64,000 nucleotides of DNA, taken from NCBI RefSeq assembly GCF_002741035.1, contig NZ_CP016808.1:6961001-7025000 (forward strand), in the 5' to 3' direction. Each line of letters starts with the position of its first letter. The first letter of the stretch is position 1. The stretch is from Paenibacillus sp. BIHB 4019 (lineage in GTDB: Bacteria > Bacillota > Bacilli > Paenibacillales > Paenibacillaceae). A program made the translations under genes and the position numbers. Positions 1-64,000 of this stretch are shown here, piece after piece. The notes under the pieces were generated by a model. It did no database searches, was not told the origin of the DNA, and saw only the letters and a program-made list of their open reading frames with translations.

Positions 1-1
1 C

Positions 2-70
2 CTTCGCAGCATCGGCAGCGAGGAAATTGACTGGCAGCTGCCCATGACGGCGGAGCAGCTGGAGCGTTAA
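2..70 (+). CDS. C-terminal end of an unidentified protein (partial)
   Basis: An open frame enters from the left edge and ends at a TAA at 68-70, giving 22 residues ending in MTAEQLER. It is the only long open frame in this stretch and the amino acid use looks normal. The end resembles the tail of an enzyme, but no family can be named from so little. It faces the minus-strand genes that follow, so transcription converges here. Confidence 0.5.
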   Translation, partial: LRSIGSEEIDWQLPMTAEQLER

Positions 71-120
71 CCTTTTCGCCAGCACAACGAGCAACTTCAA
101 CAACAACATGCCTAAAAAAC

Positions 121-171
121 ATAAAGCAGGCGCTTGTCCGGCCGTACAGCCAGCTGGAGCGCCTGCTTTAT
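121..171 (-). terminator. Rho-independent terminator
   Basis: A 13-bp perfect inverted repeat (121-133 with 159-171) encloses a 25-nt loop. On the minus strand the stem is followed by TTTATGTTTTTT, the classical U-rich tail, so it mainly ends minus-strand transcription coming from the small peptide gene at 218..295. The plus strand lacks a good T run. Confidence 0.8.
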
Positions 172-217
172 GCTTACATTACTATTGCTGCTTATCATGA
201 ATAACCGCACACCGCCT

Positions 218-295
218 TCATATAGACAGCAAAATCAGCAGCGCAGCGAAAATAACCAGCACCATCAACAGCTGGGTTCCGCAGCCTACGCTCAT
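218..295 (-). CDS. Small hydrophobic peptide, 25 aa (YjcZ-like?)
   Basis: This short gene encodes MSVGCGTQLLMVLV followed by IFAALLILLSI, i.e. a short polar head and one membrane-spanning segment. A good ribosome binding site, GAAGGAGAGG, lies about 8-12 nt before the ATG at 293-295. It sits in its own unit: a terminator separates it from the lyase gene upstream, and a strong terminator follows it at 121..171. The Gly-rich head and single hydrophobic helix recall the YjcZ family of tiny sporulation membrane proteins of Bacillus and Paenibacillus, but the match is by character, not by clear sequence identity. Real expression is likely; the function is unknown. Confidence 0.55.
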   Translation of the reverse strand: MSVGCGTQLLMVLVIFAALLILLSI

Positions 296-330
296 CTCCC
301 CATCCCCTCTCCTTCTATCGATTTAAGCTA

Positions 331-372
331 TTTTGAAAAAAACGAGAAAAGGCTGCGCATCGCTGCGCCGCC
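331..372 (-). terminator. Terminator behind the rhamnogalacturonan lyase gene
   Basis: A stem with one mismatch (351-359 with 364-372) and a 4-nt loop is followed on the minus strand by TTTTCTCGTTTTTTTC. It lies 80 nt behind the stop of the lyase gene. Confidence 0.65.
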
Positions 373-451
373 TCTTCCCCTTTTCTACTTTCTACTTTCT
401 ACTTTCTACAATCCATATCCTGTTTCCTGTTATTCCCTGCCCGCAGTCTGC

Positions 452-3400
452 TTAATTGTTCGCCCCAAGCAGCTCGTTAATGACAACCGCTGCTTGCGCC
501 CTCGTTGCATGGCTTTTCGGCTCGAAGCTGCCATTGCCTGTTCCTTTAATGATGCCTGCGCTTTGCATCGCATCTACGGCCTGCTTCGCATAGCTGGAAA
601 TCGCCAAGCTGTCTTTAAAGGCAGTTGGCTGGCCTTGTGCATTCAGCTTCAGCTCAAGCTTCTGAATGACGCGGTGGGCCATAACGGCCATATCCTCACG
701 CGTAATCTCATCATTAAAGCCAAAGGTGCCATTGGCTTTGCCTTCAACAATTCCGAGCGCCTGGGCGCTTGCCACGGAGCTGTAATACCAGCTGCCTGGC
801 TGCACATCGCTAAATGTGCTTGCTGCATCCGCCTGCTCCAAATCGAACGTTTGCAGCAGCATTTTCAGAAATTGCGCACGCGTTACTTGCTGATCCGGCT
901 TAAAGGCCTGATTGCCCATGCCATCAATAATGCCTCTGGCAGCAAGCGATTCAATGCTGTCCTTCGCCCATGCAACACGGTCAATATCTTTAAATTGAAT
1001 GTTGACGTACGCTGCTGCATATTTGCTGAAATGCGCTGGTCTAAAGGTGACGAGGCCTGCCGCCGCATCATATTTGCTATTTTTCACAATTTGCAATTCG
1101 CCATTAGCATCCACGTAATAGACGACCACTTTATTCGGACTTTCTCCTGCTTGCAGGCTGTAGTCCAAAGCTACTTTAACATGGCCCCCAAAAGAAGAAA
1201 TCGCTTTGCCATCAATCGTCAACGTCAAATCGTACACTTTTGCATTCCCGAGCTGAGCTTTCGCATCGGAGGAAAGCTTGCTGATATCGGCCTCAGCGGC
1301 GGATATTTCCAGCTTCCCTGCACCAGCCCCTATTTGTCCAGAAAGCCACGCTGTATCCAGCGCAAAACTCGCTAACCCTAGATTCACTTCTAATTGGCTC
1401 ACTTGTTTGCCGGAAGCCGCTTTGAGCGCCTGCGCTGGAAGCGTTACTTGAACAGAGCTTGCTGCACCAGTTGGCACAGCGGTAATCGCAAGATTTTTGC
1501 CTGCTGCTTCGTCCAGTCCTTTCGTCAGCTCAGCCGAAGTCACTTCTGCCGATGCTTTGCCCCCAGCATCTACCGTTACGACAGGCTTAAGCTCAACATG
1601 GGCAGGAGCCGGAGTTGGCGTCGGTGGAGTCGTTGTACCCGTTCCGGAGCCTGATCCGGGGCTTACTGTTCCAGCCGCCTTAATCGTTACAACGAGCTGG
1701 CCGCTCACCGCTGAACCGTCATTTGCGGTCGCTGACACCTTCACTTTGCCTGCCGCCACTGCCGACAGCAAACCATTTGCATTAATCGTTGCAAGCCTTG
1801 TGGCTGAGCCATCTTCATTTGCAACGGCCCACATTACCGACTTGTTCGTCGCTCCGCCTGGCGAGAATACCGGGCTAAGCTGCAGCTGCTGGCCTGCCGT
1901 TACCTCCTGCGAAGGAGCGGAAATGCTAAGATTGGTTGCTGCAATCGCGTTCGTACGAATATTCGGTCTTGCTGGCATCTCCATATCTGTGCCTAGATAG
2001 AAGCTTGTATGCGGCGGCTGGTTGTAGCCCGTATTTTGCCAGGCGATGCCTAGTCTGTACACCGGATCATGCATAAGAGTATGAATCCGATGCTCCGTTA
2101 CAGCAGTCGTTGTATAAATGCGCAGCGCGCTGCTGTCTTCCGTCCGCAGCACCACCTCTTCGCGCCAGTCTCCAAGTAGATCGGCCTGCAAGTTCGGATT
2201 GCCCTTCGTATCATTAATGGAATAAGTGCCTGTAAATGTTTCTAAATTAACGAGCGTCTCGTTCTCATAATCCCACTTGTCGATTTTTGGCACGCCTACG
2301 CGAGGATCGCCAAGCCAATTATGGTCAAGCAGCTCGCGGCTGAGGTCGCCATCCCACCAAATCGCAAAGTTGGAGGTCGGAATGTTGGAGGACAGCTTCT
2401 CCCCTTTCGCATTAAACAGCCCCCCTGTCGAGCTGTTCCAAGCACCGTCAATTGCCCATGATTCCGCACCTTTATGCCTTGGGTCAATATCGGCTGACAG
2501 ACCGCGGCCTGCATCAATTCCGAGCTGAAGCTGTCCCCATAATACACGGCCTGTGCGCGCATCCTTCATATCGTAGGAATATTTAACAGCGGTATCCTCT
2601 TGCACCGCGAACAATTCAAGTCCCAGTCGATCCGGATTAAGATTGCCCAGATGCATCGCATCGCCATGGCCAAGCTTGGAGCTCCACAGCCCCTTTCCAT
2701 TATCGTCAATCGCTGCCGCGCCTGTAATAATTTCATCCCGGCCATCATTATCCACATCAGCAACGCTTAGCTGGTGATTGCCTTGGCCGTAATAATCTTC
2801 ATTGCCTGGCGTTTTAGAATCGAACGTCCATACCTTCGTCAGCTCGCCATCGCGATAGTTGTACGCGACAAGCACCATCCGCGTGTAATAACCGCGCTGC
2901 ATGACGATGCTTGGACGCTCGCCATCGAGATAAGCAATCGCTGCTAGGAAACGGTCAACGCGATTGCCGTAAGCATCGCCCCAATCCGCAACATTGCCCC
3001 GCTCGGGCTCATAAGCATCGGTTGCCAGCGCTTTGCCTGTCGCCCCTTCAAACACCGTATGGAACTCCGGTCCGGTCAAAATATATCCGCTGGCGTTGCG
3101 GTGATCCGCATTGGCATCGCCAATGACAACGCCAGTTCCGTCAATTGTGCCATCCGCTGTACGGAACGTCACCTCGGCTTTGCCGTCACCATCCAGATCG
3201 TAGACCATTATGTCGAGATAGTGGGCGCCTGCGCGCATATTTTTGCCTAAATCCATTCGCCACAGACGTGTGCCGTCAAGCTTATAAGCATCAACATACA
3301 CATTGCCTGTATAGCCAGCCTGCGAATTGTCCTTCGCATTGCTCGGCATCCAGCTCATAATAATTTCATATTGCCCGTCTCCGTCCAAATCGCCAACGGA

Positions 3401-5038
3401 AGCATCATTAGCCGAATACGTATAAGCTACGCCATCCGGGGTTACGCCGCCCTCCGGCTTCTCAAGCGGAATATTCAAATAATTCGTATCCCATACGTCA
3501 ACCGATTCCGATTGCGGCTGCTCCACTCCACCCGTAATGGCCCGCACATAATACGTTGAGCTGCTGCTTCCGCTCGCATCCGCATAGTTCGTGCTGCCTG
3601 TAATTGGCGTACTGTTCAGCTTCGCGCCATCACGGTACAGGTTGAAGGCAATATCCTCTGCATCGGTGCCCAGCAGGCGCCAGCCTACATACACATGATC
3701 GGTTTCCTTTACCGCAACGAGGCCGCGGTCAAGCGCTTCCATTTGGCGAGGCGCCAGCTTGATTGGCGCTTCGCTTATTTCCACGCCGCTTGCCTCGCTA
3801 ACCGCTTCACCCGCATATTCATAAGCGCCTTTGACCACGAATGAATAGGTCGTTCCATTCGATAGCCCCGCTATAGTCGAAATGTATTTGCCCGCTGGCA
3901 CCGTATCGGCCAGTGTCAAGGAACCGTCTTCATTTTTCAAATAAATGCGAGTTTCCTTAAAAGCAGGGTCCCGAGGCTGTTCCCAGCCGATTTTGACTGT
4001 TTCATCATGCGCTTCGGTGACGACATACGTCACATTAGGCGACTTTTCCAGCTTATTGACTTTCACCTTGTACGTACGGCTAATGTCTGTAAAAGCAGAC
4101 GAGCCTACCGAAATGCCAAACTCCGTCTCGTCGCCTGCCAAAGGTATGGTGCTCTGCTGTCCGCTGGCTATTGAATTGGCATCCAATTTTAGTCCAACAA
4201 ATCCAGCGTTGCTTGCCGTTGGTGTTACATCCAGCGAAGTCGCCGAATACGGCACCTCTACCGAATAATCGTACACGCCTGGATCAAATGGCGGATTGAG
4301 CACAGGTGCAAAGTCGCCTGAGCCAAGCACTAGGCTAGCGAGCTTCACGTCAAGCGCGGTTACACGCACATTCGCCACATTGATTTGACCGCCATTCGGG
4401 TTGACATAAAAGCCAAAGCTGCTGATCCGCTCCCGATTGCTGTAAAAAGCAGACGGCCAATTCACCGTCTCGTCCGTCGTCAAATCGGTAACGCTTACAT
4501 GATATTGCTTGCTTGGCACATTAAATACCATTTTGAAACGGTACCAATGCGTCACATCATAAGCAATCTGCTTATCCGCAGCTGCATTATGTTGCTTGAT
4601 GACGCCAGCATCCAGCTGGTAGCGGGCAGCAGCGGCATTCGTTGCATTCACCTTGCCATCCATTACCCATAGCGAGCCGCCTTTACCCGTTGGCAGATTA
4701 ACATCAAACTCAACGATCAAACCGCCGCTTTCTCCGGCAAAACGTTGGCCAATATATGAGGAGCCGGTCGATTCATTCGTAACCGCCCCATAAGTAGAAC
4801 CTGTAACGGAATCCTGCTTAACTATAAAAGCTGGCGCAGCGCCTTCCTTCGTCCAAGTGTTACCGCTTCCAATTGTTAGATCGCCAAGCGCATAGCTGCT
4901 GAAATCATCGGCTACAAGCACCGAATCAGCTGCCGCGGCAGGCATAGAAAAGGCTGGGACTAAGAGAGTAAGTGCTAAAAGACATGACAGGAACTTCGAC
5001 ATCGCTGCGGTTCCTTTCCCCTTCTTGCGCATGAGCAT
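452..5038 (-). CDS. SLH-anchored rhamnogalacturonan lyase, PL11
   Basis: A 1528-residue surface enzyme expected to cleave the rhamnogalacturonan I backbone of pectin by beta-elimination outside the cell. Modules in order: signal peptide (about 1-37, ending PAAAA), a laminin-G-like beta-sandwich (38-235), a cadherin-like beta-sandwich (235-330), a fibronectin type III domain (335-425), the PL11 propeller (about 430-1075, with the family blocks QMEALDRGLVAVK, SANDASVGDLDGDG and RAGAHY), a bacterial Ig-like domain (1080-1165), a Gly/Thr/Pro linker, a further beta-rich region and three SLH domains (about 1345-1528; for example FSDVQPGSWYYSSV). The calcium-binding DxDGDG motifs of PL11 are present. 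The SLH triplet should tether it to the cell-wall polymer, unlike the usual free PL11 enzymes of about 600 residues. GGGAGG lies 10 nt before the chosen ATG. It is monocistronic, with a long leader and a palindrome-flanked promoter. Confidence 0.93.
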   Translation of the reverse strand: MLMRKKGKGTAAMSKFLSCLLALTLLVPAFSMPAAAADSVLVADDFSSYALGDLTIGSGNTWTKEGAAPAFIVKQDSVTGSTYGAVTNESTGSSYIGQRFAGESGGLIVEFDVNLPTGKGGSLWVMDGKVNATNAAAARYQLDAGVIKQHNAAADKQIAYDVTHWYRFKMVFNVPSKQYHVSVTDLTTDETVNWPSAFYSNRERISSFGFYVNPNGGQINVANVRVTALDVKLASLVLGSGDFAPVLNPPFDPGVYDYSVEVPYSATSLDVTPTASNAGFVGLKLDANSIASGQQSTIPLAGDETEFGISVGSSAFTDISRTYKVKVNKLEKSPNVTYVVTEAHDETVKIGWEQPRDPAFKETRIYLKNEDGSLTLADTVPAGKYISTIAGLSNGTTYSFVVKGAYEYAGEAVSEASGVEISEAPIKLAPRQMEALDRGLVAVKETDHVYVGWRLLGTDAEDIAFNLYRDGAKLNSTPITGSTNYADASGSSSSTYYVRAITGGVEQPQSESVDVWDTNYLNIPLEKPEGGVTPDGVAYTYSANDASVGDLDGDGQYEIIMSWMPSNAKDNSQAGYTGNVYVDAYKLDGTRLWRMDLGKNMRAGAHYLDIMVYDLDGDGKAEVTFRTADGTIDGTGVVIGDANADHRNASGYILTGPEFHTVFEGATGKALATDAYEPERGNVADWGDAYGNRVDRFLAAIAYLDGERPSIVMQRGYYTRMVLVAYNYRDGELTKVWTFDSKTPGNEDYYGQGNHQLSVADVDNDGRDEIITGAAAIDDNGKGLWSSKLGHGDAMHLGNLNPDRLGLELFAVQEDTAVKYSYDMKDARTGRVLWGQLQLGIDAGRGLSADIDPRHKGAESWAIDGAWNSSTGGLFNAKGEKLSSNIPTSNFAIWWDGDLSRELLDHNWLGDPRVGVPKIDKWDYENETLVNLETFTGTYSINDTKGNPNLQADLLGDWREEVVLRTEDSSALRIYTTTAVTEHRIHTLMHDPVYRLGIAWQNTGYNQPPHTSFYLGTDMEMPARPNIRTNAIAATNLSISAPSQEVTAGQQLQLSPVFSPGGATNKSVMWAVANEDGSATRLATINANGLLSAVAAGKVKVSATANDGSAVSGQLVVTIKAAGTVSPGSGSGTGTTTPPTPTPAPAHVELKPVVTVDAGGKASAEVTSAELTKGLDEAAGKNLAITAVPTGAASSVQVTLPAQALKAASGKQVSQLEVNLGLASFALDTAWLSGQIGAGAGKLEISAAEADISKLSSDAKAQLGNAKVYDLTLTIDGKAISSFGGHVKVALDYSLQAGESPNKVVVYYVDANGELQIVKNSKYDAAAGLVTFRPAHFSKYAAAYVNIQFKDIDRVAWAKDSIESLAARGIIDGMGNQAFKPDQQVTRAQFLKMLLQTFDLEQADAASTFSDVQPGSWYYSSVASAQALGIVEGKANGTFGFNDEITREDMAVMAHRVIQKLELKLNAQGQPTAFKDSLAISSYAKQAVDAMQSAGIIKGTGNGSFEPKSHATRAQAAVVINELLGANN

Positions 5039-5112
5039 TACCGTTATGACCTCCCTGAAATTAGGTTTGTATTCCGCTTTTCTCCAGCAGGGCTGCTATC
5101 TCCCTCGCGGAA

Positions 5113-5126
5113 ATAAAGCGCTTTCC
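5113..5126. promoter_or_regulatory. cre-like site in the lyase leader
   Basis: ATAAAGCGCTTTCC has the symmetrical core AAAGCGCTTT typical of CcpA (cre) sites but departs from the consensus at the outer positions. It would lie about 85-100 nt downstream of the predicted start of transcription, where CcpA could act as a roadblock. Confidence 0.35.
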
Positions 5127-5200
5127 AAAATAGGCAAACCCGCCAAACGTAAACGGCTGTCGCCGTCATCTGGCGGCAAAGCTACCCACCATTGCCTGTC

Positions 5201-5234
5201 TGGAGAATACTTCTCCAATTATAGGGAATTTCCC
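5201..5234 (-). promoter_or_regulatory. Promoter of the lyase gene flanked by two palindromes
   Basis: Read on the minus strand: GGGAAATTCCC, then TATAAT, then TGGAGAAGTATTCTCCA, directly abutting. The TATAAT (5218-5223) is a perfect -10 box. The first palindrome (5224-5234) fills the spacer and the second (5201-5217, 7-bp arms) covers the start of transcription. No good -35 box is visible, which fits an activated or tightly repressed promoter. The leader to the ATG is about 170 nt. Confidence 0.5.
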
Positions 5235-5239
5235 GAAAT

Positions 5240-6020
5240 AAACCACGCCAAAAAACAGAGCTGTTTGATTAAAAACTAGACATTTTATCCAATTGCATTT
5301 AAATTTTTATCTTGATTGTACCGATTCCAACTCCATCCTAGAGCGTGTATGCAAACGTAAGCGAGTCCGCGCCCGAACCTGAACCCGATAGATGCCAGCT
5401 TCAAACATACTCCTTCTGCTACTGGGAATATCACAACTTATGAATCTAAAACTACGTACCGAAGGTCTGCTTCATATCTTCGTTTCAGCGGTTCGCTCCC
5501 TGCACCTAGGACACAAAACATAAACATAAAAACACAAAACACAAAGACAAAGAAGAAGATGAAGTCCAAAGACGAAGACCAAAGGTAGACTTCGTGGGCA
5601 CAATTTGGCGGTCACAGCAGCCGCTATTTCAACAGAATCAAGGGTTTTGCACAGACTGCGGACTCAGGAGCCGCTAATGCACTGAAAGTCGTCATTTTGA
5701 AGGGATTACGAAGGCAATAGCGGATATCCTGTCCGCTTAAGGCCCAAAATCGAAGCAAAAGCCAAAATAGCGGAATCTCTGTCCTAAAAATGGAGTTGTG
5801 CGTCCCAAGCTGCGTGTTCTCAACAACGGCGAACTCAGCCAACAGCAATCTCCGTAACGACAGTCGCAGCAACAGCCTCCTTACCCACAACGAACTCCAT
5901 AACAATTGCATGAACTGGCGCCTTATGACTTAAATCAACAGTTGAGAGTCGCCTTGAATAAGCGCCAAGCTAGGTGCCGCAGCAGGAAGGGCTCCCGTTT
6001 GCATACACCTCCTAGTTCAA
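5240..6020. other. Gene-poor stretch of about 0.8 kb
   Basis: No convincing gene was found between the lyase promoter and the terminator of the response-regulator gene. The stretch 5515-5590 is purine-rich and nearly repetitive (CACAAA/GAAGA-type words). The block 5611-5790 looks like a dispersed intergenic repeat and is listed separately. Short open frames here have no ribosome binding site and odd composition. Confidence 0.5.
5611..5790. repeat. Possible dispersed intergenic repeat with 50-bp periodic hexamers
   Basis: CCGCTA occurs at 5621 and again at 5671, exactly 50 bp apart. Its reverse complement TAGCGG occurs at 5718 and 5768, again 50 bp apart. The TAGCGG copies sit in related longer words (ATAGCGGATATCCTGTCC and ATAGCGGAATCTCTGTCC). 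The mirror layout suggests an imperfect fold-back unit. Similar sequences are, from memory, scattered in Paenibacillus intergenic regions, which cannot be tested here. Confidence 0.4.
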
Positions 6021-6022
6021 AT

Positions 6023-6042
6023 TAAAAAAGCGGCCCAGCCGC
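6023..6042 (-). terminator. Terminator of the two-component operon
   Basis: Minus-strand GCGGC-TGG-GCCGC followed by TTTTTTAATTT. A longer alternative pairing with GGCTCAGC (6075-6082) is possible. It lies about 50 nt behind the response-regulator stop. Confidence 0.7.
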
Positions 6043-6093
6043 GCTGCCCTCCAAAAAAAGGAAAGGCAAAGCCAGCTGAGCCAACGTTTTCTT

Positions 6094-7221
6094 TTATATA
6101 GTGCCTTTAAAATGCTTCATTACAAGCTGTGTCTCCGGCTCCGGCTCGCAATTTAATTCTTCATGAAGCAATCTTGCAAAATCATCATAATAGAGAACAA
6201 GAGCCTCCTGATCGCCCATCTGGCCTAGCAAATTTAATATTTGCCGGCACAGCTCATCCGAATATGGCTCCTGCTCATGCAGCAGCAGCAGCCTTTTGAG
6301 CGCCTCCTGCTCGTGGCCAGCATTCATCTCATAATGGATAAGGCTGCGGACAAGCCGCACATATTTCGCTCTAAGCTCATCCCGGCGCTGCCTCGCCCAC
6401 AGAAAATCATGCTCTTCAAAATAGTCTCCCGCATACAGGCTGAGCGCCTGTTCCGCCGCAATACGCTGCTGCTCCGTCTCAATGGCGCGGATCGCGGCAG
6501 CTCCCTGCTCAAACTGCTCGACATCCAGCTTTAATCCATTGCTTGTCAGGCGATAGCTGTCGAGCGCAAACTCAACAAGCGCCTCTACTTTCCAATCTTT
6601 CATCAGCTTGCGAATTTGATAGACGGACGTATGCAGCAGCATCATCGCTTTCTCATAATCCGAATCGGGCCATAACGTGTCCAGAAGCTGCTGCTTGGCG
6701 ACCCATTGATCTTTATAATGCAGTAAAAAAGCAAACAGCTCCTGCGCTTTCAGCGTCCGCAGCCGGAGGCTCGTATTCGTTTTTCCATCGTCATGAAACG
6801 CCAGCCGCTTGAAGCAGAGCACCTGCCTGCCGGGCAGCTTCTGCTGCTCCGGCTTGCCCCGGCTGTAATCTTCTATAATGCGAGTAATCGTCTTCTTAAA
6901 CCGTTCCGGATGAACCGGCTTCAGCAAATAATCGAGCGCATTGAGCTCAAACGCTTCAATCGCGTATTCCGAATAGGCCGTTATGTATACGATGCGTATG
7001 TCAGGGTTAATGCTGCGGATATGCTCCGCCGCTTCAAGACCATTGAGCCCCGGCATATTAATGTCCAGAAAAACGATGTGTGCGGGCGTGGCCCGTACAC
7101 TTTGAATGCCATCTCTGGCCGAAGTGAATTTTTCTGCCACCTGCAAGCGTCCGTCCCGCTCGAACAACCATTCAATGTGAGCGAGCGCCGGCTTTTCATC
7201 ATCAATTAAAATGACTCTCAT
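6094..7221 (-). CDS. Response regulator with REC, winged-helix and BTAD domains
   Basis: A 375-residue transcription regulator. The N-terminal receiver domain has the acidic pair DDE near residue 8, the phosphorylated Asp in VFLDINMPG (D53) and the conserved Lys in LLKPVHP (K101). An OmpR-type winged helix follows (about 140-225), then a bacterial transcriptional activation (BTAD) domain of helical repeats (about 235-375), as in SARP-like regulators. The frame is open to a GTG two codons upstream, but the ATG at 7219-7221 is preferred because GGGAG stands 9 nt before it and only 3 nt before the GTG. It starts 16 nt behind the sensor gene and is presumably its partner. The target genes are unknown; the neighbouring glycanase genes are possible targets by position only. 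Confidence 0.88.
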   Translation of the reverse strand: MRVILIDDEKPALAHIEWLFERDGRLQVAEKFTSARDGIQSVRATPAHIVFLDINMPGLNGLEAAEHIRSINPDIRIVYITAYSEYAIEAFELNALDYLLKPVHPERFKKTITRIIEDYSRGKPEQQKLPGRQVLCFKRLAFHDDGKTNTSLRLRTLKAQELFAFLLHYKDQWVAKQQLLDTLWPDSDYEKAMMLLHTSVYQIRKLMKDWKVEALVEFALDSYRLTSNGLKLDVEQFEQGAAAIRAIETEQQRIAAEQALSLYAGDYFEEHDFLWARQRRDELRAKYVRLVRSLIHYEMNAGHEQEALKRLLLLHEQEPYSDELCRQILNLLGQMGDQEALVLYYDDFARLLHEELNCEPEPETQLVMKHFKGTI

Positions 7222-7237
7222 CGCCACCGACTCCCTT

Positions 7238-10200
7238 TTATGCTTCGTTATACGTGCCTGCCCGCAGTTCCTTCGGATAGCGGAAGCTTACCTCTGCGCC
7301 GAGCTGCCTCTGCCCATCAATAACCAAGCCGCTGCCGTACAAATTAACCAGCCTCTGGTGAATGTTGCTTAAGCCTACGCGGCCTGTCCCTTTGTCCGAG
7401 AGCACCTGCGATAATCGTTCTGGAGTAAAGCCTACGCCATCGTCCTCTACAAGAACCATAATACAGTTGTCTATTTCAGAAATTTTCAGCTTAATCGTGC
7501 CGCCTTCTTCTTTTTTCATGACACCGTGATTAACTGCATTTTCCACTATCGGCTGAATGGTCAGCGGAGGAATAAGCGCAAGCGCATCGCAGCTAATTTC
7601 GTATTCAATTTTCAGCCTTTCATCAAAACGCGCTTTTTCCAGCGTCAAATAGGACTTGACCAGCTCCAGCTCGCGCTCGATCGTCGTCATTTTGTCGCGA
7701 TTATGGAAATCAAAGCTGCTGCGCAAAAACTGGCTTAATTCAATGAGCAGCTCCATCGCTTTATACGGATCTACCGGACAAATGGCTATAATCGTATTCA
7801 AGGCATTGTATAAAAAATGGGGCTTGATTTGCGCCTGCAAAAACGCCATTTCCGCCTGTACAGCCAGCTTAACTGACTTGCGCAGTGCCAGCAGCGTCTG
7901 AACGCGGGCACGCAGCTCGCCGGCATCAACAGGCTTGCCAATATAATCGTTGACCCCTGCCTCAAAGCCGAGCTTTATGTCCTCCGGCTTCGTTCTGGCC
8001 GTGAGCAGCAGTACCGGAAGCTCCGACAGCAGGAAGCGTTCGCGAATTTTGCGGCAAAGCTCAATACCCGACATTTTCGGCATCATCCAATCCGTAATGA
8101 CCAAATCGTAACTGGCCGGAGCAGCAAACGCCTCTTCCAGCGCTTCATCTCCGCTTCTTACCGCCGTTACCTCGCAGCGCTCAATGGAAAGCAAGTTAAT
8201 GAGCACCTGCAAATTAATCGGATCATCGTCAACTACGAGCACGCGGAATTCAGCTGCTGGCGGCGGCACATTCAGCATAGCGGTAAGCTCGATTGCAGCG
8301 GCCTGCTCCTGGTAGGCGATATCAGCCTCGTCTATTTGCTGGCCTTGGGCAACCGGAATGGTAAAGCTGAACGTTGTTCCTTGTCCCGCAATAGAATGGA
8401 CGCTGATGGTTCCACCACCCAGCTCCACAAGCTGCTTTGTAATACGCAGTCCGAAGCCCGAGCCTTGAAAGATCGCCTGCCCCGCCTTTGTTTTTCGTTC
8501 AGATAGAAAAATCGTTTCGAGCTGCTCAGGCGGCATACCGATACCCGTATCCGCAATGTCCACCCTCACCTTATTTCCCTGCGTTACCGCACTGATGGTT
8601 ATTTTCCCCTGAATGGTCGCCTTTGCCGCATTGCCAAGCAAATTGTACAAGATTTGCCGCAGCCGGTCTTCATCCGCATCAAGCAAAGGCAAATTGGCAG
8701 GCAGCCGCTGTTGAATCTGAACTTGCTTGTCGATGAGCAAATGCTCCACAACCTCTACAACCGCATGAAGCACGGGCTGAAAATAAATCTTTCGCTTCGC
8801 AAGCTTCATTACACCGCCCCGCAGCTCAGCAAACTCCAAAATATCCTGAATAAGGGCGGACAGCTGCTTTCCGGTCGAAACAATCATTGATAAATGCTCC
8901 GCCTGCTTCGTATTGTTGAGCGGTCCGGCAGCGCCTTCCAGCATGGAGGCCGCCATATTAATAATGCCATGCAGCGGCGTCCTCAGCTCGTGCGAGGTCA
9001 TCGTCATAAATTCATCCTTGAGCCCATCAAGCGTCAATAGCTTCTCCGACAGCTGTTCCACCTCGCGAATCGATTTTGTAAAGCGTTTCGCGAACAAGCC
9101 CGCATGGGCGAACACAAACAGCAGCATTTCGAAAGAAATCAGCATTGCGCTTTCCATAAATCCGTATGCCCGCATCATGGAAGCCAGCATCATCATGACG
9201 ATGCTCTGAAGACTCAAAAACCAGTAAGGGTCCGCATACACCTTGCGTCCGACACCCCGGATAATAACATAAATATAATAAACAATCATTACAAGGCCTT
9301 GAGCCATAATTAAAGTTTCCAGCTTCGAAATAAATAACGGCGTTGCCACCAGCTCCAGCACAATCGTAAATCCCGCAAACCATTTTAAAAACCGCATCAC
9401 TTTGGAATGCACGATGCCTGGCAGCATTTCATTCACGATGCATAATAAAAAATAATACACAAACACCGATGAGATGGGCTGCAGCTTCAGCACGAAGGAA
9501 TAAGGCAGATCAGGCAACAGCTGGACAATGATTCGTTCCCCTTGAGTCATCATAAAAATCATCGACGAGAGGCAAAAAAGCCCGAGGAACATCAGTCCTC
9601 TCTCCTGCCTTCTCAGTACGTATAACAGCAGGCAAAATAGGCCAGGGATTAGAAATCCGGAAATAATCAGCGCCCCGCGCAAAATATCCATTTCCCGGTT
9701 TTTAATAATCGTATGCTGATCTCCGAAGGTAATGGAATAAATGATGCCGCCTGTAGCATAGCTGTAATTGGCTACCTGCACAATAAGCTCGACCGAATCG
9801 CCCGCAACGGTGCCAAGAGCAATATAAGGCACATTGTTTTGAACGCCATCGTATTCATTAGTAGCTGGGGCGCCGCTGGCGCCAATCATTTGATTGTTCA
9901 AATAAATGCGATTGGCCATGCGAATGTTCGAGGTGTAGACCCCATATATTTCGCGCAAATGGCTGGGAAGCTGAATTTTCAAACGATATGTGCCGTAGCC
10001 AATACCTGAGCTGCTGTCTTCTCCAGACAAATACGCATTCCATTTCCCCGGTACATTCACCAGCTTTCTCGGTGGAGCCTGCTCCGCTGGCAGCTGGCTG
10101 GCGATCACAAAATCTTTCGGCGTCAGCAGCTGGTTCGGATAAAACTCCCACTCGCCGCCGAGCTTGACCGCCCCCTTTTCTGCAAAACTCCAATTACTCA

Positions 10201-10327
10201 AGTCCATTACGCCATTAACGGCGCGTATATCCTGTTTATCCGCCAGCTTAAGGAACATAAGCACAAAAATCGTGCCCATAATTCCTAAAATCATTAGGAA
10301 CATGCCAATGTTCTTTCGATTAAGCAT
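7238..10327 (-). CDS. Hybrid sensor histidine kinase with two kinase cores
   Basis: A 1029-residue membrane sensor. Order: N-terminal membrane helix (about 8-28), an extracellular jelly-roll of the 7TMR-DISM type (30-205), a seven-helix membrane block (about 212-412), HisKA with phospho-acceptor His446 in SHELRTPLHG, a HATPase domain (NLLGNAAKA, DTGIGM, GSGFGL), a receiver domain with phospho-acceptor D746 in VITDWMMPK, and then a second, LytS/YesM-type kinase core with His837 in QIKPHFLYNALN and its own HATPase (DDGVGF, GLSNI). The architecture is known in Bacillales but the signal is not. Start ATG has GGGGAG just upstream. The cognate regulator is likely the REC-BTAD protein behind it, with the internal receiver as a relay. 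The DISM domain suggests a carbohydrate-like extracellular ligand, which is inference. Confidence 0.92.
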   Translation of the reverse strand: MLNRKNIGMFLMILGIMGTIFVLMFLKLADKQDIRAVNGVMDLSNWSFAEKGAVKLGGEWEFYPNQLLTPKDFVIASQLPAEQAPPRKLVNVPGKWNAYLSGEDSSSGIGYGTYRLKIQLPSHLREIYGVYTSNIRMANRIYLNNQMIGASGAPATNEYDGVQNNVPYIALGTVAGDSVELIVQVANYSYATGGIIYSITFGDQHTIIKNREMDILRGALIISGFLIPGLFCLLLYVLRRQERGLMFLGLFCLSSMIFMMTQGERIIVQLLPDLPYSFVLKLQPISSVFVYYFLLCIVNEMLPGIVHSKVMRFLKWFAGFTIVLELVATPLFISKLETLIMAQGLVMIVYYIYVIIRGVGRKVYADPYWFLSLQSIVMMMLASMMRAYGFMESAMLISFEMLLFVFAHAGLFAKRFTKSIREVEQLSEKLLTLDGLKDEFMTMTSHELRTPLHGIINMAASMLEGAAGPLNNTKQAEHLSMIVSTGKQLSALIQDILEFAELRGGVMKLAKRKIYFQPVLHAVVEVVEHLLIDKQVQIQQRLPANLPLLDADEDRLRQILYNLLGNAAKATIQGKITISAVTQGNKVRVDIADTGIGMPPEQLETIFLSERKTKAGQAIFQGSGFGLRITKQLVELGGGTISVHSIAGQGTTFSFTIPVAQGQQIDEADIAYQEQAAAIELTAMLNVPPPAAEFRVLVVDDDPINLQVLINLLSIERCEVTAVRSGDEALEEAFAAPASYDLVITDWMMPKMSGIELCRKIRERFLLSELPVLLLTARTKPEDIKLGFEAGVNDYIGKPVDAGELRARVQTLLALRKSVKLAVQAEMAFLQAQIKPHFLYNALNTIIAICPVDPYKAMELLIELSQFLRSSFDFHNRDKMTTIERELELVKSYLTLEKARFDERLKIEYEISCDALALIPPLTIQPIVENAVNHGVMKKEEGGTIKLKISEIDNCIMVLVEDDGVGFTPERLSQVLSDKGTGRVGLSNIHQRLVNLYGSGLVIDGQRQLGAEVSFRYPKELRAGTYNEA

Positions 10328-10511
10328 TCATAGTCTCTCCCCGCAGCGTTACGATGCTTCTTATGTATCGTCTATACAATATAAAAGCCTGCTGAGTCGT
10401 ACTCACCAGGCACTGCTTATTCGTGCAAGCTATCGTTTTCGTTTCTATCTTCTATTATAACTTCTATTCTGAACCTTTTCTGAACATATTTCGAAGAAAA
10501 AATAGAAAAGA

Positions 10512-10536
10512 AAGAGCCGTCATTACGACGGCTCTT
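10512..10536 (-). terminator. Terminator of the mannanase gene
   Basis: AAGAGCCGTC pairs with GACGGCTCTT around a 5-nt loop, and the minus strand continues TTCTTTTCTATTTTTT. The stem overlaps the last codons of the mannanase gene. Confidence 0.85.
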
Positions 10537-12436
10537 CCCCCCATACGAGCACCCCGCTGCGATACAAGGTGACGCGGCTGGCATCGGCAAAAGCTGTATT
10601 CGCCGCATGATACGAATAGTCATTGGTCTCATCATAGTTGGTCCAGCTATTTTTATGGATGCGGTTCTGCATTTCGCCGGTATGGCCGCCGCCAGCTGAA
10701 ATATTCCCAGCTCCCGTGCCAAAGCTGATTTCCAAATAAGTGTCGGCATTTGCGCTCGACTTGCCTGACGCAGCAATGCTGCCACTAAGATTAGAGCAGC
10801 CTACAGTCGCATAGTCACATTCGAAAATTTGCGGCTGCGGGCCATCTGCCGAATACCAATAACGAATGGTAAGCTCATGAAGCGGCACCGCTGAGGTACC
10901 CGAATTGACGATGCGGAATTGCGGCTTCAATTGATTGTCCAGAGCGGCAGAATCGCCGTTCTTGTATTGGACCTTGAGCTCGCTTGGGCCTGTATTCGGG
11001 AGAGCTGGCGTTGCACTTGCCTGCAAGGAATTTACCGATTCGCCCACGGTGTTCACCGCGCTAACGGCATAATAATAAGTCGTCCCATTAACCAGCCCTG
11101 TGTTCACATAGCTGGTGCTGCTTGTCGTGCCTACTGTGGCAAAGGGACCCGCACTTGAAGCTGCGCGCTTAATGTTGTAGCTGATCGCACCGCTGACCGC
11201 CTGCCAGGACAGCGCCGCCTGGCTATTGCCTGCCGTAGCTGTTACGGCTTGCGGCGCAGCAGGCACTGTCGGTATCGGCCCAGCTCCCCCGCCCGATTTG
11301 GCATTCATCACATTTGCGTGATTAGTCAGCAGCGCAGCCGTCGCGCTTGGATATACGATGCGGAAGCCGTCATAATCGGGATACAGCGTATTATCATCCT
11401 GAATGCCTGTTAAAATCCAAAACTGGCTGCCCGCACCGCCATATTGCTCAACCGCACCGAGCCAAGCAGCATAAACCTGATTGCGGGTCGCTTGATTTTG
11501 ATAGCCGAATTCCTCCAGCACGACTGGCTTCTGCGCCGCATTGCCGTCCTCGATATGGTCAATGATCCATTGCGTGCCCCATTCCGCTGTACGGTTCCAA
11601 TGATCCGGATATAAGTGAAACGTGCCGTAATCAATATTCGGCAGCGCAATCAGCCTTTCCCAATCAACGCCTTCCCCGCCGCCATACATCCAATCCGAAT
11701 GCCCCGGAATGTTATAAAATCCCTCATCCCCTACGGCGACCAAATGATTCGCATCGAGCGATTTGACATAGGTGCTCATCTCATCCGCCCAATTAACAAG
11801 CTTGTTGCCCGTTGTGTCGGATTGGGCCCGCGGCTCATTCGCCAGCTCCCATGCCATAATGGCAGGATCATCTTTATATATAACGCCTGTGTACGTATTC
11901 ACCCGGTTGATCATGTAGTTTACATAGTTTTTATAAGCTTGTTTAATAGAAGCATTCGTATAGAAAGCATCATGCGAGCCAGCATTAAACCATGCAACAT
12001 ACTGATTCATGCCGCCAAAATCATCCCAGTTGTTTACGAATGGAATAACCAGCTTAACGCCCGATTGTCCAGCCTTATAAATCGCATAATCCAGCTTGGC
12101 AAATCCCGATTCGTCATATACGCCGGGAGTTGGCTGCAGCACGGCATTGTCCTGCGGCTGTCCATTATGAAAGCCCCAAATCCGAATAACCTTGAGGTTC
12201 ATCGCCACCATGTCCGCAAATACGTCATCGACCATTTTTTGCGACTTATAGTGGAAATAATAGTTGTTCGTTCCGGCAAAATAAAAGTCTTCTCCGTCCA
12301 GCTGAAACTTGCTTCCTGATGTCGTAACGAAAGCATTGCTATCTGCGGCGCTGGCCTTCGTATCGGCCGTCATCCATCCGCAAACGATAGCTAGCGCCAG
12401 TGAAAAAATCATAAACCGTTTGAGCTGCTGCTTCAT
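10523..12436 (-). CDS. Secreted GH5 endo-beta-1,4-mannanase with FnIII and CBM3
   Basis: A 637-residue secreted enzyme expected to cut beta-mannan chains. Signal peptide about 1-30 (ends TKASAA). The GH5 barrel (about 33-375) matches bacterial mannanases: FVTTSGSKFQLDG, FYFAGTNNYY and KVIRIWGFH near the start, the acid/base Glu in AWELANEPR and the nucleophile Glu in VVLEEFGYQN. A fibronectin type III domain (about 390-480) leads to a C-terminal CBM3 (about 485-637; LKVQYKNGD, QFRIVNSGTS, WYSADG), which binds crystalline cellulose and would hold the enzyme on plant wall. GGAGG stands 9 nt before the ATG. It has its own terminator. The same CBM3 type ends the xyloglucanase next door, so the two form a co-acting pair of hemicellulases. 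Confidence 0.93.
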   Translation of the reverse strand: MKQQLKRFMIFSLALAIVCGWMTADTKASAADSNAFVTTSGSKFQLDGEDFYFAGTNNYYFHYKSQKMVDDVFADMVAMNLKVIRIWGFHNGQPQDNAVLQPTPGVYDESGFAKLDYAIYKAGQSGVKLVIPFVNNWDDFGGMNQYVAWFNAGSHDAFYTNASIKQAYKNYVNYMINRVNTYTGVIYKDDPAIMAWELANEPRAQSDTTGNKLVNWADEMSTYVKSLDANHLVAVGDEGFYNIPGHSDWMYGGGEGVDWERLIALPNIDYGTFHLYPDHWNRTAEWGTQWIIDHIEDGNAAQKPVVLEEFGYQNQATRNQVYAAWLGAVEQYGGAGSQFWILTGIQDDNTLYPDYDGFRIVYPSATAALLTNHANVMNAKSGGGAGPIPTVPAAPQAVTATAGNSQAALSWQAVSGAISYNIKRAASSAGPFATVGTTSSTSYVNTGLVNGTTYYYAVSAVNTVGESVNSLQASATPALPNTGPSELKVQYKNGDSAALDNQLKPQFRIVNSGTSAVPLHELTIRYWYSADGPQPQIFECDYATVGCSNLSGSIAASGKSSANADTYLEISFGTGAGNISAGGGHTGEMQNRIHKNSWTNYDETNDYSYHAANTAFADASRVTLYRSGVLVWGEEPS

Positions 12437-12473
12437 TCGAAATAGCCTCCTTTAGTTTTTTTCATCTGAAATG

Positions 12474-12531
12474 GAATCGTTATCCTTCTATTATCAAGCA
12501 AGGAGCCGCCGCGAAACTAGTCGAATCGTTA
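12474..12531. promoter_or_regulatory. Direct repeat GAATCGTTA upstream of the mannanase gene
   Basis: GAATCGTTA occurs at 12474-12482 and 12523-12531, 49 bp apart, in the promoter region of the mannanase gene. Two identical 9-mers in a 95-bp region are a candidate pair of regulator sites. No clear promoter hexamers were identified between them. Confidence 0.3.
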
Positions 12532-12579
12532 CCTCTTTCCTATCACTTTAATGACCAAAAATAGCGGCAGCGCCAGCAT

Positions 12580-12620
12580 AAAGGGCCCATGCACCTTCCA
12601 AACTGGCGCATGAGCCCTTT
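12580..12620. terminator. Hairpin behind the xyloglucanase gene
   Basis: AAAGGGCCCATGC (12580-12592) pairs, with one mismatch, with GCATGAGCCCTTT (12608-12620). The T run (CTTTTTTT) is on the plus-strand side; on the minus strand the stem is preceded by A and followed by a weak tail. It probably ends or stabilises the xyloglucanase transcript. Confidence 0.55.
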
Positions 12621-12633
12621 GCTTTTTTTCAAA

Positions 12634-15552
12634 TTAAGATGGCTCTACGCCCCATTGCAGGATGCCCGCTGCATAGCCGGTTGTTTTGTTCCAGTCTACA
12701 TAGCTTGTCGCGCTGGAATTGAATGAATAATCGCCTGTTTGTGTATAGTTGCTCCAATTGTTTTTCGAAATCCGCGTTTGCAGCTCAATGCTTTGGCCTG
12801 CTGCAACAGAGCCTGCGGCGCTGGCAAAGCTAATTTCTACGTAATAGTCTGCTCCCGTTACGGCTGTCGGCAGCTTGACGAAGGATGCAAGGACGTTGGC
12901 GCTGCCGACGGTCGACCAGTCGCACCAGAAGCTTTGGGCTTGCTCGCCGTCAATCGTGTAATAATAACGGAGCTTTACATCAGCCAGATTGAGTGAACTT
13001 GTTCCTGTATTCACCAGTTTGATTTTTGGACTTAGCGTGTTTGTCGTTGCCGCTGTACCGCCGTTGAACAGCTGCACTTTAAAGCTGCCTGCTGGGGACG
13101 GTGATGGCGTTGACGTTGGTGTTGGTGTTGGCGTCACTGTCGGTGTTGGTGTTGGCGTCACTGTCGGTGTCGGTGTTGACGTCGGCGTTGGTGTTGGTGT
13201 CACTGTTGGTGTCGGTGTCGCTGTCGGCGTTGGTGTTGGCGTTGGGCCATTCACTGTATCGCCGTAGACGATACCGCGGCCATTCGTGCCGATATATACG
13301 CGTCCGAAGATGCGCGGATCTCCCGTGATTGTTTCGCCTGTAAACGCATATTGATGCTGGTCATCATTAATTCTCACCCAATTTGCCCCGCCATTATCAG
13401 AGCGGAAAAATCCTCTGACTTGATCGATTTGCGCCGAAATATAAAGCGCAGGATACGTCTGGCCTGGCGCCGCCATACCGAAGCCAACAACATCTGCTTC
13501 CTCTACGTTGCTAAGCTTCGTAAACGATGCACCTGAGTTGGTCGAATGCCATAGCCCGTATACGCCGCTGGACTCGTTGCCGCCAGCCAGCCAAATATCG
13601 CCTTCCACGCCTGGAAGCGCTTTAAATTTCATGTTTCCTGCTGCTGGAAGCCCTGCTGCTGCAGACATCGTGAACGTCGCGCCGCCATCTGTGCTCACAT
13701 AGAACTTGCCTGCTGCGGCCCCATAAAACTTGTTTTTGTTGACGCGGTCTGAGACCACTTTTGCACCGGCTGGAATGCCTGTGCTTGCTGTCCATGAGTT
13801 GCCGGTCGTTTTGGAATAATAAACGCCGACATCAGAGGTGCTCCATACGAGTGAACTATTGTCAGCCGCAACGGCTATAAAGCCGCCGCCCGTTGTTGCG
13901 GAGGGCTCTGCATTCGGGCTATACCAGTTCGTTCCGCCATCGTAGGACAGTGCAATCGATTTTTCATTAGGATATTTCGCCTTGTCTGCATTTCCAACGC
14001 GCGCAATAAATCCAGCGTTTAGTTCAGCGAAGTCTATGCTTGTGGAGCTGCTTGGACTGATGAACATTTTTGCAGGTGCCGCCGTTAAATCATTATGTCG
14101 GTAGCCTGATACATCAAGCATGGCGCTTAACAGGTGAGCGCCGGTCGGCGGGCTAATCAATTCTTTGATTGACGTTTCCTCAATGCCCTTGGCCATAACA
14201 GACAAAGCGACTTTGCCACCGCTATCCCAAGCCGTCAAGTTCGTCGTGCCATACACCGTAGCGCCTGTGCCATATAGCATGCGGTCAGAGTTGAAAGGAT
14301 CAATTTCGATATCGCCAATCATCCAGCCGAGCTTAGGCGATACTTCCGGTGGCGCAGAGCTTACGCCCCAATCGAGCCATGGCGCTGCCGAAATATCCTG
14401 CGTGTACGAAAAGTCGCGGTTCGGGTACGAGCTATACTTCCATATCGGCTTCCACGTTGCGCCGCTATCCGTACTGCGATAAAGGTTGGCATCCGGGTAC
14501 CATGAATTTAGCGTTGCGACGATCAGCGTGCCAGGGTGTTGGGCATCAACCGCAAGTCCGCCATAGCCGAAATAATTATCCGCGCTGCTTGAAGGGACGG
14601 GGCTAATGTTCGTCCACACGCCAGTGGCTGTATTCAGCCTCCAGACATCGCCCTTCGAACCGTTATATGGACCTGTGCCGTTGCTATATGTAACATACAG
14701 CTGTCCATTTGAATCCAGCTCGCCATGATGCGGCAAATAGCCCGTCGGCTGTCCTGCCACGGCAGACCAGGTTGTGCCGCCATTCGTGCTGCGGTAAATG
14801 CTGCTCGCTGTATCTGCTACACCGACATAAATCGTTTGCGTCGCCGTTCCAGGCGAGCCCGTCGATTGGTCAAACGTAATCCAAGCAAGCCCCATTTTGT
14901 CCGCCAAATAAGGATAGGTCGGGTCCTCCACAAAATTGCCCGGATTCGGGAATGCCGTTACTTTGCTCCACGTCACGCCATAGTCGGTACTTTTCCACAG
15001 GCCGTTGCCGCTGCGTGCCCCAAAATACAAAATGTTGTTTTTATTCGGGTCTACCATCAGCCGCTCGCCCATGGATCGCCCTGGCATATTGCCGCCAATT
15101 TTGAAAGGCAGCTGCGTTTCCTGCCAAGTGTCTCCTTTATCCGTGGAACGCATAATATAGCCGTTATGCGGGTCCCATTCATTCGTATAGGAGCCAGCCG
15201 CAATATATAGGCGATTCGGATCAATCGGATCGGTTGCCAGCGCATCCACGCCGGTCTTATTCCACTCATCCCAGCCCACGTGGTCCAGCAGCGCCTTCCA
15301 GCTGCCAGTTGCTGCGTTGTAACGATAAGCGCCGCCCACATCCGTACGGGCATACAGCAGCCCAGGCTCTTTTTTATTAAAAACAAATCCCGGAACGAAA
15401 CCTCCGCCCCCGCCAGTCACTACATTTTTCCACGTGTACGCTTCACTTGGTGCCGCTTGCGCCTCTAGCGGGTTGCCGATTATTACGGTGCCGGCGACAA
15501 CGGTGATCGCTAGGGCCAGCGTGCCCAGCTTGCGCATTGAATGTTTGATCAA
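12634..15552 (-). CDS. Secreted GH74 xyloglucanase with CBM3
   Basis: An endo-xyloglucanase of 972 residues, secreted. After the signal peptide (ends EAQAAPSE), two seven-bladed propellers make up the GH74 core (about 40-770): ARTDVGGAYRYN carries the first family catalytic Asp and AMLDVSGYRHNDL the second, with many BNR-like blades (for example RSTDSGATW). A Pro/Thr linker of about 50 residues and a CBM3 (about 825-972) follow. Start choice: GGAGGG lies 6 nt before the TTG at 15550-15552, while the ATG five codons later is too far and an ATG upstream at 15621 has no site; TTG is preferred. The promoter region carries a cre site and a 16-bp palindrome, so glucose repression is likely. It works with the mannanase on hemicellulose. 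Confidence 0.93.
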   Translation of the reverse strand: MIKHSMRKLGTLALAITVVAGTVIIGNPLEAQAAPSEAYTWKNVVTGGGGGFVPGFVFNKKEPGLLYARTDVGGAYRYNAATGSWKALLDHVGWDEWNKTGVDALATDPIDPNRLYIAAGSYTNEWDPHNGYIMRSTDKGDTWQETQLPFKIGGNMPGRSMGERLMVDPNKNNILYFGARSGNGLWKSTDYGVTWSKVTAFPNPGNFVEDPTYPYLADKMGLAWITFDQSTGSPGTATQTIYVGVADTASSIYRSTNGGTTWSAVAGQPTGYLPHHGELDSNGQLYVTYSNGTGPYNGSKGDVWRLNTATGVWTNISPVPSSSADNYFGYGGLAVDAQHPGTLIVATLNSWYPDANLYRSTDSGATWKPIWKYSSYPNRDFSYTQDISAAPWLDWGVSSAPPEVSPKLGWMIGDIEIDPFNSDRMLYGTGATVYGTTNLTAWDSGGKVALSVMAKGIEETSIKELISPPTGAHLLSAMLDVSGYRHNDLTAAPAKMFISPSSSTSIDFAELNAGFIARVGNADKAKYPNEKSIALSYDGGTNWYSPNAEPSATTGGGFIAVAADNSSLVWSTSDVGVYYSKTTGNSWTASTGIPAGAKVVSDRVNKNKFYGAAAGKFYVSTDGGATFTMSAAAGLPAAGNMKFKALPGVEGDIWLAGGNESSGVYGLWHSTNSGASFTKLSNVEEADVVGFGMAAPGQTYPALYISAQIDQVRGFFRSDNGGANWVRINDDQHQYAFTGETITGDPRIFGRVYIGTNGRGIVYGDTVNGPTPTPTPTATPTPTVTPTPTPTSTPTPTVTPTPTPTVTPTPTPTSTPSPSPAGSFKVQLFNGGTAATTNTLSPKIKLVNTGTSSLNLADVKLRYYYTIDGEQAQSFWCDWSTVGSANVLASFVKLPTAVTGADYYVEISFASAAGSVAAGQSIELQTRISKNNWSNYTQTGDYSFNSSATSYVDWNKTTGYAAGILQWGVEPS
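13100..13250 (-). repeat. Pro/Thr linker repeat in the xyloglucanase gene
   Basis: The linker between the GH74 core and the CBM3 is coded by near-identical 6- to 24-bp units (PTPT, TPTVTP, TPTSTP). Such a tract is prone to length change by slippage. The opposite strand shows a Val/Gly open frame that is only its shadow. Confidence 0.85.
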
Positions 15553-15632
15553 ATGAATACCCTCCTCAATTGGCATGATATAACGCAAACACCTAAAATA
15601 TAAATATGGATGAGCACCCACTCCCTTCCAAA

Positions 15633-15646
15633 TGTATACGCTTTCA
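15633..15646 (-). promoter_or_regulatory. cre (CcpA) site of the xyloglucanase gene
   Basis: TGTATACGCTTTCA departs from the cre consensus TGWAARCGYTWNCW at one position. On the minus strand it overlaps and directly follows a -10-like TAAAAT, so bound CcpA would block transcription start of the gene that begins 80 nt downstream. Confidence 0.65.
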
Positions 15647-15691
15647 TTTTAGCACATAAATTTTAAGCCAAGCACTATATAAAATGGATAT

Positions 15692-15707
15692 ATTTTCATA
15701 TGAAAAT
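15692..15707. promoter_or_regulatory. 16-bp perfect palindrome upstream of the xyloglucanase gene
   Basis: ATTTTCATATGAAAAT is fully self-complementary and lies about 45 bp upstream of the cre/-10 region, the usual place for an activator. The AT-rich context makes chance formation possible. Confidence 0.35.
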
Positions 15708-15739
15708 CAGTTATTTGAAGCTCGCCGCACGCAAAAAAA

Positions 15740-15805
15740 GCTCTGAACCCGGGCGCTCTAGCCAGCTGCGATAGCCTTTGAGCCGCTTCTCCCCGGTTTC
15801 AGAGC
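15740..15805 (-). terminator. Terminator of the TerD-VWA gene
   Basis: GCTCTGAA-CCCGG pairs with CCGG-TTTCAGAGC over a long loop. On the minus strand the stem ends in GCTTTTTTT. It lies 20 nt behind the stop codon. Confidence 0.7.
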
Positions 15806-15825
15806 AGAGCATAATTTCTGTTTAG

Positions 15826-17169
15826 TTACGGCCGAATAATGCGTTGTTCCTTCGCTGCTTTTATCCACATTGGGAACTCATTCAGCAGCTGATCATACAA
15901 ATTCTCATCCGACACGGCCGCAATATCATCCAAATGGAAGAAGCTCGCATTATCTACGATTCGCCCCTCCATCGTATCCAGGCGCTTTAATACTTCGAAA
16001 TTGGAGTTGCCAATACCGACAAACTGCCAGAAAATCGGCTGCACGGCCGAATGGGTAATCGTATGCTTAATCGACTTGACTACCCCGCCGTCGTTAATAA
16101 AAATAATGAATACAGGCGTAGGATCATTTTCCTCCACCGTATATTTGCGAATGACATCCTCCATCACCGGAGGCTCATTATTGCGTCCAAACTTATGAAT
16201 AAGGTCATTGTTTAAAATATGCTTATCGACATATTGGCCAAAATCGCGCTCCGTTACCGACGGCAAACGGCTGTATTCATTATCGTATACCCACACGTCG
16301 AGCGTGCCATTGTCATCGAACTTGCTGGCAACAGCCAAAATCCGCTCCACGACTTCCTGAACGGTGCCGTTTTTATACAGCGTCTGCATAGACCCGGAAA
16401 TATCCAGCACGATGCCTACTCTGGCCACGACGTTTGTCAGCTGCTTTTTCTCCAGTGTGTATTGCACGAGCTTTTTGCGGAAATCGATTTTGCTCAGAGA
16501 GGCAGTTTGCACAGGCGCTTCCATTGTTGCAGCCGCAGCGGCCTCTTTCCGAGCTTGGCCAATAGCTGGAGCATGGGACGGCTCATCCTCGCCCGCTGCC
16601 GCATTTCCTTCCAGCTCCAGTCCATAATTCAGGCATAATGCGGCAAGCCCGCCGTTAAAGCCGCTGCCGATTGCGCTAAACTTCCACTCGCCATTGTGAC
16701 GATACAGCTCCCCCGCTACAATCGCCGTCTCCTTCACCAAATCCGCACCGTATTCATAACGCAGCAGCTCTTCGCCCGTATCCAGGTTAACCAGCCGCAC
16801 ATAAAGCCCCGTTACATCCTGAAAAGCATGCCCGAGCCGCTCGCCATCATAGATCGTCACCGTAAAGGCTGCTTTTGCAATTTGCTCCGGCAGGCGCCCA
16901 AGCACAAGCTCAATCCCTTCTTGATCGCCGGCTTCCATGCCAAGCTGCTGGCTGCTTGATCTATGCTCGGCCGCGCCATTCGCCGCCAATGGATTGCCAT
17001 AAAAAATAAAATCCTCATCCCGCTCGCAGCGGCCGCGCTCTGACAGCAGAAACGCCGCAGCATCGATGCCAAGCTCGCTTTTTCCAGCTTTCCAGCCAAA
17101 CTGCACAGCTAGCTTGCCGAAGCTTTTCCCCTTGGTCACGTCCGCTTTTTGCCCTTTCAGCAATGGCAT
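15826..17169 (-). CDS. TerD-domain / von Willebrand A protein (TerF-like)
   Basis: A 447-residue cytosolic protein with an N-terminal TerD-type calcium-binding beta-sandwich (about 1-185; LLKGQKADVTKG, the acidic CERDEDFIFYGN loop, LGRLPEQI, RLVNLDTGEELLRYEYG) and a C-terminal von Willebrand A domain (about 235-447; MIDAS motif DISGSM, later NDGG). This combination is that of TerF of tellurium-resistance/stress operons. The rest of a ter operon (terB, terC, other terD copies) is not next to it. Start: the ATG at 17167-17169 follows GAGGAAG by a normal distance and begins MPLLKGQ as in the family; the longer frame upstream has no site. Its role may be in envelope or metal stress; no ligand can be read from the sequence. 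Confidence 0.85.
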   Translation of the reverse strand: MPLLKGQKADVTKGKSFGKLAVQFGWKAGKSELGIDAAAFLLSERGRCERDEDFIFYGNPLAANGAAEHRSSSQQLGMEAGDQEGIELVLGRLPEQIAKAAFTVTIYDGERLGHAFQDVTGLYVRLVNLDTGEELLRYEYGADLVKETAIVAGELYRHNGEWKFSAIGSGFNGGLAALCLNYGLELEGNAAAGEDEPSHAPAIGQARKEAAAAATMEAPVQTASLSKIDFRKKLVQYTLEKKQLTNVVARVGIVLDISGSMQTLYKNGTVQEVVERILAVASKFDDNGTLDVWVYDNEYSRLPSVTERDFGQYVDKHILNNDLIHKFGRNNEPPVMEDVIRKYTVEENDPTPVFIIFINDGGVVKSIKHTITHSAVQPIFWQFVGIGNSNFEVLKRLDTMEGRIVDNASFFHLDDIAAVSDENLYDQLLNEFPMWIKAAKEQRIIRP

Positions 17170-17349
17170 ATATGTATCTTCCTCTCGCCTATTAGATTGG
17201 TAAATAAGATCATCTATACCGATTATAGCAAATAGGGCGGCGAATGGAGAAAAAAAGCCTCTTTCCCCGCACGCCCTCGGCATGCTCGAAAAAGAAGCTT
17301 TATCTCGGCTCTATGTGATTTCTGCTTGCGCTATCATTGCCTCTTGAAT

Positions 17350-18636
17350 TTATTCCGATTCCAAAATAAACCGGTTCCACTTTTGCTGCCACGCTATATC
17401 GTCCCAAAACGGATGATGGGGTGCGCAATTGGAGCAGAGCACCATGCCCCAGAAGCCCAGCTTCATCCCTTTGCGAATCGCATATTCGGCAATAAATTTG
17501 CCGACCGGCCCTTCCTCAAAACCCGCATGCAGCGGCGTATACCCTACATACCCTTCGCCAATGACGATCGGCAGCGCCGTTTGCCCCGCCCATTCATGCA
17601 GCTCCTCAAAACGAAAATCCGCCTTCTGGAGCATCGCCTGCTTGTGGCTGCCATAATGGTCGTACAAATACAAATCCCATTGATCCGGATCGGCCCAATC
17701 GTGCAGATAAAGCAGCTTCATGCCGACAGGATTGCCCTGCATCCGCCATTCCTGCCCGGCCGGAAGCTGCCAGCTCTCAAACGGCGGCGCATCCTCCCGC
17801 AGCAGCGATTGCACCAGCTCATTGGGAAACGGCACCGCTTCATTGTCGATGCCTGCCTGATCCATCAGCTCCTGCAGCACGCCTTTAATGTACAGATGAA
17901 AATGGGCCACCTGCATATTTCGCGCCACATAAGCTTTCGGGTAAGCTTCATTCAGCGTATAGCTTGCCGTCATTAACAGCTCGGGATGCTGCTCGCGTAG
18001 AAATGCGACCGCTTCTTCAATATAGGGCTGCATTATTTGCACAAGGCCCGGCGTATTGGAGCCAGCAACGCCCTGCCCCGTTGCAATGTCGGTCAATTGT
18101 CCAAATTCGACCTCATTATGCAGCTCGGCATAAGCGATTTGCTCGCCATAACCCGCTGCCTTCACATATTGGATGAGCTGATCCATCGACTTCGCCAGCG
18201 CCATAAACCGCTGGTCCGGCGAAATATCCGCCAGCAAATCGCGCAAATAGGGCTCCGCCAAAAAGCTCGGACTTTGCTGGTATTCCCACGAGGAAAGAAT
18301 AATATAGCAGTTGTGAGCCTTCGCTTGCTTGAACAGCTCCAATAGCTGCGCATGCCCGTCCAGCTCGGCCCCGCCTTTGCAATTGTACCAGCGCGTCCGC
18401 TGGCCCACCTCGCCCAAATTGCCGAAGCGCAGCGGTCCAGGCCGAACGCCCGATTCGGTAAACAGCATGAGCGGCATCGCACAAATGCGAATCGTATTGT
18501 AGCCCCGCTCTACCGCTTCTTTATATCTTGCAGCTAAATCGCTGTAAGGCTCCCCCGGCGTCGTCATCGTATACCAAGAGAAATCCCACATTGTAATCGT
18601 CAGTTTACGGGGCAGCTGCCTGCTCGCTGTGCTCAT
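17350..18636 (-). CDS. Cellulase-like glycoside hydrolase (TIM barrel)
   Basis: A 428-residue protein of the 'cellulase-like' group of the clan that includes GH5. It opens with KLTITMWDFSWYTM, has the barrel strands TIRICAMP and CYIILSSWEY, a probable acid/base Glu in AELHNEVEF and a probable nucleophile Glu in PIVIGEGYVGY. There is no signal peptide, so it would act in the cytosol, for example on imported oligosaccharides. The ATG at 18634-18636 is chosen because AAGGTGG precedes it closely and because a perfect 12-bp inverted repeat covers the upstream alternative ATG at 18732. Substrate unknown. It stands alone between the TerD-VWA gene and the LysR gene. Confidence 0.78.
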   Translation of the reverse strand: MSTASRQLPRKLTITMWDFSWYTMTTPGEPYSDLAARYKEAVERGYNTIRICAMPLMLFTESGVRPGPLRFGNLGEVGQRTRWYNCKGGAELDGHAQLLELFKQAKAHNCYIILSSWEYQQSPSFLAEPYLRDLLADISPDQRFMALAKSMDQLIQYVKAAGYGEQIAYAELHNEVEFGQLTDIATGQGVAGSNTPGLVQIMQPYIEEAVAFLREQHPELLMTASYTLNEAYPKAYVARNMQVAHFHLYIKGVLQELMDQAGIDNEAVPFPNELVQSLLREDAPPFESWQLPAGQEWRMQGNPVGMKLLYLHDWADPDQWDLYLYDHYGSHKQAMLQKADFRFEELHEWAGQTALPIVIGEGYVGYTPLHAGFEEGPVGKFIAEYAIRKGMKLGFWGMVLCSNCAPHHPFWDDIAWQQKWNRFILESE

Positions 18637-18726
18637 ATGGCCACCTTTTCTGTCCTCTTTGGATAGGGTGATCTTCTCATCATCCGCTACCACACTAGGT
18701 TGTGCAGAGAACGCTTTTTCTTTATG

Positions 18727-18765
18727 GTACATTGTTCACACCAGCAGGTGCCATGAACAATGTAC
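18727..18765. promoter_or_regulatory. 12-bp perfect inverted repeat upstream of the cellulase-like gene
   Basis: GTACATTGTTCA (18727-18738) and TGAACAATGTAC (18754-18765) are exact reverse complements over a 15-nt spacer that itself contains CACC-AGCA-GGTG. No T run follows, so it is more an operator or leader stem than a terminator. It lies 91 bp upstream of the chosen start, downstream of or at the likely promoter. Confidence 0.55.
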
Positions 18766-18844
18766 GGATGCTGATGGAACATATTCGGATTTACCGAGTG
18801 ATATACCGGATAAGCTTGGCAAGCCTAATCTCATCAGAACTCAT

Positions 18845-19756
18845 TTAATATCCCTCATCGCCAGCCGGCATAAACAGCTCGACGAAGCGCTCAGCCGCAA
18901 CCGACAGCTTTCTGTCCTGACGTACGGCAAGCCCGATGCTGCGCGGTGGAAGCGGGTCCTCTACTAATAATTCAAACAGCATGCCATTATTTAATTCTTC
19001 CTGCACAAAAGAACGGCTAATGAAGGCTGCCCCGTAACCGAGCCTGGCGAACTGGGCGAGCAAATCAATGCTGCCAAGCTCGATATCCGGCTTTACCACC
19101 TGTCCCTTGCCCGCAAACCATTGTTCAATAAATTCCCTCGTGCTGCTTCCCGGAGATAATAACAGGAGCGGCAGCTCAGCCAGCTGCTGCATCGACAAAG
19201 CTCCACTTGCGGCCGAACGGCGGGCTAGCTCCGCATAAGCCTCCCCAACTACAAAACAATCCTCCAGCACCGCAAGCGTCTGAATATTCAGCTGTGAATC
19301 GTTTATGGGCAGATGGATAATGGCACAATCGATTTCTCCTTCCCTTAAGCGCTGCGTAATATCAGGCGTTTTCCCATGCGAAAGCCGGATGCGGATACCC
19401 GGATAATCGCGATGAAAGGTATTTAATTGCGGCAGCAAAAGATGCTTAATCAGCGAATCGCTCGCTCCGATGCGGATTTCCCCCTCATTCAGCAGCTTCA
19501 TATTTTGCAAATGCTTTTGCGAAGAATCCAGCATGGAAAAGGATTGCTCTACATAGCCCAGCAGCGCTCGCCCTTCTTCGGTAAGCTCGACGCCCTTCGA
19601 CAGTCGATGAAAAAGCTTGAGCTGCAAAGCCTCCTCCATCTGCTTAATCGCATAGCTGACCGATGGCTGCGTAATATGCAGCTCGTGCGCCGCTCTTGTT
19701 AAATTTTTGCAGCGTGCTGTATGCAGAAAAATGCGATACCATTCCAGATTGAACAT
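18845..19756 (-). CDS. LysR-family transcription regulator
   Basis: A 303-residue LysR-type regulator: N-terminal winged helix-turn-helix (1-60; NLEWYRIFLHTARCKNLTRA, ITQPSVSYAIKQME), linker helix, and a periplasmic-binding-like effector domain (about 88-295; GEIRIGASDS, LSHGKT, GEIDCAIIHLP). RBS AGAGGTGG stands 9 nt before the ATG. It is divergent from aroA across a 105-bp intergenic region, the usual arrangement for a LysR protein controlling its neighbour, so control of aroA-aroC by a shikimate or aromatic-pathway effector is a reasonable guess. A 10-bp inverted repeat with one mismatch lies between the genes. The closest type looks like the CysL/YwfK group, though the effector cannot be read. 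Confidence 0.88.
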   Translation of the reverse strand: MFNLEWYRIFLHTARCKNLTRAAHELHITQPSVSYAIKQMEEALQLKLFHRLSKGVELTEEGRALLGYVEQSFSMLDSSQKHLQNMKLLNEGEIRIGASDSLIKHLLLPQLNTFHRDYPGIRIRLSHGKTPDITQRLREGEIDCAIIHLPINDSQLNIQTLAVLEDCFVVGEAYAELARRSAASGALSMQQLAELPLLLLSPGSSTREFIEQWFAGKGQVVKPDIELGSIDLLAQFARLGYGAAFISRSFVQEELNNGMLFELLVEDPLPPRSIGLAVRQDRKLSVAAERFVELFMPAGDEGY

Positions 19757-19789
19757 TTGGTATAGACCACCTCTATATCATTTTCAATA

Positions 19790-19834
19790 AAATCCGATTT
19801 CACTTATTTCATTTTCTTCATTATAATCGGGTTT
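19790..19834. promoter_or_regulatory. Inverted repeat between LysR and aroA genes
   Basis: AAATCCGATT (19790-19799) and AATCGGGTTT (19825-19834) are reverse complements except for one base, 35 bp from centre to centre. This is a candidate LysR-type binding pair upstream of aroA (ATG 19862). The spacing is wider than a single LysR box, which would fit a tetramer contacting two half sites. Confidence 0.35.
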
Positions 19835-19861
19835 AGACAAGAAAACAAAAGAGGTGGAAAT

Positions 19862-21214
19862 ATGGACGGATTCCAGCCCGATTTAGCTGCACGCTCCCCT
19901 TGGTCGGCCCATAGCGATAAACAGCAGGTGACCCTGAATCCTCCAAGCGGAGCAATGGAAGGAACGGTGCGCATACCGGGAAGCAAAAGCTTAACTAACC
20001 GCGCCCTCATTATAGCCGCGCTTGCCGTAGGAAAATCGCAAATTGACGGTTTATTATTAAGCGATGATTCCTACTGGTGCATTGCCGCATTAAAGCAGCT
20101 CGGAGTAAAGATCACTATCGAAGGAGACACCGCTTATGTCGATGGCTGCGGAGGAAACTGGCCTATCTCATCTGGCGAGCTGTACGTCGGAGCTGCTGGC
20201 ACGATTGCGCGTTTTTTGCCCGGAGCTTTAGCTATTGGAGATGGCGTTTGGGCGATTAAAGGCACTAGGCGGTTGCACGAGCGGCCGCTGGCTCCCTTGC
20301 TGGATGCACTGACGCATTTAGGAGCAGCGTTTGAATACGAGCAAGCCGAGCGTTCACTCCCCTTCGTCCTTCAGGCAAACGGATTGCAGGGCGGGACGGT
20401 GCTGCTGCCTGGCTCTACATCAAGTCAATTCATAAGCGGTTTGCTGTTAGCCGCCCCTTATGCGAAAGCGCCGATAACAGTGCGCATAGATGGGGAAGTC
20501 GTGCAAAAAGACTATGTCGAAATGACCGTTGCGATGATGGCTTTGTTTGGTGCAGCACCTGTTGCATCTCTGGACACAGACGCCCCCTGCATTACGATAC
20601 CTACGGGAAAATATGAAGCACGCTCCGTTCTTCTGGAGCCTGATGTATCGACCTGCTGTTATTTCTGGGCGCTCGCCGCGCTTACCGCAGGGCGCATAAG
20701 AACGGAAGGCATTGACGCCAGCCGTACAAGCCAGCCCGATATTGCAATGCTCGGCGTGCTGGAGCAGATGGGTTGTACGATTGTCCGCGGCGCAAGCTTT
20801 GTTGAAGTCCATGGACCAGAGCGTTTGAAGGGCGGCTTTACCGTCAGCATGCAAAAATGGTCGGATCAGACGCTGACGCTCGCTGTCCTAGCTATTTTTA
20901 CAGATGGTCCCATTACACTGAAAGATGCCGCTCATATTAGACATCACGAATGTGACCGGATAGCTGCTATTTGCACGGAATTGGGCAAACTAGGCATTCG
21001 CGTATTGGAATATGAAGACGGCCTAACCGTTTTTCCCGGCAAGCCGCAAGCCGCTTTATTAAATAGCCATGATGACCATCGCATGGCTATGGCCCTTTCT
21101 TTAATTGGTTCAAAAGTTTCTAATCTGCAAATTTCCGACCCGGGCTGTGTCTCCAAAACAAACCCGAAATATTTTGAGCAATTGGCTGCACTAGGCTTTC
21201 AAATAAACGAATAG
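19862..21214 (+). CDS. aroA: 3-phosphoshikimate 1-carboxyvinyltransferase (EPSP synthase)
   Basis: The sixth step of the shikimate pathway: shikimate-3-phosphate plus PEP gives EPSP. The 450-residue protein has the twin inverse alpha/beta barrel signatures: PGSKSLTNRALI (Lys42 corresponds to E. coli K22), the RPLAPLLDAL block with R141, SSQFISGLLLAAPY, KWSDQTLTLAVLA, HHECDRI and DDHRMAMALSL. The usual LxGNAGTAMRP loop reads LYVGAAGTIARFLP (107-120), so the equivalents of N94, A98 and P101 are Ala, Ile and Phe. This loop shapes the PEP/glyphosate pocket. GAGGTGG precedes the ATG. It is followed after 19 nt by aroC. A second, more typical aroA may exist elsewhere in the genome; the LysR neighbour suggests a specially regulated copy. 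Confidence 0.9.
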   Translation: MDGFQPDLAARSPWSAHSDKQQVTLNPPSGAMEGTVRIPGSKSLTNRALIIAALAVGKSQIDGLLLSDDSYWCIAALKQLGVKITIEGDTAYVDGCGGNWPISSGELYVGAAGTIARFLPGALAIGDGVWAIKGTRRLHERPLAPLLDALTHLGAAFEYEQAERSLPFVLQANGLQGGTVLLPGSTSSQFISGLLLAAPYAKAPITVRIDGEVVQKDYVEMTVAMMALFGAAPVASLDTDAPCITIPTGKYEARSVLLEPDVSTCCYFWALAALTAGRIRTEGIDASRTSQPDIAMLGVLEQMGCTIVRGASFVEVHGPERLKGGFTVSMQKWSDQTLTLAVLAIFTDGPITLKDAAHIRHHECDRIAAICTELGKLGIRVLEYEDGLTVFPGKPQAALLNSHDDHRMAMALSLIGSKVSNLQISDPGCVSKTNPKYFEQLAALGFQINE

Positions 21215-21233
21215 ACGCAGAGGATGATCGATT

Positions 21234-22289
21234 ATGGCAGGAAACACATTCGGAGAAGCTTTTAAAATCACTACCTTTGGCGAGTCCCATGGCGAGGCGG
21301 TTGGTGTCATTGTCGATGGCGTAACGCCGGGCATCGAACTTGATGAAGCCTACATTCAGCGGCAAATGGACCGGCGCAAGCCCGGGCAATCGTCCGTCAC
21401 CTCCCCGCGCAAGGAATATGATATCGTTCATATTTTATCGGGCATGTTCGAGGGAAAAACGACTGGAACGCCGCTCTTCGTTATTTTGCATAATCAGGAT
21501 ATAAGGCCGGATGCGTATAGCGATATCCAGCATTCCTTTCGCCCGGGCCATGCCGATTTCACTTATTTGCAAAAGTATGGCATTCGCGATCATAGAGGAA
21601 GTGGACGGGCCTCTGGCAGAGAAACGGCTGGAAGAGTAGCCGGCGGTGCCATCGCCCGCAAGCTGCTGGAGCAAAGGGGTGTGCAGGTGCTTGCCTATAC
21701 GCAGGCTATCGGAGGCATTGAATGCGAAACCTTCGATGAGAGCATCATAGAACAAAATGCCGTTCGTGCCTGTGACGCCGCCGCCGGAGCGAAAATGATC
21801 CGCAAAATTGAACAGCTCGCAGCCATTGGCGACAGCTGCGGCGGCATTGTAGAATGCCGGATTCGTGGCGTAGTGCCTGGTCTTGGAGAGCCGGTATTTG
21901 ACAAATTGGATGCGGAGCTGGCGAAAGCGATGCTATCGATTGGCGCCGTAAAAGGCATTGAATTTGGCGCTGGCTTCGCTGCCGCCTCCATGCTCGGCAG
22001 CGAGCATAATGACGGGATGAGCAGCGACGGATTTCTCAGCAATCATTCGGGCGGCATCATAGGGGGCATCAGCACGGGACAGGACATTATTTTTCGTATA
22101 AGCGTTAAACCGACCTCCTCCATTTCGGTTCCGCAGCAAACGGTCAACATTCACGGCGAGGAGCAGGAAATAAGAACCGAGGGACGGCATGATCCTTGCA
22201 TTTGTCCGAGAATTGTCCCCGTTGTGGAAGCGATGGTCTGCCTCGTATTGGAGGATCAGTACAAGCGGCAAGCCGCCATGCTCGGCTAG
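21234..22289 (+). CDS. aroC: Chorismate synthase
   Basis: Converts EPSP to chorismate with reduced FMN, the last shared step to aromatic compounds. The 351-residue protein is of normal length and shows the family signatures GESHG near the N-terminus, the RPGHADFTYLQKYG block, the central RGSGRASGRETAGRVAGGA block (His, Arg and Ser contacts to FMN and EPSP) and the C-terminal RHDPCICPR motif. GAGG precedes the ATG by about 12 nt. It directly follows aroA, so EPSP made by one is used by the next, and both are probably under the divergent LysR regulator. A strong terminator follows. Confidence 0.96.
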   Translation: MAGNTFGEAFKITTFGESHGEAVGVIVDGVTPGIELDEAYIQRQMDRRKPGQSSVTSPRKEYDIVHILSGMFEGKTTGTPLFVILHNQDIRPDAYSDIQHSFRPGHADFTYLQKYGIRDHRGSGRASGRETAGRVAGGAIARKLLEQRGVQVLAYTQAIGGIECETFDESIIEQNAVRACDAAAGAKMIRKIEQLAAIGDSCGGIVECRIRGVVPGLGEPVFDKLDAELAKAMLSIGAVKGIEFGAGFAAASMLGSEHNDGMSSDGFLSNHSGGIIGGISTGQDIIFRISVKPTSSISVPQQTVNIHGEEQEIRTEGRHDPCICPRIVPVVEAMVCLVLEDQYKRQAAMLG

Positions 22290-22338
22290 ACTTAACTAAG
22301 ACAGAAATGAACTAGAATAGAACTTGACTGAAAAATAA

Positions 22339-22383
22339 CAAGAGACTGCTTTAAGGCTTCTACAGCCTCAAAGCAGTCTCTTG
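22339..22383. terminator. Bidirectional terminator between aroC and pckA
   Basis: CAAGAGACTGCTTT pairs perfectly with AAAGCAGTCTCTTG, preceded by an A-rich and followed by a T-containing flank. It serves the converging aroA-aroC and gapB-SR1P-pckA transcripts. Confidence 0.9.
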
Positions 22384-22407
22384 TTTCACTACTATCCCGT
22401 TCTTCTA

Positions 22408-23985
22408 TCAGCGCTCGTCTGGCAGTCCCACTGGACCAGCGGCGGCAATTTCCGCGCTTACGCCAACGAATTTGCGGAAATTATTTTCAAATTGTGCGGC
22501 AAGCTTGGCCGCCTGCTGATCATAGGCCGCCTTATCCTGCCATGCTTCACGGGGCAGGAGCACCGCATCCGGCACGCCTTCTACCGTGAGCGGGCAGCTC
22601 AGGCCAAATACCGGATCGGCGATAAATTCAGCCTGTTCAATGCTGCCATTAATCGCGGCCGTTACCATCGCCCGCGTATATCGCAGGTTCATCCGCTGCC
22701 CTATGCCGTGCGGCCCACCGGACCAGCCTGTATTTACCAAATACACTTTTGAATCATGCTGGGCGATTTTTTCACCGAGCATTTCCGCATATACACTTGG
22801 CTCAAGCGGCAGGAACGGCGCTCCGAAACAAGCGGAAAACGTCGCCTCCGGCTCCGTTACTCCACGCTCCGTACCCGCAAGCTTGGACGTATAGCCCGAT
22901 AGAAAATGATACATAGCCTGCTCCTTCGTCAACCTGGAAATCGGCGGCAATACGCCGCAAGCGTCAGCGGTCAGAAACAAAATAACGTTCGGATGGCCTG
23001 CTTTTCCGGCCAGCACCGCTCCTGGAATATGCTCCAATGGATAAGCAGCGCGCGTATTTTCCGTCAGATGATTGCTGTTATAATCAGGCTGCCCTGTCTG
23101 CGCATCTAACGCTACATTTTCCAGTACAGCGCCGCTGCGGATCGCCTGCCAAATTTGCGGCTCCTTCTCTTCGCTCAGCCCAATGCATTTCGCATAGCAG
23201 CCGCCTTCGAAGTTGAACACGCCATCCTCCGACCAGCCATGCTCGTCATCTCCGATGAGGCGGCGCGAAGGATCGGCAGAAAGCGTCGTCTTGCCCGTGC
23301 CCGATAGGCCGAAGAATAGCGCCGTATCGCCCTGCTCGCCTACGTTCGCCGAGCAATGCATCGACAGGACGCCCTGCAAAGGCAGCAAGTAGTTAAGCAC
23401 GCTGAAAATCGACTTTTTCATCTCGCCCGCATATTCCGTTCCGCCAATCAGCACGATTTTTTGCTCAAAAGAGATGCAAATAAACGTTTCGGACGCTGTC
23501 CCGTCACATGCAGGATCTGCCTTGAGCCCCGGAAGGGCGATGACGGTAAATTCAGGCTTATGGGAGGCAAGCTGCTCCTCGCTCGGTCGAATAAACAGCT
23601 GGCGGGCAAATAGATTATGCCAGGCATATTCATTAATAACGCGAATCGGCAGGCGGTACGCTTCATCCGCACCAGCATAGCCGTCAAAGATGAACAGCTC
23701 CTGCTGCTCCATATAACGCTTAGCTTTTTCATACAATTGGTTAAAATGCTCCGGCGAAAGCGGCTGGTTCACTTTGCCCCAAGCTACTTGCGGCAGCGAA
23801 GAAGGCTCGCATACAATAAACTTGTCTTTGGGCGAACGGCCTGTATATTGCCCCGTCAGCACCCGAAGCGCTCCCGATTCCAGCTTCGTTCCTTCGCCGC
23901 GTTTAATCGCTTGTTCCATTAGCTGCTCTGTCGTCAATTGATAATGTACGCCTTGCTGGCGCAGTCTCGATTCCATGATGCTCAT
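22408..23985 (-). CDS. pckA: Phosphoenolpyruvate carboxykinase (ATP)
   Basis: Converts oxaloacetate plus ATP to PEP, CO2 and ADP, the entry step of gluconeogenesis. At 525 residues it has the family length and motifs: [13 protein letters not shown], the active-site block [12 protein letters not shown], the kinase-1a loop [14 protein letters not shown], the metal-binding [11 protein letters not shown] and the later [11 protein letters not shown]. The ATG overlaps the TGA of the SR1P-like gene (ATGA), and GGGAGG precedes it, so the two are translationally linked. It is the last gene of the gapB-SR1P-pckA unit and ends at the bidirectional terminator. Confidence 0.96.
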
Positions 23986-24203
23986 GCCTGGCTTCCTCCC
24001 GTCCCTGTGTATCCGCCTGCCCCATTTCCACTTGCTTGCATATGCCCCGAGCTAACTAGTCCGCCCCCAGACCTCGCCTCCACACATGCCTCTTCCTTGC
24101 ATTCCGAATAATAATTAGTTACCTTCTTCGTTGGTTGTGTATCAATCAGCGTCATGCAGTGCTTGCAATAAATGGCTCCCATTTCTATACCGTGATTTCG
24201 CAT
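23982..24203 (-). CDS. SR1P-family GapA-binding peptide with C-terminal extension
   Basis: A 73-residue protein whose core [14 protein letters not shown] plus KVTNYYSEC matches SR1P, the peptide coded by the dual-function RNA SR1 of B. subtilis (MGTIxC, CxxC, KVTxxY, then C). SR1P binds GapA and promotes the GapA-RNase J1 interaction. Here a Gly/Ser-rich tail of about 27 residues is added. GGTGAAGG precedes the ATG at 24201-24203, inside the end of gapB. The family start would be the later ATG at 24180-24182, two bases behind the gapB stop, giving 66 residues. The gene sits between gapB and pckA as a normal cistron rather than a separate small RNA gene. Confidence 0.78.
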
Positions 24204-25216
24204 GAATCCTTCACCCTTTCCATCATTAGATTGGCTACATCCATTACGCGGCATGCATATGCCCATTCATTGTCATACCAAGCAATTACTTTAATCTGAT
24301 TGTCCATGACCAGCGTCGAAAGCCCGTCTACCATAGCCGATTTCGAACAGCCAATATAGTCGGCCGATACGAGCGGCTCCTGTGCAAAGCCGATATAAGA
24401 AGACTTGCTGCCTTCTGCAGCCGCTTTCAAAACTGCATTTACTTCCACGGCTGTCGTATGGCGCTCCGTTTGAACGGTGAGGTCAATTAACGATACATCC
24501 TGCGTCGGAACACGCAGCGACATGCCCTGAATGCGCGAGGACAAATGCGGCAGCACATCTGCAAGCGCCTTGCCGACCCCTGTCGTCGTAGGCACAATAG
24601 ACTGGGTGCAGGATCTAGCCCTGCGCAAATCCTCATGCGGATTGTCCAAATGATTTTGATCAGAAGTATAGGAATGCACCGTCGTCATCCAGCCAGACTG
24701 GACACGGAACGCTTGATCCAGTACATGAAGGACCGGAGCCACACAGTTTGTCGTACAGGAGGCGGCTGATAACAGCTGATGCTCCTCCGGGCGATAAAGA
24801 TGCTCATTAACACCCATCACAATCGTCAAGTCCATTTGCTTGCCAGGCGCTGTAATGAGCACCCGATCAGCCCCTGAAGCAATATGCTTCAGCGCACCTT
24901 GCCGATCATTGAATTTCCCGGTTGCGTCAATGGCCAGCTCGACACCATAACGATGCCACATAATGTTCTCTGGCGCTCTTTCATATACGACCTGTATGGG
25001 ATGTCCGTTAATGACCAGCTGCTGATCGCGAGTCCGTATATCAGCCTTCCAGCTCCCATGTACCGAATCGTATTTCAATAGATGAGCAATGGTCTCCACA
25101 GGATAAACGCTGTTAATAGCCCTCAATACAACTGCCGGATTCGGCTCAGACAACATTTTCCTAACGAGCAGCCGTCCGATTCTCCCCATTCCGCTAATGC
25201 CAACCCCGCGGTGCAT
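24185..25216 (-). CDS. gapB: Glyceraldehyde-3-phosphate dehydrogenase, GapB type
   Basis: A 343-residue dehydrogenase with the Rossmann start GISGMGRIGRLLVRK, catalytic Cys in SAASCTTNCVAPV, the HSYTSDQ block and C-terminal WYDNEWAYACRV. Its linkage to pckA, and the lack of any glycolytic gene around it, point to the gluconeogenic, NADPH-preferring GapB rather than glycolytic GapA; coenzyme choice is inferred, not proven by the sequence. Start: ATG at 25214-25216 with AGGGGG 10 nt upstream. First gene of the operon; a candidate promoter lies directly upstream. In B. subtilis CcpN represses gapB, pckA and sr1, which are here one unit. Confidence 0.88.
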   Translation of the reverse strand: MHRGVGISGMGRIGRLLVRKMLSEPNPAVVLRAINSVYPVETIAHLLKYDSVHGSWKADIRTRDQQLVINGHPIQVVYERAPENIMWHRYGVELAIDATGKFNDRQGALKHIASGADRVLITAPGKQMDLTIVMGVNEHLYRPEEHQLLSAASCTTNCVAPVLHVLDQAFRVQSGWMTTVHSYTSDQNHLDNPHEDLRRARSCTQSIVPTTTGVGKALADVLPHLSSRIQGMSLRVPTQDVSLIDLTVQTERHTTAVEVNAVLKAAAEGSKSSYIGFAQEPLVSADYIGCSKSAMVDGLSTLVMDNQIKVIAWYDNEWAYACRVMDVANLMMERVKDSCEITV

Positions 25217-25243
25217 TTCCTCATTCCCCCTTCGCTTATTTGC

Positions 25244-25281
25244 TAATAGCATACATCATTACACTTTTATAATACAACATA
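25244..25281 (-). promoter_or_regulatory. Candidate gapB operon promoter with CcpN-like motifs
   Basis: On the minus strand TTGTAT and TATGCT lie 18 bp apart, a possible sigma-A promoter. Two related words overlap it: TATGTTGTATT (25271-25281) and TATGCTATTA (25244-25253). They resemble the CcpN site TRTGHYATAYW as I remember it (one and two or more departures). Position over the promoter would fit repression. Confidence 0.4.
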
Positions 25282-25514
25282 AATATTTTTATGACGCACT
25301 AAATAATTTTTTATCACCTTTAATTGTCACATATATGTCGAATTAATCAGGGAATACCGCTATATGATGCATCACAGAGATAAAGCTTTCGATGGCCACC
25401 AATCCCTTGCCTTTACGTACCTGTATCAAGAAATACAAATTAGCCCTTAGATCATTGCTGATCCAAAGGCTGCAATTGTTGTTTAATGGTCGATAGCAAC
25501 TAAACTCTTCTTTC

Positions 25515-25610
25515 CTATGATTTATTTCCGCCTTTGCTCGCTTTACTGCCTTGCTTGTCCGAGGTGCGAGTAGTTGTATTTTGTGCGCCATGCCCTTGCT
25601 GCTTAGCCAA
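25515..25610 (-). CDS. Small hydrophilic peptide, 31 aa
   Basis: Begins with a TTG at 25608-25610, 8 nt behind a strong AAAGGAGGG site, and encodes MAKQQGHGAQNTTT followed by RTSDKQGSKASKGGNKS. The peptide is Lys/Gln/Gly/Ser-rich, with no hydrophobic segment. It starts about 60 nt behind the RNase J stop on the same strand. A competing ATG in another frame is only 3 nt behind the GGAGG and would give a less natural peptide. The basic, disordered make-up recalls small spore or nucleic-acid-associated peptides; no family can be named. Confidence 0.55.
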   Translation of the reverse strand: MAKQQGHGAQNTTTRTSDKQGSKASKGGNKS

Positions 25611-25668
25611 TTCATATCCCTCCTTTCGAAAAACATCCATATATGATTTACAAAACAAGCATTATTAT

Positions 25669-27342
25669 TCACACCTCTATAATGATCGGGAGAATCATTG
25701 GCCTTCTTTTGGTTTGGGCAAATAAGAAACGTCCCAAGGTGTCTCTTAACGTCTTCTTCATCATATTCCACTGGCTTCCGTGCTCCTCCAGCAGTTTTTC
25801 AACTGTCGCTTCCACAAGCTGATTGATCTCTTGCATGAGCGCTTCGGAGTCCCGAACATAAACAAATCCCCGGGAAATGATGTCCGGACCGGAAAGAATA
25901 TGCCCTTCCGTTTTGCTAAGCGTGATGACAATAACAAGAATGCCGTCAGCCGAGAGCTGTTTTCGGTCGCGGAGTACAACATTCCCAATATCTCCAATCC
26001 CTAATCCGTCCACCAACATATTGCCCGCAGGGATTTTGCTTCCTTTACGTGCAATTTGGTTTTCGATTTCCACGGTCTCTCCATTGTTAACGATAAAAAT
26101 GTTCTCCTCGGCAACTCCCACCGACCTCGCAAGCTGCTGGTGCTGATAAAGCATGCGGAATTCGCCATGAACCGGAATAAAATATTTGGGCTTCATTAAG
26201 GTAAGCATTAATTTCAGCTCTTCTTGGTTGCCGTGACCGGATACGTGCATACCTGTTGCGCTTCCCGAGCCATATATAACATTTGCGCCAAGCAAATAAA
26301 GATTGTCAATGATGCGCGCAACATTGCGCTCATTGCCCGGAATAGCGGTTGCGGCAATAATAACCGTATCGCCCGGCATAATTTCGATTTGCCGATGATT
26401 CGAGCTTGCCAAACGTGAGAGTACAGCCATAGGCTCTCCCTGGCTTCCTGTACATAGGACAGCAATATTTTCAGGGGCATAACGATCCGTATCTCCGGCA
26501 TCGATAAGCATATCGTCGGGAATGGTTAAATAGCCTAACTCCTTGGCTACAGAAGTTACATTCACCATGCTTCGGCCAAGCAGGACAAGCTTTCGGCCCG
26601 TGTTAGCGGCCGCGTCAACAATTTGCTGAACCCGATGGACGTTAGACGCGAAAGTTGAAATAAACACCTTCTGCTGAGCTTTGCTGAATGCTTCTGTAAT
26701 GTGATCCCCAACCAGCCGTTCCGATGGCGTAAAGCCAGGCCGTTCGGCATTGGTGCTTTCTGACAACAGCAGCAGCACGCCATTTTTGCCAATATCGGCC
26801 ATTCGATGCAGATCAGGATATTGATGATTGACGGGTGACATATCAAATTTAAAATCGCCTGTATGTACAACCGTTCCTTCAGGTGTATGCAGGGCAATTC
26901 CCAAGCAATCCGGAATGCTATGGTTAGTGCTGAAAAATGACACCTGAATCGGACCAAAGGCGATACGCGAATTCGAATCAATTAAATTTAGCTGCGTTGT
27001 ACGAAGAAGGCCATGCTCCTTCAGCTTTATTTCAATCAGGCCAATGGTTAATCTTGAGGCATAAATCGGGATATTCAGTTGTTTCAAAAAATAAGGAATG
27101 CCGCCAATATGGTCCTCATGTCCATGTGTTATGATTAGAGCCTTTACCTTTTCTGTATGATTTAACAAATAGGTTACATCCGGAATAATGAGATCAATGC
27201 CCAAAAAACTCTCGTCAGGAAATTTAGATCCACAGTCAATCACGATGATATCGTCCGCGTATTGTAAAATGTACATATTTTTACCGATCTCATTAACCCC
27301 GCCTAATGCAGCAACGGATAGTTTATTCCGCACTTTCACCAC
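25669..27342 (-). CDS. Ribonuclease J family protein
   Basis: A 557-residue metallo-beta-lactamase/beta-CASP ribonuclease that degrades or matures RNA by 5'-3' exo- and endonucleolytic cleavage. The zinc-binding block THGHEDHIGG (about 77-86), later GDFKFD and the beta-CASP/C-terminal PVHGEFRML motif are all present, and the length is that of RNase J1/J2. The first residues KLSVAALGGVNEIGKNMY match the family start. GGGAGG lies 6 nt before the GTG at 27340-27342, which is followed by another GTG. It may be a second copy beside the main rnjA of the genome, so J1 or J2 cannot be decided here. Near SR1P it is notable because SR1P is known to modulate a GapA-RNase J1 contact. Confidence 0.92.
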   Translation of the reverse strand: MVKVRNKLSVAALGGVNEIGKNMYILQYADDIIVIDCGSKFPDESFLGIDLIIPDVTYLLNHTEKVKALIITHGHEDHIGGIPYFLKQLNIPIYASRLTIGLIEIKLKEHGLLRTTQLNLIDSNSRIAFGPIQVSFFSTNHSIPDCLGIALHTPEGTVVHTGDFKFDMSPVNHQYPDLHRMADIGKNGVLLLLSESTNAERPGFTPSERLVGDHITEAFSKAQQKVFISTFASNVHRVQQIVDAAANTGRKLVLLGRSMVNVTSVAKELGYLTIPDDMLIDAGDTDRYAPENIAVLCTGSQGEPMAVLSRLASSNHRQIEIMPGDTVIIAATAIPGNERNVARIIDNLYLLGANVIYGSGSATGMHVSGHGNQEELKLMLTLMKPKYFIPVHGEFRMLYQHQQLARSVGVAEENIFIVNNGETVEIENQIARKGSKIPAGNMLVDGLGIGDIGNVVLRDRKQLSADGILVIVITLSKTEGHILSGPDIISRGFVYVRDSEALMQEINQLVEATVEKLLEEHGSQWNMMKKTLRDTLGRFLFAQTKRRPMILPIIIEV

Positions 27343-27366
27343 AATCAGCCTCCCGTTCTATTTAGT

Positions 27367-27402
27367 AAAAAGACGCCCGGAATGGGGACCGGGCGTCTTT
27401 TT
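27367..27402. terminator. Bidirectional terminator
   Basis: AAAAAGACGCCCGG pairs with CCGGGCGTCTTTTT across an 8-nt loop. It ends the coat-protein transcript ahead of the RNase J gene. Confidence 0.9.
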
Positions 27403-27460
27403 AGTTGCATATGGGTACTTAATTCAACCGTAAACTTTTATTATTTTCTAAATGTTGCTG

Positions 27461-28099
27461 TTAATGAAGGGCTGTTCCTTTATTAGGCTCTGGCATTTGC
27501 GGTGTTTCGGCGGATGGTGAAAATGTATTCAAAATTTGCTGCATATCAGCATCATTTAATTGCGGCACCTGATAATAAGCGTTTTTATTTTGATACATAA
27601 AGAGCTCATAGGACATTTCAATAAAATTTTGCACTTGGGATGCGAGTACACGGCGGACAACCGGGTTCGTTGCTTCAAGAGCAGACGTCGTTAACAGCGA
27701 AGCATGCTTTTTAACGATGCCTTGCATAAAACTACATACTCCGGCATCATTGACATCGGCTAGTGATTGTATCGGTTTTTTCGGCGAGCTTTGCTTCATG
27801 CCGTATACCGTCGGTATTACCTCATTAATCAAATACGTTGATGTTTTTTGGCTTGGCGCCTGCCCGGTCTTAAAGCATTCAGCCGTCAAATTGTATTGCG
27901 ATTGCATAAATTGATATTGCTTGTCGATAAGATTAAGCAGCTCCTGATCCTGTGCATATGGTCTGAAAATCATATATTGATCCATTGCGCTAATGCTGCA
28001 ATTCAATACCTCCTGCAAATCAAAAAGCTCATGTCCTCCATGATTTTTGTTCATTGCCTTCTGTGTTTCGTTATTCGCTGTAGTTTGCTGCTGCATCAT
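27461..28099 (-). CDS. Spore coat protein, CotF family
   Basis: A 212-residue CotF-domain protein. The helical Coat_F pair is seen as FDLQEVLNCSISAMDQY (about 26-42) and later DAGVCSFMQGIVKKHASLL (about 118-136) and NFIEMSYELFMYQ, flanked by a Gln/Asn-rich head and a Pro-rich tail. Coat F proteins are placed on the forespore surface late in sporulation. GAGGAG lies 5-8 nt before the ATG pair; a TTG one codon earlier is also possible. Monocistronic, with a terminator behind it. Confidence 0.85.
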   Translation of the reverse strand: MMQQQTTANNETQKAMNKNHGGHELFDLQEVLNCSISAMDQYMIFRPYAQDQELLNLIDKQYQFMQSQYNLTAECFKTGQAPSQKTSTYLINEVIPTVYGMKQSSPKKPIQSLADVNDAGVCSFMQGIVKKHASLLTTSALEATNPVVRRVLASQVQNFIEMSYELFMYQNKNAYYQVPQLNDADMQQILNTFSPSAETPQMPEPNKGTALH

Positions 28100-28215
28100 C
28101 AATTCTCCTCTTTGTTATTCCTTCATTTATAGTTGTTAATATGAAAGCTGGAGGCTGAATTTATACATCCCCGTTTTCTAAGAGGCATTTTTACCGATTC
28201 GATGGCGCGTTCTCC

Positions 28216-28229
28216 GTCCCGATTGGGAC
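28216..28229. other. Short stem GTCCC-GATT-GGGAC
   Basis: A 5-bp stem with a tetraloop in the non-coding stretch between the GH30 terminator and the cotF-like gene. No further pairing or T run was found. It may belong to the leader of the coat gene; nothing more can be supported. Confidence 0.2.
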
Positions 28230-28274
28230 TTCCACCCTAGAGATGACGATCATGCTGGGCGTACTGCAAAAAAA

Positions 28275-28298
28275 GCGTTGATGAATGGCCATCAACGC
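28275..28298 (-). terminator. Terminator of the sugar-uptake operon
   Basis: GCGTTGATG pairs with CATCAACGC over a 6-nt loop, followed on the minus strand by TTTTTTT. It lies 55 nt behind the GH30 gene and closes the roughly 14.5-kb operon. Confidence 0.9.
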
Positions 28299-28352
28299 CT
28301 ACTGCTTCCTGCTTATTGTTTTTCACTAATTGTTTGGACTTATTATTTTGAG

Positions 28353-30023
28353 TTAATGTTCGACCGTGCCTTCTGCCCCGCCTCCCGTCAACGTGACGAC
28401 AGACTTCGCTGGAATAATCGCTTCAAACGAATAATCGCCTTGTACAGGAATGCTCTCCCCGCGGACAAGATCTCGACCCGCCGACGTAATATACGGTTCC
28501 ATGAATGCAATGGAATGGTGCCGATCCATGCCATTCAATGAAACCCGAATGCGCTTGTCATCCTCGCTGTCATTGACGAACACAGCTGTAACCGTCTGCT
28601 CTCCTTCATGTACATAAGCTGAACCCAGCAAGCCGCTGCGCGCCTCTTTATCCAGTCCTGCAAGCGAGATGCGCTGCGCACCCGGACGGATAAATTTGCT
28701 GTAATTGCCGAGTGCCCACATGATTTTAGAAGTCAGAATATTTTGCTCGTCACCCGCTTCGCTAAAATCAGTATAGATCAGGCCGTCCTTGTAATCGACC
28801 TTGGACACCGCTGTCCACCACTGCCAAGCAGCTGCATTTGCTTCAGTCAAATCAAAATGAATCGTGCGGGCCACATGCAAAGCAGGCTCCATGCCAAGGT
28901 CACGCCCGGGACCATATTCGCCAAGAATGCAATATTCCGTTACCCAATATTTAGCCTTTTCGTCGTATGTTTTCAGATTGGCAGCCAGCAATTGCCTCAG
29001 CTTGCCCAGCCGGTCATCGCCCGGATTGCTGTAATCGGACCAATAGGAATGCGAAGCGATTTTATTCCCAATCGCTTCCTTGAGCACGGGATCGCCGAGC
29101 AGCTCCTTAATATATTCCCGGTATTTCCCTGTTCCGAGACTATTGGCACCGCCCGAATAGGTCCCGCTCCCTGCATACTGCCCATAATATTCATCATCCA
29201 GCAGCGCTGTAATTTCTACGCCGTCTGGGGCGCTGATTTGCGCCTCAAGGCCGCTTGCTTTCAACTGCCGGTGCAATTCAAGAATGACACGCTTAAGATC
29301 GTCGTTGTTATAACGATTGCCTTCTTGCTGGGCCAAATTCCAATCCCAGGTCGGCTCATTAATCGGGCTAATATATTGGAATGCCAAGCCTTCCTTTCTA
29401 AAATGCTCTAAAACATCGATTAAAAATGCCGAAAATTTTTCCTCATAACCTTCTTTCAGATTGGTGGAGCCGACTTCTGAGTCCGGCTGGGCATGACCAT
29501 TTTTAGTCATCCAGACCGGCGGGCTGTTTACGAATGCGATCAAAGTGTCCACGCCCCGATTTTTTGCCGCCTGAAGAAACCATTGCTGACCCGCCTGGCT
29601 GCTCCAATCATATTCCCCTTCCTCCGCAAGCTTGAACGATTCCGCCCGCCTCCATGGATCTGGAATACGCGTCTGGTCCGTGTCAATCGAGCCTGCACCG
29701 ATATTGAAGCGCCAGGCCGACAGCCCAATTCCTTTCTCTCTTGAAAATAGCAAATCCGCAACGCGATTTTTATTTTCTTCCGTCCAATGCTTTCCCAGTG
29801 GCTCCATCGACCATGCGTCGGACGCCCCGAAATTATCGATCGTCTGATAGCGGACCGCTGCGTCGAGCGATACATTTACATCAGGCGGCGCCAGCTGCTG
29901 GACCTGTGCTTCCTCCTTTTTCGGGCTGCTTGCGCTATCCGAACGATTTGATGCGAAATTGAAATACAAGCCTACAGCTGACGTGAACGCCAAAACGATT
30001 ACAACTGTCAATTTCTTTTTCAT
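28353..30023 (-). CDS. GH30 glycoside hydrolase (beta-1,6-galactanase-like)
   Basis: A 556-residue hydrolase with an N-terminal membrane helix (about 3-23) without a Cys, so secreted or membrane-held. The GH30 barrel starts with the typical DNFGASDAWSMEP, followed by WRFNIGAGS, VNSPPVWMT, the acid/base Glu in SPINEPTWDW and the nucleophile Glu in WVTEYCILG; the C-terminal beta-domain is about 440-545. The combination recalls the GH30 group with endo-beta-1,6-galactanases, but xylan or other beta-glycans cannot be excluded. It starts 9 nt behind a permease gene and is the last gene of the uptake operon, which suggests that it makes the oligosaccharides the transporters take up. Confidence 0.85.
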   Translation of the reverse strand: MKKKLTVVIVLAFTSAVGLYFNFASNRSDSASSPKKEEAQVQQLAPPDVNVSLDAAVRYQTIDNFGASDAWSMEPLGKHWTEENKNRVADLLFSREKGIGLSAWRFNIGAGSIDTDQTRIPDPWRRAESFKLAEEGEYDWSSQAGQQWFLQAAKNRGVDTLIAFVNSPPVWMTKNGHAQPDSEVGSTNLKEGYEEKFSAFLIDVLEHFRKEGLAFQYISPINEPTWDWNLAQQEGNRYNNDDLKRVILELHRQLKASGLEAQISAPDGVEITALLDDEYYGQYAGSGTYSGGANSLGTGKYREYIKELLGDPVLKEAIGNKIASHSYWSDYSNPGDDRLGKLRQLLAANLKTYDEKAKYWVTEYCILGEYGPGRDLGMEPALHVARTIHFDLTEANAAAWQWWTAVSKVDYKDGLIYTDFSEAGDEQNILTSKIMWALGNYSKFIRPGAQRISLAGLDKEARSGLLGSAYVHEGEQTVTAVFVNDSEDDKRIRVSLNGMDRHHSIAFMEPYITSAGRDLVRGESIPVQGDYSFEAIIPAKSVVTLTGGGAEGTVEH

Positions 30024-30032
30024 CCGCCTCTC

Positions 30033-31049
30033 CTATCCGACCAAGCCTGATCGTTCAACACTCTCTACAAAATGCCTTTGCACAAACAAATACAAAATAA
30101 TAAGCGGCAGTATAGCCATCAGGACGCTGGTGTTCATCATCATGGACATAAAGAACGGATCCTGGACGTAGGAAGCCGTTTCCGCCTGCCCCCCTCCGCT
30201 CAGGAATGTAGCAATCGCATAGCCGGAAGAAGCCATCATCGACGACATCACCTTAGGCTCATTCAAATACATGTTCGTAAAAAAAGAATCGTTCCACTGC
30301 CACACAAACGAGAACAGCATGACGGTCACCATAGACGGGAGCGCATTAGGCAAGATGACGCTTCTGAAGGTTGTAAAGTAGCCAGCCCCATCCACATAGG
30401 CGGCTTCTTCAATCTCTCGCGGAATCCCTTTGAAAAATTGCCGAAAAATATACACATACAAGCCAGTCTTGACGCCCATGCCTAGCGCTGCCGAAATAAT
30501 AAACGGCCAGTACGTGTTAATCAAATTAGCGGGCTCGCCTTGGATCAGCTTAATCAGCCCGAAAAGATCAAAATTTTTAAATTGCAAATAAAGCGGAACC
30601 ATAATCGTTTGGGCCGGCACCAAAATGGTAAAAATAACACCTGCGAACAAAAAGCCGCTTCCTCTGAATTTCACCCGGGCGAAGCCGTAGCCAGCAAGCA
30701 CGCACGTTACCGTCTGAAGCAGCATGACCGCAGAAGACAGCAGCAGCGTATTGAGCAGCACTTGCGGATAGTTCATCGCTTGGAATACAAGCTTGAAATT
30801 GTCGAGCGTCAGCGTATGCGGCACCCAAATGACCGTGGAATCATACAAATCATCCATGCTTTTGAATGCAATCGACAGCTTTAATAAAATCGGGTAGACG
30901 ATGACAAACGATATGCCAAAAATGAGTACGAATCGGACGGCCATCCACAGCCATTTTTTTGCAAATTCTAGCCAATAGGCAGCGGATGCCATCCGATGAT
31001 GCAATTCTTTTTTCGTTGACTGTTGCATCTCAGCGGTCTCCTTCTCCAT
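30033..31049 (-). CDS. Sugar ABC transporter permease, MalG type (second pair)
   Basis: A 338-residue inner-membrane permease with six predicted helices and the EAA loop EEAAYVDGAGYFTTFRSV that docks the ATPase. The start has AGGGAGG before the ATG. It lies 20 nt behind the MalF-type partner and directly before the GH30 gene. No ATPase gene is present in the operon, so a shared MsmX/UgpC-type ATPase must energise it. The N-terminal extension before the first helix (about 35 residues) is somewhat longer than usual. Confidence 0.92.
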   Translation of the reverse strand: MEKETAEMQQSTKKELHHRMASAAYWLEFAKKWLWMAVRFVLIFGISFVIVYPILLKLSIAFKSMDDLYDSTVIWVPHTLTLDNFKLVFQAMNYPQVLLNTLLLSSAVMLLQTVTCVLAGYGFARVKFRGSGFLFAGVIFTILVPAQTIMVPLYLQFKNFDLFGLIKLIQGEPANLINTYWPFIISAALGMGVKTGLYVYIFRQFFKGIPREIEEAAYVDGAGYFTTFRSVILPNALPSMVTVMLFSFVWQWNDSFFTNMYLNEPKVMSSMMASSGYAIATFLSGGGQAETASYVQDPFFMSMMMNTSVLMAILPLIILYLFVQRHFVESVERSGLVG

Positions 31050-31069
31050 GTCCTTCCTCCCTTAAACCG

Positions 31070-31969
31070 CTAATCTTGATAAAACACCTTGCGTGAAACA
31101 ATCGATGTCGTTATCCACAGCACAAGTGCAATGACAGCAAAATACATCCACGCCATCGCCGCGCTGAGGCCAAAATCATAGCTTTTGAATGCCGTATCTA
31201 CAACTAGCCGGCTTGTTTCATCACTAATGAAGCTGTCGATAATCGTATAAACGAGATTCGTCAAAATTAACGGGCTGATCATCGGAAACGTAATTTTCCA
31301 GAACGCCTCGTAGCCCGTTGAGCCTTCGATTTTAGCCGCCTCGTACAAAGAAGGAGAAATCGACTGCAGACCCGCCAAAAAAATCAAAATTTGGACTCCC
31401 GATTGGCTGATAATTTCATAAATTCGGCTAACGGCACCTGTCATATACTCCACAAAGGTTATACTCACCCCTGATTCGATGAGCAGGACAGCGAGCTCTA
31501 GATTTTTCATAATGGACAAGCCGCCGCCGGTTGTATCGTTTGCGCTGCGAACGACGGATTGCATCAAATCTCCGTTCTCGATGCTGGCGATAATGCCGGA
31601 TGCCAAAATAACGGGGAGGAAGAAGATCGCCCGAGCCAGCACCCGTCCTCTGAACCGCTGATTAAGCAGCACCGCAAAAAACAAGCTGAATATGATGATG
31701 AGCGGTGTGTTGACGGCGATATCTACGACCGATTCCGTCAATATTCTGACGTACGATTCATGCGAGAACAAAGCTTCCCGGTAATTGGACAGTCCGATAA
31801 AGTCCAGGCTAAAGCCGTCATTCGTAACTTGCAGATTGCTAAAGCTGTACCTGAGCGATGACAGCAGCGGCACCATAAACAGGAACACAAAGCCTGCAAA
31901 CCAGGGAAGAATGAAATACAGTCCGTAATACCTGTTTTTTTGTTCAAGCGAAAGCTTCCTGAACCTCAT
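31070..31969 (-). CDS. Sugar ABC transporter permease, MalF type (second pair)
   Basis: A 299-residue permease with six helices; the first, YFILPWFAGFVFLFMVPLL, and the EAA loop YEAAKIEGSTGYEAFWKI are typical of the MalF group for oligosaccharides. Its ATG overlaps the stop of the DUF5696 gene (ATGA), so translation is coupled. Pairs with the MalG-type permease behind it. Which of the two binding proteins of the locus serves this pair is not evident. Confidence 0.92.
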   Translation of the reverse strand: MRFRKLSLEQKNRYYGLYFILPWFAGFVFLFMVPLLSSLRYSFSNLQVTNDGFSLDFIGLSNYREALFSHESYVRILTESVVDIAVNTPLIIIFSLFFAVLLNQRFRGRVLARAIFFLPVILASGIIASIENGDLMQSVVRSANDTTGGGLSIMKNLELAVLLIESGVSITFVEYMTGAVSRIYEIISQSGVQILIFLAGLQSISPSLYEAAKIEGSTGYEAFWKITFPMISPLILTNLVYTIIDSFISDETSRLVVDTAFKSYDFGLSAAMAWMYFAVIALVLWITTSIVSRKVFYQD

Positions 31970-34527
31970 CGCTGTGCTTCACCCCCAACCCAATAATCCT
32001 TTGCCCTAACTGTAATTCCGCCCACTTGAGCTAGCGCATCAGTATAATTGACGATAATGGTTTTCCCTTGTTCGAAAGTGGTCTGGTACACTCCATCTGC
32101 CAGTGCCCGATGATCAACAATCGCTTGGTCTTGCACATCATGGAGAACGTCGTTAAGTTCACCGTATCTTTGCGCTGCTTCGTCGATCCAGCCCCGGTAA
32201 TCGGCGGAATACAAATGGTCGAACTCCGTCATTTTGATCGCGGATGAATCAGCAAAAAACCACGTGTAATGCAATGAAGAGCCCGTTTCGAGCGCTTTTA
32301 GAAAGTTGTAGGTGGAATCTTGGTCATCTGCCATATTCCAGGCGTTTCCAGCGGTATGCACATAACCGTGATAAACCAGTTGAAAGAAAGGAACGCTCTC
32401 ATCGGTAATATTAAAGCCGCTGCTCGTTATCGGCGCATTCACAATATGCCGCGCATAAGGGATCGAATAAGCGTTTCCGCCTTCCACCAGCACTTCCTTG
32501 ACGGAGCCGCTCATTTGCTTCAGCTGCTGCTTTACGATCTCTTTCGCTTCCTCGCGATCGATAACCTCGGAACGATTGAAATCGGAGTTCAGCTCGCTGC
32601 CAAGATCCCTAAGCGACAAACCAGAGAGCTGCAGCTTCCCGTAATCGTCCATAAATGCTGCTGTCATTTTCGGCAGCAACTTCGGACTGACTACATAACC
32701 GGGCTCGCGTTCATCCTCTTGACTGAAGCTGGCCGCGCTGTAAGGATAAATTTCCGCCAGCCTGCCCGTAATGAATCGGGAAGCTTCACTCGACTTTTTA
32801 AAGCCTTCCGCTTGCGGAGCTGCCTCAAGAAAAGCCGCATCAGGAAACAGCGATATGCCATTCGCATCGGCATATGCCTTGAGCTTGCTTATACCTTTGC
32901 TTCCGCCGAGCTGCTTGTCAACGGAAATCGACTTCGGCAGGTTATGGTTTAGGCCCTCGTTAAACCAGCCTGTATAACGCAGCTTGATGCCGCTGATTTT
33001 CTTATCCAGCATTTGGCTCATAATAGTCTCCGCCTGATCGAAAGTCGTAAGCGGCTCATAGGCGTTATAAGGAATGCCTAAGAAAAATTTCTTTTTCGGT
33101 ATGCCGCCAATCAGCTCGACATAAAACGGTACATCCCCTTCATCCGGCAGCTTCGTTAGGCCCGTTTGCTTAATCAAATATTGGCGATAATGCGCCGCCA
33201 TGCCCGAATAGCTGGCCTCACCCGTGCCGAGAAAGCCGTAACGGACCGTCATATCCCCGGCAAAAGGCTCCGCTTGAAACTTTTTGACCGTGCTGGAGCG
33301 CCACCCGTTCGTCAAGGTAACCTCCTCCAAATTAGTCAGCGTAAAACTGGGAAATACGGTATTGTAATCGTTCAGCCTGCCGCTTACGTCCGCTTCGACC
33401 GCGGCAACCGCATCACCCTTTTCAATAATCCCAACAAATGCCCGGTTCTCATATTTCATTCCGAATACAGGCAAGCGCGCAGCTTCCTCTTTCTGAATTT
33501 TAATGAGCTGGCTAATGGATGCATCGGAACCATAAAGGGCCGTCCGGAACGGCGCGTCGTAGGTTTTGCCATTGTTGAAACGGATCAGCGAGCCCGATCC
33601 ATCCGGCACGAACGTATAACCTTCATCCTCGCGTCCGCTTGCGCCAAAAAACGGAAGCAGCGAAAGCGTCTGAATTTTCATCGCAGCCGGATATTCGATC
33701 TCGCCCGCCGCAACTGTTGCCAGCAGATGCTCGCCATCCAGCCGATAATGCAAAGGAATCCGAACACTTGCGCTGCCGGTAGACGCTTCGCCATAAGCCG
33801 CCTTATCGATTGCTTTCTGCTCTTCGTCATAGCCGATCCGATTAAAGATTTCGGTAACCTTTGCTAATCCGATCCCTTTAAAGGAGGAGTCCCTTCGTTC
33901 ATAACGCTGCTTTGCCTCATCGTATTTAAAGCGCTTTTCAACTTCTCTTTTGTCCACCGACTGTTCGATTTTATCCAAAATGACGGTTTGAAAGCGGTCC
34001 GCGCTAATATATTTAGGGATCGCATCCATATCGCTTTTGACCTCCCCTAGCGTATAGATAATGTCCAGTCCACCGCTTGCCTTCTCTATGGCATACTGGC
34101 CGTTCTGAACGCTATGGGTGTAATTGTCATACTTCAATGCATTTCCCGCGCTGTCAAAATAAGCGATCTCGACCTGCACGTTCAGCTTCGTCTTGTTATA
34201 GCCGGTTGCGACCGGATCGTCTTCGCGATTTTGCGGATTGGAATACCAAATCGCTTGGCTGCGCTTGTCCCGAACGGCAATTTCCGTCGTTTCGGGATTG
34301 ACGTACAACGCTAAAAATTCATTTTCAGCTGCTGATTCCATCCCTTCAGGCAATGAAGGCAGCTTGCCGGACTGGCCGCTTGAGCCTGCAAGCCCGCTAT
34401 GTTGTCCGTTGCTTGATACTGGCTCGGCTACGACCTCGGACGCATATTCTGCGAAATTGGTGCCTTGAGCTATAAGCAAGCAGCCAATAAAGACTGCCGT
34501 CATGATGATCGCAAGCTTCCGCTTCAC
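31966..34527 (-). CDS. DUF5696-family surface protein
   Basis: An 853-residue protein with an N-terminal membrane/signal segment (KLAIIMTAVFIGCLLIAQG), then a Gly/Ser-rich spacer and a long region matching my recollection of DUF5696, a family seen mostly in Paenibacillaceae within sugar-ABC operons: ENEFLALYVNPETTEIAVRD, a middle beta-rich part and a C-terminal part that looks like a TIM barrel (LRYTGWFNEG, SLFPDAAFLEA, VLVEGGNAYSIPYA). The barrel-like features and carboxylates suggest a glycoside-hydrolase fold, but no activity is known to me. The GTG at 34525-34527 is chosen (GGGGG 7 nt before). It is coupled to the permease behind it. Confidence 0.75.
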   Translation of the reverse strand: MKRKLAIIMTAVFIGCLLIAQGTNFAEYASEVVAEPVSSNGQHSGLAGSSGQSGKLPSLPEGMESAAENEFLALYVNPETTEIAVRDKRSQAIWYSNPQNREDDPVATGYNKTKLNVQVEIAYFDSAGNALKYDNYTHSVQNGQYAIEKASGGLDIIYTLGEVKSDMDAIPKYISADRFQTVILDKIEQSVDKREVEKRFKYDEAKQRYERRDSSFKGIGLAKVTEIFNRIGYDEEQKAIDKAAYGEASTGSASVRIPLHYRLDGEHLLATVAAGEIEYPAAMKIQTLSLLPFFGASGREDEGYTFVPDGSGSLIRFNNGKTYDAPFRTALYGSDASISQLIKIQKEEAARLPVFGMKYENRAFVGIIEKGDAVAAVEADVSGRLNDYNTVFPSFTLTNLEEVTLTNGWRSSTVKKFQAEPFAGDMTVRYGFLGTGEASYSGMAAHYRQYLIKQTGLTKLPDEGDVPFYVELIGGIPKKKFFLGIPYNAYEPLTTFDQAETIMSQMLDKKISGIKLRYTGWFNEGLNHNLPKSISVDKQLGGSKGISKLKAYADANGISLFPDAAFLEAAPQAEGFKKSSEASRFITGRLAEIYPYSAASFSQEDEREPGYVVSPKLLPKMTAAFMDDYGKLQLSGLSLRDLGSELNSDFNRSEVIDREEAKEIVKQQLKQMSGSVKEVLVEGGNAYSIPYARHIVNAPITSSGFNITDESVPFFQLVYHGYVHTAGNAWNMADDQDSTYNFLKALETGSSLHYTWFFADSSAIKMTEFDHLYSADYRGWIDEAAQRYGELNDVLHDVQDQAIVDHRALADGVYQTTFEQGKTIIVNYTDALAQVGGITVRAKDYWVGGEAQR

Positions 34528-34543
34528 CGTTTGGCCCCCTTTC

Positions 34544-35167
34544 TTATGCTCGCAATGAAAGTTCCTGATAAATCGTGTATACAAAACTAACGATTTGCTG
34601 GATCAGGCTGAAGAAGAGCAGCCCAAGAAAAATAATGACGCCCATCACTACAACTGTTAACAGCATCGTCATGATCGTCTTCGTCACCGTATATTGATGA
34701 ACCGTCATCGTTCCAATAAACAGCAGCCAAACAAACCATAGCGCTGCCGCCGATTCCAGCAAGTAATAGAATGAAGCCTCGCGCAGCGTAATCACATTGC
34801 TGAGCAGCATATTGGGCAAATAAATCAAAATCAAAGGAAGCAGCGCATAACCCGTCGCGATGACAATCTCTTTGAATTTCCCTTCTCCATCCATCAGCGT
34901 AGTGAGCGACCAGTTCGCGACACACCACAGAAGGAAAGGAAGCACAATGTACTTTAATTCATCAAAGCTGTTTAATTCCAACGGATGATTATAGTTGACG
35001 ACATAGCCAGCATACTGGCGTTTCAGAATCATCGTAACCGTCACGGCGAGCAAAATGGCAAGCGCGATCCGGAGCTTTCCTTTGTTCTCGTATTTCAGGT
35101 CCCAAAACCCGTCAAAGGGATGGAATGCAACGTGCAGCGAGTACCTAGCCTCCTTGAGAAACCGCAT
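34544..35167 (-). CDS. Yip1-family membrane protein
   Basis: A 207-residue integral membrane protein with five predicted helices (for example LRIALAILLAVTVTMIL, YIVLPFLLWCVANWSL, LLTVVVMGVIIFLGLLFF). The start, HPFDGFWDLKYENKG, is the typical N-terminus of bacterial Yip1-domain proteins. Its first 23 bases overlap the end of the NHL/TPR gene, which suggests coupled translation. Bacterial members have no firmly known function; the placement between transporter genes suggests help in assembling or regulating the uptake complex. Confidence 0.8.
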   Translation of the reverse strand: MRFLKEARYSLHVAFHPFDGFWDLKYENKGKLRIALAILLAVTVTMILKRQYAGYVVNYNHPLELNSFDELKYIVLPFLLWCVANWSLTTLMDGEGKFKEIVIATGYALLPLILIYLPNMLLSNVITLREASFYYLLESAAALWFVWLLFIGTMTVHQYTVTKTIMTMLLTVVVMGVIIFLGLLFFSLIQQIVSFVYTIYQELSLRA

Positions 35168-36608
35168 CCTGTTTCAGTTCCCCCTTTCTGAGCCTCATGC
35201 TTCGTCGAACGGCGATAACGACCAAAATCAGCGGGATCAGTATCGTCATATAGATCCCAAAGTGCTCGCGCATATATTCCCTGCGATATTTCGTTAATGC
35301 TTTGGAGTAATATTCCCTGTCGTTGCCCAGTTTTAGAAAAGTCATCGCTTGCTTATATTCGCCTTGGCGCAGCATCGACTTGCCGATGCCGATATAGGCC
35401 ATTTCATAGTTCGCATCGAGCCGGAGCACTTCCTTCCACAGCTTTGCTGCTTCATCGTGCTTGCCTATGCTGTACAATCCATTGGCCTCATTAACGAGGC
35501 TTCCGAATTTGGTCGCTGCGAACTCGGTAATTCTACCCTGATCGCGGTCCAGAACATACACCCGATTGCCGGAGCTTTCAACCGCAACCGGATTTTTAAA
35601 CGTGCCCTGCTGATTGCCCAGCTGGCCAAATACGTATAATAAATTGCCGTCTTCGTTATAAGTAAAAATCCGTCCCCGGGTAGAATCAAGCGTCCGGTAA
35701 ACGCCATTGCCGCTAACATCGATGTCAATGAAGGCCGAGCGCATTCTGCTCAAATCTCCTACCGGGCCTATATTCCCGTTTATCCGAATAACGTCAATGC
35801 CCGATGGGTTCAGCCTTTTGACAGGGGCTGAGGTTTGCTTGTCGGCTGTAGTCGTAAAGATGAATCCGTCCAGATCAACATCTACATTGTTAAATTCAAT
35901 CGGAACAAACCGGATCAGCTTTTCCCGCTGCTCTTTAGTCGATACCGTCTTCCAGAATAAATCTACAGGATCAAACTGCACCCGGTTCGTCCCCATAAAA
36001 CCAGTAAAGCCGCCCTCGCTGTCAAATTCGATAATGCCCTCGAAGACGCCTCTGGCGACAACGTAAATGCGGCCGGCTTTATCCACAATGACCTTTCGCG
36101 GGAAATATTCAAAATTGCTGCTAATGACCTCCGACTTTGGAGCGGTAATTTCTCTGACGAACGCTCCGCTGCCTTCCAGCTCGACGACACGCCTATTTTC
36201 AGTATCCGCCACAAAAATATGACCGCCCTCTGTCACGAAAAGGCCTTCCGGATTATTGAAGCCGTCCTGCTTGCCGTTATTCTGAAATTTCTTAATTTCA
36301 CGGACTGCCTTCCACTCGCTGTCAAGCACGACAATTCGCCCGTTTCCTGAATCCAGAACGTATAAATAACCGTCAGGCGCTGCAAACAGATCAGCGGGAG
36401 AGCTCCATGGCCCTACACCTATTTCTTGTCCCGTTATCGTCTTGGATGGAAGATACGCGATTGGCGAATGAACGGTCTCCCCCCAATAGGAATAGGTATA
36501 CCCCTCATACGGCGACGCGTGGGCCAGCTTCGGGCTTAAGCCGGCGAAGAGCAGCACAGCTGCCAAAAACAAAATCGCTCGCTTTATTTTCAATCCATAC
36601 GCCCCCAT
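35145..36608 (-). CDS. NHL-repeat beta-propeller protein with TPR and membrane anchor
   Basis: A 487-residue exported protein: signal peptide (KRAILFLAAVLLFAGL...AHA), an NHL/SMP-30-like propeller (about 55-365; PADLFAAPDGYLYVLDSGNG, NPEGLFVTEGGHIFVADTEN), TPR-like helices (about 375-430; YSIGKHDEAAKLWKEVLRLD) and a C-terminal helix (IYMTILIPLILVVIAV) with a basic tail. So the propeller and TPR would face outside and the tail inside. The ATG at 36608 has AAGGA upstream; a TTG at 36591-36593 with GGGGG 8 nt before it would give a more standard signal peptide. It overlaps the Yip1 gene and lies 4 nt behind a permease gene. Likely an accessory surface protein of the uptake system. Confidence 0.8.
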   Translation of the reverse strand: MGAYGLKIKRAILFLAAVLLFAGLSPKLAHASPYEGYTYSYWGETVHSPIAYLPSKTITGQEIGVGPWSSPADLFAAPDGYLYVLDSGNGRIVVLDSEWKAVREIKKFQNNGKQDGFNNPEGLFVTEGGHIFVADTENRRVVELEGSGAFVREITAPKSEVISSNFEYFPRKVIVDKAGRIYVVARGVFEGIIEFDSEGGFTGFMGTNRVQFDPVDLFWKTVSTKEQREKLIRFVPIEFNNVDVDLDGFIFTTTADKQTSAPVKRLNPSGIDVIRINGNIGPVGDLSRMRSAFIDIDVSGNGVYRTLDSTRGRIFTYNEDGNLLYVFGQLGNQQGTFKNPVAVESSGNRVYVLDRDQGRITEFAATKFGSLVNEANGLYSIGKHDEAAKLWKEVLRLDANYEMAYIGIGKSMLRQGEYKQAMTFLKLGNDREYYSKALTKYRREYMREHFGIYMTILIPLILVVIAVRRSMRLRKGELKQDAVSQGG

Positions 36609-36612
36609 CGCT

Positions 36613-37476
36613 TTAGTCCTTCATTCCAGATGAAGCCATCGTCTGAATGACATTGCTCTGCGAAAAAACAAACGTCACAATTGGCACGGTCATCATAATC
36701 ACCGCAACTGCGGCGCCCACCCCTGCGCGGGCAATACCGCCTTGAATGATTTGCCCCATCGCATAATGCATCGTCTTGAGCTGTTCGCTGTAAATAAAGC
36801 TGCCTCCATCCGTTCCCCAAAGCATTTGCATCATTAGGATTAGCAGCGTCAGCCAGGCAGGCTTGACGAGCGGCATAACGACCTGCCAAAATATCCGGTA
36901 TTCGCTGGCGCCGTCGATCTTGGCAGCTTCCAGCAAAGCATCCGGTATTTGCTCCATGAACTGCTTCATTAAGTACAGGCCAAGCGGATAAGCAAATGCC
37001 GGAACGATTACCGCTTGATAGGAGTCCATCCATCCCAGCACGGACATAATCATATAATTGGGAATCGCCGTCACATGCGGAGAAAACATCAGCGACAGAA
37101 CAATAACCGTGAACAGCACTTTGTGTCCGCGAAACTTATGCTTGGCCAGCGGGTAAGCTGCCGCCGATGCCAGCAAAATATGTCCTGCCGTTCCTGCCGC
37201 CGTAATAAAAAATGTATTGAAAATATATCTGGAAAATGGAACCCATGAATTTTTCATGACTTGAAACAAATCCGCGAAATTTTCAAGCGTTGCATTTCTG
37301 ACAAGCAGCGTAGGCGGGAATATAAACAACTCATCAAGCGGCTTAAAAGCATTATTCATGACATAGATTAACGGAACTGCCATAAAGGAGCCAAACAAGC
37401 CCAGTACGAGGAGCAGCATCATATCCACCTGCCAGGACCGGTTCACTCTTTTTTTCAGACGCATGGCCAGCTTCAT
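36613..37476 (-). CDS. Sugar ABC transporter permease, MalG type (first pair)
   Basis: A 287-residue permease with six helices and EAA loop LEAAKIDGASEYRIFWQV, the cytoplasmic docking site for the ATPase. It lies 5 nt behind its MalF-type partner. The N-terminus is short and basic (KLAMRLKKRVNRSWQ), then the first helix. The partner ATPase is not coded here. Confidence 0.93.
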   Translation of the reverse strand: MKLAMRLKKRVNRSWQVDMMLLLVLGLFGSFMAVPLIYVMNNAFKPLDELFIFPPTLLVRNATLENFADLFQVMKNSWVPFSRYIFNTFFITAAGTAGHILLASAAAYPLAKHKFRGHKVLFTVIVLSLMFSPHVTAIPNYMIMSVLGWMDSYQAVIVPAFAYPLGLYLMKQFMEQIPDALLEAAKIDGASEYRIFWQVVMPLVKPAWLTLLILMMQMLWGTDGGSFIYSEQLKTMHYAMGQIIQGGIARAGVGAAVAVIMMTVPIVTFVFSQSNVIQTMASSGMKD

Positions 37477-37481
37477 CTCGC

Positions 37482-38447
37482 CTATTCCCCCACCCTCTTC
37501 AGCAACTTTTGAACGGCCAGATTAGTGCCCAGCATGAGCATAAACAATACCGTTGCGATAGCAGACGCGTAGCCCATTTCAAAACGAATGGTCCCGTAAT
37601 CGACCAAATGGGTCACGACCGTATGTGCCCCATATTGCACGCTTGGAAAACCAGCCAAAGCCATCGCCACATCAGCTACTGCCAAGGAAGACGTAATCTG
37701 GATGACGGCGCCAAACATCAGCTGCGGCCTCATGGAAGGAAGGGTAATAAACCACAGCTCCTGCCAGCGATTTTTCACCCCATCCACCGCCCCTGCCTCA
37801 TACAATGTGCGGTCAACCGTCTGCAAGCCGGCAATAAACGCGAGAAAGCTGGTTCCAAGGCTGAGCCACAGCTGGACGATAATAATAATTTTGAGCATAT
37901 AGTCAGGATTTTGCAGCCATTGAATCGGCTCGTAAATAAACCCGATCTTCATTAGAAAGCCGTTCATAATGCCATACGAATCGCTTGAAAAAATAATTTG
38001 CCAAATAAAGAAGACGTTGCCCGAAATCGAAGGCGCAAAAAACACGAGCGTCATAAATGCCCTAATTTTCGGATTAAGCTCATTGATAAGCCACGCGAAT
38101 ACAAAACAAGCGATATAGCTGACCGGGCCGGTTATGACTGCAAAAATAAGCGTATTTTTAAGTCCAATGAGAAACACATCGTCATTCCAAAGCAGCTTGG
38201 AATAGTTTTCCCATCCGACCCAGCGCGGAAATTCAAGCATATTAAAATGCGTAAAGCTGAAAAAGATTGAAATGACGACCGGCAGCACCGTAAATAACAG
38301 AAACAGCACCATATAAGGAGCCAGCAGGACAAACAAATGCTTATCCCGCTTCATATCCTTGATGAACAGCTCCCATTTCCGCTGCGGCCTAGCAAGGCGG
38401 CCCTTCGGCTGGAGCATGATCTCAGCCGCTATTTTCGTTTTCTGCAA
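37482..38447 (-). CDS. Sugar ABC transporter permease, MalF type (first pair)
   Basis: A 321-residue permease with six helices (first: LLAPYMVLFLLFTVLPVVISIFF region) and EAA loop YEAGAVDGVKNRWQELW, in which the second Ala is Gly. It lies 22 nt behind the large binding-protein gene, with AGGGAGG before its start. It forms the first permease pair with the gene behind it. Confidence 0.93.
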   Translation of the reverse strand: MQKTKIAAEIMLQPKGRLARPQRKWELFIKDMKRDKHLFVLLAPYMVLFLLFTVLPVVISIFFSFTHFNMLEFPRWVGWENYSKLLWNDDVFLIGLKNTLIFAVITGPVSYIACFVFAWLINELNPKIRAFMTLVFFAPSISGNVFFIWQIIFSSDSYGIMNGFLMKIGFIYEPIQWLQNPDYMLKIIIIVQLWLSLGTSFLAFIAGLQTVDRTLYEAGAVDGVKNRWQELWFITLPSMRPQLMFGAVIQITSSLAVADVAMALAGFPSVQYGAHTVVTHLVDYGTIRFEMGYASAIATVLFMLMLGTNLAVQKLLKRVGE

Positions 38448-38469
38448 AAGAGTCCCTCCTTAAGTCCCC

Positions 38470-41385
38470 TCATTTCAAATGAAATTCGTCTCTTTTTTGC
38501 TCAATTTCATAGTCGATTTCTTGGACATAATCGTATAAGGAGTCGGCTGTATTCGTACCATTGTTAATGACTTCCCGCAAAGCATTGTCTAAGTGCCTTC
38601 CTGTAAAATAGCCCCCCGGCACCTCCGGCACGCCCTGCACCCATTGCCATTGTTCTTCGAGGCTGCGATAATTGCGCGCCGGCCATGGCAGATCCTTGAG
38701 CGCTTCGATGTTTGCGGTCGGATAACGCGCCGCAGCGCCCATCAATCCTTCCATCTCTCTGCCGAAACGAACCTGGGCATCCTTGCCTACCCACCATTTC
38801 ATAAATTCCCAGGCTGCGTCCTTGTTTTTAGCCTGTTTAAGCATAATGGCGGCCGTCCCGCCGCTAGCCACATCCCGGCGAATGGAACCGTCCTGCTGCA
38901 CGGTGCCCGGAACGGGAACAAACTCCCATAAGCCTTTAATTTCTGGCGCGGATACGCTCAAATAATTGTAGAAGGTGTAATCCTGTATGCCAACCGGCAT
39001 TTCTCCTGTGCGAAAGCGCATCGGAAAATCAAAGATAAGCGGCAGCTTGTAGCTCGTATAGAAATCGGTCCATTTTTTGAATGCATCTAGCCCGACCTCT
39101 GTATCGAGTCCGCTTTTGGCCCCGTTGTTCAAATAGAAGGAGCCGTCCATCTGGTACAAAAGCATGGCAAACGCCCGATTCGCCTCCAGCACAGGAACAC
39201 CCGTCGTCTGGGCAATTGGCAGCGCGAAATCCATATGATGCTTTTGCAGCACCGGAATCATGGCGTACACATCATCCCACGTTTGCGGCGGCTCAAGCTT
39301 CAGCTCCTCGAGTATATCCTTCCGGTAAAAAAGCATATTGAAAATTTGCTGCTCCGGCAGCGCAAACACCTTGTCCTCATAGCGGTAAGGCACTATAGCG
39401 CTGTCCCTGAACTGCTGCACGACCGCCCTATAGCCTGAAAATTGCGATAAATCCTCCGCTGCGTTCCGCATGCCGAAATTTACCGGCACATCGTTGCCGA
39501 CCTGCATAGCTACATCGGGTCCTTCCCCCGCCAGAGACGCACGCAGCAGCACATCCTGATTGACAAGCTTAAGGTTCACTCCCACACCGGTTAGCGGCGT
39601 AAAGGTATCGTCGATCATCGCTTTCAGCACTTGAGCCTGATCGCGGCCGGTTCCGATCCATACCGTTATCGATTGCTCATCCTGCGCCATGTTTCCAATC
39701 GTATCGTAATCTTCAAAGAAGGAATGAAAGAAGGAAGATACCTCATGAACGATTTTTTTAGAAGCTGAAGCATTCGCACCGGGCAGCTCTACATCAGACG
39801 AAGCCAAGGCGAGGTAATCGATTTCAAGCGGCTGCTCCCTCACTTGCAAAATCCAAGCTCCGATGCTGCCAACATTGATTTTGAATTGAGACAGCCGCTT
39901 TTGGACGGTTTCCGGTTTTTTGGCCAAATCTGCTAATTGATAGGCGGTTTTATCCAATATGGCCGTCTTGTCGCTCTTCTCTCCTGTCAGGCGCACTAGC
40001 TCCTTCGACACGGCATACAGAATGTCGCTTTGCTCCTGAAACACCCCGACCATGTCGGGTATTTGTTTATCTAATTGATAATCCCTGTAAGGATCCGGCA
40101 CATTGCCGGTAATCATCAGGATTTTGCGATACATCGCATTGATGTCGAGCAGGCTTGCTTCTACTTGGCGAATCAAAGGAGCCATTGCGCCTAAGCTCAC
40201 CTCAAGCTTCAGCTCATGCTTCCCTTTCGTCATATAAAATAAATAGGGCTTTTCCTCGCTGCCGAGCACATTCATCTGCCAGTCCGAATCATAATAAAAC
40301 GGAATTTGCGTCATTTCTTGAAACGGAATGGCCCCATCAATCCATAGCGAGCGTGTGGAATAAATGCCCCGCAGCAATTCTTGCCTATTCTTGATCGCAA
40401 TCCGGTATAATCCATCCTCTGGCGCTTCAATGTCCCATGCGATCCATTGGCCCGGCACCCGCCAATTGTTGCCGCCAATCGTATTCATCTTAATCTTGGA
40501 TACGTCATATGGCTCTGTAGACGGACTTGAACGGTCGGAAATTGGATATAAGGTCGGAGACGATTTGTAAGCGGCATATTCGCCTTGCAGCTTAATCAAA
40601 TGTCCGCTAGTCTCCGCATAGCCCTTGGATTTGTAGCCCAGCTCTATCTCCTCGTAAGAGGAAGGCTCCTCATAGCGGTACACTTTTAAATAGTCAATCG
40701 CCATCGGTTCTCTGGAAGATACCAGCGTCATCGTGTGCTTGCCAGCCGAAAAATAAAAGACGTAGGGCTCCTCGTAATAGCCCTCTGTATCCCGCAGCAG
40801 CGCTTCCTGCCACATCGGCGATTCTATCTGGCGCGGCCGCAGCTCATTTCCCCGGTTATCCTGCAAAATCTGATCACTTTCATTTTTCCATATGCGCTGG
40901 AAGGTCAAATTTCTGGCGCTGGCAAACGGCAGCACTCCGTCGATCAACAGCTCCCGCTCGATGGCCGAGCTTTTTCCTTCGATTGGAAAATAGCGAATGG
41001 CGATATGATACAGGCCGGATTTCGGCACCTCAAGTTCCCACTCCATGGAGCCGCTCTCTCCCGTCTTGACGAAGTCGCCCGGTTCGCCGCCGAGCTCATG
41101 CATAATTTCCGGTTCCATTTCGCTTGAGCTTGTATAATCCGCCCCTTGAATGACAATCTCCTCTTGAGGCCGTTCTTCATCCTTGTAGCGCTGCAAGTAA
41201 TGGCCATAGCTGTTTTCCGATTCATTTGTCAAAAAGCTCTGGTCGCCGTTTGGATCGGCTGCTGTCGTTGAGTCAGCTTGAACACTCGCTGCGCCGGACT
41301 GAGATATAGGGAAAACCAATATCGAAATCAGCATAGCGATAACTATTATCCTAGCGGCCGTTTTTCTGGTAAATACGATTTCCAC
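38470..41385 (-). CDS. Large solute-binding protein with two N-terminal beta-sandwich domains
   Basis: A 971-residue exported protein. After a signal segment (about 10-35) without lipobox Cys, two jelly-roll domains of CBM6/35 type are seen (about 65-240 and 250-425; each has the pattern WELEVPKSGLYHIAIRYFP / WDIEAPEDGLYRIAIKNRQ and a WIDG or LIDG strand). A helical linker follows (about 430-500), then a family-1 solute-binding fold (about 580-965; EGPDVAMQVGNDVP, LFYRKDILEELKLEPPQTWDDVY, GGTAAIMLKQAKNKDAAWEFMKWW). This is about twice the usual length. It could bind a polymer with the N-terminal domains and hand oligomers to the transporter. It lies behind the lipoprotein-type binding protein and a hairpin. 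Confidence 0.87.
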   Translation of the reverse strand: MEIVFTRKTAARIIVIAMLISILVFPISQSGAASVQADSTTAADPNGDQSFLTNESENSYGHYLQRYKDEERPQEEIVIQGADYTSSSEMEPEIMHELGGEPGDFVKTGESGSMEWELEVPKSGLYHIAIRYFPIEGKSSAIERELLIDGVLPFASARNLTFQRIWKNESDQILQDNRGNELRPRQIESPMWQEALLRDTEGYYEEPYVFYFSAGKHTMTLVSSREPMAIDYLKVYRYEEPSSYEEIELGYKSKGYAETSGHLIKLQGEYAAYKSSPTLYPISDRSSPSTEPYDVSKIKMNTIGGNNWRVPGQWIAWDIEAPEDGLYRIAIKNRQELLRGIYSTRSLWIDGAIPFQEMTQIPFYYDSDWQMNVLGSEEKPYLFYMTKGKHELKLEVSLGAMAPLIRQVEASLLDINAMYRKILMITGNVPDPYRDYQLDKQIPDMVGVFQEQSDILYAVSKELVRLTGEKSDKTAILDKTAYQLADLAKKPETVQKRLSQFKINVGSIGAWILQVREQPLEIDYLALASSDVELPGANASASKKIVHEVSSFFHSFFEDYDTIGNMAQDEQSITVWIGTGRDQAQVLKAMIDDTFTPLTGVGVNLKLVNQDVLLRASLAGEGPDVAMQVGNDVPVNFGMRNAAEDLSQFSGYRAVVQQFRDSAIVPYRYEDKVFALPEQQIFNMLFYRKDILEELKLEPPQTWDDVYAMIPVLQKHHMDFALPIAQTTGVPVLEANRAFAMLLYQMDGSFYLNNGAKSGLDTEVGLDAFKKWTDFYTSYKLPLIFDFPMRFRTGEMPVGIQDYTFYNYLSVSAPEIKGLWEFVPVPGTVQQDGSIRRDVASGGTAAIMLKQAKNKDAAWEFMKWWVGKDAQVRFGREMEGLMGAAARYPTANIEALKDLPWPARNYRSLEEQWQWVQGVPEVPGGYFTGRHLDNALREVINNGTNTADSLYDYVQEIDYEIEQKRDEFHLK

Positions 41386-41433
41386 CTAATTCCCCCCATT
41401 TATAAACTGGCGAAATTTTGTTTGACGGCAACC

Positions 41434-41462
41434 GCCCGGTTTTCCCAATCGGAAAGCCGGGC
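41434..41462. terminator. Intercistronic hairpin between the two binding-protein genes
   Basis: GCCCGGTTTTCC pairs with GGAAAGCCGGGC (one G-T wobble) around a 5-nt loop. On the minus strand there is no T run behind it, so it is more likely a processing or 3'-protecting stem that keeps the first binding-protein mRNA abundant than a full stop. Confidence 0.6.
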
Positions 41463-41495
41463 AGGCCGCTTTTTTATGGGCAAAGCTTTCGGCAT

Positions 41496-42914
41496 TTATT
41501 TTTTGTCGTCTTTCTTGTCTTGCTCGCCTTTAAGCACTTTTTCAGCAGCCGCTTGCGCAGGCCCAATGACTTGGGCGACGCCTGTTGCTGGCGTAATTTC
41601 GCCTTTGACGAATTTGCCGGTTACGGAGTCGAGCTGATCCTTAATGCCGAGCCCCCCGAAGCGTCCGCCGAACACACGCTGTACCTTTCCATCGTCATTC
41701 ATGGCGTTAGCGATGGAGCTTTCATCCGGCAGCACATTTTCCTGCCATAACCTGCGATTTTCCTGCCAGTTATCGAAATCCTGAAGCTCCTCCCAAATTT
41801 TCACGATGACATCGGCATCCTTGACCCCTTTAGGTATGACGTAAGCTGCCGTTTGACCAAGCGGATCTAAATAGGTGTCTGCCTGCGGTCCCTTAGGAAG
41901 ATAAACGTATCCCCACTCATCCTTCATCTTATCCTGGAGGCGTCCTTCGATTTCCCACAAGCCGCCCGGATACATCGCAATCGTACCTTCTGCAAAATAT
42001 TTCGCCGGATCCTCCCAGTCGTTTCCTTCATTTTTCTTCACAACTTTATGCTCGTTATACAGGCTATACAGGAAGTTAAGCGCTTCCATAGAAGCGGGTG
42101 AATCAAAAGCTACTTTTTTGTTCGCCTCGTCGTAAATAATGCCGCCGTTGCTGGCAATGAGCAGCTCCGAGAACACATAATGCGCACCGGCAAGGCCATA
42201 TTGGTCTGCTTTTCCGTCACCATTATTGTCTACAGTCAGCTTCTTCGCGGCATCCAGCATCGCCGTCCAATTCCAGTTGTCCTCGTCCATTAGCTGCTGC
42301 GGATCTTTTAAGCCCGCTTCCTTGAAAATCCTTTTGTTATAGAACATCCCGGTATCATTCGGGTTATACCAGCTTTCAAGTCCAAATACATGATCCCCGC
42401 CAAAGCGCATCGCTTCAACGACATCCGGTGCAATTCGCGTATCTTTAAGGTAATCTTCCAATGGCGTCAAAAATCCCCCTTGCATCAGGCCCCATATGAA
42501 GCCGTCAGGCAGTCGGACAATTTCAGCGAAAGGATCGCCCGACATTACAGAGGAAGACAGCTTCTCTGTAGTCGACCAATATTCCGTATTTAAGTATTTG
42601 ATTTTCACGTTATATTTTTCTTCCACTTTTTTGATTCTTTCACGTGCCAATTCATCCGCTTCAGAATCTCCGTCAGGGGTAGCATCCCACCAATGCGAGA
42701 TGCGAATTTCTCTGCCGCCCAAATCGGCAGCTGGAGGCTCAGGCTCCTGGCTAGGAGCAATCGTTTCCTCCGCAGCTGTTGCCGTTGCCGAGGCGGCAGG
42801 CGCTTGGGTAGCTATTGCATTTCCCGCATTGTTGCTACTGCAAGCAGACAGAATCATCAATCCAGCCGTTAATAAAATAAGCATCATCGATTTCATCTTT
42901 TTCATCTGTTTCAC
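41496..42914 (-). CDS. Solute-binding lipoprotein of a sugar ABC transporter
   Basis: A 472-residue lipoprotein: lipobox LSAC at about 22-25, an Ala/Thr/Pro-rich spacer, and a family-1 solute-binding fold (about 68-455; IRISHWWDATPDGD, MFYNKRIFKEAGLKDPQQL, WNWTAMLDAAKKL, EGTIAMYPGGLWEIEG). The conserved DNNGDGKADQYG loop and aromatic residues are those of oligosaccharide binders. It is the first gene behind the promoter at 42979..43007 and is set off from the rest by a hairpin. The ligand is not known; the GH30 gene in the operon hints at a beta-linked galactan or glucan fragment. Confidence 0.93.
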   Translation of the reverse strand: MKQMKKMKSMMLILLTAGLMILSACSSNNAGNAIATQAPAASATATAAEETIAPSQEPEPPAADLGGREIRISHWWDATPDGDSEADELARERIKKVEEKYNVKIKYLNTEYWSTTEKLSSSVMSGDPFAEIVRLPDGFIWGLMQGGFLTPLEDYLKDTRIAPDVVEAMRFGGDHVFGLESWYNPNDTGMFYNKRIFKEAGLKDPQQLMDEDNWNWTAMLDAAKKLTVDNNGDGKADQYGLAGAHYVFSELLIASNGGIIYDEANKKVAFDSPASMEALNFLYSLYNEHKVVKKNEGNDWEDPAKYFAEGTIAMYPGGLWEIEGRLQDKMKDEWGYVYLPKGPQADTYLDPLGQTAAYVIPKGVKDADVIVKIWEELQDFDNWQENRRLWQENVLPDESSIANAMNDDGKVQRVFGGRFGGLGIKDQLDSVTGKFVKGEITPATGVAQVIGPAQAAAEKVLKGEQDKKDDKK

Positions 42915-42951
42915 TGTTCAGCACGCTCCCCTTAATAGATGGTCATTTAAA

Positions 42952-42965
42952 TGTAAAGGCTTTCA
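42952..42965 (-). promoter_or_regulatory. Operator candidate (LacI/cre-like) downstream of the promoter
   Basis: TGTAAAGGCTTTCA has the shape of a LacI-GalR family or cre site but with GG in place of the central CG. It is overlapped by two perfect palindromes, TTTCATGAAA (42961-42970) and CATTTAAATG (42944-42953). It falls just behind the predicted transcription start, where the adjacent LacI-family protein or CcpA could block transcription. Confidence 0.5.
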
Positions 42966-42978
42966 TGAAACCCATTTC

Positions 42979-43007
42979 AGTATAGCTCGCATCCTTACTA
43001 TGGTCAA
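42979..43007 (-). promoter_or_regulatory. Sigma-A promoter of the sugar-uptake operon
   Basis: TTGACC and TATACT with a 17-bp spacer on the minus strand, close to consensus. It lies 65 bp upstream of the first binding-protein gene. Confidence 0.75.
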
Positions 43008-43087
43008 CATTAAAGTTTAGATCTTCCAGATATGGATTGATGCGAATATTCGCTGTCTCGCTCATTCCATTAGGCCTAAAAAAAAAA

Positions 43088-43121
43088 GAGCAGCAAGCCA
43101 TAAACATCTGGCTTGCTGCTC
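43088..43121 (-). terminator. Terminator of the LacI-type regulator gene
   Basis: GAGCAGCAAGCCA pairs perfectly with TGGCTTGCTGCTC over 8 nt; the minus strand continues with more than eight T. It separates the regulator gene from the operon promoter behind it. Confidence 0.92.
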
Positions 43122-43170
43122 TTTCAGGGCGTTGTTGCATCAGGCGCGGAAAGCTCCCCCATGCAGCCTT

Positions 43171-44226
43171 CTAATTCGAGCTGACCTTCTTTTGGCCGCT
43201 CCGCGCTTCCGTACTTTGCCGAACAATAAGCTGTGGAGCCAAAGAAGTAAGCTGCTTGACCTTTTCCTTCTTCATGATCGCTTTAAGCACTTGAACCGCC
43301 ATTCGCCCAAGCTCATGCGCCTGCTGGGAAACGGTAGTGAGCTCAGGGATAAAATGATGCGCCAAAGGAATATCATCAAATCCAACAATCGAAATGTCAG
43401 TTGGAATGGTAAGTCCAGCCTCTGTCGCCGCCTTAATTGCCCCGATCGCGGTATAATCGTTGACGCAGAAAACAGCGGTTGGCCTCTCTTCCATGTCGAG
43501 CAGCTTCAGCATTTGGCGCTTGCCCGAATCAATGGAGAAGCTGTCCGGCAGCAGCCAATTTTCCCGAATTTCCAGCCCTTCATCCTTCATCGTCTTTCGG
43601 AAGGCCCGCAGCTTGATTGAAGTTGTCGTCATATGGCTTTCCCCGCCAATGAAGCCGATTTCGGTATGCCCCAGCTGGGTCAGGTGCCGGACCGCGAGAG
43701 CAGTACCTACCGCTTCGTCCGTAGCCACTCTAATCAAGTTCGTATTGCGCAGCCCGCCGTTAACGAGCACAGTCGGAATGATGCTGGCATGCTGCACGAG
43801 CTCCTGCACCAAATGCTCATCGCAGTTTTTTAAATTAATTCTTCCCCCTAGAAAAATAACACCATCGACGCGTTTCTCCCGCATAATGCTGAGATACTCC
43901 GATTCTTTCGCGTAATCCCCGATAGAATTGCTAAGCAGAAAAGTATGTCCCGACTGCTGTCCCTCCTCCTCCGCTCCAGCGAACACTTCCGGGAAAAAAG
44001 GATTGGTCAGATCAGGAACAATGACACCAATAATGCCGGTTTCTTTTTTTAGTAAGCTTCTGGCCATTGCGTTAGGCTGAAAGTTGTATTTTTGAATAAG
44101 CTCTTCAATCTTGGCTCGTGTAGATCCCTTTACCGGGGCGGTATCGTTCAATACCCTGGATACGGTGGCAACCGATACTTTGGCCTCTTTGGCAATATCA
44201 TAAATGGTGACCTGTTTCAAGCCCAA
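43171..44226 (-). CDS. LacI/GalR-family transcription regulator
   Basis: A 351-residue repressor-type protein. The N-terminal helix-turn-helix reads VTIYDIAKEAKVSVATVSRVLN with hinge helix NAMARSLLKK, followed by the periplasmic-binding-like effector domain (about 62-345; IGVIVPDLTNPFF, VDGVIFLGG, FIGGESHMTT, AVFCVNDYTAIGAI, VGFDDIPLAHH). Start is a TTG (44224-44226) with GAAGGGAAG upstream; a second TTG two codons on is possible. It lies ahead of the uptake operon, with its own terminator, and probably controls it through the operator candidate at 42952..42965. The effector is probably a sugar of the same pathway. Confidence 0.92.
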   Translation of the reverse strand: MGLKQVTIYDIAKEAKVSVATVSRVLNDTAPVKGSTRAKIEELIQKYNFQPNAMARSLLKKETGIIGVIVPDLTNPFFPEVFAGAEEEGQQSGHTFLLSNSIGDYAKESEYLSIMREKRVDGVIFLGGRINLKNCDEHLVQELVQHASIIPTVLVNGGLRNTNLIRVATDEAVGTALAVRHLTQLGHTEIGFIGGESHMTTTSIKLRAFRKTMKDEGLEIRENWLLPDSFSIDSGKRQMLKLLDMEERPTAVFCVNDYTAIGAIKAATEAGLTIPTDISIVGFDDIPLAHHFIPELTTVSQQAHELGRMAVQVLKAIMKKEKVKQLTSLAPQLIVRQSTEARSGQKKVSSN

Positions 44227-44352
44227 CGCTTCCCTTCTGCTATCATATATCGTCCCATTATAGCAAAATCGGACATGTTATGTAATGGATGGCATCCCTT
44301 GCAGCTAATAGAGAAAAAAGGGGCGGATAACAAATAAAAAACATATAAAGAA

Positions 44353-44396
44353 AAGGACTGTTTCTTAGTAGTTAAAAACTACTTGAAACAGTCCTT
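44353..44396 (-). terminator. Terminator of tRNA-Leu
   Basis: AAGGACTGTTTC pairs with GAAACAGTCCTT, with an inner AGTAGTT/AACTACT extension; the minus strand continues with T-rich sequence. Confidence 0.85.
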
Positions 44397-44412
44397 ACTC
44401 TTCCATTCATAA

Positions 44413-44494
44413 TGCGCGTGGAGGGACTTGAACCCCCACGTCGTGAAACGCTAGATCCTAAGTCTAGTGCGTCTGCCAATTCCGCCACACGCGC
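44413..44494 (-). tRNA. tRNA-Leu (anticodon UAG)
   Basis: The 82-nt cloverleaf has acceptor arm GCGCGTG/CACGCGC with discriminator A, D-loop AATTGGCAGAC, anticodon loop CTTAGGA (TAG), a long variable arm as in class II tRNAs and T-arm GGGGGTTCAAGTCCC. CCA is not encoded. It has its own promoter and terminator. Confidence 0.96.
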
Positions 44495-44500
44495 GCGATG

Positions 44501-44515
44501 TTCGCTAACAGCGAA
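44501..44515. other. Leader stem before tRNA-Leu
   Basis: TTCGCT-AAC-AGCGAA is a perfect 6-bp stem in the 5' leader, immediately before the tRNA. It may guide 5' end processing. Confidence 0.35.
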
Positions 44516-44522
44516 TAAACAT

Positions 44523-44551
44523 AATATATCAGAAAACATCGCATCACGCAA
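44523..44551 (-). promoter_or_regulatory. Sigma-A promoter of tRNA-Leu
   Basis: TTGCGT and TATATT with a 17-bp spacer on the minus strand, about 29 bp upstream of the tRNA. Confidence 0.65.
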
Positions 44552-44607
44552 GCATTTTTCAAAAAAAGTTTCAAAAAAATAATTTGGACTTCTATTTAGA
44601 GCCGGAA

Positions 44608-46080
44608 TTAAGCTCCTTGTTCGCCTGCTGCCGTCACCTTCACTCGCTTAATAAAGAAAGCAATAGCAAGCCCAACAAGGGCAAGCACCATGGCAAATAT
44701 AAATGCATTTTGCACGCCAACGGTCAATCCGCTAACCAAGTTGGCTGGCGATTCCGGGTTTCCTTCTGCTGACTTGAGGAATTTTTCCATTCCTGCTGTC
44801 ATGATACTTACTGCCAGCGCTGTACCAATGGCACCCGCAACCTGCTGCAAGGTGTTCATAATCGCTGTTCCATGCGGATACAGCTCAGGCGGAAGCTGAT
44901 TCAAACCATTCGTTTGCGCCGGCATCATAATCATCGAGATCCCGATCATCAGCAGGGAATGCAGCACGATGATCAATGCAGTCGTCGACGCGGTAGAAAT
45001 ATCAGAGAAAAACCACAGTACAACCGCTACAACCAACAGGCCCGGAAGAACGAGCCATTTTGGTCCATACTTATCAAACAGTCCGCCCATTACAGGAGAC
45101 AAGAAGCCATTAATAAGCCCGCCTGGGAGGAGAAGCAGCCCAACGGTCAACGGGCTCATCATTAGGCCGCGCTGTAAATACATAGGCAGTATCAGCATGG
45201 ACGACAAAATAACCATCATGCAAATAAACACCATAATTAAGCCGATCGTAAACATAGGGTATTTAAACGTCGTCAAATTAATCATTGGCTCTTTCATTTT
45301 AAGCTGGCGGATAACGAATAAAATGAGCGCAACGATACCTACGGTCATCGCGATAATGACCTTCGCGCTGCCCCATCCACCCTCGCCTTCTCCCGCGCTG
45401 CTAAAGCCGTATACGACACCGCCAAAGCCGAGGGTGGACAAGCAAATCGACAATATGTCGATACGCGGCCTAGTCAAAGTAGAAACATTTTGCAAATAGA
45501 CAAGCCCTACAAATAAGGAAATAATCAAAAACGGCAAGGACACCCAGAAAATCCAGTGCCAGCTTAAGTTAGCGATCAAAATACCGGCAAAAGTGGGCCC
45601 CGTTGCTGGTGCGAACATCATAATGAGGCCTATAATCCCCATCGCTGCGCCACGCTTCTCAATCGGGATAATGACGAGAATCGTATTAAATAATAGCGGC
45701 AGCAGCAGCCCTGTTCCCGTTGCTTGAAGCACACGCGCAATAAGCAGCGTTTCAAAGTTCGGTGCAAGAGCCGCTACGAATGTTCCTATAATAGAAAAAA
45801 TCAATGACCATACAAACAGTTGCCGTGTTGTAAACCATTGCAGCAGCATGCCTGAAACCGGCACCAGTACTCCCAGCGTCAGCAAAAATATAGTCGTAAG
45901 CCATTGTACAGTGGCCTCGTTAACGCTCAAATCTCTCATTAAATCAGTCAATGCTACATTTAGAGCGGTCTCACTAAAGAAACCGATAAATCCGCTAAGC
46001 AATAGCGAAATCATAATCGGCATGACTTTGTAAGTCTTATTGGGTGAAGTTGAAGTCTCCTGCATCGTTCCTGCTTGCAC
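44608..46080 (-). CDS. MFS drug:H+ antiporter, DHA2 (14-TM) family
   Basis: A 490-residue inner-membrane exporter with 14 predicted helices. Motifs: WLTTIFLLTLGVLVPVSG (helix 2), the RVLQATGTGLLLPLLFNT block, GPTFAGILIANLSWHWIFW (motif C region) and helix 5 onward. It belongs with EmrB/LmrB/MdeA-type multidrug exporters. The GTG start at 46078-46080 has AGGAGG 9 nt upstream. It lies 52 nt behind the TetR gene on the same strand, so drug-induced release of TetR should express both. Substrate cannot be predicted. Confidence 0.93.
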   Translation of the reverse strand: MQAGTMQETSTSPNKTYKVMPIMISLLLSGFIGFFSETALNVALTDLMRDLSVNEATVQWLTTIFLLTLGVLVPVSGMLLQWFTTRQLFVWSLIFSIIGTFVAALAPNFETLLIARVLQATGTGLLLPLLFNTILVIIPIEKRGAAMGIIGLIMMFAPATGPTFAGILIANLSWHWIFWVSLPFLIISLFVGLVYLQNVSTLTRPRIDILSICLSTLGFGGVVYGFSSAGEGEGGWGSAKVIIAMTVGIVALILFVIRQLKMKEPMINLTTFKYPMFTIGLIMVFICMMVILSSMLILPMYLQRGLMMSPLTVGLLLLPGGLINGFLSPVMGGLFDKYGPKWLVLPGLLVVAVVLWFFSDISTASTTALIIVLHSLLMIGISMIMMPAQTNGLNQLPPELYPHGTAIMNTLQQVAGAIGTALAVSIMTAGMEKFLKSAEGNPESPANLVSGLTVGVQNAFIFAMVLALVGLAIAFFIKRVKVTAAGEQGA

Positions 46081-46132
46081 TTATGTCATCCTCCTGCGAA
46101 TTAAAAATTCATTTGCTGTAAAACCTGTCGTT

Positions 46133-46717
46133 CTAGCTTGCTGCGCCACCATTAACAATTGACGGCACGAGACGCGAAATATGGACGAGCGGCTTCTCAT
46201 CCCCATGAGTGATAGCCAAAATGAATGCACCTTCCACTAAGGAAAGAATAACATTGCTGATTTCAGCAGCGCTGCTGTCATTCGTGCCATTGTTAACGAG
46301 CTGCTGGGCAATGTACTGCTGCCATTCAATAAAAACGACTTGGCAAGCTGATCTCAGTCTTTCGCTAATGAGGCATGTCTCAGCAGCCATCCAAAAGCTG
46401 AACGGCATAAATCCTCTAAACTGCGATTGCTTCCCATCTTGAATGATGTCGGAAATATGGGCCTGAATGGCTGCTACCGGGTCAGAATTCTGCTCAAAAT
46501 TTATCCGCCATTTTTCCAGCACAGAATTCTTAATCGTTGAAATACATTCAACCGCCAGTTCCTCCTTGCCTTCAGGGAAATAGTAGTACAAGGACCCCTT
46601 CGGACAAGAGCTTTCCTTAATAATTTGATTTAACCCCGTTGCATGATACCCTTGCACACAAAACAGCTTCATAGCTGTATCTATGATCTGCTGGCGGGCA
46701 TTCGGCTTTGAAGCCAC
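46133..46717 (-). CDS. TetR-family transcription repressor
   Basis: A 194-residue regulator with the TetR N-terminal helix-turn-helix (ARQQIIDTAMKLFCVQGYHATGLNQII, SSCPKGSLYYYF) and a helical ligand-binding part. The type with CPKGSLYYYFPEGKEEL recalls LmrA/YxaF-like repressors of DHA2 exporters. The GTG start has GGTGG 7 nt before. A palindrome overlaps its promoter, so it probably represses itself and the exporter behind it. Confidence 0.92.
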   Translation of the reverse strand: MASKPNARQQIIDTAMKLFCVQGYHATGLNQIIKESSCPKGSLYYYFPEGKEELAVECISTIKNSVLEKWRINFEQNSDPVAAIQAHISDIIQDGKQSQFRGFMPFSFWMAAETCLISERLRSACQVVFIEWQQYIAQQLVNNGTNDSSAAEISNVILSLVEGAFILAITHGDEKPLVHISRLVPSIVNGGAAS

Positions 46718-46729
46718 CTTTTCACCACC

Positions 46730-46759
46730 TTAATTATAGAGAACGGTCTATTTAATTAA
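46730..46759. promoter_or_regulatory. TetR operator candidate over the promoter
   Basis: TTAATTATAGA and TCTATTTAATTAA form an inverted repeat around GAACGG. On the minus strand it contains TATAAT (46733-46738), a -10 box. This is the expected place for an autorepressing TetR. Confidence 0.6.
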
Positions 46760-46853
46760 ACGTGAAAAAAGGCAGGCTGTCAATGCGAAATCTCTTATTT
46801 ACAGCACTAATTTTTGTTAAGATTTAATGTTGTCGTCCCTACTGCTGCTCTGC

Positions 46854-47405
46854 TTAATTCACCTTTGGCCATGTCGCCTGCCAATTTTTCTTAACGATTC
46901 TTTGTTCGTATACGTGGTAATTGCCCGTCCCTTGCTCATAATAAACGGTAGGCCTAAGCACAGCTTGCAGGACATCAGATACTCCCCATGGAGCTGCTAG
47001 CTGAAGCTGCCCGCTCGCATCCAGTGCCACGCCAAGCGAAGTCGCCGTTTCAGGAAATTTGGAAATCGCATCCACGGAGCAGGAATAAGGCGGCAAGCCG
47101 CTGACGACATGCATTCTCGCCTGATTTTTCACTGACCAAGGAATTTCAGGTCTCAAACTCCGCAGTTGCTGCTCTAGCTGCTTCTCGATAGGCTCACTTA
47201 GAGAAGCCGCATCGTAATAAATAACATCCACATCCGCAAGCGGCGTCCGCTTCTTATAATCATGCAGCACATCCCACAATTTGGAACGCACAAACCCGGC
47301 GCATACCCACCAGTCCGGCAAATCGAGCCCCCTCACCGTATGCAAGATGTCCATCATCCAGTCGTCTTCCCGGATGATATCCATTATGTATGACTCTTCA
47401 TTCAT
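46854..47405 (-). CDS. Nucleotidyltransferase-family protein (DUF925 type)
   Basis: A 183-residue protein of the NTP-transferase family formerly DUF925. The core WWVCAGFVRSKLWDVLH and the acidic pair in LADVDVIYYD (metal/catalytic) are visible, then HVVSGLPPYSCSVDAISKFPETATSLGV and the C-terminal YEQRIVKKNW are as in the family. Start ATG at 47403-47405 follows GGAGG by 7 nt; a longer frame has no site. Substrate unknown. Single gene; a conspicuous hairpin lies upstream. Confidence 0.82.
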   Translation of the reverse strand: MNEESYIMDIIREDDWMMDILHTVRGLDLPDWWVCAGFVRSKLWDVLHDYKKRTPLADVDVIYYDAASLSEPIEKQLEQQLRSLRPEIPWSVKNQARMHVVSGLPPYSCSVDAISKFPETATSLGVALDASGQLQLAAPWGVSDVLQAVLRPTVYYEQGTGNYHVYEQRIVKKNWQATWPKVN

Positions 47406-47523
47406 CAATCCGCCTCCAATACCGAACATATATTCTCATATTAACTGAAAAACCGCTTATTGGGAAGAGCTTTTACAAGATGAAACGGCTGGGATCGTCC
47501 TTTGGCGGCGTATTTCAATCCGA

Positions 47524-47569
47524 GAAATATAGAGAAGGTATCGCGCAATGCTATACTTTCCTATATTTC
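47524..47569. other. Long imperfect hairpin in intergenic DNA
   Basis: GAAATATAG-A-GAAGGTAT pairs with ATACTTTC-CTATATTTC (17 bp with one bulge and one wobble) over an 11-nt loop. A third GAAATATAG lies at 47632-47640. It has no T run, so it is not a terminator. It could be a structured leader of the nucleotidyltransferase gene, whose start is about 120 nt away, or a small mobile repeat. Confidence 0.4.
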
Positions 47570-47583
47570 ATAAATGCAAAAAA

Positions 47584-47621
47584 AACGCCTTGCCAGGCTG
47601 ACTACAACCCGGCAAAGCGTT
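47584..47621 (-). terminator. Terminator of the nitrilase / small-protein unit
   Basis: AACGCCTTGCC pairs with GGCAAAGCGTT (one wobble); the minus strand continues with eight T. Confidence 0.88.
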
Positions 47622-47676
47622 CGAAAAACTTGAAATATAGAAAACCATGTTCTGTTGAAGCTTTCGCTGCACTGCT

Positions 47677-47811
47677 TTAATTTTTCAGCTTGTCTTCGTC
47701 ATTTTCATCCCATTTTCTGGAGTAAGCCTTATTCGTAATCCAAAAAGTAATCCATGCTAAAATGCCGACGATAACAACCGCTGAAATCCATACGCCAACT
47801 GGTACGTCCAT
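47677..47811 (-). CDS. Small membrane protein, 44 aa
   Basis: MDVPVGVWISAVVIVGILAW plus ITFWITNKAYSRKW and an acidic, Lys-rich tail: one membrane helix (about 6-27) followed by a short cytosolic end. AGGGAG stands 7 nt before the ATG at 47809-47811, and codon use is normal. It starts 38 nt behind the nitrilase stop and ends before a good terminator, so it probably shares that transcript. It resembles the small one-helix proteins of unknown function common in Bacillales. Confidence 0.7.
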   Translation of the reverse strand: MDVPVGVWISAVVIVGILAWITFWITNKAYSRKWDENDEDKLKN

Positions 47812-47849
47812 AATACTGCTCCCTTCTGCTGTACAGCCGCTCTTTTCCT

Positions 47850-48806
47850 TTACAATGTGCTCTTAAAAAATACATTAGACTGCGTGGATTCATTAACATG
47901 CAGTTGAAACACGTCCGGCCGGCTGTAATGCCCGACCACATCAAAGTCAAATCGGCTTTCGGCGATTTTCGACATATCCAGCTCTGCCACGAGCAGCGCC
48001 TCCCGCCCATAAACAGGCTCTGCTATATATTCCCCTAGCGGCCCAACGATAGCGCTGCCGCCCCTGCTCAGCACCTCATCCATCTGCTCCAGCTCGGCAA
48101 AGCTTGCCAAATCCTTCGGATACAAGGACTTCGTAGCAAACTGATTACTCGACAGCACATAGCAGCGGCCTTCGCAGGCAATATGACGAATCGTCGATTG
48201 CCATGTATCGCGGGCATCCGCAGTAGGCGTTATAAAAATGTCTATACCTTTCGCATACATGGCGGTCCGAGCTAGCGGCATATAGTTTTCCCAGCAAATC
48301 AAGCCGCCTATTCGTCCAAAAGGGGTTGGGATAACCGTTAGCGTGCTGCCATCTCCTTGCCCCCAAAGCAGACGCTCCGCAGCTGTAGGAATAAGCTTTC
48401 GATGTTTGCCAAGCAGCCTGCCATCAGGACCTACATACACGATTGAATTATATAAAGTCGCACCGCTAAATTCCTGATCGCGCTCCAGCGCACCAACGAT
48501 TAGATATAAGCCATTTTCGGCAGCAATTTCCCCTAACCGATCGGTATCCTCGCCCGGAATTGTTATTGCACTTTCCGCATAACGGCGAAAGTCTTCCCGT
48601 CCCTCTGCTGTTCGGCTTCCAACGCGATTCCCAAACGTCATGCCGCGCGGGTAACCGGAGATAAAAACTTCAGGAAACACCAGCAGCTTGACCCCTTGTC
48701 TGCTTGCTTCGCCGGCATAGGCAGCTATTTGCTTGAACGCCGATTGCTTATCCAATAAACTAGGCGCAGCCTGCACAACGCCAACTTTCACCTTGTGGTG
48801 CTCCAT
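47850..48806 (-). CDS. Nitrilase / carbon-nitrogen hydrolase
   Basis: A 318-residue enzyme of the nitrilase superfamily, expected to hydrolyse an organic nitrile (or cyanide-like compound) to a carboxylate and ammonia. The catalytic triad is seen: Glu in VFPEVFISGYPRG, Lys in GKHRKLIPTAAERLLWGQGDG and Cys in GLICWENYMP. The Cys-Trp-Glu-Asn block is that of true nitrilases (branch 1) rather than amidases. Start ATG at 48804-48806, with GGGGG 8 nt before; the longer frame includes a spurious lead. It is divergent from the MocR-type regulator gene, which probably controls it. Confidence 0.9.
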   Translation of the reverse strand: MEHHKVKVGVVQAAPSLLDKQSAFKQIAAYAGEASRQGVKLLVFPEVFISGYPRGMTFGNRVGSRTAEGREDFRRYAESAITIPGEDTDRLGEIAAENGLYLIVGALERDQEFSGATLYNSIVYVGPDGRLLGKHRKLIPTAAERLLWGQGDGSTLTVIPTPFGRIGGLICWENYMPLARTAMYAKGIDIFITPTADARDTWQSTIRHIACEGRCYVLSSNQFATKSLYPKDLASFAELEQMDEVLSRGGSAIVGPLGEYIAEPVYGREALLVAELDMSKIAESRFDFDVVGHYSRPDVFQLHVNESTQSNVFFKSTL

Positions 48807-48872
48807 ATGTTCATCCCCCGCCCTAAGACAACTGCCTCTACATGGGCAGCCACCTTTCTTATTAACAATCAT

Positions 48873-48929
48873 AAATGGATTGGCTGATCATGTAACCATC
48901 CATTTATCAACTAAAATGACCATCCAATT
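48873..48929. promoter_or_regulatory. Direct repeats ACCATCCAWTT, candidate MocR operator
   Basis: ACCATCCATTT (48895-48905) and ACCATCCAATT (48919-48929) are 24 bp apart, and AAATGGATTGG (48873-48883) is a degenerate inverted copy. They lie between the nitrilase and MocR genes, ahead of TATAAT at about 48943. MocR regulators are known to bind direct repeats. Confidence 0.55.
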
Positions 48930-48997
48930 CGCCAAAATGTACTATAATGAATGGAATAATTCGAATTAGACAAATCGATAATGAACGGGGTGTAGGC

Positions 48998-50443
48998 ATG
49001 ACGTGGAAGCTGGATCGAACATTAAAAACGCCTGTTTACTTGCAGATTGCCGAGCTGCTGGAACGCAGCATTGCCTCCGGCGAATATCCGCCAGGCAGCC
49101 CGCTTCCCTCCGAACGCAAACTGGCGGAGCAATTAGGCGTTAATCGCAGCACGATTGTACAAGCGTATGCCGAGCTGCGCTCAGCCGGCTTGGTGGAAAG
49201 CAAGGTAGGGAGCGGCACAACCGTGAGCCGCAGTAAATGGGGGATATCCCCCTCGCATACGCCGAATTGGCGGCAATATGCAGAAGGAGGCAGCTTCCTG
49301 CCTAATTTGCCCTTTATGAGGCGCATTCGTTCATCCATGCGGCATCATGGCCAAATGATTGACATGGCGAGCGGCGAGCTGGCGGAGCCGCTGTTTCCGA
49401 GCGGACTGCTCCAGTCCATTATGCAGGAGCAGCCATTCACGGAGCCGCTTGGCTATGATCATCCACAGGGCAATCCGCAGCTGCGGGTGGAGCTAAGCGC
49501 TTTTTTGCGGAAACAGGGCATTGCCGCTCCTGAAGCTTCTATTCTCGTTACTTCCGGCTCGCAGCAATCGCTCTATTTAATAACGCAATGTTTGCTTGCA
49601 CCAGGAGATGCCGTTGCGATCGAAGATCCCTCCTACTGCTATTCGCTGCCGATGTTCCAATCTGCGGGACTGCGTATTTGCCGTCTTCCGGTTCATCATG
49701 ACGGCATTGATCCGGATGATATTGCGCGATTGTACCGCGAGCATCGCATTCGCATGCTTTTTCTCAATCCGAACTATCAAAATCCGACAGGCACTTCTTT
49801 GAGCATGGAAAAAAGGCAGCGCGTATTAGCCATAGCTGCCGAGCTGCGTATTCCGATTGTAGAGGACGACCCGTTCAGCCTGACTTCCTTTCACCATCAG
49901 GCTTTGCCATCACTAAAAGCGCTGGACAAGGAGGATATCGTGCTCTATATTGGCTCATTATCCAAAATCGCGGCATCGGGCCTGCGAATCGGCTGGCTGG
50001 TCGCACCGCAAACGGTTGTGAGCCGCCTCGCCGATGCGAGGCAGCAAATGGACTTTGGCCTTAGCATTTTGCCTCAGTGGCTGGCTGGCCGCCTGCTCGC
50101 TTCAAACGAATTTCCGCTGCATTTGCAAATGTTGCGAAAGGCGCTTGAGGCCAAGCAGCAGCGAATGATCGGTGCGCTGGAGCATTATTTTTCAGAAAAA
50201 CTCGCATTTACCGCGCACCCAGGAGGGCTAAATCTATGGTGTAAATCCAAGGAGAACATCAGCGATCATCGCCTGCTGGAAGAAAGTATTCAGAGAGGGC
50301 TTGTGTTCGTTCCTGGCAGTGTGTATGGCTCGGAGGAAGGCTTCATTCGTCTAAGCTATGCCCGGCCGGAGCCCGAGCAAATGGAAATAGGAATCGAGCG
50401 ATTGGCAGCCGCACTGCGCGCCAGCTTGGCCTCGAAAAGCTGA
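48998..50443 (+). CDS. MocR-type regulator (GntR winged helix + aminotransferase fold)
   Basis: A 481-residue regulator with an N-terminal GntR winged helix (about 1-72; YLQIAELLERSIASGEYPPGSPLPSERKLAEQLGVNRSTIV split over the domain) and a fold-type I aminotransferase domain (about 110-480) with PLP-binding motifs: GSQQSLYLI, NPNYQNPTG and the Lys-containing YIGSLSKIAASGLRIGW. Lys in SLSK is the Schiff base. So it senses PLP and an amine or amino acid. The ATG at 48998-49000 follows GGGGTG; an in-frame ATG 17 codons upstream lacks a site. Divergent to the nitrilase gene, across direct repeats. Confidence 0.92.
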   Translation: MTWKLDRTLKTPVYLQIAELLERSIASGEYPPGSPLPSERKLAEQLGVNRSTIVQAYAELRSAGLVESKVGSGTTVSRSKWGISPSHTPNWRQYAEGGSFLPNLPFMRRIRSSMRHHGQMIDMASGELAEPLFPSGLLQSIMQEQPFTEPLGYDHPQGNPQLRVELSAFLRKQGIAAPEASILVTSGSQQSLYLITQCLLAPGDAVAIEDPSYCYSLPMFQSAGLRICRLPVHHDGIDPDDIARLYREHRIRMLFLNPNYQNPTGTSLSMEKRQRVLAIAAELRIPIVEDDPFSLTSFHHQALPSLKALDKEDIVLYIGSLSKIAASGLRIGWLVAPQTVVSRLADARQQMDFGLSILPQWLAGRLLASNEFPLHLQMLRKALEAKQQRMIGALEHYFSEKLAFTAHPGGLNLWCKSKENISDHRLLEESIQRGLVFVPGSVYGSEEGFIRLSYARPEPEQMEIGIERLAAALRASLASKS

Positions 50444-50519
50444 AGCCATAAGGCTGGCGCCATGAAGCAAGGATATTTCAGGAGAGTAGGCAAGACGGTT
50501 AGCATGAAACCAGGCAGCT

Positions 50520-51602
50520 TTAAGAGCGCCACAATATCGTCTTGTTTCTGCCAGAGAGCTTAGCCTGATACAAGGCCTGATCGGCATAATCAATTAGAAA
50601 CTCCTGTTCAACCTCCGGATAACAGGCAATGCCGATCGAGACGGTCACACCTACCGTTTCCTTGTCATTAACGGGAATACGGCAGCTCTCAATTTTGCTG
50701 CGCAAATTTTCTGCCAAAGCATAAGCGCCGGACGGTGAACAATTAGGCAGCAAAATGGAAAATTCCTCGCCGCCATAGCGCGAGGCGACATCCTCTGCCC
50801 TAACCGTGCGCCTTACAATAGCCGCGAGTTCGCGCAAAACAGCATCTCCTGCGGGGTGGCCGTACGTATCATTTATTTTTTTGAAATAATCAATATCCAG
50901 AAACAGGAGAGCAAGCGGCTCCTTTCCGCTCTCTGCCTGAATAAATAAACGGTTAAACTCCGCATCGAAAGCTCTGACATTAGCCAGCTGAGTGAGAAAA
51001 TCCGTTGTCGCTTCCTGCTCCTTTTGCTGGAACATCTCATCGCGCTGCGTCAAATAACGCACGCAATATGCGACGACAAGGCCGCTCGATAGCATCGGCG
51101 GGAACAGATATTTTAAAATCGGGCTGGACCATTCCATTCCATATGTATAACAAGCATTTACATAAAGCAATGCCAGTAGCACCAGCAAAGAAATGCTCCA
51201 TTTTGTCCAAAATCCGCCTAGGCGCTTGTTTACAAAAATAAGGCCTGTTAATACCCCTAGCAAGAAAATAAATGCCGCAGCGGCGATGGAGGCGTCATTT
51301 AAGCCGCCAAACAGCAGTATTCGTCCCCCTGCAATAAGAACAGATGCCAGCATAGAAGCATGCAGGCCCCCGTAATACGCAGCAATTATAATAAAGAAAT
51401 ATCTAAAATCAATGATGCCGTGCTCGGATACTGGCACTCCAAACCACATGATTAAGATGCCGCAAACGCCGTATACCACGCCAAACAAAAGTTTCTTTCT
51501 AACTTCGAAGCGAAATAAATCCATATGAAGCAGAGCATTTATGAGCTGCTTGCTGAAAAAAAACAATGTGAATGTAACGGATAAAATCGTTATTATTATC
51601 AT
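50520..51602 (-). CDS. Diguanylate cyclase with 5TM-LYT sensor domain
   Basis: A 360-residue membrane protein: five to six N-terminal helices (about 1-190) of the 5TMR-LYT type (WFGVPVSEHGIIDFRYFFIIIAAYYGG) and a GGDEF domain (about 200-358). The active-site motif is GGEEF in RYGGEEFSILLP, with DIDYFKKINDTYGH as the metal/GTP-binding block, so it should make c-di-GMP. A clear RxxD inhibitory site is not evident upstream of the motif. AAAGGA precedes the ATG. It lies 61 nt behind the HD-GYP gene, likely co-transcribed: one makes and the other degrades the messenger. Confidence 0.93.
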   Translation of the reverse strand: MIIITILSVTFTLFFFSKQLINALLHMDLFRFEVRKKLLFGVVYGVCGILIMWFGVPVSEHGIIDFRYFFIIIAAYYGGLHASMLASVLIAGGRILLFGGLNDASIAAAAFIFLLGVLTGLIFVNKRLGGFWTKWSISLLVLLALLYVNACYTYGMEWSSPILKYLFPPMLSSGLVVAYCVRYLTQRDEMFQQKEQEATTDFLTQLANVRAFDAEFNRLFIQAESGKEPLALLFLDIDYFKKINDTYGHPAGDAVLRELAAIVRRTVRAEDVASRYGGEEFSILLPNCSPSGAYALAENLRSKIESCRIPVNDKETVGVTVSIGIACYPEVEQEFLIDYADQALYQAKLSGRNKTILWRS

Positions 51603-51663
51603 AAATGTCCTTTACCTGCCTTGCTGCAACGGCGTTTTCCACAGAAATAGCATGCGGCTTGCC

Positions 51664-52683
51664 TTAAGGCGCAACTTTGAGAATATGCAAACTCGTATCT
51701 CTGCTTAAATCAATAAAGTCGTCATTCATTTTCACTAACGGTCTAAGCGCATTTTGCGGATTGATCAATACGATGGAGCCGATTTCATTGTTGGTGAGCA
51801 GCACTTGATGCCCTAGCATCGACTGCATCATTTTGTCCATAAACAGCTTGCTGATTTGCGGATCAAACTCGCCAAAAATATTATTGTTCATTTGGATAAG
51901 CGTCTCATAAAAGGGCAGTGCTTTGCGATATGGCCGATCAGAAGTCATTGCATGGAAAACGTCAGCTACTGCTACGATTTTGCTAAGCGGGGCGATTTGC
52001 TCAGAGCGCAGGCCGAGCGGGTAACCGCTACCATCTTGCCGTTCATGATGCTGAAGCGCTACCAAAGCTTGAATATGATTAATGCCAACCGTTTCTTTTA
52101 GCATCTCATAGCCAAATATCGTATGCTTTTTCATCAGGTCAAACTCTTTCGGATCAAGCAATGCGGGCTTGTTCAAAATTTCATTTGAAATTTTCGTTTT
52201 GCCGATATCGTGGAGCGTGGCCGCCATCGTAAGCTGCATGAGATCGCGTTCATCCATATCCATCCATTTTCCAATTAATGTAGATAATACACCTACCCCT
52301 ATATTATGGCGGTAAGAATAATCATCTTTGGATTGCAAAGCTCCCAGCAATTCGTAAAAATCAGGAAGGTCCGTCAGCTCATTTATCGAAGGTATGATTT
52401 TTTCCCGGATCTGAAGCACTGGAATTTGCTTGGCATAACGAATTTGCTCAAATAGCTCCGCCATGTATTGCGTACAGTTGTCCATCTTTCCCTGCGCCTG
52501 CGATTTTCCCTTGTCCCGCTTAATATCTCTTTCTTCCAGTTCAATCGCATGACGATAAATCAAATCCAGCTGTTCCTGATCCAATACCGTATGGACAGGA
52601 GCAACTAGCACCCCGTTATGGTTAAATAAATCTAGAGCCAGCTGCTTTCCCAAAAACAATTGATTGCCGTTGTCCATCTTCAA
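51664..52683 (-). CDS. HD-GYP phosphodiesterase
   Basis: A 339-residue cytosolic protein with a long helical N-terminal part and an HD-GYP domain (about 150-300). The HD pair is in LHDIGKTKI and the GYP motif in HHERQDGSGYP, with VADVFHAMTSDRPYR downstream; all metal-binding residues appear intact, so c-di-GMP hydrolysis is expected. The start may be the TTG at 52681-52683 or the ATG two codons later. A -10-like TATAAT lies about 50 bp upstream. It is followed by the diguanylate cyclase. Confidence 0.92.
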   Translation of the reverse strand: MKMDNGNQLFLGKQLALDLFNHNGVLVAPVHTVLDQEQLDLIYRHAIELEERDIKRDKGKSQAQGKMDNCTQYMAELFEQIRYAKQIPVLQIREKIIPSINELTDLPDFYELLGALQSKDDYSYRHNIGVGVLSTLIGKWMDMDERDLMQLTMAATLHDIGKTKISNEILNKPALLDPKEFDLMKKHTIFGYEMLKETVGINHIQALVALQHHERQDGSGYPLGLRSEQIAPLSKIVAVADVFHAMTSDRPYRKALPFYETLIQMNNNIFGEFDPQISKLFMDKMMQSMLGHQVLLTNNEIGSIVLINPQNALRPLVKMNDDFIDLSRDTSLHILKVAP

Positions 52684-52803
52684 AACACCTGCGCTCTCAA
52701 ATGAAGAATATGTATTTATACCTACTCTTTCATTATACTTTACAGGTTTGAAACTTTTTTGAATTTTATTGCATTATCTCCTCAAGCAGCGAAAATTTTC
52801 TTC

Positions 52804-53961
52804 TTACAGCTTATATTTTCTCATAAGCGGAACGCCGGCCGCCAATAAAAGCTTGCTAAGACCGCTCCATACCGCTCTCCTCCCTGCCGAAAGATGCCTG
52901 ATGTACACCGCACTGTATTCCATTTCCGCTTCCGCCCCGCGAATGCGCTTAAAATTAGCCGCCCCAGAGCTGAGATGCAGCAGCTGTCCGCGATCCGCAG
53001 CGGCTTGCATCGCCAAATGCATCAGTATTCGGTAAAGGCCATTATGCTGGGGAAGCGCCGTATTGTAGCCGACCAGCGGTACCGATATGACCTCCCCATG
53101 AATAAAACAGCCCATCACGCCTTGCAAAACCCCTTTCTCATCGCGGAGCCCGGTCATTTCCAGCAGACCTTTCTGATGGCAGTGGCGAATATATTCAGCG
53201 GTAAACTGGGGATTGAGCGCCGAATATTTGCCCACATACAGCAGGTCATACAGCTCCGCAATGCGCTCATAGTCCGGCTCGCCAAGTTCAGCATGGGGTA
53301 CGATACGATAGCCAGACTGGGCGAGCAGCTTGCGGTCCCACTTCGTATTCTTTTTCTTCAAGTACAACGGATCGGCTCCATTGAAAAAATAAACCTGCCT
53401 GCTCGGGACCAGCACATAGCCCTGCTGCAGCAATTGCGCAAGCAGCTTCTCATTTGTGCGCCTGTTCAGCGAACGATAAATAATTGCATGCTTCGGATAG
53501 CTTGCTGTTAACGTCTGTGTAGCTCCCTCCAGCTCATACGAGCTTATTTCAGTGTACAAATTCGTTGAAAGCAGCCAGTTGTTCACATGGACGTTTCGAT
53601 CAATTTGAGCCCAGCGGAGCAGCGGCGCAATCGCCTTAAGCAAGGAGCCGCACAGGAAGCGCAGCAGCGGATTTTCCAACAAATAAAGCTCTTCTTCCGC
53701 ATACTTGACATACGTTCCATAAGGGGAGCACACATAAGAATTGTCATATTCCTGCTCATTAACCGTCAGGGGCAGCCATGCTTGGCCCGCCTGCAGCAGC
53801 CGCAGCTCCGTGCGCACGTTGCGGATAAATAATTTTACCCCGTTTTGCATCAAGGGAAGCATATAATCAGCCGCTTTATTTCGTTCCCCCTTTTTTGTTG
53901 CGGCAAGCGCTGTTATTTCTGTAAGGTCCAGCTCTTTAACGACCGTCTTAGTTAGGGGCAA
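52804..53961 (-). CDS. GNAT/FemX-like acyltransferase of the biosynthetic cluster
   Basis: A 385-residue cytosolic protein. The C-terminal half (about 215-350) has the pattern of a GNAT or FemAB-like acyltransferase (LYDLLYVGKYSALNPQFTAEY, GVLQGVMGCFIHGEVISVPLVGYN, GLYRILMHLAMQAAADRG, LSSGAANFKRIRG). The N-terminal half is less clear. GGAGG stands 7 nt before the TTG at 53959-53961. It is the last gene of the six-gene cluster, 31 nt behind the adenylating enzyme. It would transfer an acyl or aminoacyl group to the product. The family is inferred from fold-like motifs, not a clear named match. Confidence 0.62.
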   Translation of the reverse strand: MPLTKTVVKELDLTEITALAATKKGERNKAADYMLPLMQNGVKLFIRNVRTELRLLQAGQAWLPLTVNEQEYDNSYVCSPYGTYVKYAEEELYLLENPLLRFLCGSLLKAIAPLLRWAQIDRNVHVNNWLLSTNLYTEISSYELEGATQTLTASYPKHAIIYRSLNRRTNEKLLAQLLQQGYVLVPSRQVYFFNGADPLYLKKKNTKWDRKLLAQSGYRIVPHAELGEPDYERIAELYDLLYVGKYSALNPQFTAEYIRHCHQKGLLEMTGLRDEKGVLQGVMGCFIHGEVISVPLVGYNTALPQHNGLYRILMHLAMQAAADRGQLLHLSSGAANFKRIRGAEAEMEYSAVYIRHLSAGRRAVWSGLSKLLLAAGVPLMRKYKL

Positions 53962-53992
53962 AGCTGACCCTCCTTTCTTTCCTTCATCCGTT

Positions 53993-55306
53993 CTAAACCT
54001 TCCACTTTCGCTCTACCCGCCGCAGCTTGCGCAGCCCCTGATCCGCTTCATATGGGACAAATGCAATCAGCGGCGCCATGCAGCCGCGTGAAGTAAACAG
54101 CTTGGACAGCGCAGCGGCAAGCTCCGGGTGCAGCTCCTCTGGCGCTCCATCGACGCGCAGAGCTACTTCCAGCTGCCGATCCGATTGCTGAACGACCTTG
54201 TATTCCTTAATACGCTCTGAGGACATAATGACCGCCCGCCTTATAAAATCGGGAAAAATCGGCACAAGCCGCTGTGTATCCGCATCGCGTCCATAAAATA
54301 AATCATCCGTCCTGCCTTCAATGGAGGCAATCGCCGTAAAGCTGGAGCCACAGGCACAAGGCTGCGTCGCCTCCGTCAGCAAATCATTAAGCCGATATCG
54401 CACGATAGGCTGCGTTTCCCGTGAAAAGTCAGTAATGATTGGCGAGAAGATACGCTGCTCCTCGTCCACATATTCCTTCTCAATGACGAGTATATCCTCG
54501 TTCAGATGCAGGGTGCCCTGTGAGCAGGTAGCAGCGAGGAAGCCTTCTGTACATTGATAAATTTGATCGACGCGCACGCCAAAAGCCTGCTCAATAAGCT
54601 GCTTGTCCAGCGGCTCAAGCACTTCTGCAACCGAGATCACTTTACCCGGCGCAATGAACAGCTCTCCGGCAAGCTGCGCTTCAGCGAGCAGCCGCAGCAT
54701 GGACGGCGGTGCAACCAGCAGCGTCGGCTGCTGCTCGCTTAACAATCGCACATTGTCCTCTACTGGATGGATCATGTCGTAAAAACGGAATTGCAGCCGC
54801 TTGGAGCGCACGCTTTGGTACAAATGGCTGTCCGCCCGCAGAAAAAAAGCGATCCGCTGCCGCACAAGCAGCGAGGCTGGCAGCGCCTTTGCCAGTACCG
54901 TTCCCGCCCATGCTGCGCGTTCCTTGGCACTGACCAGAAACAAGCCCCGGCTGCCTGATGTGCCTGACGACAGGCCGACCGCAATATCGCCGATCTGCGC
55001 GGAGAAGTCCCGTTCCCGCTCGGCGCGCAGCGCGATTCGGAATGCTTCCTCCTTCGTAATACCCGCTGTGTTCAGCTGGTCAAAATGGTCCATCATTACC
55101 GCTTTATCGATCGTTGGGAAGCTGCGCCAATTATGTGCATCCAGCCCTTGATAATAGCTTCGGTAAAAGGGCGATTGCTGGCGTACCCGCTTCACAAGTG
55201 CCACAACTTTGCGGTGCTGCCAGGCTTCCAGCGCCTTCCGGCTGCGAAAGCGCCGGGAGCGCACCCGTGTCAGCACATAATAGACCAGCAGCCTTAATAC
55301 TCTCAT
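53993..55306 (-). CDS. Adenylate-forming enzyme, PaaK / F390-synthetase type
   Basis: A 437-residue AMP-forming enzyme related to phenylacetate-CoA ligase and coenzyme F390 synthetase. Motifs: P-loop-like VGLSSGTSGSRGLFLV, VISVAEVLE, YQCTEGFLAATC, the ATP-binding YRLNDLL and the zinc/Cys-type CACGSSFTAIASIEGRTDDL as in PaaK. It should activate a carboxylate as acyl-AMP. The ATG at 55304-55306 follows GGAGG by 7 nt and overlaps the stop of the MBL-fold gene (ATGA); the longer frame upstream lacks a site. In the cluster it could activate a fatty or beta-hydroxy acid. Confidence 0.85.
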   Translation of the reverse strand: MRVLRLLVYYVLTRVRSRRFRSRKALEAWQHRKVVALVKRVRQQSPFYRSYYQGLDAHNWRSFPTIDKAVMMDHFDQLNTAGITKEEAFRIALRAERERDFSAQIGDIAVGLSSGTSGSRGLFLVSAKERAAWAGTVLAKALPASLLVRQRIAFFLRADSHLYQSVRSKRLQFRFYDMIHPVEDNVRLLSEQQPTLLVAPPSMLRLLAEAQLAGELFIAPGKVISVAEVLEPLDKQLIEQAFGVRVDQIYQCTEGFLAATCSQGTLHLNEDILVIEKEYVDEEQRIFSPIITDFSRETQPIVRYRLNDLLTEATQPCACGSSFTAIASIEGRTDDLFYGRDADTQRLVPIFPDFIRRAVIMSSERIKEYKVVQQSDRQLEVALRVDGAPEELHPELAAALSKLFTSRGCMAPLIAFVPYEADQGLRKLRRVERKWKV

Positions 55307-56148
55307 GCTCTCGCCTCCTGCCACGCTGTGCAGCGTTTCCACGTTTCCCCGCAATGCGTGAAAATTTGCTGGAGCTCCGGATTTCTCCGTTTCAGCTCGA
55401 CGAGCCGGTCGAACGTTTCCTTAAACTCCTCCCGGTTGTCGAACACGATGGAGGCTAGCGCATGAGGAGGGCGATTTTCCCGCACCGCCGCCTCCGACCA
55501 GCTGGCGTCTGCACCGAGCAGCAGCTCCTGCCCCGTATCGCCCTGCAGCAGCAGCCCGAATTGGTCGGCCGCATGGCCGGACAAACGGATAGCCGTTACG
55601 CTTCCATCATTAAATAAATCGTATCCCTTATGGAAGGGGGCATATTTCGCTGGCAGCTCCACCTCGTTTGACTGCTCGATCCAGCGTGTCCGCTTGGCAA
55701 AATCAGGCGGCAGCAGCTCGGGCAAAAAAGCTTTTTTTACCGCTGCAAATCCGTTCAGCGGCTGGACAGCCGCATATGCCTGCTGCGAGCAAATAAACGT
55801 CGCCTCGGGAAAATCCCGCAAGCCGCAAACATGGTCGGCATGGAAATGCGAGACGATAATATGCTTAACCTCGCGCAGCGAATAGCCTGCAGCCTGCACA
55901 TGCTCCGCCGCAGAGCGTTCCCCGGCAAGCGTAACGGGGGTCGTCCAGCGGTAAAGCGCATAAGGCAGCCGCTTCGTCGCTTCGAGAAAGCGCGGCGAAT
56001 AGCCGGTATCAAATAATACCGGCCCTAGCACAGGATGTTCCATTATAGCAAAAATACCCGGAAATGCTTGCTGCCGCCAGCGCCCCCCGCTAATCGCCAG
56101 CGCCTCCAGCTGCTTGCAGCAGCCCGTATTATGAAAAGTTATTTTCAT
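55303..56148 (-). CDS. Metallo-beta-lactamase-fold hydrolase
   Basis: A 281-residue MBL-fold enzyme with the zinc motif SHFHADHVCGL, LFDTGYSP upstream, LSGHAADQFGLLLQGD downstream, and a C-terminal IFTHCGETW. It resembles lactonase/esterase-type members. GGAGGAG precedes the ATG at 56146-56148, which overlaps the reductase stop (ATGA). Within the cluster it may act as thioesterase or lactonase, e.g. releasing product from CoA; this is inference. Confidence 0.87.
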   Translation of the reverse strand: MKITFHNTGCCKQLEALAISGGRWRQQAFPGIFAIMEHPVLGPVLFDTGYSPRFLEATKRLPYALYRWTTPVTLAGERSAAEHVQAAGYSLREVKHIIVSHFHADHVCGLRDFPEATFICSQQAYAAVQPLNGFAAVKKAFLPELLPPDFAKRTRWIEQSNEVELPAKYAPFHKGYDLFNDGSVTAIRLSGHAADQFGLLLQGDTGQELLLGADASWSEAAVRENRPPHALASIVFDNREEFKETFDRLVELKRRNPELQQIFTHCGETWKRCTAWQEARA

Positions 56149-57143
56149 CGTGTCTCCTCCTGCTCTTTCCACCAAGCTGCGAACCTCCTAAGCCCTTCCT
56201 CGACGCTCACAAGAGGCCGATAGCCCAGCTCCCGCTGTGCCTTCTCGATAGAAAGCGTTTGGCTGAACGCAAGAATGCCGACCGTATAACGGGTCAGCAG
56301 CGGTTCTTTGGCAAGCCCCGGCAGCTTCGCCGCCAGCTCCAGCAAAGAGGCCGCACTATACGCCGCGGGGTATGCAATCTTCTTGGTCCGGATCGGTTTA
56401 TTTAGCATGTCAAACAGCCTCGCCATAGCTTCCCACAGCTGAATAGGCTCGCCATTCGTAATATTGTATTTCTGTCCAAGCACAATCGGATCGGCGTACA
56501 GACAGCGCATGAGCGCTTCCGTCACATTATCCACATACGTAATATCGACAAGCGGCTGACCGCTTCCGAACACGGGAATAAACCGTTTGTCATTTGCCCG
56601 CAGCAGCCTTGGAAAAATCGCCTTATCGCCAGGCCCGAACAACGCCCGCGGCCGGATCGTCACCACGCGCAATCCCTGCTCACGATAAGCGCGGTCAACC
56701 TCTTGCTCGGCAAGCAGCTTCGTCGCCGCATAATGATTGACCGCTGCTTTCGGCAGCGGCTCATGCTCTGCAATATTAAAGCGATGGCGATAGTCAAAAT
56801 AGATCGAAGGCGTCGACACATGCACCAGCCGCTGGACGCCTTGCTCCAGGCAGCCTTGTATGACATGGCGCGTGCCCATAACATTGGATGCATAGAAGTC
56901 GCGATACTTGCCCCAAGGCGAAGACAAGGCGCCGCAATGAAACACGGCGTCATGACCGGCAATCGCTTCGCTCATTGCACGGGAGGCTAAATCCAGCTGT
57001 AAAAATGCCGCTCCCGCCTCGCTGAGCCGCCTGCCTGCCTCTTGATTACGCCCGGCTGCGGTCACCGTATGGCCTTCCTTCAGCAGCCGATATACCGCAT
57101 TTTCGCCTAAAAATCCGGTAGCCCCTGTTACCAGTATGTTCAT
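56145..57143 (-). CDS. NAD(P)-dependent epimerase/dehydratase, OleD/3-beta-HSD-like
   Basis: A 332-residue extended short-chain dehydrogenase: nucleotide-binding TGATGFLGENAVYRLLKEGH, a Ser/Tyr/Lys catalytic set (VHVSTPSIYFDYRHRF; YAATKLLAEQ with Tyr and Lys), RPRALFGPGDKAIFPRLL and DITYVDNVTEAL. It is most like the 3-beta-hydroxysteroid-dehydrogenase/OleD subgroup, which reduces 2-alkyl-3-ketoacids. GGAGGCG precedes the ATG at 57141-57143. It follows the ATP-grasp gene by 17 nt. In the cluster it could reduce the keto product of the KAS III-like enzyme. Confidence 0.88.
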   Translation of the reverse strand: MNILVTGATGFLGENAVYRLLKEGHTVTAAGRNQEAGRRLSEAGAAFLQLDLASRAMSEAIAGHDAVFHCGALSSPWGKYRDFYASNVMGTRHVIQGCLEQGVQRLVHVSTPSIYFDYRHRFNIAEHEPLPKAAVNHYAATKLLAEQEVDRAYREQGLRVVTIRPRALFGPGDKAIFPRLLRANDKRFIPVFGSGQPLVDITYVDNVTEALMRCLYADPIVLGQKYNITNGEPIQLWEAMARLFDMLNKPIRTKKIAYPAAYSAASLLELAAKLPGLAKEPLLTRYTVGILAFSQTLSIEKAQRELGYRPLVSVEEGLRRFAAWWKEQEETR

Positions 57144-57160
57144 CCTCGCCTCCTCCTTTC

Positions 57161-58372
57161 TCATCCATTCCATTCAATATCAGCAGTTGTAAAAGCAATA
57201 AGCGGCTGCTCCGCCTTGCGTGCCCGCCGCCATAAATCAAACCAAACATAACCTTGCATCAGAAATGGACCAGGGTCCTTCCAGCTGAAAATAACATCCC
57301 GGCCGCCTGCCATGCACGCCAGCCAGTGCCAAGAGCCGCGCCATAGCCCGCGCTGGCGCCGCTGCTGCGAGAGCCCATAGGCCAGCATCGCTGCCGCGAT
57401 CATTTTGCCCCGCGATTGCTGCGGCATAATGATGCTGCTGCGCTGGCCTGTCCCCCACAAGGCGCGGCCGAGCCGATCGCGCTTGTCGAACAGATGCAAT
57501 CCGCTCGTCGCTCGCGGATTGCACTCAAGCGGCCATACCGCGCCGCTCTCGTCTATTATAAAATCAAAAGCGATTTGGCCTGTAAACTGCGTATGCGCGG
57601 CAAACGTCTCCACCCATTGCCGCAGCTGCGGCTGATGGCATGCCTGAAAGAAGGTGCTGGCTCCCCGTCCAGCAGTAAAGTCGACTGCGTAGTCGGAATA
57701 GGCAAGCAGCTTGCCTTCTTTTGCAATCGAATACGTGCAATATTCCTGTCCTGCTACGTAAGCTTGGGCTACCCAAGGGGAATCTGCGGATAGCTGCAGT
57801 TCCGCAGCAGGAGGCGGCGACTCGTTTGCATGCCATATATGCACTTTCGTTGCAAAGCGGGAATAGACCGGCTTCAGCACCCATATTTGCTCTGAAGCGG
57901 AATTATGCAGCTGTTTTAGCTCAGTGTAGCAACGCAGCTGCTTCGTCTCTGGGGCGGCAAGCCCCGCCTCCCGAACCATCTCAATAAACGCCCATTTGCT
58001 GTGCAGGGCGGTGAGCTTTTCCGCTTCATCGGTGAAAACCATGCAGCTTCCAAGCTTGCCGCGCAGCTTGGCAATATAATAAATTTCCTCGCAGGTTGGA
58101 ATAAGCAGCTCGATGCTGTACTTTTCCACCATTGCCGCAAGCGCTTTGCCAAATGCCGCCTCGTCCACTCGTGGCGCTGGAAGCACCTCATAACGCTTAA
58201 TGCAGGTTGAAAAGCGAATGAGCGGACTCGCCATGCTGTCCGCTGCATAAACCTCATAACCCTGCTCCGCCAGCTGACGGGCTAAATCCAGCGCAGCTGG
58301 CGCTCTTCCGCCCGTAATAAGAATGCGCCGCCCGGTGCGTATTTCCTGCTCTTGGCCTGTTTTAATATTCAA
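57161..58372 (-). CDS. ATP-grasp ligase
   Basis: A 403-residue ATP-grasp protein with an N-terminal Rossmann-like part (RRILITGGRAPAALDLARQLAEQG), central ATP-binding part (IWVLKPVYSRFATKV) and metal-binding end (AFDFIIDESGAVWPLECNPRATSGLHLF, with the Glu and Asn ligands). It resembles the carboxylate-amine ligases of secondary pathways (CarB-like group) but not a named enzyme. Start is a TTG at 58370-58372, inside the end of the KAS III-like gene, so the two overlap by 11 nt. It would join an amine, often an amino acid, to a carboxylate. Confidence 0.85.
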   Translation of the reverse strand: MNIKTGQEQEIRTGRRILITGGRAPAALDLARQLAEQGYEVYAADSMASPLIRFSTCIKRYEVLPAPRVDEAAFGKALAAMVEKYSIELLIPTCEEIYYIAKLRGKLGSCMVFTDEAEKLTALHSKWAFIEMVREAGLAAPETKQLRCYTELKQLHNSASEQIWVLKPVYSRFATKVHIWHANESPPPAAELQLSADSPWVAQAYVAGQEYCTYSIAKEGKLLAYSDYAVDFTAGRGASTFFQACHQPQLRQWVETFAAHTQFTGQIAFDFIIDESGAVWPLECNPRATSGLHLFDKRDRLGRALWGTGQRSSIIMPQQSRGKMIAAAMLAYGLSQQRRQRGLWRGSWHWLACMAGGRDVIFSWKDPGPFLMQGYVWFDLWRRARKAEQPLIAFTTADIEWNG

Positions 58373-59396
58373 TAATCATCCCGCCTAACGAAATGCCCGC
58401 TGAAATGCCAATGAGCGCAAAGCGGTCACCACGCTGCAAGCGGCCCTGCTGGATGGCCAGATGAATGCCCATCGGCAGAGAAGCCGCAATCATATTGCCG
58501 TGATTTTCAATAATGTTCATGAACTGCTCGGGCGCAATGCCAAGCTTTTTCTGAAGCAGCCGCATAGCAAGGGCGCTGCCTTGATGCGGAACTACGAGCT
58601 TCAGTTCGGACATGTCGATGCCCGCCTCCTTAAACAGCCGCTCGATAAAGTCGGGCAGCAGCTTAGACGTTTTGCGAAACAGCGCCTCGCCCTGCATCGC
58701 AAACAAATATTGCTCCGCATTTGCCGCCCCGTACTGTGTAGAAGGCAATCCTGATCCGCCTCCGCGAATTTCCGACAGCTCGCGTCCCGATCCGTACGTC
58801 TCCATACGGGAGGCGATAATGGATGAGCTTTCGCCTTCACCACTTCTGCCAATGACTACCGCTGCTGCCCCGTCACCGAACAGCGTAGCGCTTTCGGGAT
58901 GCCTGTCATTAAGGCCGCTTGATGCAATTTCCGGCGATACAAGCAGCACTGTGTCGTATCTGCCCGCTTCTATCATATAAGACACCATATCAAGCGCCGC
59001 TAGAAACGACAAGCAGGTCGTATTTATGTCGAAACAAGGAATACCTGATTCGCCTGCCCACATCTCATCTTGAATGAGCGCCGCCGTGCAAGGGATAAGC
59101 TGCTCAGGAATCGCATTGGCACATATGATGCAGTCCATATCGTCAAGCTCAAGTCCTGCATCCTCCAAAGCGGCAAAGGCAGCCTTTGCGCCCATGACTG
59201 ACGCGGCTTCGCCAGCTGCGTAATGCCTGATTTTCACGCCTGATTTTTTATATACCCAGCCTTGCGGCTTATTCAGTTTTTCGTCCAGCTGCTCCGCTGT
59301 CACCATTTGGGATGGCAAGTAGGAGCCCGTTCCCCATATTCGTACATTCCGTTGTTGCTTATGCTTGTTTCTTGCATGCATAACCCTCACCGCCAT
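58362..59396 (-). CDS. 3-oxoacyl-ACP synthase III-like condensing enzyme (OleA-like)
   Basis: A 344-residue thiolase-fold enzyme. Catalytic Cys128 in DINTTCLSFLAALD, His271 in VVPHQGSA and Asn301 in ENHGNMIAAS are all present. It is not the housekeeping FabH in context: there are no fab genes, and it heads a biosynthetic operon. It probably joins two acyl thioesters in a Claisen reaction. The start is uncertain: ATG at 59396, or the ATG at 59379-59381 (MHARNKH) with GGTGAGGG just before. First gene of the cluster; direct and inverted repeats lie upstream. Confidence 0.9.
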   Translation of the reverse strand: MAVRVMHARNKHKQQRNVRIWGTGSYLPSQMVTAEQLDEKLNKPQGWVYKKSGVKIRHYAAGEAASVMGAKAAFAALEDAGLELDDMDCIICANAIPEQLIPCTAALIQDEMWAGESGIPCFDINTTCLSFLAALDMVSYMIEAGRYDTVLLVSPEIASSGLNDRHPESATLFGDGAAAVVIGRSGEGESSSIIASRMETYGSGRELSEIRGGGSGLPSTQYGAANAEQYLFAMQGEALFRKTSKLLPDFIERLFKEAGIDMSELKLVVPHQGSALAMRLLQKKLGIAPEQFMNIIENHGNMIAASLPMGIHLAIQQGRLQRGDRFALIGISAGISLGGMIIEY

Positions 59397-59417
59397 CTAT
59401 TAGCTTGTTGTCTATCT

Positions 59418-59437
59418 TAAAGTGTATTGCTACTTTA
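59418..59437. promoter_or_regulatory. Inverted repeat TAAAGT-N8-ACTTTA upstream of the biosynthetic cluster
   Basis: A 6-bp inverted repeat with an 8-nt spacer, 22 bp upstream of the first possible start of the KAS III-like gene. Operator candidate. Confidence 0.35.
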
Positions 59438-59464
59438 TCTTACTAGATGGTGCATAGCTGGACA

Positions 59465-59487
59465 TAGTACCAAATTTTATTAGTACC
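59465..59487. promoter_or_regulatory. Direct repeat TAGTACC upstream of the biosynthetic cluster
   Basis: TAGTACC at 59465-59471 and 59481-59487, a 16-bp period. Two phased 7-mers ahead of the operon suggest an activator pair. Confidence 0.35.
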
Positions 59488-59587
59488 TATTGAAATTCCG
59501 TTTAATTTACATATTTTCTTTTAAAATCCATTTCATTGCCTCTAAATACTGGGAGGGAGCTTTACCGTTCTTTACGAGCTTACCTCT

Positions 59588-59925
59588 ATGCATGCGAAGC
59601 TTCGATATACCAAGCTTACTTTATTAATCACTCTCATAGTTGTGCTCTCCTTAGCTCATCCATTGAACTCAAGCAGCCTATTATTCCTTACTGAGGAAAT
59701 TGAAATCATGAGCAGCTAGGTGATCAGCCAATCGTTTCGTTTCAAGGGATGGCTCAGCTACATAATAGATATTCCCTAACCCAGCCAGAAGACAGCACTG
59801 AACTTGAGCAACTGTTCGCAATCCAAAATATTGCCGAGGAAATACTTTCCGTTCCCCTATTCGGCGTAACGATTGTCAGCCCTCTGCTCATGCTTATAGA
59901 GGTGGATTTGGAGCTAAGCGCTTAA
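59588..59925 (+). pseudogene. Frameshifted N-terminal remnant of a CitA/DcuS-type sensor kinase
   Basis: Frame 1 encodes MHAKLRYTKLTLLITLIVVL and continues to a TAG at 59717-59719, a basic head plus membrane helix. Shifting one base just before it opens a second frame, EQLGDQPIVSFQGMAQL to a TAA at 59923-59925, with TELEQLFAIQNIAEEIL and GVTIVS. The order helix, then LGDQ.., then a PAS/Cache-like part is that of CitA/DcuS sensors; the kinase part is missing. No ribosome binding site is left. The family call is tentative; the decay is clearer. Confidence 0.45.
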
Positions 59926-60041
59926 CTTTTCATCTCTAACCCTAAATCGTCTGCTAGGCAGCTCCTATTTCCAACAACCCCAAGTGAGCTTTTCGTCATT
60001 CGGCCTATATGAGGATGAGCCTTGGCCCCTTCTTCCTTCAG

Positions 60042-60086
60042 GCAAAAGCCCTCCGTCGCTTGATACAAGCGATAGAGGGCTTTTGC
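60042..60086. terminator. Stem-loop with terminator shape
   Basis: GCAAAAGCCCTC pairs perfectly with GAGGGCTTTTGC, with an inner TCGCTTG/AGCGA helix. It lies between the pseudogene and the YheC/D gene and could terminate either strand. Confidence 0.75.
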
Positions 60087-60170
60087 TGATTTCATTATTT
60101 TTCGTAAACATTCTAGTTATCCGTACAATTTCGTTGTTTCCTGCTATCATACACTGGCTACGAGGTGACA

Positions 60171-60950
60171 ATGATGTATACGAAAACGTATCGCAGCGCG
60201 ACCATTCGCGGCAAGCTGAAGGTGTGCCGTTTTTTGCAAAACCATGCTTCAACTAAACCGCTCATACCAAGCACCACCAGTTTCACCTTATCCAATCTGA
60301 AGATGATGGCTGCTGCCCATCACGCGCTATACATTAAGCCAAATATCGGCTCGCTTGGCGTCGGTGTGCATAAGCTTGAGCCCCTAAATGACGGCTACAA
60401 GCTCCTTTATACAAAAAGCAAAGAGCAGCTTTCCAAATCTTTTCACAGTCTAGATGACGTTTATGATCATTTGCTGCCTGCCAGGCCTTCCCGCCTTATT
60501 ATTCAGCAAGCAGTCAGCCTCGATCAAGTCGAAAATCGTCCCTACGATATTCGTGCCATGGTTCAGCGAAAACCGGGCGGCATATGGCATTTTACCGGCT
60601 TCCTTATTAAAGTAGGCGCCAAAGGTAAAATCGTCACCAACTACCATCAGGGCGGCGAAATTTGGACGATGAAGAAGCTGCTGCATCGCAAGGGATATAA
60701 TGATGCCAAAGGCAGCGAGCTCATAAGCCATTTGACACAGCACTCATTGACAGTAGCCCGTGCCCTCAGCAAGCATAAAGCGGGCATGTATGAAATGGGC
60801 ATCGATTTTGCCATGGACCGCAATACGCACCTGTGGATATTGGAGGTCAATTCCAACCATCCCCAATTCCGTCCGTTAAAATGGATTGATCGCCGCGCCT
60901 ACAACCGGATTATGCGATTTGCCCGAAGCTATGGCCGTAAAGACGATTAG
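60171..60950 (+). CDS. YheC/YheD-family protein (ATP-grasp-like, spore-coat associated)
   Basis: A 259-residue protein of the YheC/D family: YIKPNIGSLGVGVHKL (ATP-grasp-like loop), SLIIQQ-type strand (SRLIIQQAVSL), the RPYDIRAMVQRKPGGIWHFTGFLIKVG block and C-terminal YEMGIDFAMDRNTHLWILEVNSNHPQFR with the metal-binding residues. B. subtilis YheC and YheD are spore-coat-associated. The ATG pair at 60171/60174 follows GAGGTG; the second may be used. It is shorter than typical members (about 360-450) because the N-terminal domain is absent. Confidence 0.88.
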   Translation: MMYTKTYRSATIRGKLKVCRFLQNHASTKPLIPSTTSFTLSNLKMMAAAHHALYIKPNIGSLGVGVHKLEPLNDGYKLLYTKSKEQLSKSFHSLDDVYDHLLPARPSRLIIQQAVSLDQVENRPYDIRAMVQRKPGGIWHFTGFLIKVGAKGKIVTNYHQGGEIWTMKKLLHRKGYNDAKGSELISHLTQHSLTVARALSKHKAGMYEMGIDFAMDRNTHLWILEVNSNHPQFRPLKWIDRRAYNRIMRFARSYGRKDD

Positions 60951-60984
60951 CTTATCCTGCGTTTGCCTGTTGTTGAAATGCTGT

Positions 60985-62256
60985 CTAGCCTCCTGCACGT
61001 TCAGATGCCTTTGCTTGATCGGGCTGCTTCTCGCTAATTAATAAAGATAGCAAATATTGTGCGAGTGCAGCCCCGAACAGCACAACCGGCAGCCAGACAG
61101 ACGTCACATCGCCAGCAAACAAGATCAAGCAGCCAATCGACACCACTCTGCCGACATTCAGAAACAACTCACGCATAACGACGCATTCTACACGAAGTTG
61201 CCCTTTAAGAGGAAGTGTGCCAATTAGCCGGTAATAATAAGAGGTCAATGTATTGACCGCAAGCGGATTGCAGATGGAGAATAAAATCATAAACAAAAGC
61301 ACGGACCAAAAATCAACTGCAATCAGCAGCAGCGCAGCCCCTATGGCGACTCCTGTTGTAGAAAATAGCACATACTTCTGGACTTGCTCCTTCTGTGCTT
61401 TCCTAGATATGACATACCCCGTCATTACGGTAAGTGCAGAAAAGGCTACGCCTAAGTAACCGACCCGATCCTCACGCCCCACCGTCTGAAACAATAAAAT
61501 ATTCGGTAAAAACAACATAATCCCTTGAAAAAGCCCAAGTATAAAAAAGCTGACAAGCGCCTTGAACCACCGCCTGTTTTTATTCATCGCAAGCCCCATA
61601 AATTTTAAATAATAAGCACGGTGATGCGATTTCACAATGGGAATCCGGAAGCTCACAATGGCCGCTATAACAAACATAACGAAGGCGAGTAAAAAAATAA
61701 TAACATATCCCTGCAGCCCTTCATTACGGGAAATAATAAATCCGGCCAGCGCCGGGCCCAGCAATCCGGCCGTGTTGAACACAATCATATTCAGCGCTAG
61801 AAAACGAATCCGATTCGCCTCTGTAGAAACATCATATTGGATGACTAAATATCCGGTCCAATATAGTCCCCCTGCAATACCATTACATATGGCGAACAAA
61901 ACATAATAATTAACGACCTGCTCACCCGTAATAACGACCATTAAATAAAAGACAGCTATTAAAACGATGCCAATCCTGTACGTCACCATTCGGTCTTTGC
62001 GTTTCGCGATCCAGCCTCCAACTGCAAACGTAATCGGGGTCATTAGAAATACAATAATGTTGTAGAGCGCATTTACCGTTAAATCCTGCGTTAACCGCCA
62101 CAAGTACAAATTCAGAAACAATCCAGACATGGATGCGCCAAATTGAAAACAACCATGAATGACAATTGAGATAATGGCCTCCCTGCCTAGCCTTCTCTCT
62201 GGTGGAATAGCCGCTCCCCTGCTGAAAAAATAGTCCAATCTCGGCCATGTTCGCAT
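60985..62256 (-). CDS. MFS transporter, 12 TM
   Basis: A 423-residue inner-membrane carrier with about 12 predicted helices (for example IVIHGCFQFGASMSGLFLNLYLW, YYVLFAICNGIAGGLYWTGYLV, ILFSICNPLAVNTLTSYYYRLIG). The loop IAKRKDRMVTYRIG matches the typical 2-3 loop. Substrate unknown. A cre-like site lies 89 bp upstream, so carbon-source control is likely. It converges on the YheC/D gene with no obvious terminator between. Confidence 0.85.
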   Translation of the reverse strand: MRTWPRLDYFFSRGAAIPPERRLGREAIISIVIHGCFQFGASMSGLFLNLYLWRLTQDLTVNALYNIIVFLMTPITFAVGGWIAKRKDRMVTYRIGIVLIAVFYLMVVITGEQVVNYYVLFAICNGIAGGLYWTGYLVIQYDVSTEANRIRFLALNMIVFNTAGLLGPALAGFIISRNEGLQGYVIIFLLAFVMFVIAAIVSFRIPIVKSHHRAYYLKFMGLAMNKNRRWFKALVSFFILGLFQGIMLFLPNILLFQTVGREDRVGYLGVAFSALTVMTGYVISRKAQKEQVQKYVLFSTTGVAIGAALLLIAVDFWSVLLFMILFSICNPLAVNTLTSYYYRLIGTLPLKGQLRVECVVMRELFLNVGRVVSIGCLILFAGDVTSVWLPVVLFGAALAQYLLSLLISEKQPDQAKASERAGG

Positions 62257-62344
62257 ATGTATACTGCCCCTGCCTCTCTCTATTTACATGAACTTCATCT
62301 TTCCCGTTCATTTTAGCACAAGGGCTAGACGATCAGCCGTTGCC

Positions 62345-62358
62345 TGAAAGCGTTAACG
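62345..62358 (-). promoter_or_regulatory. cre (CcpA) site upstream of the MFS gene
   Basis: TGAAAGCGTTAACG matches the cre consensus except at the last base. It sits 89 bp upstream of the MFS start. Confidence 0.55.
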
Positions 62359-62488
62359 GTTTGGAAAACAGCCTTAAATGCTGTTGTACGCCCGTTTCAA
62401 TGGGGTTTAAGCTATTTATTGAACATTAACGAGTGTTTTCATACAATATCGGCTATGTATAAAGTTAGGCAAATGATATATTCGTTTT

Positions 62489-62533
62489 TGTGTAAAAATA
62501 AACAAGCCTGCCACATGATTAGTGACAGGCTTG
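62489..62533 (-). terminator. Terminator of the rRNA operon
   Basis: CAAGCCTG pairs with CAGGCTTG across 15 nt; the minus strand continues TTTATTTTTA. It lies about 85 nt behind the 23S 3' end, with no 5S gene between. Confidence 0.8.
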
Positions 62534-62542
62534 CAATATGAA

Positions 62543-62609
62543 GCTAAAGTTTCCTATGTGTGTTGCACACTGAAAACTGGATGCGAAAGACAAAGTCTGA
62601 AACTTTAGC
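62543..62609 (-). other. Inverted repeat in the 23S trailer
   Basis: GCTAAAGTTTC (62543-62553) and GAAACTTTAGC (62599-62609) are perfect complements, with ATCCAGTTTTCA-type spacer between on the minus strand. It probably folds as a processing stem behind 23S rRNA. Confidence 0.55.
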
Positions 62610-62616
62610 GTGTTGT

Positions 62617-64000
<1,384 letters not shown>

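Follow-up and report, generated by a model that had tools for sequence, protein, structure and literature searches.

A conserved four-gene cassette around a KAS III condensing enzyme and an F390-synthetase-related enzyme as the candidate core of a lipid-like metabolite pathway

A KAS III condensing enzyme, an OleD-like SDR, an MBL-fold hydrolase and an F390-synthetase-related adenylating enzyme (F390 enzyme) are encoded together in a six-gene operon of Paenibacillus sp. BIHB 4019 and recur as a cassette in Bacillota, Fusobacterium and alpha-, beta- and gammaproteobacteria. We lean towards reading this quartet as the core of an undescribed class of lipid-like metabolites with lineage-varying end groups (amide, glycoside, sulfate, hydroxylated or unsaturated), made by a route of condensation, reduction, release and renewed adenylation, the logic of which would be distinct from the Ole and PQS pathways and from fatty-acid synthesis; all of this forms one joint claim, which we hold to be somewhat probable. 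An earlier note on this DNA had proposed an undescribed, acyl-derived metabolite pathway. This proposal stands, while we infer the order of reactions, the substrates and the product. No description of the cluster or its product was found in the open-licence literature searched (mostly titles, few texts). In PMC5467263, PMC2649909, PMC9823363 and PMC10849742, the mention of F390 or adenylate-forming enzymes is incidental or concerns another system.

The six genes of the operon are located on the minus strand of the analysed stretch of 64,000 nucleotides (the window):

58362..59396, minus strand: KAS III condensing enzyme (NF005541/PRK07204); core gene
57161..58372, minus strand: ATP-grasp ligase, PRK06849-like, just below the cut-off; tailoring gene
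56145..57143, minus strand: OleD-like extended SDR, start ATG 57143 preferred; core gene
55303..56148, minus strand: MBL-fold hydrolase with HxHxDH motif; core gene
53993..55306, minus strand: F390-synthetase-related adenylating enzyme (TIGR02304, ANL/PaaK type); core gene
52804..53961, minus strand: putative GNAT-fold acyl- or aminoacyl-transferase (PF13480), TTG start behind AAAGGAGGG; tailoring gene

Open reading frames, family profiles and alignments show six real genes at the coordinates of the earlier note, with intact catalytic residues. The tight spacing reported there (overlaps of 4–11 nt, gaps of 17–31 nt) was reproduced with starts backed by a good ribosome-binding site, except for the ATP-grasp gene, which overlaps the KAS III gene by 11 nt and has a TTG start with a weak site. 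The SDR gene (ATG 57143) follows after 17 nt, the MBL (ATG 56148) and F390 (ATG 55306) genes each overlap their predecessor by 4 nt (ATGA), and the GNAT gene (TTG 53961) is separated from the F390 gene by 31 nt.

The earlier note had treated all six genes as one unit. The operon is indeed conserved, but the conserved unit consists of four genes (KAS III, SDR, MBL and F390) and the other two are variable; judged from the compared loci, ATP-grasp and GNAT are one of several tailoring sets around this core. The complete core was present in 57 of the 64 F390-bearing loci read (4 of them found through the KAS). Considering the six families, SDR, MBL and F390 were consecutive in that order in 57/64 loci, with the KAS first or last; it is last, thus beside F390, in 11 loci. 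Among 119 genomes (own included), 24 had a protein above the TIGR02304 cut-off, and the same 24 had one above the NF005541 cut-off, a pairing beyond chance. In control genomes, these cut-offs were passed in 1/14 and 0/14, respectively. KAS, ATP-grasp, SDR and F390 were found together in all 24 genomes (23 loci and the window). The scattering of homologs in relatives, considered in the earlier note, is not the case. Pairwise protein distances correlated with r values of 0.83–0.92, to which shared species history contributes, and none of 999 permutations reached as high a value. The MBL gene was absent from the inspected operon in L056 and L057 (2 of the 24 operons of relatives), F390 occurred alone in L077 and L079, whereas L082 and L086 have a KAS that stands by itself or next to different partners. 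The distribution is accessory: the cassette is found on large plasmids, in small-genome Bacilli and in 672 of 5426 complete E. coli genomes (about one in eight), including Nissle 1917.

The KAS III reached 437.5 bits on NF005541 (PRK07204; cut-off 402), while members from E. coli and Fusobacterium scored below the cut-off (333 and 303). The model is named ‘beta-ketoacyl-ACP synthase III’ in NCBIfam. The full Cys-His-Asn triad noticed before was confirmed as C128, H271 and N301, conserved in 43/43 aligned KAS rows. The description of the enzyme as OleA-like did not hold. Its nearest solved relatives in a PDB sequence search were MxnB (4v2p, 7.5e-75) and CorB (4yuc, 2.8e-68), and the position of the glutamate (E117 in OleA, E105 in PpyS) for which PMC4578411 describes a catalytic role is occupied by Ile (27), Leu (15) or Gly (1) in the 43 KAS rows. 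In the window protein it is I101, aligned to V94 of MxnB. OleA orthology was rejected on these two grounds, and the same sequence evidence does not favour a condensation of two plain acyl-CoAs in the manner of OleA. In the tree, the cassette enzymes formed one clade of 42 rows (support 98/97), separate from FabH. MxnB and CorB are placed outside this clade; how they branch with respect to FabH and L082 has a support of 77/32 and carries long-branch warnings.

The SDR was correctly recognised as OleD-like in that OleD (NF042422) is its best NCBIfam family, but the score of 242 bits is far below the cut-off of 580; Y148 and K152 were found in 41/41 rows (numbering from the longer ORF, start 57173). 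The MBL protein weakly resembled the AHL-lactonase type in the family search and probably acts as a thioesterase or lactonase. Its metal site is complete, with HxHxDH, H201 and H274 in 39/39 rows (numbering from ORF start 56175; the Asp was read directly from the printed alignment rows). The F390 enzyme reached 527 bits on TIGR02304 (cut-off 251.9), and its ANL motifs SSGTSG and YQ(C/A)TEG and the C-terminal Lys443 are conserved (numbering from ORF start 55354). Its best solved relatives were PaaK-type ligases and AjiA1, which bears out the earlier assignment to an AMP-forming subfamily other than OleC.

The genes accompanying the core differ between lineages. Among the relatives, the ATP-grasp gene was present in 24/24 and the GNAT gene in 21/24 (split in L053), and 12/24 had a second SDR, for which the best model was PRK06914, itself without assigned function; the model for 3-ketodihydrosphingosine reductase gave it 207 bits against a cut-off of 400. 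The ATP-grasp protein narrowly missed the PRK06849 cut-off (383.6 versus 406 bits) and has E283, N285 and R287 in 35/35 rows. Elsewhere the core is accompanied in E. coli and Burkholderia by PAP2, FA_desaturase and an FA_hydroxylase whose best NCBIfam model, OlsE, matches weakly, by Glyco_transf_21 in Fusobacterium and genome G578, by a GT28/EryCIII-like glycosyltransferase in 5/9 loci of genus g49, by a sulfotransferase in two Rhodobacterales loci, and in other lineages by a Rieske oxygenase. No tailoring gene was recognised by eye next to the core in L131 and L133. Family membership, intact catalytic residues, linkage and exchange of tailoring genes are thereby documented at the sequence level.

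Tentatively, and with rather less confidence than the class itself, we propose that the four enzymes build an activated lipid-like beta-hydroxy acid, which is finished by lineage-specific enzymes. The KAS III would load an acyl group onto Cys128 for condensation with a thioester, malonyl or beta-ketoacyl, that primary metabolism supplies, as suggested by its kinship to MxnB, CorB and FabH and the missing OleA glutamate. The SDR would then reduce the beta-keto group, the MBL enzyme would release the free hydroxy acid by thioester hydrolysis, and the F390 enzyme would adenylate this acid, so that a carrier-bound chain is swapped for a newly activated one. In the window operon, ATP-grasp and GNAT might join the activated acid to an amine or amino acid, an attachment that fits these two families. 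Glycosyl- or sulfotransferases, a hydroxylase with a desaturase, or a Rieske oxygenase would be the finishers in other lineages. The linkage and recurrent order of the core genes, the correlated protein distances, the single KAS clade, the invariant catalytic residues across the aligned core proteins and the lipid-type partner genes (PAP2, FA_hydroxylase, FA_desaturase, glycosyltransferases, sulfotransferase, second SDR) argue for this scheme. The operons lacking MBL and the F390 and KAS genes found outside the cassette count against it. OleD acts on the free keto acid, according to which hydrolysis would precede reduction, against the proposed order, and the arrangement of genes is a weak guide to the sequence of reactions. 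Since L131 and L133 have no recognised tailoring gene, a beta-lactone or a free hydroxy acid as end product fits equally well.

With OleABCD, the long-chain olefin or beta-lactone pathway, the cassette shares the grouping of a thiolase-superfamily condensing enzyme with an OleD-type SDR, a hydrolase and an adenylating enzyme of the ANL type. As the earlier note had stated, this is not the standard Ole pathway: the KAS lacks Glu117 of OleA, the SDR is well under the OleD cut-off, the ANL enzyme belongs to TIGR02304, the hydrolase has an MBL instead of an alpha/beta-hydrolase fold, and neither an alpha/beta-hydrolase (OleB) nor an AMP-binding (OleC) Pfam match was found among the six proteins. 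OleC is an ANL enzyme as well, and a convergent route is conceivable, in which the F390 enzyme, like OleC, converts the beta-hydroxy acid into a beta-lactone and the MBL enzyme, in the place of OleB, opens, edits or decarboxylates it. The OleD kinship of the SDR, the lactonase-like MBL protein and the core without recognised tailoring genes are in line with this; a KAS without the glutamate and nearer to MxnB/CorB and FabH than to OleA, an F390 enzyme of the PaaK kind and the missing alpha/beta-hydrolase render it improbable. The Pseudomonas quinolone (PQS) pathway likewise combines an ANL ligase (PqsA), a FabH-like enzyme (PqsD/BC) and an MBL-fold thioesterase (PqsE), and the MBL protein of the window shares with PqsE the fold and a complete metal site. 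The cassette has in contrast an additional OleD-like SDR, its MBL and ANL proteins are from other subfamilies, and a PqsBC pair is absent. Activation might nevertheless come first, the F390 enzyme supplying a starter acyl-CoA or acyl-AMP, which the KAS III extends with a malonyl thioester and the SDR reduces, before a PqsE-like MBL thioesterase frees the beta-hydroxy acid for the tailoring enzymes. The relatedness of the F390 enzyme to PaaK-type ligases and AjiA1 and the presence of a ‘PQS biosynthetic enzyme’ (3h76, which we take to be PqsD) among the KAS III relatives point in this direction, and a core yielding a complete product alone would suit L131 and L133. The MBL protein, however, matched lactonases, and none of 14 PDB sequences (E ≤ 0.01) was named PqsE, although searching with one sequence tests such kinship weakly; the SDR is akin to OleD; and gene order and overlaps couple F390 to its SDR and MBL neighbours, where a starter activator might be expected to adjoin the KAS, as it in fact does in the 11 KAS-last loci. 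We regard this activation-first route as unlikely, if the least so of the alternatives.

Rather unlikely, too, is that these enzymes serve a different end, such as making a signal molecule, a constituent of the envelope or spore, or a metabolite linked to defence. The accessory distribution, the large plasmids, the E. coli count and the TetR-type regulators adjoining the KAS in L040, L043, L084 and L086 would suit it, but neighbour clustering revealed no regulator or exporter common to most loci, and none of the six proteins matched a PADLOC anti-phage defence model at E ≤ 1e-5, by which a known defence system was rejected. A housekeeping role, in which a divergent FabH with chance neighbours primes fatty-acid synthesis and for which the NCBIfam name speaks, is largely refuted and very improbable given the separate clade, the strict linkage with patchy presence (24/119 genomes) and two further ORFs of the genome above the TIGR00747 (FabH) cut-off. 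The latter also dispose of the possibility, raised in the earlier note, that the KAS III is the sole FabH of the genome.

MxnB and CorB, from the myxopyronin and corallopyronin pathways, share with the window enzyme the Cys-His-Asn triad and the lack of a glutamate at the PpyS E105 position. They differ in that the cassette KASs form a clade of their own and the operon encodes neither a polyketide synthase nor a carrier protein; MxnB joins two carrier-protein-bound chains, as stated in PMC5724707. The F390 enzyme is a member of TIGR02304 (‘F390 synthetase-related protein’) and the ATP-grasp protein lies just under the cut-off of PRK06849 (‘hypothetical protein’), two models that give no function or pathway; new compared to both is the shared gene cassette. 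If the favoured reading of a lipid-like metabolite class is true, a pathway class has been overlooked because its adenylating enzyme is named ‘F390 synthetase-related’ and the window copy has no Pfam match. The product could then be searched for in a tractable strain, since the cassette is carried by roughly an eighth of the complete E. coli genomes, that of the probiotic Nissle 1917 included, and a comparison of lineages with different tailoring genes would reveal how one scaffold is decorated.

A scan of the genome contigs yielded one locus. A phage origin was sought and not found (4 records, identity ≤24.4%), and promoter-like sites were not enriched (7 versus a shuffle mean of 6.2). Terminator-like sites numbered 12, little above shuffles (mean 8.3, sd 3.2). 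The G+C content of the operon is 54.9%, compared to 49.9% in the window.

All six ORFs of the minus-strand operon proposed in the earlier note were found as stated. With the preferred start codons, the genes are:

59396-58362, minus strand, KAS III condensing enzyme (KAS), over the cut-off of NF005541
58372-57161, minus strand, ATP-grasp protein, PRK06849-type, just under the NCBIfam cut-off
57143-56145, minus strand, SDR, best NCBIfam family OleD (242 bits vs. a cut-off of 580)
56148-55303, minus strand, MBL-fold hydrolase (MBL), lactonase-like (Pfam/NCBIfam)
55306-53993, minus strand, F390 synthetase-related protein (F390), TIGR02304 (527 bits vs. a cut-off of 252)
53961-52804, minus strand, GNAT protein, PF13480

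The F390 protein of the window has no Pfam match. Two ATGA overlaps (SDR/MBL and MBL/F390) are present in the operon. The G+C content of 52804-59396 is 54.9%, compared to 49.9% for the whole window.

The finding extends beyond the window: a core cassette of KAS, SDR, MBL and F390 is found across phyla, while the finishing genes are lineage-specific. Among 64 F390-bearing loci (60 reached via F390 and four via KAS), all four core genes are present in 57 and all six genes in 33. The six-gene unit described earlier is also found as a full set across phyla; the common denominator is the four core genes. The core is incomplete in seven loci (L039, L056, L057, L077, L079 and the contig-end pieces L078 and L080). 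The order SDR, MBL, F390 is kept in 57 of the 64 loci; L087, scored as an exception, has this order too according to its annotation, and in L044 the run is interrupted by other genes. KAS heads most of the loci; in 11 it comes at the end (Fusobacterium, genome G578 and the nine of genus g49). TIGR02304 matched over its cut-off in 41 of 250 Bacilli and in 27 of 98 genomes of g49 (1.5–2.6 Mb), a genus read as streptococcal from the genes around the core in L075, ffh and guaA among them; at E ≤ 1e-60, it matched in 9 of 398 Bacillota. Cyanobacteria are named among the matches listed (120 of 4688 protein matches). Two Pseudomonas megaplasmids carry cassette pieces amid hypothetical genes: KAS, SDR, MBL, F390 and ATP-grasp are spread over about 13 kb on pBASL58 (L044), and F390 and ATP-grasp lie within the stretch read of pMPPla107 (L039).

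In a set of 119 genomes that includes the window genome, 24 exceeded the TIGR02304 cut-off, and the identical 24 exceeded that of NF005541. Weaker TIGR02304 matches in 30 further genomes (54 of 119 at E ≤ 0.001) are taken to be other PaaK-type proteins. Of 14 named control genomes, one (Deinobacterium chartae) was over the cut-off for TIGR02304 and none for NF005541. The 24 operons (window, L004, L052-L073) all encode ATP-grasp. MBL is found in 22; in L056 and L057, SDR and F390 lie without an MBL gene between them and the remaining operon genes are present. GNAT is encoded in 21 (not in L060, L061 and L067). Twelve of the operons continue with a second, classical SDR, and five carry a Rieske oxygenase. 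The GNAT of L053 (9318-10489) and the F390 of L073 (7899-9313) are each split into two ORFs, by sequencing error or decay. The distances of the six protein families correlate pairwise (r 0.83–0.92, n 18–34; 0 of 999 permutations as high), to which shared species history contributes. A search of named genome contigs yielded a single locus, that of Paenibacillus algorifonticola, with a 94% identical F390. Flanking gene families are common to the three closest genomes (L004, L053, L055) and, by eye, the window.

The tailoring genes differ between lineages. The E. coli version has seven genes (L037:6137-13018 and L081:7001-13882): the core, situated between narI and the rtT/tRNA-Tyr region, has PAP2, FA_hydroxylase and FA_desaturase genes downstream; relatives of this trio are present in Burkholderia stagnalis. 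The first six genes of the E. coli version match in 672 of 5426 complete E. coli genomes, with Nissle 1917, UPEC 26-1 and ST131 strains among the matches listed. Strain S7, also among these, has the cluster in two places. Paracoccus sp. MA and Ketogulonicigenium encode a sulfotransferase and, on the opposite strand adjoining KAS, a TetR-type regulator. Fusobacterium and G578 combine a Glyco_transf_21 protein with a classical SDR and an unknown protein. A GT28/EryCIII-like glycosyltransferase is found in five of nine g49 loci, and ATP-grasp plus GNAT in L132; no tailoring gene was recognised beside the core in L131 and L133. Paraburkholderia, Rhizobium, Shinella and Roseateles have the full six genes and encode a Rieske protein as well; in the latter three, ATP-grasp is found on the opposite strand.

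The catalytic residues are conserved: Cys128, His271 and Asn301 of KAS (43/43 aligned rows), Tyr148 and Lys152 of SDR (41/41), HxHxDH, H201 and H274 of MBL (39/39; the aspartate read from printed alignment rows) and E283, N285 and R287 of ATP-grasp (35/35). All rows covering these sites of F390 keep its SSGTSG loop, its YQ(C/A)TEG motif and its C-terminal Lys443. No sign of decay was seen in the window.

The designation of the condensing enzyme as OleA-like had to be corrected. Its best solved relatives are the ketosynthases MxnB (7.5e-75) and CorB (2.8e-68), and none of the OleA entries compared is among the 40 solved-structure sequences matching at E ≤ 1e-20. According to PMC4578411, a glutamate deprotonates the first bound chain in OleA and PpyS, while MxnB and CorB have Val at this position. 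The window KAS, also lacking the glutamate, has Ile101 instead (Ile 27, Leu 15 and Gly 1 in 43 rows). In a tree of 48 rows, 42 cassette-type KASs form one side of a branch (support 98/97); one of these (L086) stands without other core genes. E. coli FabH groups with the two FabH-type enzymes of the window genome (100/100), and both of these paralogues exceed the TIGR00747 cut-off. MxnB/CorB and a Priestia enzyme (L082) lie between both groups, in an uncertain order (support 77/32) and with a long-branch warning.

Since KAS lacks the OleA glutamate, a plain acyl-CoA is an unlikely nucleophile; the likelier one would be a malonyl or beta-ketoacyl thioester. SDR would then reduce the keto group, MBL would release the free acid and F390 would re-activate it. 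The near-fixed gene order and the two overlaps fit such a hand-over, although gene order alone is weak evidence. The main rival is activation of the starter as the first step, as in the Pseudomonas quinolone pathway; an Ole-like beta-lactone closure is the next rival. GNAT, encoded after F390, and ATP-grasp suggest an amide product in this Paenibacillus. A lipid character of the product is predicted from partner genes in other lineages; most of these partners reach scores far under the cut-offs for named lipid enzymes.

Searches of the open-licence PMC literature yielded no recognised description of the cluster, and an earlier account under other names is possible. The enzyme families are already known; the cassette and the exchange of its partners appear to be undescribed. 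The novelty claimed before holds for the open-licence literature covered. A related KAS III outside the cassette clade is encoded on a Priestia megaterium plasmid (L082:7992-11620), where an acyl carrier protein and an MMPL transporter come next.
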